A stretch of DNA of 25,781 bases, from IMG/VR virus record IMGVR_UViG_3300032893_000257, positions 1-25,781 of that record, one strand, 5' to 3'. A program made the translations under genes and the position numbers. Shown here in pieces: positions 1 through 25,781 of this stretch (positions are counted from its first letter, which is position 1; the number at the start of each line of letters is the position of its first letter). The notes beneath the pieces are model-generated. The model was not told the DNA's origin. It made no database searches and saw only the letters and a list, made by a program, of their open reading frames with translations. The DNA comes from a virus.

Positions 1-1843
1 CCCTCGGGCCTTGTGGATCAGGGAAAATCTCATCTACATCCCAATCATTCGCCTCCAGCCACTTCTTCGACACCACTGCTTTATCCCACATCGCCCCAAT
101 CGGACTGAGAGCCGCTTGCACCAATTGGTTCACCCGGTCTTTCCGTTGCTGTCCGCTCACTGCCGAAGGATCGGCGGTTGGGAAAATCCTACCGACGTTC
201 GCGTAATCATCGGGTTGGAGTATAGCATCAGGGCCTTCAGTCAGGTCGAAGTAATTCGGGCTCGTCGGCAAGTAGAGTCGATTGAGGTTAACCAGTTTGG
301 TTAGCTCCTCACGGAAACTCCGGTACATGCGGGCGTAGATGCCCGAGAAGAGCATCATGCCCTGCTCTACGGTCGTTTGTGCGGTCGTGGCGGGGGTGTT
401 CTGCCCCGGAGACACACCGGTCATGATGTCGGTTGCGCTGCTGATGCGCTCCCCGTACTGAATGAGAACGCCAAGCAGATTGAACAGCACCTGGGAAGGC
501 TCCCGCACGGGCAGAGGGAAAATCCCCTTTCGCAGATCGTCACCAGTGCTGTCCACCACCTTCCATTCAAACGGATCGAAGGAATTCTTCCCTGCGCGCA
601 TCTTCACACCACGCGACAAGAAGCCGCCTGCGGTGTTGCTCATCGTGCCTGCATCAATGAGCTGGTTAATCATCGTGTCAACGGCTTGGTTCACCGGGCC
701 GAGCAGCGCGCTCAAACCAAGACCGTAGAACCCACCATCGGGCGAGGGGACGAAGGTGTACTTGGTGAAGAACTTCTCAGGGTCAATTCGAACAATTGAG
801 TTCGTCGGGTCGTGCAGAATCCGATCTGCACGCTTCTCGAAGTTACTCTTCTGCTGCATGTCCTGCGTCTGCAGGGCAGCATTTTCGAGCTTCCGCATCT
901 CAGTGTCGTACTTGCGATGCACACCCTGCTCAAAGAATCGAGCAACAATCCGATACACATGCCCCGTGTCCAGCCGCGCACTGATCACATACGGCTCTGC
1001 GTAGCCATCCCCATCGAAATCGAACCAGCAGTGCTGCTCAAGCACTTGGAACTCCTCGGGATCGACGTTTGCAGTGAGGCCCTGCACCTGATTGCTCACC
1101 TGCTCCAGGATGTTTGCAACGGGCGAGTACGTGCCGGGCTTTTGCTCATTCTTCTCTTCCAGGAACAGCCCCTGCGCGATCCGCTCAGCGATCTTGTTCT
1201 GACTCATGCTGATGCGGTGTGTTGCACGACCAGCAGTGTCAATGTGCTTGCAGTGGTAATCAACAACAAAATCCTGCGCCGGGATAAACTCGCTGACGTT
1301 CATGCCCTGCACGGAATCGTAGTAGCTCTTCTTGAAGGCACTGCCGACGAGAGCCGCCGCGAATTTGGTTGTCTCATCCGCGTCCATCCAGCCCACATCT
1401 TCGTCAGTGAGCTGCATGTTGATGTGCTGAGTAAGACGCTTCATGCGGAGGGACTTTTCACCCTTCGGATCGGCTCCAACATGGCGGAAATGGGCGATGT
1501 GGTTGCCCTTCGTCAGGATGCTGATGCGAGCCAGGAACTGCAGCGCACCAACAGTCACGAGCGGGAATTTGACATTTGACGCATTCACCCAAGGGAAGTT
1601 CTTCGCCTCCCGTACCTGCAATGCGATCTTGATCCCTTCGGCATGGCGCTCAGCCCATTCAGTGCGACTGCTCACGTCTTTCACGTACCCACCAACTACC
1701 CATTTGCCGATAGCGCTGCGCTCGTCCTCGTTCAGCTTCTCCGCGAGGTTAGGCGAATTGACAATATCCTCCAGCTTGAACTTCTTCTTCACCTGAGGCA
1801 GTGTGGGCAGGGCAATCGCATCCTGCTGCGCAATCATTTGCAT
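1..1843 (-). CDS. Portal protein (P22 gp1-like), C-terminus cut by window edge
   Basis: Forms the dodecameric ring at the capsid vertex through which DNA is packaged and ejected. The minus-strand frame is open from an ATG at 1843 to base 1, giving 614 codons with no stop, so the C-terminus lies outside the window. Recognition rests on a region typical of the P22-type portal family: FVPSPDGGFYGLG followed by a helical stretch with NQLIDAG, then a conserved TDIMTG segment. An AGGA ribosome site precedes the ATG by 8 bases. The gene begins 2 bases after the large-terminase stop, as expected for a packaging operon. Several rightward open frames over this stretch are antisense shadows. Confidence 0.85.
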   Translation of the reverse strand, partial: MQMIAQQDAIALPTLPQVKKKFKLEDIVNSPNLAEKLNEDERSAIGKWVVGGYVKDVSSRTEWAERHAEGIKIALQVREAKNFPWVNASNVKFPLVTVGALQFLARISILTKGNHIAHFRHVGADPKGEKSLRMKRLTQHINMQLTDEDVGWMDADETTKFAAALVGSAFKKSYYDSVQGMNVSEFIPAQDFVVDYHCKHIDTAGRATHRISMSQNKIAERIAQGLFLEEKNEQKPGTYSPVANILEQVSNQVQGLTANVDPEEFQVLEQHCWFDFDGDGYAEPYVISARLDTGHVYRIVARFFEQGVHRKYDTEMRKLENAALQTQDMQQKSNFEKRADRILHDPTNSIVRIDPEKFFTKYTFVPSPDGGFYGLGLSALLGPVNQAVDTMINQLIDAGTMSNTAGGFLSRGVKMRAGKNSFDPFEWKVVDSTGDDLRKGIFPLPVREPSQVLFNLLGVLIQYGERISSATDIMTGVSPGQNTPATTAQTTVEQGMMLFSGIYARMYRSFREELTKLVNLNRLYLPTSPNYFDLTEGPDAILQPDDYANVGRIFPTADPSAVSGQQRKDRVNQLVQAALSPIGAMWDKAVVSKKWLEANDWDVDEIFPDPQGPR

Positions 1844-1845
1844 GG

Positions 1846-3342
1846 TTAGTATCCTGTGACTTGTGAGCGGCCCTGTTCAGCCGGAGAGGAAGTATCCGCG
1901 TAATACAGCTCCTCGTCGCTCATGAAATCTTCAACAGTGAGCAGAGGGAGAGTGTCAAACCCGCGTGAGAGTATAGCACTCGAATCGAACTGATCGTCAA
2001 GAACAGACTCGCTGTAGCCGGTGAAGCGCAAGCATTCGTGTTCGTATGCAGCGTACCAAGGGGCTTCTTTGTCGAACTTGCAGGAGAATCTGCGCATGCG
2101 CTTCTGCCAGCTGCGCCCACGCACGGCCTTGTCCTTGGTGGAGGAGAGGGCGACGATATTCATGAAGGTGTTCTTTGCCCGCATTTCCAGCGTGAGGATA
2201 GGTTCAATGGCCTTCCAGATCACGCCATCTTCCACGAACCAGATCTCTGGGTGGATTGCCTGTTCGAGTTCGATCATCTGATCGATGATCTCATCAGTTG
2301 CCCACCGATCGACCTTTTGATGGAAGAAGTACAGGAAGTTCTCTGCACATTGCCCGGCAACAGTAAAGGAGGTGCGGTTGGCCTTGTTGCTCTTGCTGAT
2401 GGCGAAGTCAACCCCCACGCACACTCGCATGGGTTTCTCGAAGTCCTCATCGGTCATGCCAATGAATTGATCGGCGGTGAGGTAGCCATCCGTGTTGTCG
2501 TAGGGATCGTTGAGGTATTCCTGGGAGTAGCCCGCAACGTCTCCGTCATCGATGTAGCCCTGCCGGATAGCTCGCAGATCATCCTCAGTGAACTGCTCCG
2601 GCCACAAACGTTCGCTGAAGTCATCAAAGGCTTTGTGGGCCTTGTAGAAGAGCACCTGCCAAGTCTTTTTCTCACGGGTCTGCTTGTGGAAACGGGCTAG
2701 GAGGGAGTCTTCGTGAAGAACAGTACCGTGTACCCGCAAACGACCACCACGACGCAGAGCAGGAAGAACAGCGCGGTTAAACCATTTGCGGAACTTCTCG
2801 CGGCGCTCCTTGTTTTCCACCTGCTCGTCGTCCTCCAGATCGTCACACACAATAAGTCCAGGACGAGTACCACGCCACTTACGACCACGAAGCTTTTGAC
2901 CAGAGCCGCGAGCAAGAATTCGAAACTGATGTCCATCCTTGAACTCCACAATGATTTCAGTTTTGCTGTTGGTGACGAAGCCCTTAATTTCGAAGTCTTC
3001 GATCAGGTCTTCGTTCTCAGTCAGCTCGCGAGTGATGTCACCCAAATGCTCAATTGCCAATTCCTCATTGGTGGAGATTAGGATGACGTAGCTCTCGACT
3101 CTGAACAGGACAGTAGCTAGGATGAATACGTGGGTGAGGGCGGAGGATTTGGCGTGACCGCGAGGGGCAATGACTGAGGCTTGTTTTACAGGGGATGCGT
3201 ACAGCTCCCAGCCCTCACGGTGAAACTGCGGAGTGGGCTTGACCTCATCAAAGCCACTGTACAGATAGGCAACAGCAAAGCCCTCAATCACCTCAGCAGT
3301 GAGAGCGGATGCCTTGAGTTTTGTTTGCAGGTCATTCGCCAT
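1846..3342 (-). CDS. terL: Terminase large subunit (packaging ATPase/nuclease)
   Basis: Motor that translocates DNA into the procapsid and cuts concatemers. 498 residues from the ATG at 3342, chosen because AAAGGA lies 8 bases upstream; an upstream TTG extension lacks a ribosome site. N-terminal ATPase: Walker A APRGHAKS near residues 59-66, Walker B LIVCDD near 163-168 followed by acidic residues. C-terminal RNase H-like nuclease: VGVDFA (D312), WFVEDG (E371) and DDQFD (about 449-453) supply the expected acidic triad. Length is normal for the family. It overlaps the end of the small-terminase-like gene by 11 bases and is followed directly by the portal gene. The packaging mode (cos or pac) cannot be read from the sequence. 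Confidence 0.95.
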   Translation of the reverse strand: MANDLQTKLKASALTAEVIEGFAVAYLYSGFDEVKPTPQFHREGWELYASPVKQASVIAPRGHAKSSALTHVFILATVLFRVESYVILISTNEELAIEHLGDITRELTENEDLIEDFEIKGFVTNSKTEIIVEFKDGHQFRILARGSGQKLRGRKWRGTRPGLIVCDDLEDDEQVENKERREKFRKWFNRAVLPALRRGGRLRVHGTVLHEDSLLARFHKQTREKKTWQVLFYKAHKAFDDFSERLWPEQFTEDDLRAIRQGYIDDGDVAGYSQEYLNDPYDNTDGYLTADQFIGMTDEDFEKPMRVCVGVDFAISKSNKANRTSFTVAGQCAENFLYFFHQKVDRWATDEIIDQMIELEQAIHPEIWFVEDGVIWKAIEPILTLEMRAKNTFMNIVALSSTKDKAVRGRSWQKRMRRFSCKFDKEAPWYAAYEHECLRFTGYSESVLDDQFDSSAILSRGFDTLPLLTVEDFMSDEELYYADTSSPAEQGRSQVTGY

Positions 3343-3901
3343 TCGGTACGTCCTTTGCAACTACGTCAACCACCTCACCGCGATTGCGTGCCTGGGCTTC
3401 GAGGATCTTTCTCATCACACGTTCGCTGGCAGTCTCACCCCCACCAGCAGGAGCAGGGAGTTCCTTCGGCTGCAGCCCCAAGCCCAAGGCCTTCACACCA
3501 AGCTCTGCTGCCTTCAGCACTGTCAAATCGTTCACCCCCGCGAGGTTCAGCTTCTCCGAGAGGACAGTGGTACTGCGAATAGCAAGAGCGCGGAATCGTT
3601 CATCGAGGGTGGCTGCGAGGGAGGGATCAGCAACCTCATGCCGCCGACCGTCGAGAGCACGCTGGAACGTGTCGCTCGCCAGAACAGCTGCCATCCAGGA
3701 AGGCTGTCGCCCGAAGTGTGCTGCGAAGCGAGAGTGTGGCCAATCGGGGTGATCGATCATCAACTGCACCATCAATGCAGGAGAGTAAACAGGCGCAGGC
3801 GTGCTCGGAGGTTCAATGAGCGCCGGAGGCGGAGCGGATTCCTTCACCTCAGCATCATGCAGCCCTTGCGCGAGTTGCTGCAAATCCAATTCAGTTGACA
3901 T
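3332..3901 (-). CDS. Terminase small-subunit-like protein, paralog 1
   Basis: 189 residues. Position immediately before the large terminase, a helix-turn-helix-like N-terminal half (about residues 40-75, with HFGRQPSWMAAVLASDTF) and a helical C-terminal part suggest the DNA-recognition subunit of the terminase. The first 35 residues are a proline-rich, probably disordered extension, and the tail after about residue 145 is also low in complexity. It is homologous to the next gene upstream: both carry an F-G-x-x-P/S-x-W core, then ASD(T/S)F, DP(S/Q)L(A/S)ATL(D/N)(E/D)R and a (A/V)(I/V)RS(T/I) block. Start and upstream stop overlap as TGATG. Function is inferred from context; which paralog recognises DNA is unknown. 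Confidence 0.75.
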   Translation of the reverse strand: MSTELDLQQLAQGLHDAEVKESAPPPALIEPPSTPAPVYSPALMVQLMIDHPDWPHSRFAAHFGRQPSWMAAVLASDTFQRALDGRRHEVADPSLAATLDERFRALAIRSTTVLSEKLNLAGVNDLTVLKAAELGVKALGLGLQPKELPAPAGGGETASERVMRKILEAQARNRGEVVDVVAKDVPNGE

Positions 3902-4254
3902 CAGACCCTCCGCAGTCCAGTTGCAGCAACGCCCAGTGCTTCGAGAGCGAACTTTGCGCTCGCATCCTCCTTCGACAGCCTTTCGTTGAGCACATCGATG
4001 CTGCGCACCGCAACCGTGCGGAGGCGGTCATTGAGAGTTGCACTGAGCTGCGGGTCGATGAGCTTCTCTTTACGCTCGGCGAGTCGTGCCTTGAAGGAGT
4101 CACTGGCAACCACTCGCCCGATCCAACCTGGGCTGTAGCCGAACACTTCAGCAAGCTCTGCGTGTGTGACAGTCGGCTCTGCGAGGATCAAGTCAATCAT
4201 TGCCTCGTGTGTGTAAGAGAGGCGCATGGGCTTCTTTTCTGCTGCTTGGGTCAT
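3901..4254 (-). CDS. Terminase small-subunit-like protein, paralog 2
   Basis: 117 residues from the ATG at 4254, preceded by GAGG 7 bases upstream; the longer open frame to 4350 has no ribosome site. It has a helix-turn-helix-like segment (THAELAEVFGYSPGWIGRVVASD, about residues 30-52) and then DPQLSATLNDRLRTVAVRS, which aligns block by block with paralog 1. First gene of the leftward packaging operon, reading out of the divergent intergenic region. It lacks the N-terminal proline-rich and C-terminal extensions of paralog 1, so it is close to a minimal DNA-binding core. It may be the true TerS, a hetero-oligomer partner, or an autoregulator of the operon. Confidence 0.75.
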   Translation of the reverse strand: MTQAAEKKPMRLSYTHEAMIDLILAEPTVTHAELAEVFGYSPGWIGRVVASDSFKARLAERKEKLIDPQLSATLNDRLRTVAVRSIDVLNERLSKEDASAKFALEALGVAATGLRRV

Positions 4255-4395
4255 GGCAGACCTCGTTGGTGTGGATGATGGCTGGAGGATACGCGAGGAG
4301 GTGGCTTCCGGCAACGAGCTCAGTTGAGCAGGAGAATAGGGTCGGAACAACTTGTACCCTGAACTCGCGCATAAGAGGAATTTTCAGAATTTCTG

Positions 4396-4430
4396 CCCGC
4401 AATTAATAATTATTAATCGCCGTCAATAAA
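4396..4430 (+). repeat. AT-rich palindromic repeat, copy 1 of 8
   Basis: Perfect 16-bp palindrome ATTAATAATTATTAAT at 4402-4417, flanked by CCCGCA on the left and CGCCGTCAATAA on the right. The right flank GC(C/G)GTCA(A/T) is shared by all copies on the + strand, which gives the element a direction. This copy sits in the divergent region between packaging and early operons. Confidence 0.9.
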
Positions 4431-4784
4431 TAGCAATCACCAGCCAAACAGCAATAGCAATCACGAGGAGAGGCAGCTCAGTGGGACAGAGTTGAAAAAT
4501 TTTATAAAAAATCGGAAGGGGTGCATTGCAACTTTTCCCTCAGTTCGAATTTTCCCCCCCACCCCCTCCTCCCATTTGACATAACGTCCAATTATCAACC
4601 GATTGCACCTCCGATGGGGCTGCCGGACGTGCCGTCGGGCCTCAAATCACCTCGCAATGGCCCCTGTGCGCGTCGTGCGGGCCTGTTGACGCGGCGAGAG
4701 CGGGGCAGCTATTAACAGGGAGGGGATGACAGGCGGGCGGGCGGGTGCAATGCACAATGGAGATGTTCCCCTGTCTCCCCATGC

Positions 4785-4816
4785 TAGCCTGTCTACTCAC
4801 TCCCCTAGCCTGTCTA
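4785..4816. repeat. Two TAGCCTGTCTA direct repeats, 21 bp apart
   Basis: Exact 11-bp repeats at 4785-4795 and 4806-4816. The start-to-start distance of 21 bp equals two helical turns, so both face the same side of the helix. A third partial match, CCTGTCT, lies at 4770-4776. They sit about 110 bases upstream of the early promoter. This arrangement fits an operator or iteron; no binding protein can be named. Confidence 0.55.
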
Positions 4817-4922
4817 GTGCTACCATCCTGTTGGTTGCTAGTAGCAGGTGCGTGGGGATGGGGAGGCCCGGCATTGTACTTACCCGCGAGCTAAGGGGCC
4901 GAAAAAAGATAGCAGATTGTTG

Positions 4923-4950
4923 TTGACAGACCCTGTGCATGTGCTATTAT
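4923..4950 (+). promoter_or_regulatory. Strong sigma70-type early promoter
   Basis: Consensus -35 TTGACA (4923-4928), 16-base spacer, -10 TATTAT (4945-4950) preceded by TGC, i.e. an extended -10. Transcription would start near 4957, giving a leader of about 33 bases before the first early gene at 4990. This is the best host-type promoter in the window and probably drives the rightward early operon. Confidence 0.85.
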
Positions 4951-4989
4951 TCAATCAACGCAACGCAGTAACTAAACAGGAGCAGGAAC

Positions 4990-5199
4990 ATGATTACTAA
5001 GGAACAGGCAATGACGGCGCGCAATTTTGAGCATGTTTCGCTCAAGAATGCTGACGGTACTCCAGTACGATGCCGTGTGAATGGCGCATGCAAAACGTGG
5101 AAAACGCGCACTGCGGATTTCAAATTGCCGGTCAAGTACGGCCTGAAGCAGTGTTTCTATATCGACAACACCAATGCACATGAATGGGTGTGCGCGTAA
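4990..5199 (+). CDS. Small early protein of unknown function (69 aa)
   Basis: First gene of the rightward early operon, preceded by AGGAGC about 9 bases before the ATG and by the strong promoter at 4923-4950. The protein is basic and contains KNADGTPVRCRVNG followed by KTWKTR, a pattern I associate with small uncharacterised proteins common in phages and plasmids; no catalytic motif is visible. The product is expected to be cytosolic. The stop codon lies only 2 bases before the hammerhead ribozyme at 5202-5254, so its mRNA would end in the upstream cleavage fragment. Confidence 0.8.
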   Translation: MITKEQAMTARNFEHVSLKNADGTPVRCRVNGACKTWKTRTADFKLPVKYGLKQCFYIDNTNAHEWVCA

Positions 5200-5201
5200 C
5201 A

Positions 5202-5254
5202 GATCGAAACGGCCCCTGCGGCCGTCCACACGTTAGGCGTGTGCTGATGAGATC
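5202..5254 (+). ncRNA. Hammerhead ribozyme 1, type II, complete core
   Basis: All conserved core positions are present. Stem II outer strand GATC (5202-5205), GAA (5206-5208), stem III ACGGCC/GGCCGT (5209-5214/5220-5225) with loop CCTGC, cleavage base C5226, stem I CACACG/CGTGTG (5227-5232/5238-5243) with loop TTAGG, catalytic box CTGATGA (5244-5250), stem II GATC (5251-5254). The A15.1-U16.1 and G10.1-C11.1 pairs are intact. Predicted cleavage is between 5226 and 5227. With stem II open this is the type II permutation. It lies in the 73 bases between the stop at 5199 and the ATG at 5273, on the coding strand. Confidence 0.93.
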
Positions 5255-5272
5255 AATTTGTGAGGTGATGTG

Positions 5273-5530
5273 ATGGAATTTGAGCGCGTCAAATCCGGCG
5301 AATACGCAGGGCAGTTTGTGCGGCTGCCTGTAGTGAAATTGAACCAAAAAATCGTGAATGCACCGCGATCCGGGCGCACCGTTTCCGGTTATGGGAAGAA
5401 TCTTGCAACCAATTACATGGTGCGCACGGTTGATAACAAGTGGCGCCGTGTGTATGCCGTGTGCTACTCCAATGCTTCGACGCTGTATGTGAGAATCGGT
5501 GGAAGCCGTGTGATCGTTGATTTGCTGTGA
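5273..5530 (+). CDS. Early protein of unknown function (85 aa)
   Basis: The ATG at 5273 was preferred over an in-frame GTG one codon earlier because TGAGGTGATG lies just upstream. The protein is rich in basic and aromatic residues, starts MEFERVKSGEYAGQ and ends in short beta-like segments (RRVYAVCYSN, STLYVRIGG, RVIVDLL), suggesting a small beta-rich fold. No family recognised. It is the first cistron downstream of hammerhead 1; after cleavage its mRNA would begin with the 5'-hydroxyl fragment from 5227. The next gene follows after 9 bases. Confidence 0.75.
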   Translation: MEFERVKSGEYAGQFVRLPVVKLNQKIVNAPRSGRTVSGYGKNLATNYMVRTVDNKWRRVYAVCYSNASTLYVRIGGSRVIVDLL

Positions 5531-5539
5531 GGTGATGCA

Positions 5540-5749
5540 ATGCCCCGTTACCGTTCGACCCTATGTGAAACCCGCAACCTGCGTACAGGCGCGGTGAGGT
5601 ACTATATTGAGAAGTGCGGCGCATTCCAACGTGTGGATGCACGGGAATTCTTCGCGCGGTACAATCTCGCGGATGATTACGAGTGCCTGCACCACAATGA
5701 ATCCCGTGGCGTGCGTCGGTTTTACACAACTATCGTATGGAGTGAGTGA
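5540..5749 (+). CDS. Early protein of unknown function (69 aa)
   Basis: Ribosome site GTGAGGTGATG precedes the ATG, almost the same leader as the previous gene. The protein begins MPRYRSTLCETRNLRTGAVR and contains several aromatic and arginine residues (FFARYN, RRFYTTIVW). It resembles small uncharacterised phage proteins with an R-N-L-(R/K)-T-G motif, but I know no function. The stop lies 2 bases before the start of the following gene, so translation is probably coupled. Confidence 0.75.
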   Translation: MPRYRSTLCETRNLRTGAVRYYIEKCGAFQRVDAREFFARYNLADDYECLHHNESRGVRRFYTTIVWSE

Positions 5750-5751
5750 AA

Positions 5752-6264
5752 ATGAAACTGCAATTCGATTGGACGCGAGTGAAAAACGACGTCAATGGCA
5801 ACCCGCGCTATGTCTGTCACTTCCTGGCGCTGAACACGGAAGCCGAGCGCAACGCAACCGGCGAGAACTGGATTCCGACTCAGGACAAGTACGCGATCGC
5901 CTGCAAGCGCGCTAACCGCATCGGCGGCCGCAAGTTTCACAACAAACAATACGGTGGCGGCGTTGTGTTTCAGTCTTACTCGCTTGACGAGACGCGCGCA
6001 GCGATCGCCCGTGTTATCCAAGCCGACGAGCGCGAAGTAGCCCAGCGTGCTAACTGCTACTGGATCGTTGACGACGTGATTGGCGAATCCGGGCGCGAGG
6101 GGTTCGAGGTCATGCACGGCAATGCAGACACCGCTGAAGGCTACAGCCAGTCTGCGCACAAAACGCTAAAGGCGGCGATTGCAAGCATTCCCAAGGGCGA
6201 GCCTGTGTACCGCGTTCGACTGGCGCGCCGGAACGGTGCGCACAGTGTTAAGCGGATCGCGTAA
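5752..6264 (+). CDS. Early protein of unknown function (170 aa)
   Basis: The ATG at 5752 was chosen over an in-frame GTG at 5746, which overlaps the previous stop. The N-terminal half carries NDVNGNPRYVCHFLAL and a basic KRANRIGGRKFHNKQYGGG segment. The C-terminal half has helical stretches and ends with a basic LARRNGAHSVKRIA tail. Length and composition resemble proteins found in phage and plasmid accessory regions; no function is known to me. Last gene of the first early cluster: a stem-loop and a probable terminator follow at 6292-6370. Confidence 0.78.
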   Translation: MKLQFDWTRVKNDVNGNPRYVCHFLALNTEAERNATGENWIPTQDKYAIACKRANRIGGRKFHNKQYGGGVVFQSYSLDETRAAIARVIQADEREVAQRANCYWIVDDVIGESGREGFEVMHGNADTAEGYSQSAHKTLKAAIASIPKGEPVYRVRLARRNGAHSVKRIA

Positions 6265-6291
6265 CCCGTGCCCAACCGCTTCACCCTGATA

Positions 6292-6319
6292 GCCCGGGAA
6301 ATCCTCAGAATTCCCGGGC
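6292..6319 (+). other. 9-bp stem-loop after the first early cluster
   Basis: GCCCGGGAA (6292-6300) pairs perfectly with TTCCCGGGC (6311-6319) around a 10-base loop. No T-run follows, so it is not a classical terminator. It may protect the 3' end or act with the terminator 18 bases downstream. CTGATA lies directly before it and GAAAC directly after it, imitating half a hammerhead core (see rejected items). Confidence 0.6.
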
Positions 6320-6336
6320 GAAACGAAAGAAAACAG

Positions 6337-6370
6337 GCCGCGCTCAACGTAAGCAAAATGCGCGGCTTTT
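6337..6370 (+). terminator. Probable rho-independent terminator
   Basis: GCCGCGC (6337-6343) pairs with GCGCGGC (6360-6366) around a 16-base loop and is followed by TTTT (6367-6370). It lies between the gene ending at 6264 and the one starting at 6434. The large loop and short T-run make it moderate in strength. Confidence 0.6.
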
Positions 6371-6433
6371 CCGATCATTACACCCTGCAGCGTTTCTTGA
6401 CGCTGTGCGATGCAGATTAAGCGAGCCCACAAA

Positions 6434-6901
6434 ATGACGACTATCAACGAAACCATCCGCACGGCAATGGCAAAAGCATTTTTCGCGAGCGCTTGGGCCG
6501 ATACACAAGAAGAGAAAGACTCGGACGACGAAACCCGGATCAACCTATCCGGTTGTGAGATCATGGACATCATTGAAAACGAGGACATCGATCCGGCCGC
6601 GCTGCGTGCCGCGAAAACGCTGGAGTTCGACCTAAGCCGCGATAACCCGCTCTGGCGCGCGCAACCCGGCAAAGCCGACTTCGAAAATTTCCTGCAGGAT
6701 CTGTTCAAACTCGCGCAATCGTGCGAACGCACGGAATACGCCGATCGTGACCTGACGCCCGAAAACTTCGGTCACTATCTCGCCATGCAGGCAATGGGAC
6801 ACGGCGTAGGGCTTGCGGATGCGTTCGGCTCTGCTGTCTACAATGCGATCAAAGTTCCTTATGTGGAGTTCGGCTCCCACTCGCTCGAACGCGATTATTG
6901 A
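6434..6901 (+). CDS. Acidic early protein of unknown function (155 aa)
   Basis: The ATG at 6434 is preferred over 6410, although both have weak ribosome sites (AAGCGAG upstream of 6434). The protein opens MTTINETIRTAMAKAFFASAWAD, has an acidic patch QEEKDSDDE, and carries the segment DLTPENFGHYLAMQAMGHGVGLADAFG, which I associate with a small-protein family common in phages but of unknown role. Mostly helical by composition, no membrane segment, probably cytosolic. The region after it has hairpins and repeat copy 2. Confidence 0.75.
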   Translation: MTTINETIRTAMAKAFFASAWADTQEEKDSDDETRINLSGCEIMDIIENEDIDPAALRAAKTLEFDLSRDNPLWRAQPGKADFENFLQDLFKLAQSCERTEYADRDLTPENFGHYLAMQAMGHGVGLADAFGSAVYNAIKVPYVEFGSHSLERDY

Positions 6902-6929
6902 CCCTCAAAACCCCCGATACCCCATAGGC

Positions 6930-7013
6930 GAAGCTGGCGCAATATCGACGCCGGCTTCTCTCACGTCTGAGCCTGAAACAACGAACGCTTTACCGGCCCC
7001 TCCAACAGGCCGG
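6930..7013 (+). other. Two stem-loops in a gene-free stretch
   Basis: GAAGCTGGCG (6930-6939) pairs with CGCCGGCTTC (6949-6958), a 10-bp stem with one G-U pair. CCGGCC (6993-6998) pairs with GGCCGG (7008-7013), flanked by GCCTG and CAGGC that could extend the second structure. There is no T-run. They sit between the gene ending at 6901 and repeat copy 2. They could stabilise a 3' end; no class recognised. Confidence 0.5.
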
Positions 7014-7040
7014 ATCACCAGGCTAACTATCGAATAATTG

Positions 7041-7074
7041 GCCGCGATTAAAAATTATTAATGGCGGTCAATAA
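7041..7074 (+). repeat. AT-rich palindromic repeat, copy 2 of 8
   Basis: Core ATTAAAAATTATTAAT (7047-7062) has one mismatch to the consensus. Flanks are GCCGCG and GGCGGTCAATAA. It lies 18 bases upstream of the small membrane-protein gene at 7092, whose ribosome site starts just after it. Confidence 0.9.
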
Positions 7075-7091
7075 ATGACCGAGGCATACTG

Positions 7092-7241
7092 ATGAAACAT
7101 CACCGATTCGCGCAAACGTGGCGCACCCTCAAAACCGCGAACATCCACACATCCGCCACGGCTGAATTGTGGGCACTCAGCATCGCGTGCCTGATGGTCG
7201 CGGGGTTTATGGTGTGGGGTGTGAACCTGTTGTGTGATTGA
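7092..7241 (+). CDS. Small single-pass membrane protein (49 aa)
   Basis: The ATG at 7092 has GAGG 7 bases upstream. After a basic N-terminus (MKHHRFAQTWRTLKT) comes one hydrophobic segment, LWALSIACLMVAGFMVWGV, consistent with a single transmembrane helix with the N-terminus inside. No known family. It lies directly behind repeat copy 2. Its stop codon is 2 bases before the third hammerhead-like structure (7244-7310). Small membrane proteins in early phage regions are often host-takeover or exclusion factors; that role here is speculation. Confidence 0.65.
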   Translation: MKHHRFAQTWRTLKTANIHTSATAELWALSIACLMVAGFMVWGVNLLCD

Positions 7242-7243
7242 CA

Positions 7244-7310
7244 GACCGAAACACGGCGCACCACTCAATGCGTGCCGTGTCGATGCGTGAGGTGCATCCT
7301 GACGATGGTC
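7244..7310 (+). ncRNA. Hammerhead ribozyme 2, type II, one extra core base
   Basis: GACC (7244-7247), GAA (7248-7250), stem III ACACGGC/GCCGTGT (7251-7257/7274-7280), cleavage base C7281, stem I GATGCG/TGCATC (7282-7287/7293-7298, last pair G-U) with loop TGAGG, box CTGACGA (7299-7305; position 7 is variable in the family), then an extra T7306 before GGTC (7307-7310) closing stem II. The extra base falls between A9 and position 10.1. The plus-strand hammerhead of chrysanthemum chlorotic mottle viroid is known to carry an extra nucleotide at this place and still cleave. Predicted cut 7281/7282. Confidence 0.75.
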
Positions 7311-7337
7311 AGACTAACTCTTTACAGGATTTTTATT

Positions 7338-7505
7338 ATGGCGCGTCACTTCGGCCCGCAGCATGTCAAGAACGGTTATGCCGCTATGGGCCCCGCAATC
7401 GGTCGCCCGATGTACAAGGGAATCAATGCCAACAAAACGATTGCGGAAGCAATCGCTGCTGAACGTCGAAAGGCGGCAAAGGCAGCAGCTATCAAAAAGA
7501 AGTAA
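7338..7505 (+). CDS. Small basic early protein (55 aa)
   Basis: The ATG at 7338 has CAGGA 8 bases upstream. The open frame extends up to 7272, but that extension lies inside the ribozyme and has no ribosome site. The sequence begins MARHFGPQHVKNGYAAMGP and ends in a strongly basic helix with AAERRKAAKAAAIKKK, suggesting nucleic-acid or ribosome contact. No family recognised. It lies between hammerheads 2 and 3, so two cleavages would release it as an almost monocistronic mRNA. Confidence 0.7.
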   Translation: MARHFGPQHVKNGYAAMGPAIGRPMYKGINANKTIAEAIAAERRKAAKAAAIKKK

Positions 7506-7513
7506 GCAACTCA

Positions 7514-7567
7514 AGGTCGAAACCCCCGAAAGGGGGTCGGTATGTAATGCATACCCTGATGAGACCT
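7514..7567 (+). ncRNA. Hammerhead ribozyme 3, type II, complete core
   Basis: Stem II AGGTC (7514-7518), GAA (7519-7521), stem III ACCCCC/GGGGGT (7522-7527/7532-7537) closed by a GAAA tetraloop, cleavage base C7538, stem I GGTATG/CATACC (7539-7544/7550-7555) with loop TAATG, box CTGATGA (7556-7562), stem II GACCT (7563-7567). All core residues and the A15.1-U16.1 and G10.1-C11.1 pairs match the hammerhead consensus. Predicted cut 7538/7539. It lies between the stop at 7505 and the ATG at 7602, on the coding strand. Confidence 0.95.
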
Positions 7568-7601
7568 ACTCAATCTCATAGAAACCATTGGGGGCTCAAC
7601 C

Positions 7602-7769
7602 ATGGCATACGGCGACAAACGGGATTACCCGAAAATTGACATTCTCTCTCACGACGGGAAATACCTTTGCTCAACTACATGGGCGCGCACCATTCGGGAA
7701 GCCGAACAAAGGTATGTTGCGGCGCATCCTGAACATATCCCCGTCCGTGCAGTTCGCGCAGGCAAGTAA
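7602..7769 (+). CDS. Small early protein of unknown function (55 aa)
   Basis: The ATG at 7602 follows the leader ATTGGGGGCTCAACC. Sequence opens MAYGDKRDYPKIDILSHDGK and contains YLCSTTWARTIREAEQRYVA, a short helical region with several arginines. It has the look of the many small phage proteins of the form 'K-I-D-I-L...DGKY(L/V)CST' that modify or bind host factors, but no function is known to me. A longer open frame starting at 7588 runs in another frame and is the 5' extension of the next gene, not a gene itself. Confidence 0.7.
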   Translation: MAYGDKRDYPKIDILSHDGKYLCSTTWARTIREAEQRYVAAHPEHIPVRAVRAGK

Positions 7770-7797
7770 TCGATTCAATCTCATTGGAGGCTCAACC

Positions 7798-8394
7798 ATG
7801 GCACGCAAAACCGCAATTTCCGCAGACGTTTATCAATCTACTCTCACGCTCACCTTTGCTGATGGGCGCGACATCGCAATCGACCTCAACTCGTTGTCGG
7901 AGTCGATCAAACAGCAGGCCATGCTCCACGGACTCAAACAAAAGCTCGTTGACGCGGCTGCACTCTCACGTAATCCCGAAACCGGACGCAGTGCGACGCT
8001 CGATGACAAATTCGCAGCCGTCAAAGAGGTTGCCGATCGCATCACATCCGCCGACGGCACTTGGAACAAGGAACGCAAATCCGGCGACGCGGCCGAAAAC
8101 GGGGGCAACCTGTTGCTGCGTGCGATTCAGCATATGACCGGCAAGGATCGCACCTATGCGGAATCATTCCTGAACAGCAAAACCAAGGAGCAGCGTGCCG
8201 CGCTCAAGAAAAATCCGCGCGTGTTGTCGGCAATGGCTGAACTGCAGGCTGCTACGGTCGTAGGTGGGGTCAACACAGATGAGCTGTTGGGCGAATTGGG
8301 CATCGATGTACAGCCCGAACCGGCTGAACCGGCCCCTGCAGCCAAGCCTGCAAATCGCACCCGCCGGAAAGCAGCCCCGGCTGTTGCCGAGTGA
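7798..8394 (+). CDS. Phage protein with DDLL-type tail, paralog A (198 aa)
   Basis: The ATG at 7798 follows GGAGGCTCAACC; this leader nearly copies the one at 7602. It is homologous to the gene at 9430: both share a beta-like start (FADGRDIAID), A-x-HGLKQKL/AHGAEQKI, a G-x-W-x-x-E-R motif, an LLRAI/LARAL helix, a K(T/S)KEQRAALKKNP block and the tail (N/T)D-x-LLxEL. Paralog A adds a proline/alanine-rich, basic extension of about 30 residues after that motif. Cytosolic, no enzymatic motif. The family is widespread in phages as far as I recall, and uncharacterised. Confidence 0.8.
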   Translation: MARKTAISADVYQSTLTLTFADGRDIAIDLNSLSESIKQQAMLHGLKQKLVDAAALSRNPETGRSATLDDKFAAVKEVADRITSADGTWNKERKSGDAAENGGNLLLRAIQHMTGKDRTYAESFLNSKTKEQRAALKKNPRVLSAMAELQAATVVGGVNTDELLGELGIDVQPEPAEPAPAAKPANRTRRKAAPAVAE

Positions 8395-8408
8395 CAGTTT
8401 TGCACTCA

Positions 8409-8466
8409 CGGCGGGTTGCTTAATAGGCGACCCTGCCGATTCATAGTACCCTAACACCACCCGCCG
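8409..8466 (+). other. Inverted repeat with 42-base loop, element a
   Basis: CGGCGGGT (8409-8416) pairs with ACCCGCCG (8459-8466). The loop has TAGGCGAC and AGTAC, which recur in the same order inside the 12-bp inverted repeat at 10109-10174, where the loop is also 42 bases. Both elements follow paralogous genes. Likely an RNA structure at the 3' end of the gene; no T-run follows. A weak promoter reading (TTGCTT, 18 bases, TTCATA) is also possible. Confidence 0.55.
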
Positions 8467-8501
8467 AGGGCATGCCCCCCCGGTTTTCGATTGAGCGCGC
8501 T

Positions 8502-8639
8502 ATGCAACCATCCACCAAATCCTTCCTGCTCTACATTGCCTATAAACGCGCATCACGTGCGCAGTGCACTGTCCCTGTTGTGTTCCGTGTCTGGCGGTGG
8601 ATGCGCGGGGAATCCAATGAGCGCCCGTGGGTAAAGTGA
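8502..8639 (+). CDS. Small basic protein (45 aa)
   Basis: MQPSTKSFLLYIAYKRASRAQ at the start, then a tryptophan- and arginine-rich middle (FRVWRWMRG). An in-frame ATG at 8472 would add 10 residues, but its GAGGG is too close. The ribosome site before 8502 is weak (GAGCG), so the start is uncertain. It ends in TGATGA, overlapping the start of the next small gene, which supports translation of both. No function recognised. Confidence 0.5.
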   Translation: MQPSTKSFLLYIAYKRASRAQCTVPVVFRVWRWMRGESNERPWVK

Positions 8640-8713
8640 TGAGCTACCTGCTCAACATTGTGTTCGCGTTCGCGGGTTTGTGCTGGCTCGTGTCGCATGG
8701 GTATTTTCATTAG
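8639..8713 (+). CDS. Very small membrane peptide (24 aa)
   Basis: Starts within the stop of the preceding gene (ATG at 8639 inside TGATGA). MSYLLNIVFAFAGLCWLVSHG is almost wholly hydrophobic and would form one transmembrane helix. The coupled start and membrane character favour a real microprotein; short length and lack of its own ribosome site keep confidence low. Confidence 0.4.
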   Translation: MSYLLNIVFAFAGLCWLVSHGYFH

Positions 8714-8736
8714 CCAGCCCGTGGATGCATTTTCCG

Positions 8737-8770
8737 ACCGCCATTAATAATTATTAATTGCCGTCAATAA
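8737..8770 (+). repeat. AT-rich palindromic repeat, copy 3 of 8
   Basis: Perfect core ATTAATAATTATTAAT (8743-8758), left flank ACCGCC, right flank TGCCGTCAATAA. It lies between the 24-residue gene and the terminator-like hairpin at 8787. Confidence 0.92.
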
Positions 8771-8786
8771 CCGTCCACCTTCAGGG

Positions 8787-8816
8787 GCGCTGCCGATCAT
8801 TCGCGCAGCGCTTTTT
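8787..8816 (+). terminator. Probable rho-independent terminator
   Basis: GCGCTGC (8787-8793) pairs with GCAGCGC (8805-8811), 11-base loop, followed by TTTTT (8812-8816). It closes the cluster ending at 8713. A second hairpin, CGCGGG/CCCGCG with a GGAA tetraloop (8853-8868), follows in the leader of the next gene. Confidence 0.6.
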
Positions 8817-8897
8817 GCATGCACGGGGGAAATGCGGGAAAATGCCTCATCACGCGGGGGAACCCGCGCCTATTCCCTTGTTATTGGAGCCCCCTCA

Positions 8898-9305
8898 GTG
8901 CCCCGCAAAAACACCCTCGACACGTTCGGCCCGGAGTTTGAGCAGCTATTACTCCGCGCCGACCACGCCCTGCGCAATGGCTCTCCCGAATTCGCCGTCC
9001 AATTCTCCTCGCCTAACCTCGCCGCGAAGCTTCGCTTTCGCGCATACGCCTATTTTCGGGCGCTTAAATCATCCCCCGATCGCCCAGATTTGACGGCCAT
9101 GTGCACCGATCTATCAATCCGCACGGCATCGAGTGCATTGGTGTTTTTCCGAACCCAAGACAGTGCCGACGCACGCGCCCTACGCACCGCATTGGGCCTC
9201 CCGGAAGGCTTCGCCGACACTCAACGTATCACCGGCGTGATCGCGCCCTCCTCCGGCCACTCTGCCAATCTCGAAAAGCTCAACGAAATCCGTAATCGCA
9301 AGTAA
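8898..9305 (+). CDS. Protein of unknown function (135 aa), GTG start
   Basis: The GTG at 8898 was chosen because TTGGAG lies about 9 bases upstream; an ATG at 8832 would put the GGAA-loop hairpin inside the coding region. The protein starts MPRKNTLDTFGPEFEQLL and is arginine-rich, with a helix containing AAKLRFRAYAYFRALK and later a DSADARALRTALGLP segment. The helical, basic N-terminal half would suit DNA binding, but no defined domain is recognised. A probable promoter (9320-9348) begins just after its stop. Confidence 0.65.
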   Translation: MPRKNTLDTFGPEFEQLLLRADHALRNGSPEFAVQFSSPNLAAKLRFRAYAYFRALKSSPDRPDLTAMCTDLSIRTASSALVFFRTQDSADARALRTALGLPEGFADTQRITGVIAPSSGHSANLEKLNEIRNRK

Positions 9306-9319
9306 TTGCACTCAGGGGG

Positions 9320-9348
9320 TTGCAAAGTCCGGCTGGTGTGGTTACTAT
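9320..9348 (+). promoter_or_regulatory. Sigma70-type promoter
   Basis: TTGCAA (9320-9325), 17-base spacer, TACTAT (9343-9348). The bases after the -10 (TTCAATCACGCCAACG) closely resemble those after the 4923-4950 promoter (TTCAATCAACGCAACG), suggesting shared ancestry of the two leaders. It would drive the gene at 9430 with a leader of about 75 bases. Confidence 0.7.
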
Positions 9349-9429
9349 TCAATCACGCCAACGAAACACGGCGCGGAGCACAAACCCCGAATACGGCCCC
9401 CCGCCGATCAACAAATTGGAGTAACGAGA

Positions 9430-9999
9430 ATGAGCGAAGCAGCAACGAGCAAGAAAGAGCCGAACGTGACCGAAGTGACGATGGACGATGGTACGGTTGT
9501 CACGTTTCCGGGCAAGCGCCGCCTGCTGAAGTCCTCGACCATCAGCGAAGACGGTTTCACGGTCGAAACCCGTTTCGACTTCGTGAACGGCGAATTCCGC
9601 ATCTTCAAGATCGAAGCCGACAACAAGCTGTTCGCCAAGCTCGCCGCGCACGGCGCTGAACAGAAGATCGGCGACGAAATCGCCGGCCTGGACGACATCG
9701 AAGACGCGATCCTGGCTGTCGACAACCTGATGGATCGCCTGAAGGAAGGCAAGTGGCAGGCTGAACGCGAATCGTCGGGCCTCGCAGGCACCTCGATCCT
9801 CGCGCGTGCTCTCATCAAGCAATCGGGCAAGTCGGCGCAAGTGGTCAAGGAATTCCTGAAGGGCAAGACGAACGCGGAGAAGCTGGCCCTGCGCAACAAT
9901 CCGGCAATCGCTCCGATCATCGCGGAACTGGAAAAGAACCGCAAGAAGAAGGTGAAGGAAGCGATCGACACGGACAGCCTGCTGGAAGAGCTGGCGTAA
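9430..9999 (+). CDS. Phage protein with DDLL-type tail, paralog B (189 aa)
   Basis: ATG at 9430 with TTGGAG 9 bases upstream, behind the 9320 promoter. Homologous to the gene at 7798 over about 140 residues (A-x-HG-x-x-QK, GKWQAER, ILARALIK, GKTNAEKLALRNNP, ending IDTDSLLEELA). It adds an N-terminal beta-rich section of about 50 residues with DDGTVVTFPGKRR and lacks the basic C-terminal extension. The coding sequence shows a strong bias toward common GC-rich codons compared with its neighbours, as for a highly expressed gene. Together with its own promoter, this suggests an abundant early protein. Function unknown. Confidence 0.82.
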   Translation: MSEAATSKKEPNVTEVTMDDGTVVTFPGKRRLLKSSTISEDGFTVETRFDFVNGEFRIFKIEADNKLFAKLAAHGAEQKIGDEIAGLDDIEDAILAVDNLMDRLKEGKWQAERESSGLAGTSILARALIKQSGKSAQVVKEFLKGKTNAEKLALRNNPAIAPIIAELEKNRKKKVKEAIDTDSLLEELA

Positions 10000-10002
10000 T
10001 CG

Positions 10003-10238
10003 AGCAGCATACCAGCGGCCCGGAGCTGGTTTAACAAAAGGCCGGGAGCCTGCCTCCCCCTCCACTTTGCTGCTATCGCGGCTTTTGGACGCGGGAGGCA
10101 CCTCAAGAGAGTGGTTAGTAGGCGACGTAGGTTTTTGGCGAAACTGGTTGGCGCCTTGTCAGTACTAACCACTCCCTTAAGGCAAACACCACTGCAATAG
10201 ACCACGGAATTGAGCCTCCCTGTGGTTGTGACTTGCAG
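10003..10238 (+). ncRNA. Structured gene-free region, candidate RNA of unknown class
   Basis: Many complementary segments occur in the 411 bases before the next gene: AGCAGCA/TGCTGCT (10003-10009/10068-10074); CCGG/CCGG (10020-10023/10042-10045); TGCCTCCC/GGGAGGCA (10051-10058/10093-10100), which crosses the first pair and would make a pseudoknot; a 12-bp stem, GAGTGGTTAGTA/TACTAACCACTC (10109-10120/10163-10174); CTGCAA/TTGCAG (10192-10197/10233-10238) enclosing ACCAC/GTGGT. A second GCCTCCC (10214-10220) could compete for the GGGAGGC at 10093. A strong terminator follows. It may be a 3' UTR or a separate RNA. Confidence 0.5.
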
Positions 10239-10240
10239 CC

Positions 10241-10279
10241 GCCCCCTTAGTCTCACGGCTAAGGGGGCTTTCTTCTTTT
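10241..10279 (+). terminator. Strong rho-independent terminator
   Basis: GCCCCCTTAG (10241-10250) pairs perfectly with CTAAGGGGGC (10259-10268) around an 8-base loop, followed by TTTCTTCTTTT. It ends the transcript of the 9430 gene and the structured region after it. Confidence 0.9.
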
Positions 10280-10282
10280 CTG

Positions 10283-10316
10283 GCCGCTATTAATAATTAT
10301 TACTCGCGGTCAATTA
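10283..10316 (+). repeat. AT-rich palindromic repeat, copy 4 of 8
   Basis: Core ATTAATAATTATTACT (10289-10304), one mismatch to the consensus; flanks GCCGCT and CGCGGTCAATTA. It lies directly after the strong terminator and about 95 bases before the gene at 10411. Weak -10-like TAGAAT at 10377 has no good -35. Confidence 0.9.
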
Positions 10317-10410
10317 TTCAAGTTTTGAGCCGCACCATCAAAACTGACGTGCAATTCCTCGCCCATGCGCGCACACTAGAATCTCCATACACCTAGTGAG
10401 GCTCAATCTC

Positions 10411-10878
10411 ATGTCCCGACTCCCCTACACCACCGACCGCATAGCCCCAGGGCCGGATGGTGAATTCGACCTCGACGCGCTGCTGGTCGAATCGATCCAG
10501 CGCGTCGAGGAAACCAAACGACTGCGCACGCAAAAAGACCGGGCGCAACGTGCGGCAAATCCCAATGAACGCGCCTCCGCCTTGGCCGAAGTCCGGGCAA
10601 TCGAGGACAAACGCGAGTGGAACAAAGTAGCTGTTGTCGCTCTGTTCCGTGAACAGCAGTGCATTACCTGCTCCACCTCTCAACAGCACTTCATTGGCTA
10701 CTTCATCCACTCCCAACACCACAGCAATCACGGCACCAAGCTCGTCAAATCCACCGATCGCAGTGAGTGGGGAGGACTCCCTCGCGCGCTGAAGATTGAC
10801 AGCGAATTGGTCGATGCTTGCCACCGCTGCATCAATTCCATCTTTCACCCCACAACCACCATTGGAGAATACCCATGA
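10411..10878 (+). CDS. Putative zinc-binding protein (155 aa)
   Basis: The ATG at 10411 has the leader GTGAGGCTCAATCTC. The N-terminal half is a charged helix (about residues 22-75: VESIQRVEETKRLRTQKDRAQ...), probably coiled coil. The C-terminal half has two CxxC pairs (C84/C87 and C137/C140) about 50 residues apart with several histidines between, consistent with a zinc-ribbon-like fold. Role unknown; nucleic-acid binding is plausible. Its stop overlaps the next start as ATGA, so the next two genes form a coupled operon with it. Confidence 0.75.
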   Translation: MSRLPYTTDRIAPGPDGEFDLDALLVESIQRVEETKRLRTQKDRAQRAANPNERASALAEVRAIEDKREWNKVAVVALFREQQCITCSTSQQHFIGYFIHSQHHSNHGTKLVKSTDRSEWGGLPRALKIDSELVDACHRCINSIFHPTTTIGEYP

Positions 10879-11093
10879 GCAGAGGTCGCCCGAAAAAGAC
10901 CATTCCGACTGAGCGCTTCGGCGTGCGACTCCCCCAGGATCTGCACGAATGGCTTGAATCCCACCTGTACTCTGAAGTCGAGGATCGCGTACCCCACGGA
11001 GCTAAGAGCGAATTCGTTGTCACCCTCATCCGCCAATACAGAGACAGTTTCGATACCCAGGTTAAAACCCTTGAGCAGGAGTTTCAATCATGA
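10875..11093 (+). CDS. Small DNA-binding protein, AT-hook plus ribbon-helix-helix-like
   Basis: 72 residues from the ATG at 10875, GGAG 7 bases upstream. The N-terminus has an AT-hook-like RGRPKK motif (residues 3-8), which in known proteins inserts in the minor groove of AT-rich DNA. Then RFGVRLPQDLHEWLESHL reads as the strand and first helix of a ribbon-helix-helix domain, and KSEFVVTLIRQYRDSF as the second helix. Such proteins bind palindromic operators as dimers. It is the best candidate in the window for a protein that recognises the eight AT-rich palindromes, one of which lies upstream of this operon. Binding is inference. Confidence 0.75.
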   Translation: MSRGRPKKTIPTERFGVRLPQDLHEWLESHLYSEVEDRVPHGAKSEFVVTLIRQYRDSFDTQVKTLEQEFQS

Positions 11094-11416
11094 GATTCTT
11101 TGTCAGTGGGCCGGTCAGTGGTAAAACTGACCACAACCGGGAGGAATTCAAAAAGGCTGAGCGCCTGTTGCAGTCTCAGGGGCGTGCCTCCTGCACACCG
11201 TTTGCTATTCCCGAGCCGAGATTGACTGAGCACACGGAAAGCGACGAAGCTGTCTGGAGGTACTACATGCGGCACTGTATCCGTGAGATTTGCTTGTGCG
11301 ACGGCCTCTACATGCTCCCAGGCTGGCAGAACAGCAAGGGGGCACTGATTGAACACCGCCTTGCTCGCGAACTCGGATTGCAGATCCTCTACGCACCCGT
11401 ACCCGACCACGATTAA
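11090..11416 (+). CDS. DUF4406 protein, nucleoside deoxyribosyltransferase-like fold
   Basis: 108 residues, coupled to the preceding gene by an ATGA overlap. It has the family pattern: MRFFVSGPVSGKTDHNREEF at the N-terminus (strand plus G-P-(V/M)-(S/T)-G loop), a region resembling ...FxIPEPRLTE, then MRHCIREICLCDGLYMLPGWQNSKGALIEHRLARELG. The last motif resembles the substrate-binding segment of nucleoside 2-deoxyribosyltransferases (…LPGW..S.GA..E...A...G). Biochemical activity of phage DUF4406 proteins is uncertain to me; nucleotide metabolism is a plausible role. Confidence 0.85.
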   Translation: MRFFVSGPVSGKTDHNREEFKKAERLLQSQGRASCTPFAIPEPRLTEHTESDEAVWRYYMRHCIREICLCDGLYMLPGWQNSKGALIEHRLARELGLQILYAPVPDHD

Positions 11417-11468
11417 CTGCAGTACCCACACCACCAAACAGGGGCTGGCCCCTACAGGACATTTTTTC

Positions 11469-12785
11469 ATGAACGCTCAGTATGAAACCATCACAGAAAA
11501 CTACGCACCGGCAGCGCAAAGTGGCTTCACGCCGACGCCAGAGCAAAGGCTGGCAATCGACGCAATCGTTGAATTCGTCTCAGCACCCACAACCGAAAGC
11601 TGGTACTTCTGCTTCGTTGGCTACGCGGGCACCGGCAAGACAAGCTGCATGCGTGAAGTTGTTGCGCGCTTTAGCTCATCGCGCACGAAGTTTGCTTATA
11701 CGGCTCCGACGAACAAAGCGGCAAAAGTTCTGAAGGCCATGACTGGAGAGGCCTCGACCATTTACAGTCTGTTGGGCCTTCGCGTGGACAAGGATGGGGA
11801 AACCAAGCGGGTGGTTGGTGGAAAGACCATCGACTTGAGCGACCTCGACGTGATCGTGGTTGATGAAGCCTCAATGGTGAACGCGCACCTGTTCGGGATT
11901 CTCAACGATGTGGCAGCGAAGTGGGGATTGCGTGTTGTGTTCATGGGCGACCTCGCACAGCTTCCCCCCGTGGGTGAATCCGCGTCCTATGCCCTCACCG
12001 GTGGCGATGGTGCGCGCCTCTCCCGCGTCATGCGCCATGACAACCAAATCCTCTCACTCGCCACTCGAATCCGCGAGGTGATCGAACATCCTGCCCCGTC
12101 AATCCAGATCCGCTCAGACAACGATGGCCAGCAAGGTGTCTGGAAAATGACCAAGTTCGAGTTCAAAAAGTCGATTTTCGATGCTGCGCAGCATGGGGAG
12201 TTTGCTGATGGCGCAAAATCGAAGGTCATTTCGTGGCGTAACAAGCTGGTGAATGAGTACAACAATATCATCAGAGCCGCGATTTTTGGTGCAGAGGCGG
12301 TTCCTGGGTACTTTTTGCCGGGCGATCGGATTGTGGCAGGTGCGCCGTGCGAGCGCGGGGACGAACTGCTCATGACCACGGATGAGGAGGCGATTGTCGA
12401 GTCGATTGCCGTGACCGTGCACCCGTTCGAACCCAAGTACAAGGCCATTGAACTGAAGTGTGTGACCGAAAGCAACAGGATCGCTCGGCTGTTGGTTATT
12501 CATCCTGAGTCCCTTGAGGAATCCAACCGCGATGCTGAAGGGTTGGCGCACGAGGCTCGCGGCAACAGTCGGTCGTGGAAGCGGTTCTGGGAGCACAAGG
12601 AACTCTTTCATGACGTCCGATATGCGTATGCAATCACCGCACATCGCTCCCAAGGCTCCACTTATGAGCAAGTGTGGGTCGATGCCTCCGACATTCTGTT
12701 CAATCGCAACCGCAAAGAGGCCTTCCAGTGCCTCTACGTGGCCTCGACGCGTCCCACGACAAAACTGATGCTCGCATTAGGTTAA
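11469..12785 (+). CDS. SF1B DNA helicase, Dda/RecD2-like
   Basis: 438 residues. The ATG at 11469 has AGGAC 8 bases upstream; the open frame to 11349 overlaps the DUF4406 gene and lacks a site. Helicase motifs in order: Q-like TPTPEQRLAI (21-30), Walker A GYAGTGKTS (51-59), Ia TAPTNKAAKVL (78-88), II VDEAS (131-135), III GDLAQLPPVGE (160-170), and the V/VI region AITAHRSQGSTYEQV near 388-402 followed by LYVASTRP. Length and motif spacing match Dda-type 5'-3' helicases, which load replication and recombination proteins. Repeat copy 5 follows the stop. It is likely the replicative or accessory helicase of this phage. Confidence 0.93.
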   Translation: MNAQYETITENYAPAAQSGFTPTPEQRLAIDAIVEFVSAPTTESWYFCFVGYAGTGKTSCMREVVARFSSSRTKFAYTAPTNKAAKVLKAMTGEASTIYSLLGLRVDKDGETKRVVGGKTIDLSDLDVIVVDEASMVNAHLFGILNDVAAKWGLRVVFMGDLAQLPPVGESASYALTGGDGARLSRVMRHDNQILSLATRIREVIEHPAPSIQIRSDNDGQQGVWKMTKFEFKKSIFDAAQHGEFADGAKSKVISWRNKLVNEYNNIIRAAIFGAEAVPGYFLPGDRIVAGAPCERGDELLMTTDEEAIVESIAVTVHPFEPKYKAIELKCVTESNRIARLLVIHPESLEESNRDAEGLAHEARGNSRSWKRFWEHKELFHDVRYAYAITAHRSQGSTYEQVWVDASDILFNRNRKEAFQCLYVASTRPTTKLMLALG

Positions 12786-12818
12786 CTTGCTCGACAACGG
12801 CTGTTTTTAGGTGCATTA

Positions 12819-12854
12819 TTGACCGCAGTTAATAATTATTAATAGCGGTCAATT
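12819..12854 (+). repeat. AT-rich palindromic repeat, copy 5 of 8 (most symmetrical flanks)
   Basis: Core GTTAATAATTATTAAT (12828-12843), one mismatch. Here the flanks also pair: TTGACCGC on the left mirrors GCGGTCAA on the right, so the whole element is a near-perfect palindrome of about 33 bp. It ends 14 bases before the GTG start at 12868, overlapping the ribosome-binding leader. Confidence 0.92.
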
Positions 12855-12867
12855 TTAGGAGAATCCA

Positions 12868-13080
12868 GTGTCCGACATCATCCACACCCAAATCATGGAA
12901 TGGCGCCAAAAATCCCTCGACGGAACCATCACCCCGGAGGAAATGAAGCAGGCAATCGCAGCAATCCGCAAGGAGCGTGCGGAGATTGAATCCGCTCCGA
13001 GAGCAAAAACCACACGCACGCCGAAGGCAAAGGCTGCACCTGTTAACTCCGATGACCTGCTGAAGGAACTCGGGCTGTAA
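12868..13080 (+). CDS. Small helical protein with DDLL-type tail (70 aa), GTG start
   Basis: AGGAG 6 bases before a GTG start. The N-terminal half is one charged helix, MSDIIHTQIMEWRQKSLDG, then TPEEMKQAIAAIRKERAEI, then a basic proline/alanine linker and the tail VNSDDLLKELGL. The tail matches those of the genes at 7798 and 9430 although the rest is unrelated. I recall similar short proteins in many phages; function is unknown. The position immediately after palindrome copy 5 suggests control through that site. Confidence 0.78.
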   Translation: MSDIIHTQIMEWRQKSLDGTITPEEMKQAIAAIRKERAEIESAPRAKTTRTPKAKAAPVNSDDLLKELGL

Positions 13081-13113
13081 TTGCAACATCACCCACAACC
13101 AAGTGAGGCTCAA

Positions 13114-13419
13114 ATGAAAGTCACCCAGGAAATGTTCATCCGCGTGTTCGAGGAGCAGGTTGTCGATCCTGACACGCATAACCTCAAAACCAATATCCGC
13201 TTCTCTGCACACGAATACGACATGTCAGGTATGGACGGTTGGACGATGCTCGACAATCAACGCCACACTGTCACTTTCTACGTGCCGGATGACGTCGATT
13301 TCCGTGCTTGCCGTGTTAAAGCCATCAAAGCCGAAATCGAAAAGACTCGTGCCGATTTTCAAAAGCGTCTGACCGAGCTGCAAGAGCAGTACAACAACCT
13401 GCTGGCTATTGAGGGGTGA
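13114..13419 (+). CDS. Unknown protein with C-terminal coiled coil (101 aa)
   Basis: The ATG at 13114 follows the leader AAGTGAGGCTCAA; the open frame to 13081 has no site. The N-terminal half looks beta-rich with acidic residues (VVDPDTHNLKTNIRFSAHEYD, RHTVTFYVPDDVDF). The last 40 residues (AIKAEIEKTRADFQKRLTELQEQYNNLL) form a predicted coiled coil. No family recognised. The stop lies 7 bases before the start of the next gene. Confidence 0.72.
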   Translation: MKVTQEMFIRVFEEQVVDPDTHNLKTNIRFSAHEYDMSGMDGWTMLDNQRHTVTFYVPDDVDFRACRVKAIKAEIEKTRADFQKRLTELQEQYNNLLAIEG

Positions 13420-13426
13420 GGAGATC

Positions 13427-14479
13427 ATGACAAGCCAACAGAAGCAAACGAGCGTAGTGCAGGCCGCCGACGAATGGTTGCAAAGCGGCGGCCTGCTGTA
13501 TCGACTGACCGACGAACGACGCCCGCAGAACCGCGACGAGGTCAACGTCACGATGGTTGACGGGTCCCGAGACGACGCCGCCCGCACCGCTCGCGCAACG
13601 GAACTGCTTGATCTGATTTCTGGCAATGCCGCTTCTCGCGAAGTGCGGGCCGTCGATAAGAGCCGCGCTGATGCGCTGACGGATGAGCAGATCGACAAGA
13701 TCGCCGACGAGGTGATCAAGCGCGTTGCAGGAGAACGTATCAGCTACGGGCAGGCTTGCAGATTCACCCGTGCGATCCTCGCCGCCGCCCCCACGCCTCC
13801 CGCAGATGCAGCGGCAGGAAGGTTGCGGGACGGAACGCCGCTCGACAAGTCGGTCGTTCACCGGTTGGCGGTGCAGATGGGGATCATCCCCGCAGATGCA
13901 GCGGCAGCGCCGGGTGACGAGCGGGCGGTCGAAGAAGCCGGGGTGCCGACCGGCATCTATGATGGTGATACCCCGGAGAGCCGGGCTGCGTTCCGTGATT
14001 ACGACCGTCGAGAACTGGTGCGAACGCGAAGCAAATGGCAAGTCTGGCGTGATGCATGCGCATGGCAAGCCAGCGCGGCAGTGTCGCAGTCCGCAGCACC
14101 GGCAGACGAGCGGGCGGCACTCACGTCCGGCGGTTATTTCGTCTACGACCCGGCCGGCAATTACTTCGAGCGCTTTGACACCGACACTGAGCGCGATGCG
14201 GCACATCGCGATGCGATCAACGAATACCGTCGCGAGGCGCAATACGATCAAGAATGGTCGGAGGATGTTGATCAAATAATTTCCGGCATCGTTACGCACA
14301 CGACGGGAGAACTGAAGGTTGATGAAGGCTGCTACGACTATGCACCCCGCGCGGCAGCAGCGCAGCCCGAAACGAAACCGACCGAAGCTGAAATTCTCGA
14401 CCTGATCTACGAATGCAATCTCGGCGGGGCTACTGAGCAGCAGGCTATGGATTTCGCTAACCGACTTCTCAATTTCTGA
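13427..14479 (+). CDS. Modular phage protein of unknown function (350 aa)
   Basis: The ATG at 13427 has GAGGAG upstream; the frame to 13409 overlaps the previous gene. The sequence looks modular and partly disordered: an N-terminal AADEWLQSGGLLYRLTD segment, a DALTDEQIDKIADEVIK helix, alanine/proline linkers, a central charged region, and a C-terminal helix with EILDLIYECNLGGATEQQAMDFANRLLNF. A 19-bp stretch is repeated in frame 90 bp apart (13799 and 13889). Such mosaic proteins are typical of accessory regions of phages of Burkholderia-like hosts, where modules are swapped. No activity predicted. Confidence 0.72.
   Translation: MTSQQKQTSVVQAADEWLQSGGLLYRLTDERRPQNRDEVNVTMVDGSRDDAARTARATELLDLISGNAASREVRAVDKSRADALTDEQIDKIADEVIKRVAGERISYGQACRFTRAILAAAPTPPADAAAGRLRDGTPLDKSVVHRLAVQMGIIPADAAAAPGDERAVEEAGVPTGIYDGDTPESRAAFRDYDRRELVRTRSKWQVWRDACAWQASAAVSQSAAPADERAALTSGGYFVYDPAGNYFERFDTDTERDAAHRDAINEYRREAQYDQEWSEDVDQIISGIVTHTTGELKVDEGCYDYAPRAAAAQPETKPTEAEILDLIYECNLGGATEQQAMDFANRLLNF
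13799..13907 (+). repeat. 19-bp direct repeat inside the modular gene
   Basis: The same 19 bases (beginning CCCGCAGATGCAG) occur at 13799-13817 and 13889-13907, exactly 90 bp (30 codons) apart, both encoding a PADAAA linker. It suggests a linker duplicated with module exchange or slippage. Confidence 0.8.
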
Positions 14480-14487
14480 GGTTCTTC

Positions 14488-14904
14488 ATGGACATTTTTA
14501 CTTTGCTGGACGCCGCCGCTGAGTGCATGTCACCGGATCAGTATGAAGCCCTTCAAAACGTGCTCACGAGTGATGGGGTAGTAGCCGACAAAAGCACACC
14601 GGGAGATAGGCTGGCGCGATGCATTGCAAAACGTATGGCATCGCAGCCCGCAGCGGCAGCGGGGCAAGAGGCGGTGCATTTCGGCGAATCAGACCTCGGT
14701 CGCGCCGTTCGCTTGGTTCGTGGATCGGCAACGCCGCCAACGCAGAAGGTTGCGTTCGCCGCCCCGGCCACGCAGCCCGCCACTCTGGCGCTGACGGATG
14801 CGCAGAGGCGCGCGATCCACTCAGGAAGTGCTGCGTTGAAGCGTCTGGGCTGGACTGACCCGGCGGGCGTGCTGGACGCCCTTCTCAACGGAGCCAAGCA
14901 ATGA
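14488..14904 (+). CDS. Phage accessory protein of unknown function (138 aa)
   Basis: TGAGG 7 bases before the ATG. It has an N-terminal helix pair (MDIFTLLDAAAECMSPDQYEALQNVL), an alanine/proline-rich middle, and a C-terminal helix with TDAQRRAIHSGSAALKRLG. The TDAQ segment is reminiscent of the TDEQ module in the preceding gene. No function known. The stop overlaps the next start by ATGA, marking a coupled set of accessory genes (14488-15462). Confidence 0.68.
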   Translation: MDIFTLLDAAAECMSPDQYEALQNVLTSDGVVADKSTPGDRLARCIAKRMASQPAAAAGQEAVHFGESDLGRAVRLVRGSATPPTQKVAFAAPATQPATLALTDAQRRAIHSGSAALKRLGWTDPAGVLDALLNGAKQ

Positions 14905-15116
14905 CGCCGCTCGAAGTGAGGCTGTACACGGCCCTGAAACTGATCGCGAAGGCATACCAGACGCCCGCGCAGATTCGTCGCAACAGCGAGAAGCAATTCG
15001 GACTTCCCTACGAGGAAGCGCTCGAATACGCCTACGAAAACATCCAGCAGGAGGCACGCAACGCCATCAAGGGAGTCCGTGTGTCGAAAACCAACGGAGC
15101 CAACCATGACGATTAA
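14901..15116 (+). CDS. Small helical protein of unknown function (71 aa)
   Basis: ATG inside the previous stop (ATGA), with GGAG 8 bases upstream in the leader CAACGGAGCCAAGCA. Helices: EVRLYTALKLIAKAYQTPAQIRR and EEALEYAYENIQQEARNAIKG. No family recognised. It overlaps the start of the next gene by 11 bases. Its leader is nearly repeated before the next gene (CAACGGAGCCAACC), suggesting duplication of the initiation region. Confidence 0.65.
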   Translation: MTPLEVRLYTALKLIAKAYQTPAQIRRNSEKQFGLPYEEALEYAYENIQQEARNAIKGVRVSKTNGANHDD

Positions 15117-15462
15117 CAACGTGCTGACTCCTGAGCGCATCCTCTATTTCGCGCACCGCATCGCCCGCGCCGGATTAGATGAACGCCGCGCGCTCGTGCA
15201 CGCCATCGAGCGCGAAATTCTCGCCGCGCAGCAGGTGACGGATACCGCCCGGCTCGACTGGCTGCGGGAAGAATGCTGCGACCTGCGATCCGTTTCCGTT
15301 CCGACCGGTGGCGACGATTACGACGTTCACTGGGTCGTCATCCAACATCATATGGATGCGCCACACGAACGCGAGATCGGCCGAGGATTTTCCGACGACC
15401 CGCGAGATGCCATCGACGCCGCCCGCGCCCACTCCACCAACCGGAACAAAGGCTCCGACTAG
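15106..15462 (+). CDS. Ead/Ea22-like phage protein (118 aa)
   Basis: The ATG at 15106 has GGAG 7 bases upstream. The arrangement DTARLDWLREE...(variable)...GRGFSDDPRDAIDAARAH matches a widespread phage pattern (RLDWL near the middle, (L/P)R(E/D)AIDAA near the end) that I associate with Ead/Ea22-type proteins. Role unknown; these genes are dispensable in several phages. Part of the overlapping accessory cluster, ending just before the winged-helix-like gene at 15464. Confidence 0.7.
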   Translation: MTINNVLTPERILYFAHRIARAGLDERRALVHAIEREILAAQQVTDTARLDWLREECCDLRSVSVPTGGDDYDVHWVVIQHHMDAPHEREIGRGFSDDPRDAIDAARAHSTNRNKGSD

Positions 15463-15463
15463 C

Positions 15464-15859
15464 ATGCCAGCCTCATTCAACCCACACCGGGAGTCCAGCC
15501 ACAAGCACTACCACCGCATCAAGCGGACACTCCTGAAGCACACGGACGGCCTCACTGCCAGGGAATTCGAACGACTTCTTGAACTCTCCAGGGCAACGGT
15601 CAACCATTCACTCACATTCCTCACCAAAGTGGGGGCAGTTTTTCGCAAGAAAATCCCCACACAAAACGGAGGGAAACGCAAACCTTGGCTGTACACCTGG
15701 AACACTGGATTCGATTTGGGTAGTCTCCCATGCGAATCAAAACCTGCTCCACACAACAAGGGCAAGAAGAAGGAGACACACGTTCCTGACGACGAGCCAT
15801 TCCGCATCCCTAATCGCGATCCACTCACATCAGCGCTATTTGGAGGCTCACACAAATGA
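15464..15859 (+). CDS. Putative winged-helix DNA-binding protein (131 aa)
   Basis: The ATG at 15464 begins 1 base after the previous stop; AAAGG lies upstream. Residues about 18-70 form a winged-helix pattern: KRTLLKHTDGLTAREFERLLELSRATVNHSLTFLTKVGAVFRK, then a wing with KPWLYTWN. The remaining 60 residues are basic and disordered. The protein could be a transcription regulator or a replication-initiation factor; its position at the head of the recombination genes is compatible with either. The stop overlaps the nuclease start (ATGA). Confidence 0.68.
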   Translation: MPASFNPHRESSHKHYHRIKRTLLKHTDGLTAREFERLLELSRATVNHSLTFLTKVGAVFRKKIPTQNGGKRKPWLYTWNTGFDLGSLPCESKPAPHNKGKKKETHVPDDEPFRIPNRDPLTSALFGGSHK

Positions 15860-16902
15860 CCACTCAGCATCGTCCGTTTTTCCCCCCGACTATTGACAGC
15901 ACTCTGCTTGCTGCATTCCGCTCGTGCCGTCAGAAATTTTTCCGCAGCTATGTTCAGCACTGGAAGCCTGAAGCCAAGTCCGTCCACCTCATTGCTGGCG
16001 GGGCATTCGCCTCAGGCATCGAAGCCGCCCGCGACGCCTTCTACGTGCAGGGGCAATCCGCAGAGGATGCGGAAGCTGCTGGCCTCGCAGCCCTCATCAA
16101 ACACTATGGGGATTTTGATTGCCCTGCAGACTCCGCCAAGAGCCTTGAGCGCATGATTGGGGCGCTGGAGTTCTACTTCTTCCACTACCCCTTGGGCGGT
16201 GATGGGGCGACCCCTATTGCCCTCCCCGGCGGTGGGCGTGGCATCGAGTTCTCGTTCGCGGAACCTCTCGCCATCGCCCACCCGGTCACGGGCGATCCGA
16301 TCCTCTACACCGGGCGCTCCGATATGGTCGCGGAGCGCTACGGCACGGGTATCTGGGTGTATGACGAAAAGACCACCAGCGCACTCGGCCCGACATGGCC
16401 CCGGCAATGGGAAATGCGCTCGCAATTCACTGGCTACATTTGGGCACTCCGTCAGCAGGGGATCAAAGCCTCCGGTGCAATCGTACGTGGTGTCGCAATC
16501 CTCAAGACCATGTACAACACTATGGAATGCCCGACCTACCGCACCGACTACGAGATTGATTTGTGGGAGAAGCAAACCCTGCGGGATATTCAGCAAATGA
16601 TTGATTGCTGGAAAGAAGGCTGGTGGGACTATTCTCTGGACAATGCTTGCACGGAATATGGTGGGTGTTCGTTTGTTCCTGTGTGCAAATCCTCGAACCC
16701 TGACGAATGGCTCCCCGCCAAATTCACTCAGCGCGTTTGGGATCCTTTAGCACGGCGGGAACTCAGCGTCGCGGAATACGAGGAGCATTGGGGGCATGTG
16801 CGGGATGCTGGTGATGAGCCTGCCCCTGGATTGAAGCAGTACGGTGACATCAACGGCGCGTCGCTCGGTGCGGAAATCGGTGATCTTTTGAAGGGGAAGT
16901 AA
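15856..16902 (+). CDS. Cas4/RecB-like exonuclease with probable 4Fe-4S cluster
   Basis: 348 residues, PD-(D/E)XK superfamily. The nuclease core is visible as GRSDMV (D156), VYDEKTTS (E171, K172) and the downstream QFTGY motif (Q190, Y194). Cys24 plus C265, C271 and C277 (C-x5-C-x5-C) match the cluster layout of Cas4 and AddB-type nucleases. It is expected to resect DNA ends to give single strands for annealing or strand exchange. GGAGG lies upstream and translation is coupled to the preceding gene. It sits four genes from the single-strand-binding protein and two from the Sak4-like ATPase, forming a recombination module. Confidence 0.88.
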   Translation: MTTQHRPFFPPTIDSTLLAAFRSCRQKFFRSYVQHWKPEAKSVHLIAGGAFASGIEAARDAFYVQGQSAEDAEAAGLAALIKHYGDFDCPADSAKSLERMIGALEFYFFHYPLGGDGATPIALPGGGRGIEFSFAEPLAIAHPVTGDPILYTGRSDMVAERYGTGIWVYDEKTTSALGPTWPRQWEMRSQFTGYIWALRQQGIKASGAIVRGVAILKTMYNTMECPTYRTDYEIDLWEKQTLRDIQQMIDCWKEGWWDYSLDNACTEYGGCSFVPVCKSSNPDEWLPAKFTQRVWDPLARRELSVAEYEEHWGHVRDAGDEPAPGLKQYGDINGASLGAEIGDLLKGK

Positions 16903-16903
16903 A

Positions 16904-17155
16904 ATGGCAGAGCAGAAAGTAAAAGCAGCAGAGCAGGACGATGGCAAGCTGAAGTTCATTGCGGTTTGTGTGTCTGACGAACACGGCTTGATCGGGCTCT
17001 CTAACGACGGTCGCGTGATGGCCTACTTCTGGCCCGAGGAGCCGACTGAACGTGCAGGCATCCTGTTCGATGGCACCACCGGCGGATGGGAAGAACTCCC
17101 GCGTGGCGATCGTGAAGGCAACTTGACCGTCCGGCACCCCATGAAACGCGGTTAA
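16904..17155 (+). CDS. Unknown protein in the recombination module (83 aa)
   Basis: AAGGGGAAG lies 6 bases before the ATG, 1 base after the nuclease stop. The first 15 residues are charged, then the segment FIAVCVSDEHGLIGLSNDGRVMAYFW reads like a small beta-sheet domain. The rest is acidic and then basic. No family recognised, but close coupling to the nuclease suggests joint expression. A promoter follows it at 17163. Confidence 0.7.
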   Translation: MAEQKVKAAEQDDGKLKFIAVCVSDEHGLIGLSNDGRVMAYFWPEEPTERAGILFDGTTGGWEELPRGDREGNLTVRHPMKRG

Positions 17156-17162
17156 AACTGAG

Positions 17163-17190
17163 TTGACAGCATTGAGGAGTGTGGTACGCT
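17163..17190 (+). promoter_or_regulatory. Sigma70-type promoter with extended -10
   Basis: TTGACA (17163-17168), 16-base spacer, TACGCT (17185-17190) preceded by TGG. Perfect -35 and TGn extension compensate for a weaker -10. It would give a second start for the genes from 17221 onward, with a leader of about 25 bases. Confidence 0.7.
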
Positions 17191-17220
17191 CCCCTCATCA
17201 CACCACAACAGGCTCGCATC

Positions 17221-17559
17221 ATGTTCACACGGCATTTTCACGTTGAAGGGAAGTATTTGGGCAGCAGGGAGGAGGGGCTGCAGTACATTCACGGTGAACT
17301 ACACCAGCCTCAGCACTACGCTTACTTCTGCCCGGAGTGTGGGGATACGTGGGCGCGTCTGCCTGTTGATGGTGTGACCACCCCGAATTGGTGGAGAATC
17401 ATGGGTGGAAATTGCAGGAAGCACCCTGGCCCGTCGAGGTTCATCATCCCAGGCAGCTTGCTGCTGTCATGGGATGAGAAGTTTGGAGAGAACCTGCCTG
17501 ATGATGTCATCAGGTGGGAATTTGAACGGCATTTAGCTATTTTGAAGGAACCAGCATGA
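17221..17559 (+). CDS. Putative zinc-binding protein (112 aa)
   Basis: The ATG at 17221 lies downstream of the promoter; the frame to 17179 overlaps that promoter. CPEC (C37-C40) and C65-x2-H68 form a plausible zinc-binding set within a sequence rich in aromatic residues (YAYFCPECGDTWARL). The C-terminal part (DDVIRWEFERHLAIL) is helical. Function unknown. It overlaps the Sak4-like gene start by ATGA, suggesting a working link with recombination. Confidence 0.72.
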   Translation: MFTRHFHVEGKYLGSREEGLQYIHGELHQPQHYAYFCPECGDTWARLPVDGVTTPNWWRIMGGNCRKHPGPSRFIIPGSLLLSWDEKFGENLPDDVIRWEFERHLAILKEPA

Positions 17560-18398
17560 CCGAACAGCAAAAAACCAGCTCCCTTCCCGGCGTCAATGTC
17601 CTGCTCATGGGGCCAGCCGGTACGGGCAAAACCCACGCAATCGGCACGATGGTCGATGCAGGTGTCGAGGTGTTCTATTTGGCCCTTGAACCTGGCCTCG
17701 AATCTCTTTTGGGTTACTGGACGGACAAGGGAAAACCCATCCCCGACAACCTGCATTGGCACGTTCTCGAAGCCTCGAAGGCCAGCTTTCTTGACCTGAT
17801 GGACAGCGCCAAAAAGATCAACACGATGGCGCTCGACACTCTGGCCAAGACGCAAGATCCGAACCGCTCAAAGCACAACCAATTCATCCAAATGCTGGAG
17901 GTGTTGAATGACTTCCCTGATGACCGTACTGGACAAAAGTTTGGATGCGTGGATACTTGGACTCCTTCGCGCGCCCTTGTTGTCGACGGAATGGCCGGCC
18001 TCGCCCGTGCCGCCATGTCCCTTGTCATCGGGGGTAAACCCGTCAAAAACCAATCCGACTGGGGGATTGCGCAAGACCAGATCGAGAAAATTGTCAGGAT
18101 GTGGACGGATAACTGCAAATGCCACTTCGTCCTTATTGCGCACGTCGAGCGTGAACAGGATGCGATTCTGGGAGGTATCAAGCTCATGGTCAGCACACTC
18201 GGCAAGGCCCTCGCACCGAAACTTCCGCCCATGTTTAGCGATGTCATCCTCACGGTACGCGAGGGCGCGAAGTTTACTTGGGACACTGGTAACGGGCAGG
18301 CCGATGTGAAGACCCGGAATTTGGCGATCCAAGCAGGCCTGTCTCCGGACTTCGGGCCGATTATCAACAAGTGGAAATCTCGTGGGGGTGCATTGTGA
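17556..18398 (+). CDS. Sak4-like RecA-family ATPase (280 aa)
   Basis: Walker A GPAGTGKT (19-26), Walker B LVVDG (141-145), and a HFVLIAHVE strand typical of the AAA_24/Sak4 group of single-strand annealing ATPases. The C-terminal part has TRNLAIQAGLSPDFGPII. Phage Sak4 proteins work with a partner single-strand-binding protein in homologous recombination. Both the nuclease (15856) and the probable single-strand-binding protein (18833) are neighbours here, which supports the assignment. Length fits the family. The stop overlaps the next start as GTGA. Confidence 0.88.
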   Translation: MTEQQKTSSLPGVNVLLMGPAGTGKTHAIGTMVDAGVEVFYLALEPGLESLLGYWTDKGKPIPDNLHWHVLEASKASFLDLMDSAKKINTMALDTLAKTQDPNRSKHNQFIQMLEVLNDFPDDRTGQKFGCVDTWTPSRALVVDGMAGLARAAMSLVIGGKPVKNQSDWGIAQDQIEKIVRMWTDNCKCHFVLIAHVEREQDAILGGIKLMVSTLGKALAPKLPPMFSDVILTVREGAKFTWDTGNGQADVKTRNLAIQAGLSPDFGPIINKWKSRGGAL

Positions 18399-18550
18399 CC
18401 GTAGGTGAACTGAAAACCCTGCTGGATGAATTCCCGGATGCCCTGCCTGTTTATATCAAATGGGAGGGCAGGGCAGTGCAGCTCGAAACACGGGATCTGC
18501 AGCAATGCGAAGCTCGACATCATTTACCAGAACGGTTGGAGGTGAACTGA
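18395..18550 (+). CDS. Small protein (51 aa), GTG start
   Basis: GTG at 18395 overlaps the ATPase stop (GTGA), so it is translationally coupled. The sequence MTVGELKTLLDEFPDALPVYI is typical of very common small phage proteins of unknown function (pattern M-T-V-G-E-L-x-x-L-L). It ends in TGATG, overlapping the next start. No catalytic motif. Confidence 0.7.
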   Translation: MTVGELKTLLDEFPDALPVYIKWEGRAVQLETRDLQQCEARHHLPERLEVN

Positions 18551-18675
18551 TGGGAGATACTTTTCGAGTAATGATGGTAGTGTGCGCCGTTGCGGTGATG
18601 TTGCTCATCTTGGCTCCTCTCTGGATTCCTCTCGTATTCGCATGGATTGGTCTTGTGGCCTTCCTTTCCCAATAA
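18550..18675 (+). CDS. Small membrane protein (41 aa)
   Basis: ATG within the previous stop (TGATG), GGAGG 9 bases upstream. A hydrophobic run of about 33 residues (MMVVCAVAVMLLILAPLWIP then LVFAWIGLVAFLS) forms one long or two short transmembrane helices. No family. It ends the operon just before repeat copy 6. Membrane location in an early operon may imply host interference; this is speculation. Confidence 0.6.
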   Translation: MGDTFRVMMVVCAVAVMLLILAPLWIPLVFAWIGLVAFLSQ

Positions 18676-18678
18676 TTG

Positions 18679-18712
18679 CCCGCTATTAATAATTATTAAT
18701 AGCGGTCATTAA
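18679..18712 (+). repeat. AT-rich palindromic repeat, copy 6 of 8
   Basis: Perfect core ATTAATAATTATTAAT (18685-18700), left flank CCCGCT, right flank AGCGGTCATTAA. It lies between the small membrane-protein gene and the hairpin leader of the single-strand-binding protein gene. Confidence 0.92.
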
Positions 18713-18747
18713 AAAACTTCACAAAACCCTGTTGCACCCTTAGCACC

Positions 18748-18790
18748 TAGCCTCCACAATGCACTCACTCCACAACGGTTGTGGAGGCTA
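18748..18790 (+). promoter_or_regulatory. 12-bp hairpin in the leader of the ssDNA-binding gene
   Basis: TAGCCTCCACAA (18748-18759) pairs perfectly with TTGTGGAGGCTA (18779-18790), 19-base loop, no T-run. It ends 42 bases before the ATG at 18833. A weak promoter (TTCACA at 18718, 17 bases, TAGCAC at 18741) would start transcripts at about this hairpin. It may be an attenuator, stabiliser or translational operator. Confidence 0.6.
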
Positions 18791-18832
18791 CCCAAACCAC
18801 TCACTCATCAACCTGAACCAAGAAAACACATC

Positions 18833-19288
18833 ATGTCCTTCGACGCAGATTCGTTCCTCAACTCCTCCCTCACCGGCGCAAACTCCACGAAGGTCATCCC
18901 GTGCCCGGAAGGTGACTACCAGGGCATCATCAGCAAACTCTCGGCTCGTCAATGGCAATCCAAGGACGGCACCAAAACCGGTGTTGCCCTCGACGTGACG
19001 TGGCTCGTAGAAGATGCTGGCGCCAAGGCTGCAACCAACCGCGAAGAAGTCTCCGTCCGTCAGGGCATCATGCTCGACCTCGACCACACCGGTGGTCTGG
19101 ACATGAGCGAAGGCAAGAACATCGGCCTGGGCCGTCTGCGTGAAGCTGTCGGCAAGAACAATCCGGATGAGCAGTTCTCGTTCGCCATGCTGCAGGGCCT
19201 GATGGCGAAGATCAAGGTCGGGCATCGCCCGAACCCGAATGACCCGGAAGTGGTGTATGCCGAGGTCAACGCGGTGACGAAGCTGTAA
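18833..19288 (+). CDS. Probable single-stranded-DNA-binding protein (DUF669-like, 151 aa)
   Basis: The ATG at 18833 has only a weak AAGAAAA ribosome site; the frame extends upstream through the hairpin leader and is not used. N-terminal MSFDADSFLNSSLTG, then PEGDYQGIISKLSARQW and the strand LDVTWLVED resemble the beta-barrel start of phage DUF669 single-strand-binding proteins. The rest is helical and beta-like with acidic patches. The gene is next to the Sak4-like ATPase operon and upstream of the polymerase, which fits. The coding sequence uses common codons strongly, as for an abundant protein. It could be another phage OB-fold protein. Confidence 0.65.
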   Translation: MSFDADSFLNSSLTGANSTKVIPCPEGDYQGIISKLSARQWQSKDGTKTGVALDVTWLVEDAGAKAATNREEVSVRQGIMLDLDHTGGLDMSEGKNIGLGRLREAVGKNNPDEQFSFAMLQGLMAKIKVGHRPNPNDPEVVYAEVNAVTKL

Positions 19289-19363
19289 TCAGCAGTATTC
19301 AGTACCCTCAGCAACAGCCGCCCCTCGTGGGCGGTTCTCACTGGAACTCAAAGGAAACTTATC

Positions 19364-19687
19364 ATGAGCATCAATCCGACCGTTGGCAGAATCGTTTGGT
19401 TCTATCCGTCACAAGATGACGTGGAAGAGGGAATCGACTACCGTGACCAGCCGCTCGTTGGTCAAATCGTCTACGTCCACAACACTCAACTCGTCAACCT
19501 GCATGTGCTGGATGCCAGCGGCAATGCGTGGAAATTTGAGGAAGTGTTGTTGTTCCAAGACCGTTTCCCAGAAGGGTACAAAGGCCGCGGTGCGGAGTGG
19601 ATGCCGTACCAGAAAAAACAGACTGCATTTGCACCAATGCAGGAAGGCCTCAGTGGGCGGAACCCCCTCCAACCTCAACAAAACTGA
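19364..19687 (+). CDS. Phage protein of unknown function (107 aa)
   Basis: AAAGGAA 8 bases before the ATG. The N-terminal half (NPTVGRIVWFYPS..., LVGQIVYVHNTQLVNLHVLDASGN) is beta-rich and resembles small phage proteins of the G-R-I-V-x-(Y/F) type. The C-terminal 35 residues are rich in glutamine and basic residues. Function unknown. Flanked by hairpin CCGCCC/GGGCGG (19318-19334) before it and by a terminator after it, so it forms an independent short transcript unit or end of the preceding one. Confidence 0.72.
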   Translation: MSINPTVGRIVWFYPSQDDVEEGIDYRDQPLVGQIVYVHNTQLVNLHVLDASGNAWKFEEVLLFQDRFPEGYKGRGAEWMPYQKKQTAFAPMQEGLSGRNPLQPQQN

Positions 19688-19709
19688 ATACTCCCTACCC
19701 TTGCAACAG

Positions 19710-19730
19710 CCCCGCCCCGAGCGGGGTTTT
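19710..19730 (+). terminator. Rho-independent terminator
   Basis: CCCCGC (19710-19715) pairs with GCGGGG (19721-19726), 5-base loop CCCGA, followed by TTTT. It separates the 19364 gene from the methyltransferase fusion. Confidence 0.8.
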
Positions 19731-19765
19731 GTGCTGAAGCCCTACCACCAAACAGGAACACCAAC

Positions 19766-21151
19766 ATGACACAAGCCATTCCAGGCATTCAGCTCATCGC
19801 AAAAAAGGACATTGTGGTTGATGCCAACCGGCAGCGGCAGGAATTCGACCCGACTGCATTGGCCGATTTGTCCCATGGCATTCAGGCACGCGGGTTGATG
19901 CACCCGATCGTGTTGCGCGAGCGGGATGGCCACATGGTTCTCGTCGCGGGCGAGCGGCGCATGCGTGCAATCGAGGATATGTGGATGCTCGGCGGCACTC
20001 TCAAATTCAACGGCCAGGAAATCCCTGAAGGGCACTACCCCTATGTCACTCTCGGCCAACTCACTCCGTTGCAGGCAGAAGAGGCTGAACTCGAAGAGAA
20101 CGTCCACCGCAAGGATCTCACTTGGCAGGAGAACGCGGCAGCAACTGCGCGGCTCCACTCTCTCCGGTCTCGCCAAGCTCAGGCAGAAGGCCGAGTTCAC
20201 ACGGTTGCTGATACCGCTGCGGAAGTTAAGGGGCGGACTGATGGGGGCTATCAAAATGCCGTTCGCAAGGATCTTGTGGTTGCAAAGTTCCTCCACGTTC
20301 CCGAAGTGGCAAAGGCGAAAACAGCGGATGAGGCATTCAAGATTCTGAAGAAGCAAGAGGAAACCGCCAAAAACGTGCAGCTCGCCCAAACCGTTGGCAA
20401 GACCTTCACCAAAGCAATTCACGAAGCTCACAACACCAATTGCCTCTCGTGGATGCGTGTGCAGCCTGAAGGTCAATTCGACGTCATCCTCACCGATCCA
20501 CCTTACGGCATGGGTGCAGATCAGTTCGGTGACGGTGGTGGGAAACTCGCTAACAGTGAGCACCACTACAAGGACGACTATGAGTCTTGGAAAGCTCTCA
20601 TGCACGACTGGTGTGCCCTCGCCTATCGCGTTGCCAAATCCGAAGCCCACGCCTATGTGTTCTGCGACATCGACAACTTCCACGAACTCAAGAAGATGAT
20701 GCAACAGGCAGGTTGGTGGGTCACGCGTACTCCCTTTATTTGCACTAAGCCCAACAGTGGCCGCGTCCCCCATCCCGACCACGGCCCACGCCGTCAGTGG
20801 GAAATGATCCTCTACGCAGTCAAGGGCAAGAAGAAAACCACCGGCATCTATCCTGATGTCATCACGACGATGGCCGATCCGAACATGAAGCACGGTGCGC
20901 AGAAGCCTGTCGCATTGTATATTGACCTGCTGAAGCGCAGCGTGAAGCCTGGTGACGTTGTACTGGATTCGTTCGCTGGCAGCGGCACGATCTTCCCTGC
21001 AGCACATGCAATGAAGGTCAAGGCAGTGGGGATTGAAATGAATCCTGAATACTATGCTTTGTGCCTGCAACGACTCGAAGGTCTGGTGACACCTGAGCAG
21101 CAAGCTCAGGGCCAAAGTCTGATGGCAGAACTCAAAACCCTTGGGAGGTAG
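19766..21151 (+). CDS. ParB-domain/DNA methyltransferase fusion (461 aa)
   Basis: CAGGAA 9 bases before the ATG. The N-terminal 130 residues have the ParB/Srx pattern: AGERRMRA (61-68) and EENVHRKDL (110-118), the CTP/ATP-binding core found also in nucleases. A helical linker follows. The C-terminal half is an N6-adenine/N4-cytosine methyltransferase with catalytic motif IV DPPY (244-247) ahead of AdoMet motif I FAGSGT (403-408), i.e. class beta order. Probable role: modification of phage DNA against host restriction, with the ParB domain guiding or regulating it. Fusions of this type are known in phages and mobile elements. A 473-residue antisense frame over it is a shadow. Confidence 0.9.
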   Translation: MTQAIPGIQLIAKKDIVVDANRQRQEFDPTALADLSHGIQARGLMHPIVLRERDGHMVLVAGERRMRAIEDMWMLGGTLKFNGQEIPEGHYPYVTLGQLTPLQAEEAELEENVHRKDLTWQENAAATARLHSLRSRQAQAEGRVHTVADTAAEVKGRTDGGYQNAVRKDLVVAKFLHVPEVAKAKTADEAFKILKKQEETAKNVQLAQTVGKTFTKAIHEAHNTNCLSWMRVQPEGQFDVILTDPPYGMGADQFGDGGGKLANSEHHYKDDYESWKALMHDWCALAYRVAKSEAHAYVFCDIDNFHELKKMMQQAGWWVTRTPFICTKPNSGRVPHPDHGPRRQWEMILYAVKGKKKTTGIYPDVITTMADPNMKHGAQKPVALYIDLLKRSVKPGDVVLDSFAGSGTIFPAAHAMKVKAVGIEMNPEYYALCLQRLEGLVTPEQQAQGQSLMAELKTLGR

Positions 21152-21152
21152 C

Positions 21153-21317
21153 ATGGAGAGCAATGGGCAAAGGCTGTATCCATGGCTTAGTGATGGCTGC
21201 GTATTCGGAGAGTCTAATCAGCCTATTCGTCCGTGGAATTCCCAACTATGGTTTCTCTCTAACCTCACCATCAAGGTAATCCGAAACGCAATGCAATCGA
21301 GCCGAGAAAAACGATAG
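21153..21317 (+). CDS. Small protein (54 aa)
   Basis: GGGAGG 5 bases before the ATG, which begins 1 base after the methyltransferase stop, so co-translation is likely. Sequence begins MESNGQRLYPWLSDGCVFGE and ends in a basic helix with IKVIRNAMQSSREKR; it contains four tryptophans. No family recognised. Good ribosome site and close packing are the main support. Confidence 0.6.
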   Translation: MESNGQRLYPWLSDGCVFGESNQPIRPWNSQLWFLSNLTIKVIRNAMQSSREKR

Positions 21318-21374
21318 CACACTGCACCACCATCAACTACACTCTCCGCACCACATACACATAGGCTCAATTTA

Positions 21375-23783
21375 ATGGCACTGCTCAGAATCAAAGGTGT
21401 TGGCCCACTTCACCCCAAAATCATGATCGTCGGTGAATGGCCGCATGAGGCTGACCTTCGCAAAGGCGAGCCGTTCATCGGTGGGGTGGGGTTTGAATTC
21501 ACCAAGATGCTGCAAGAGGCAGGCATTCGCCGTGATGACTGCTATTTGACCACGGTGATGAAAACCCGCGTGTTCCCCGGCACGAAGCTGATTGCGACTA
21601 CGAAGAAGGAAATCACCCCGCAGCACATCTTTTTCCAGGGAGAGCATGTTCTCCCCGAACTCTACGATGCCGCGATGGAGTTGCGTCGGGAGATTGAGCA
21701 AACCCGCCCCAATGTGATCTGCGTCTCCGGTGATGTGGCGTTGTGGGCGCTCACAGGACAAACCTCCTCCCACTCATGGCGCTCGTCCATCATGGATAGC
21801 GTGCTGGTCGAGGGGATCAAGGTAATCCCAACACTCTCTTTCAACCTCGTGCATGTGCAGTGGGCGAAGCGGCCATGGATCGTACATGATTTGAAGAGGG
21901 TGCTGCGGAACAGCCTGACTCCGGGACTTTTTACCCGCGATTATAAATTTTTAATAGCGGTCAATAATTCGGATGAGCAGTTCCAATCGGTACGCAATCA
22001 GTTGGAATCCCTCATCACTTCCGCACGCACGCACCTCGAAACCTTCGACACCCGTCTGGAAGTCTCCGGCGACATCGAAACCCGCAAGGGCCACATTTCC
22101 TGCATTGCCTTCGGCTGGTCGAACACCGAAGCATTGTGCATCCAGTTCATGAAAACCAACTCCCCCGAGGGGTTTTGGGAAACTGAGCAGGAAGCTGAAT
22201 TCGTTTACCTCATCCGACAGCTTGCCAAGTACGTGCAATTGATTGGACAGAACTGGAACTATGATGCCCAGTATATTTTCCGACATTGGGGGTTCCTGTT
22301 CGACCACGTTGACGACACGATGATCCGTCAGCACTCGGCATTCAGCAATCTCCCCAAAAATCTCGCGTTCCTCTCTTCGATGTATTGCGAAGACCACCTG
22401 TACTGGAAGGACGATCGGGTGAATTGGGAGGAGGGGCAGGATGGCGAAGGGGAAATGCAGTACTGGCGGTACAATTGCACCGATGCCGTGCGTACTTATG
22501 CCATCAATAACGTCCTGAAAGGTGTTCTCAAGGGCATGGGCTTGGAGACAGTCTATGACTTCCAGTCCACCCTCCGCCCCAAAGTCCTCAAAACCATGAT
22601 TCGCGGTGTTCGTGTGAACAACAAGTTGCGTGGGGAATTTTCCATGCAGCTCATGGAAGAGGCTGGCAAGCGTGTGCAATGGATGCGTGACGTCCTCGGC
22701 TATGAACTAAACATCCGCTCCCCCAAGCAGCTCCAGGATTTCTTTTACCGCCAGATGGGTCTCAAGCCCCTGATGGATCGCAAGACAGGTAGTGTAACAA
22801 CCGATGATGCCGCCCTACGTACGATTGCTGCTCGTGAGCCGATCCTACTTCCAATTACCCGCAAGATTGCCGAACTTCGAAGCCTTGGCGTGTTCCATTC
22901 TACGTTCGTACTCGCACCGCTTGATCGAGACGGCCGTATGCGGTGCACATTTAACTTGTGCGGAACGGAAACCTATCGATTCGCATCCTCGAAGAACGCC
23001 TTTGACACTGGAATGAACATGCAGAACATTCCGAAGGGCGGGGAGACTGAGGACGATGGTCTCGAACTCCCGAACATTCGGAAGCTGTTCATTCCTGATG
23101 AGGGGATGGGGTTCTTTGACATCGACCTCGATAGTGCTGACCTGCGGATCGTGACGTGGGAGAGTGATTGTGCGTGGATGAAGGAGCATTTCAAGAACGG
23201 TCGCAAGCCCTACGTGGAAGTTATGCGTGAGTACTACCACGACAACACCATGACCAAAAACTCGCACCCACGCGAATATGCAATGTTTAAGAGCCTGTGC
23301 CACGGGACTAACTATCTCGGCACGGCGGACGGCATTGCACCGCGTATTGGGCTGAACGTCCACGAAACTGAGCGTATTCAGAAGTGGTACTTTGAACTAG
23401 CCCCTGAAATCCGCAAATGGCAGGAGAACGTCAAGAAGCAGGTGTCTAGTCGTCGCTACGTTGAGAACGCATTCGGTTATCGCAACTACTTCTTTGACAA
23501 AATTGAAGGCACGATCTTCAATCAAGCGGTTGCCTGGATTCCGCAGAGTACGGTTGCGTGCCTGATTAACCGTGCCTACGTTGCAATCGATGACAACATG
23601 CCAGAAGTGGAAATCCTCCTGCAAGTGCACGACTCACTCGCAGGACAATTCCCACTCCGCAAAAAGGAGGAAATGCTGAAGGGTATTCAGGAACACGCAA
23701 CCATTGCGATTCCATACGACGATCCGCTGTACATTCCTGTTGGTGTTGTGAGCAGTGCTAACTCTTGGGGAGATTGTGATTAA
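21375..23783 (+). CDS. DNA polymerase I with N-terminal uracil-glycosylase-like domain (802 aa)
   Basis: Leader ATAGGCTCAATTTA before the ATG. Residues about 1-178 resemble family-4-type uracil-DNA glycosylases (GEWPHEADLRKGEPFIGGVG, FTKMLQEAGI, YLTTVMKTR, CVSGDVALWALTG). The expected Fe-S cysteines and the HP(A/S) loop are absent; SFN stands there. Exonuclease: DIE at 233-235, GQNWNYDAQ, YNCTDA. Polymerase: motif A DLDSADLRIV, motif B KSLCHGTNYLG, motif C VHD (751-753). The replicative polymerase of this phage; the extra domain may sense or remove uracil. Residues 187-198 are encoded by palindrome copy 7. Confidence 0.93.
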   Translation: MALLRIKGVGPLHPKIMIVGEWPHEADLRKGEPFIGGVGFEFTKMLQEAGIRRDDCYLTTVMKTRVFPGTKLIATTKKEITPQHIFFQGEHVLPELYDAAMELRREIEQTRPNVICVSGDVALWALTGQTSSHSWRSSIMDSVLVEGIKVIPTLSFNLVHVQWAKRPWIVHDLKRVLRNSLTPGLFTRDYKFLIAVNNSDEQFQSVRNQLESLITSARTHLETFDTRLEVSGDIETRKGHISCIAFGWSNTEALCIQFMKTNSPEGFWETEQEAEFVYLIRQLAKYVQLIGQNWNYDAQYIFRHWGFLFDHVDDTMIRQHSAFSNLPKNLAFLSSMYCEDHLYWKDDRVNWEEGQDGEGEMQYWRYNCTDAVRTYAINNVLKGVLKGMGLETVYDFQSTLRPKVLKTMIRGVRVNNKLRGEFSMQLMEEAGKRVQWMRDVLGYELNIRSPKQLQDFFYRQMGLKPLMDRKTGSVTTDDAALRTIAAREPILLPITRKIAELRSLGVFHSTFVLAPLDRDGRMRCTFNLCGTETYRFASSKNAFDTGMNMQNIPKGGETEDDGLELPNIRKLFIPDEGMGFFDIDLDSADLRIVTWESDCAWMKEHFKNGRKPYVEVMREYYHDNTMTKNSHPREYAMFKSLCHGTNYLGTADGIAPRIGLNVHETERIQKWYFELAPEIRKWQENVKKQVSSRRYVENAFGYRNYFFDKIEGTIFNQAVAWIPQSTVACLINRAYVAIDDNMPEVEILLQVHDSLAGQFPLRKKEEMLKGIQEHATIAIPYDDPLYIPVGVVSSANSWGDCD
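21933..21967 (+). repeat. AT-rich palindromic repeat, copy 7 of 8, inside the polymerase gene
   Basis: Core ATTATAAATTTTTAAT (21940-21955), three mismatches to the consensus; flanks ACCCGCG and AGCGGTCAATAA are as in the others. It is read in frame as TRDYKFLIAVNN (residues 187-198), exactly between the glycosylase-like and exonuclease domains. This is the only copy in a gene. Confidence 0.88.
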
Positions 23784-24088
23784 TGAACAGCTTCTTTTTC
23801 TTCGTCTGCATGGCTGACGGCTCCGTCCACGCAGTGAACGTTGCCTGCTCATCCGAAACCGACCCTCACGACAATTTCGACAGTCTCTTTCAAACCCGCT
23901 GGGCGCTCATGGGGAAACTTCCCCTGAAGTGGGAAGAGGTTCGGCGCAAACGGATTATTCCTGATGTGATGACACTTGATGAGGCCATTACTCTCGGGGG
24001 TGCGCCGAGAGTGGGCGGCATTGAATTCCACACCACCACCGGGTTGCCGGGCCGAGTAGGGTACCAACACCCCTACTTCGACAACTAA
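23783..24088 (+). CDS. Unknown protein, last early gene (101 aa)
   Basis: Coupled to the polymerase by a TAATG overlap. The N-terminus is hydrophobic (MNSFFFFVCMADGSVHAVNVAC), not clearly a signal peptide, and is followed by a charged, histidine- and glycine-containing region ending GRVGYQHPYFDN. No family recognised. It ends the rightward early region; the bidirectional terminator follows. Confidence 0.72.
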   Translation: MNSFFFFVCMADGSVHAVNVACSSETDPHDNFDSLFQTRWALMGKLPLKWEEVRRKRIIPDVMTLDEAITLGGAPRVGGIEFHTTTGLPGRVGYQHPYFDN

Positions 24089-24114
24089 CCCGACTCACAC
24101 CCGCAATTACTTAC

Positions 24115-24148
24115 AAAAAACCCCGCTCTCAGGCGGGGTTTTCTTTTT
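24115..24148. terminator. Bidirectional rho-independent terminator
   Basis: CCCCGC (24121-24126) pairs with GCGGGG (24133-24138), 6-base loop, with TTTTCTTTTT after it and AAAAAA before it, so it works for both strands. It lies between the convergent early (+) and lysis (-) modules. Confidence 0.92.
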
Positions 24149-24151
24149 CCA

Positions 24152-24185
24152 ACCGCGATTAATAATTATTAATCGCCGTCAGAAA
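24152..24185 (+). repeat. AT-rich palindromic repeat, copy 8 of 8
   Basis: Perfect core ATTAATAATTATTAAT (24158-24173), left flank ACCGCG, right flank CGCCGTCAGAAA (the least conserved tail). It lies between the terminator and the 3' end of the last lysis-module gene, i.e. between convergent genes, so it cannot be a simple upstream operator there. Confidence 0.92.
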
Positions 24186-24186
24186 T

Positions 24187-24402
24187 TCACTTTTGCAGTG
24201 CCGCAGTGATTTGCTGCACCAGCAGCTGCCGAGCCGAGTTATCGATCTGCTGAACTTGCGTCAGCTCCTCCGCCGTCAGCTCCGCCCGCCCCTGCGATTG
24301 TGCCTGAGCCACAATCTGTCCAATCACCTGAGCCTGCTGAATCAGCTGCGCTGCCGTTGCCGTTGCCTGCGTGAGCAGTGCCAGTGCCTGTGCGATGTTC
24401 AT
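24187..24402 (-). CDS. Small helical protein (71 aa), end of lysis module
   Basis: The ATG at 24402 has AAAGGGAA upstream; a longer open frame to 24861 is a shadow of the genes in front. Nearly all helix: [38 protein letters not shown], then [21 protein letters not shown]. Alanine/glutamine-rich, no membrane segment or signal peptide. Its start overlaps the preceding stop (ATGA). No function known; it may be a structural or head-associated protein at the end of the late operon. Confidence 0.72.
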
Positions 24403-24545
24403 TTCCGTTTCCCTTTCTGTTTGCGGCTCTTGCCTGCCTTGCTCAGTGCAATCGCCACTGCCTGTTTCTGCGGTTTGCCCGCCTTCATTTCGGTCTTGAT
24501 GTTCTTCGAGACTGTTTCCTTGGAACTGCCCTTCTTCAGCGGCAT
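24399..24545 (-). CDS. DUF6496-like small basic protein (48 aa)
   Basis: GGAGG 6 bases before the ATG. The sequence [20 protein letters not shown] followed by [18 protein letters not shown] is highly characteristic of a small conserved phage protein family (as I recall DUF6496). It ends in a strongly basic tail. Function unknown, found among late genes of many phages. Coupled by ATGA to the next gene. Confidence 0.85.
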
Positions 24546-24557
24546 GATTGCCTCCGA

Positions 24558-24893
24558 TTATTTGGCCGGAACGAGTGCTTTTGCCTGCTGCAGCAGCGTC
24601 GCCACCAATTGCAGATCTGCTGTCAGTCCAGGCGACTGCGCGCCAATCTGATTGCTGTTCAGCTTCTCCGCATCGTCCAGTGCAGTCCTCGCCTTGTCCG
24701 TCAGATCCAGCACCTGCTGCGCCTGTGCAACCGTAATCGCACCCGATTGCAGAGCCGCTGCCGCCGACTCCCGCACCGCCGCGACCGTGCCGTAGCTGTA
24801 CGCCAGAGTTTGCGAGGTCGATTGCGGGGCCGGGATCGACGCACACCCCGCAACCGCACACACCATTGCCACTACCACCAGCAGCTTCTTCAT
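24558..24893 (-). CDS. Lipoprotein of the lysis module (111 aa), possible o-spanin
   Basis: A classical lipoprotein signal: MKKLLVVVAMVCAVAGC with a lipobox AVAGC (acylated Cys17), so the mature protein of 95 residues should be anchored in the outer membrane. The rest is helical and alanine/glutamine-rich. The start overlaps the previous stop (ATGA) and has AAGGAGGAG in front. Location after the holin-like gene suggests an outer-membrane spanin, but it is longer and less proline-rich than typical o-spanins, so another periplasmic role is possible. Confidence 0.8.
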   Translation of the reverse strand: MKKLLVVVAMVCAVAGCASIPAPQSTSQTLAYSYGTVAAVRESAAAALQSGAITVAQAQQVLDLTDKARTALDDAEKLNSNQIGAQSPGLTADLQLVATLLQQAKALVPAK

Positions 24894-25135
24894 TTCTCCT
24901 CCTTAGCCGTCAGTGCGGCGGGGATTTCAGGGAGATCGGGCACCTGCTTAGCATAGCCAAGAGCATGCACCACTTTCAGCAGCGTGCGGGCTGCCACGTA
25001 CACACCAACCACCGCCGCAATCAGCGGAGTGTATTGCTGCGGAATCAGCCCACTCGCAAACCCAATGACCGACACTGCTGTTGCTGCAAATTCTGACGAC
25101 GTGAACCCCGAAGACGGGGCGCTGTTGATGCTCAT
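24890..25135 (-). CDS. Holin-like membrane protein (81 aa)
   Basis: A strong AAGGAGGT ribosome site precedes the ATG, which overlaps the endolysin stop. Hydrophobic segments FAATAVSVIGFASGLI and YTPLIAAVVGVYVAARTLL form two transmembrane helices with a short loop, and the C-terminus is charged (LPEIPAALTAKEEK). This layout suits a class II holin or a pinholin partner. It follows the endolysin, while another membrane protein precedes it, so which one is the holin is uncertain. Confidence 0.7.
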   Translation of the reverse strand: MSINSAPSSGFTSSEFAATAVSVIGFASGLIPQQYTPLIAAVVGVYVAARTLLKVVHALGYAKQVPDLPEIPAALTAKEEK

Positions 25136-25605
25136 TGCAAACCTCCTTGACGTAGTTGATTGGCGATCCTGTTCATGCGACCGTTAGCATAAGCTGGCTG
25201 GTTGAGGGATGCAAGGTAATTTAACCGTAGAGCATTAAACAGGGCGACGAATTGCCAAGGGTTCATTGCACTGATTGCAGCAACCGTTTTCGGGCCGATT
25301 TGTCCGTCAACAGTCACCCCTGCCACTTGCTGCGCCCATTGCGCCGGTTTCCCCCCATTGTAGGCTGCATCAAGAATCTGATCTGCCGCCCATCCAGGCA
25401 ACTGATCGCAACTGTACGGCAGCCAGTACTCCTGAATTGCGATCTGCTTTGCCGTCGCCAGCGGCAGATTCTTCACATCCCCCACAAACCCATGCCGCCG
25501 AGCCGTGGCCTCCGTCACCCCATACATGGTCGGGCCACCATTATCAACAGTAAACCCTCCCTCATTCTGCAGCAGCACTTGCCAGCACGCATCAAAATTT
25601 GCCAT
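25132..25605 (-). CDS. Endolysin, GH108-type muramidase (157 aa)
   Basis: GGGAGGG ribosome site before the ATG. N-terminal half: QNEGGF (catalytic Glu15 in the EGG(F/Y) motif), then NGGPTMYGVTE, characteristic of glycoside hydrolase family 108. C-terminal half: GVTVDGQIGPKTVAAI resembles the peptidoglycan-binding 3 domain typical of this group. It degrades cell-wall glycan at the end of infection. Lacks a signal peptide, so release needs a holin. It overlaps the upstream membrane gene by 14 bases. Confidence 0.92.
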   Translation of the reverse strand: MANFDACWQVLLQNEGGFTVDNGGPTMYGVTEATARRHGFVGDVKNLPLATAKQIAIQEYWLPYSCDQLPGWAADQILDAAYNGGKPAQWAQQVAGVTVDGQIGPKTVAAISAMNPWQFVALFNALRLNYLASLNQPAYANGRMNRIANQLRQGGLQ

Positions 25606-25781
25606 GCTTCCCTCCCTTCGTTTTGAGAATCTGCTCTGCCTTGCTTCTCAGCATCCTCTCAATATACTGCTGACCGATAATCCCCAACCCACTGCCAATC
25701 GCCAGCAATGCTAGCTGTGGGATGTTTGGCACCTGAATCAGCACCACACCGGCAAGCATGCTCGTAGCAGACCCGAGAATT
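25592..25781 (-). CDS. Membrane protein (holin candidate), N-terminus outside window
   Basis: The frame is open from the window edge to TGA at 25592-25594, with 62 codons visible. A hydrophobic section (MLAGVVLIQVPNIPQLALLA then IGSGLGIIGQQYI) spans one or two helices, followed by a basic tail MLRSKAEQILKTKGGKHGKF. It overlaps the endolysin start by 14 bases, a common holin-endolysin arrangement. The true start is beyond the right edge. Confidence 0.72.
   Translation of the reverse strand, partial: ILGSATSMLAGVVLIQVPNIPQLALLAIGSGLGIIGQQYIERMLRSKAEQILKTKGGKHGKF

Follow-up and report, generated by a model that had tools for sequence, protein, structure and literature searches.

The window analysed here comprises positions 1 to 25,781 of the IMG/VR virus record IMGVR_UViG_3300032893_000257 and encodes phage proteins including a Dda-like helicase, a DNA polymerase and a Sak4-like protein. 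A strong sigma-70-like promoter and a terminator-like hairpin enclose an early region with three hammerhead elements, HH1 to HH3. The features of this region, and their state in two related phage contigs (L123 and L042), are as follows.

4923..4950, + strand: sigma-70-like early promoter, TTGACA-16-TATTAT, 11/12 consensus bases; segment duplicated in L123
4990..5199, + strand: gene A, 69 aa, upstream of HH1; identical in L123, replaced in L042
5202-5254 (5201-5254 including the 5' A), + strand: HH1, found by descriptor and covariance model
5273..5530, + strand: gene B, 85 aa, phrog_3436, downstream of HH1; replaced in L123 and L042
5540..5749, + strand: gene C, 69 aa, phrog_5293; missing from L123
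7092..7241, + strand: gene F, 49 aa, upstream of HH2
7244-7310 (feature span 7243-7310), + strand: HH2, found by descriptor and covariance model
7338..7505, + strand: gene G, 55 aa, sole gene between HH2 and HH3
7514-7567, + strand: HH3, found by descriptor and covariance model; identical in L123
7602..7769, + strand: gene H, 55 aa, downstream of HH3
10241..10268, + strand: terminator-like hairpin, at which the early transcript may end
17556..18398, + strand: gene for a Sak4-like ssDNA annealing protein (phrog_124, E 3e-18)

Using a strict descriptor, which comprises CUGANGA, GAAA, U16.1, H17 and all three stems, we identified three type II hammerheads in the window, all on the plus (coding) strand. 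The same descriptor returned no further hammerhead of any type on either strand of the window and no type II element in 400 simulated windows. An independent covariance model, trained on 50 ribozymes from other contigs, scored HH1 at 62.7 bits (E 2e-17), HH2 at 30.9 bits (2e-7) and HH3 at 70.4 bits (8e-20), while its next-best matches in the window lay on the minus strand at E 0.05. The Rfam family Hammerhead_II (RF02276) gave 29.1 bits for HH1 and 22.5 bits for HH3, both under its gathering score of 37, and no match to HH2.

All three copies present the hammerhead core (CUGANGA, GAAA, A15.1-U16.1 and H17) at a three-helix junction and adopt the type II topology, in which loops close stems I and III and stem II is open. 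Stem I reads CACACG-TTAGG-CGTGTG in HH1, GATGCG-TGAGG-TGCATC in HH2, where the inner pair is G.U, and GGTATG-TAATG-CATACC in HH3, confirming the 6-bp stem and the T-N-A-(G/T)-G loops described in the earlier note. HH2 has one additional U (7306) between A9 and stem II, and unconstrained folding prediction gives another structure for it.

The spacing claimed in that note, 2-8 nt past a stop codon and 18-34 nt before a start on the coding strand, proved exact. The stop codon preceding HH1 ends at 5199, that preceding HH2 at 7241 and that preceding HH3 at 7505, leaving gaps of 2, 2 and 8 nt, and the next ATG follows after 18 nt (5273), 27 nt (7338) and 34 nt (7602), respectively. Cleavage is predicted after C5226 (5226/5227), C7281 (7281/7282) and C7538 (7538/7539). 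The proposed splitting of the early RNA into near-monocistronic pieces would apply to the first piece and to 7282-7538 only, as the middle piece, 5227-7281, carries five to six genes.

A compact type II subclass

The window copies belong to a compact subclass with a 6-bp stem I, a T-N-A-K-G loop, a 4-bp stem II and an invariant A 5' of stem II. Viral contigs commonly carry this subclass, with up to 11 copies per genome region. Pairing was assessed on 144 distinct pattern hits selected without any pairing requirement, and hence without circularity: stem I was paired at 6/6 positions in 143 of them and all three stems were paired in 138. Both sides had changed in 14/16 pairs, in an alignment whose rows were chosen by a descriptor demanding pairing, and the unpaired catalytic core was conserved while the stems varied. 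The core was intact in 268 copies, most of them retrieved through the core pattern itself, and bore a single change in 5, with none found on reversed sequence. Where an extra base follows A9, it is a U in all 39 copies having one.

The A 5' of stem II is present in 144/144 pattern hits. The earlier note had suggested a conserved tertiary contact from the loops, and such a contact, between the first loop base, U, and this invariant A, is likely. A pseudoknot joining loop I to the nucleotides that follow stem II was ruled out, being possible in 15/279 ribozymes against 17.3 expected from swapped tails, with no excess.

At the Rfam cut-off, nearly all tested ribozymes of the subclass were missed, and the subclass model recovers ribozymes lying under it. 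RF02276 matched none of 16 other multi-ribozyme loci and gave three matches in the nine-ribozyme contig L016, for which a DNA search returned no annotated relatives.

Ribozyme placement and exchange of flanking ORFs

Across contigs, 274/279 ribozymes sit outside called genes, and the upstream gene lies on the ribozyme's strand in 264/269 cases. Neighbouring ribozymes in other contigs always share a strand (111/111 pairs). Stem II mostly begins -1 to +5 nt from the stop, so that stop codon and ribozyme often touch or overlap, and the end of stem II is mostly 16-32 nt from the next start. The adjoining genes are of accessory types (Mu Gam, ArdA, RusA, anti-repressors), the majority without assigned function, as against control genes of the same contigs, which include terminases.

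Comparison of relatives, which the earlier note had called for, revealed both retention of the ribozymes and turnover around them. L123 keeps all three: HH1 is identical although its downstream ORF has been replaced, and HH2 has one change in its loop and, in stem I, a G-C pair in place of G.U. In L042, HH1 survives with compensatory changes in stem II and a rebuilt stem III, both flanking ORFs having been replaced. The closest named relative by DNA polymerase (Manatee Spring phage, MW202489; 50% identity) contained no hammerhead. Three contigs with relatives of gene A (L309-L311, 65% identity) had none by the strict descriptor, and L309 had none by the model either.

A linker, comprising stop, ribozyme, leader and ATG, is kept between related phages while one or both adjacent ORFs are replaced. 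At the protein level, at least one flanking ORF was non-homologous at 25/34 linkers, compared with 2/14 control junctions of 55-160 nt from the same contig pairs (Fisher p 3e-4), although the contig pairs are non-independent and some linker matches may join paralogous ribozymes of one array. This count was used instead of a first count of shared junctions because many short matches in the latter could pair such paralogues. In a larger, Mu-like group, replacement was found at 353/674 linkers and 3/221 controls. Where a ribozyme forms the joint, ORF replacement is therefore far commoner than at intergenic junctions of other kinds. The breakpoints fall within a few nucleotides of the stop and the ATG, and the leader is at least 75% identical in 21/34 linkers, 15 of which have a replaced ORF. 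Such exchange is visible only by comparison and not from one genome.

Possible roles of the ribozyme joints

We favour, at a probability of about 0.7, a reading in which an uncultured tailed phage carries the window elements in its early operon as self-cleaving type II hammerheads, serving as joints that would end one message, start the next and allow single early genes to be swapped. Cleavage is argued here from sequence and from published relatives, and the exchange role from sequence comparison. Cuts at the three predicted sites would divide the early transcript. By hammerhead chemistry, the upstream message would carry a 2',3'-cyclic phosphate at its 3' end, one base past the stem III hairpin, and the 5'-OH of the downstream message would sit directly on the stem I hairpin, ahead of a short leader. 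Each ribozyme reaches from the stop codon, or just after it, to just before the next ribosome-binding site. Since every joint would supply both the 3' end of one message and the 5' leader of the next, a flanking ORF could be replaced from ATG to stop with its neighbours untouched. The joint sequence would supply the homology for exchange, with the Sak4-like annealing protein as a candidate recombinase; cleavage would make the exchange tolerable, and recombination would use the joint. Cleavage does not appear obligatory at every joint, because weakened or broken ribozymes occur at some of them (L298, L299 and L016).

The most serious alternative, though an unlikely one, is that the ribozymes only process early mRNA, cutting it to set the stability and translation of each gene. 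The swaps would then reflect fast-changing accessory genes, with the ribozyme as the one conserved stretch left, and conservation of the linkers could be a side effect of selection acting on the ribozyme rather than a function. Processing was proposed by Perreault et al. 2011 (PMC3088659), and the accessory character of the adjoining genes fits it. Against it stand the breakpoints within a few bases of stop and ATG, the similarity of the leader, on which the ribozyme places no constraint, and the rarity of such replacement at the control junctions.

We consider it very improbable that the joints act as a translation-coupled switch, in which a ribosome terminating at the stop would mask the ribozyme's 5' strand and cutting would occur only if the upstream gene is untranslated. 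The closeness of the stop would suit such a switch, as would the use of TAG in 43/48 cases with the stop at -1. In 83/200 cases, the conserved A comes from the stop codon. Close packing alone would nevertheless produce short distances (the median gap at other junctions is 17 nt), and HH3 lies 8 nt from its stop.

DNA-level recombination sites resembling integron attC, rather than RNA elements, are less probable still. Single genes between repeated hairpins do look like cassette arrays, and attC sites can occur in phages (PMC9892861), but conservation of an unpaired catalytic core while stems change and the strand bias relative to the upstream gene both oppose this. We ruled out attC sites, as RYYYAAC and GTTRRRY boxes occur as a pair in 4/279 linkers; among 20 window proteins searched, no integrase was recognised. 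Finally, non-functional relics spread by duplication, to which the few broken copies and the greater similarity of ribozymes within contigs than between them (60% against 43% at variable positions) might point, were ruled out by the intact cores of nearly all copies and the compensatory changes in the L042 HH1 orthologue, and L123 retains all three.

More tentatively, and with the balance somewhat against it, stop-codon-fused hammerhead joints may form a general phage plug-in system, each linker being both an RNA processing site and a recombination joint. If so, an exchanged ORF would arrive without regulatory baggage and yield a message of its own. The ORFs between joints include ArdA, Mu Gam and a host nuclease inhibitor, in numbers too small for an enrichment count. 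These ORFs may be enriched in anti-defence or takeover genes, in which case the joints would offer a way to find more; they already flag small accessory genes of unknown function that can be screened for anti-defence activity.

Relation to known systems

The earlier note knew of no described phage system with several hammerheads used this way, yet Perreault et al. 2011 (PMC3088659) reported clustered hammerheads in prophages, flanking single genes or short blocks of non-constant identity. Its loci include the Agrobacterium tumefaciens ardA locus, Clostridium scindens and Azorhizobium caulinodans. The authors proposed that long phage transcripts are processed there into mRNAs for single genes, and they demonstrated cleavage in vitro and, in the A. 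tumefaciens case, also in E. coli. With three hammerheads flanking genes within 2.4 kb of a phage, the window is a fresh example of an arrangement known since 2011. Fusion to the stop codon, the invariant A and ORF exchange from stop to ATG around conserved linkers do not feature in the available text of that paper. In 2017, a review still listed what hammerheads do in prokaryotes as an open question (PMC6155905). The linker pattern makes their role in phages, under question since 2011, testable through three claims: defined bases as the ends of the RNAs, recombination within the linker, and expression of swapped ORFs independent of their neighbours.

The subclass shares its core, closed stems I and III and open stem II with the pseudoknotted type II consensus of RF02276, and differs in that loop I forms no pseudoknot with the 3' tail, in its 4-bp stem II and T-N-A-K-G loop, and in that the window copies fall under the gathering cut-off. 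Loops I and II of type I and III hammerheads are connected by a conserved reverse Hoogsteen pair (PMC6155905). In the subclass, the same pair could form between the loop U and the A preceding stem II, although its open stem II has no loop II. Integron cassettes in phages (PMC9892861) likewise place single genes, as exchangeable cargo, between repeated structured joints, whereas the window system, with no integrase seen and few attC box pairs, would use a strand-specific catalytic RNA in place of a folded DNA site.

Three type II hammerheads in the early operon

A scan of the window with a strict three-topology hammerhead descriptor matched exactly three hammerheads, all of type II (HH1 to HH3, in order), and the same descriptor found no type II hammerhead in 400 simulated windows with matched dinucleotide composition. 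They are bracketed by a sigma-70-like promoter on the 5' side and a terminator-like hairpin on the 3' side.

Features of the window
4923-4950, sigma-70-like promoter, 11/12 bases
5202-5254, coding strand, HH1, type II hammerhead (strict descriptor)
7244-7310, coding strand, HH2, type II hammerhead (strict descriptor)
7514-7567, coding strand, HH3, type II hammerhead (strict descriptor)
10241-10268, terminator-like hairpin, 12 bp
4390-4429, 8731-8770, 12816-12854, 18671-18716, 21935-21967 and 24145-24181, dispersed repeat (BLAST side hits)

The ribozymes begin 2, 2 and 8 nt after a stop codon and end 18, 27 and 34 nt before the next start, and all three have a 6-bp stem I and a T-N-A-K-G loop; distances, stem and loops agree with those in the earlier note. 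Cleavage is predicted after C5226 (HH1), C7281 (HH2) and C7538 (HH3). The hammerhead is the best fold of its own segment for HH1 and HH3, and not for HH2 when the prediction is unconstrained. HH2 carries a single additional U between A9 and stem II, a regular variant, since the additional base is U in 39/39 copies of that kind. The Rfam type II model matched HH1 and HH3 only under its cut-off; a covariance model trained on 50 ribozymes from other contigs gave E-values of 2e-17 (HH1), 2e-7 (HH2) and 8e-20 (HH3).

The record, 25.8 kb from an uncultured virus and probably a fragment of its genome, encodes a Dda-like helicase, an exonuclease, a Sak4-like annealing protein, a methyltransferase and a DNA polymerase. 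With its small ORFs lettered A to H, three cuts would divide the presumed transcript into four pieces: gene A by itself, the block B to F, gene G by itself, and everything from gene H on. The near-monocistronic pieces that the earlier note expected would thus arise for genes A and G, and not for the other two of the four pieces. The dispersed repeats (~33-46 nt, 83-92% alike) occur in both orientations in this phage and in its relative L123.

A widespread subclass placed between stop and start

A DNA pattern comprising core and loop, with no pairing demanded, matched at least 120 stretches in IMG/VR, and a slightly stricter one matched 92 stretches in bacterial genome contigs. Among the 144 distinct IMG/VR matches listed, stem I pairs 6/6 in 143, all three stems form in 138, and an A that is not part of the pattern lies directly 5' of the 4-bp stem II in every one. 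The A recurs in 52 of 56 ribozymes found by the descriptor and missed by the pattern, and loop I opens with U in 50 of them. We infer that this U and the A may form a loop I/loop II pair, by analogy with the one known in type I and III hammerheads (PMC6155905). The subclass lacks the loop I pseudoknot found in the 2011 type II consensus (15/279 vs 17.3 expected). Covariation is seen in the stem pairs of rows selected by a descriptor that itself demands pairing.

A whole record can hold as many as 11 copies, grouped in a single region. Three copies of one locus, L016, exceeded the Rfam cut-off; 16 other multi-ribozyme loci had no copy above it. Stem II is weakened, or one core base is changed (U16.1G, U4C, G12U, G5A), in some ribozymes, namely L298:3539-3594, L299:2718-2773, two L016 copies, L078 and L288. 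Those in array contigs may be decaying joints (a joint, or linker, being the stop-ribozyme-leader-ATG stretch between two ORFs), because they adjoin intact copies.

By the calls of a simple in-house gene caller, 274/279 unique type II copies lie outside genes and 264/269 on the strand of the upstream gene. The start of stem II is mostly at -1 to +5 nt relative to the stop codon, and the distance from stem II to the next start is mostly 16-32 nt, with space for a Shine-Dalgarno sequence. One-base overlaps of stop and ribozyme use TAG in 43/48 cases, the codon's A then being the invariant A and its G the first base of stem II; the stop codon supplies the invariant A in 83/200 close cases. Neighbouring ribozymes share a strand in 111/111 pairs, 70 of which enclose exactly one gene.

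Type I hammerheads with stem I GGTTAA/TTAACC lie between a stop codon and the following start at loci that contain gene D relatives (L134, L149, L181, L183, L184, L187, L188, L193, L196-L198, L200-L202). In most cases that start belongs to the gene D homologue, and the mRNA would keep a leader of ~18 nt after cleavage. Their topology differs from that of the window's ribozymes, but the kind of place is the same. An additional GC-rich hairpin, CCCGCGCATGCGGG, lies between stop and ribozyme in the L297:3031-3145 linker and its L298, L299 and L301 orthologues, with paired changes in L297.

Gene exchange around the linkers

Conservation in relatives, the earlier note's own test, was borne out. L123 (98% identity to the window downstream of 6274, 94% upstream of 4985) retains all three ribozymes, with HH1 and gene A identical; homology ends directly after the gene B ATG, and another ORF replaces genes B and C. 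A second relative, L042, has HH1 at the same place in a left arm of 73% identity, with stem II changed from GATC/GATC to GGTC/GACC, stem III rebuilt and still paired, and flanking ORFs both unrelated to genes A and B. That HH1 stays in place with its stems changed yet paired points, on comparative grounds, to selection on RNA at this locus. L123 also holds two copies of the early promoter segment (5010-5110 and 5382-5485; window 4901-5000) with an additional 87-aa ORF between them, so that either L123 gained a whole promoter-plus-gene unit before gene A or the window lost it.

In related contig pairs, ribozyme junctions were compared with ribozyme-free junctions of similar length, and flanking ORFs were tested for protein-level homology. 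With one large group excluded, at least one flanking ORF is unrelated at 25/34 shared ribozyme linkers (both at 20/34) vs 2/14 shared control junctions (Fisher p 3e-4, a guide only, as for all p-values from these non-independent pairs). For the large group, which consists mainly of Gastranaerophilales genomes, the counts are 353/674 ribozyme linkers vs 3/221 control junctions with an unrelated flanking ORF; Mu-like phage genes are present in its sampled member, L219. Homology breaks a few bases from the stop and from the ATG. The clearest case is L297/L298/L299/L301, four phages with a nearly identical ~110 nt linker and differing ORFs on either side, only L297 and L301 having flanking ORFs in common. 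Flanking genes are often replaced in L219 and ~50 loci of its group, mostly Gastranaerophilales (Melainabacteria) MAGs, many of which carry two hammerheads ~360 nt apart.

Proposed mechanism and known systems

Ribozyme structure, conserved core, placement and ORF exchange are established at the sequence level. Hammerhead cleavage leaves 5'-OH and cyclic-phosphate ends. In the type II topology the upstream piece would end one base past the stem III hairpin and the stem I hairpin would open the downstream one, so that hairpins would protect both RNA ends; neighbouring messages could be independent of one another, and recombination could draw on the joint for homology. Ribozyme-adjacent genes include Mu Gam, ArdA, RusA, host nuclease inhibitor and anti-repressors, and their 25 most frequent families contain no structural gene. 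The control genes from these contigs match about twice as many families, terminases among them.

Stop-codon fusion and ORF exchange at ribozyme linkers have no account in the open-access literature searched; their novelty is provisional, the search having covered mainly open papers. The earlier note knew of no phage system using several hammerheads in this way; one had in fact been described. Perreault et al. 2011 (PMC3088659) reported clustered hammerheads around genes in prophages, many hammerheads being without the pseudoknot, with varying flanking genes and ardA likewise among the neighbours; they demonstrated cleavage both in vitro and in E. coli and proposed processing into single-gene messages. 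A 2017 review restated the phage link and left the role open (PMC6155905).
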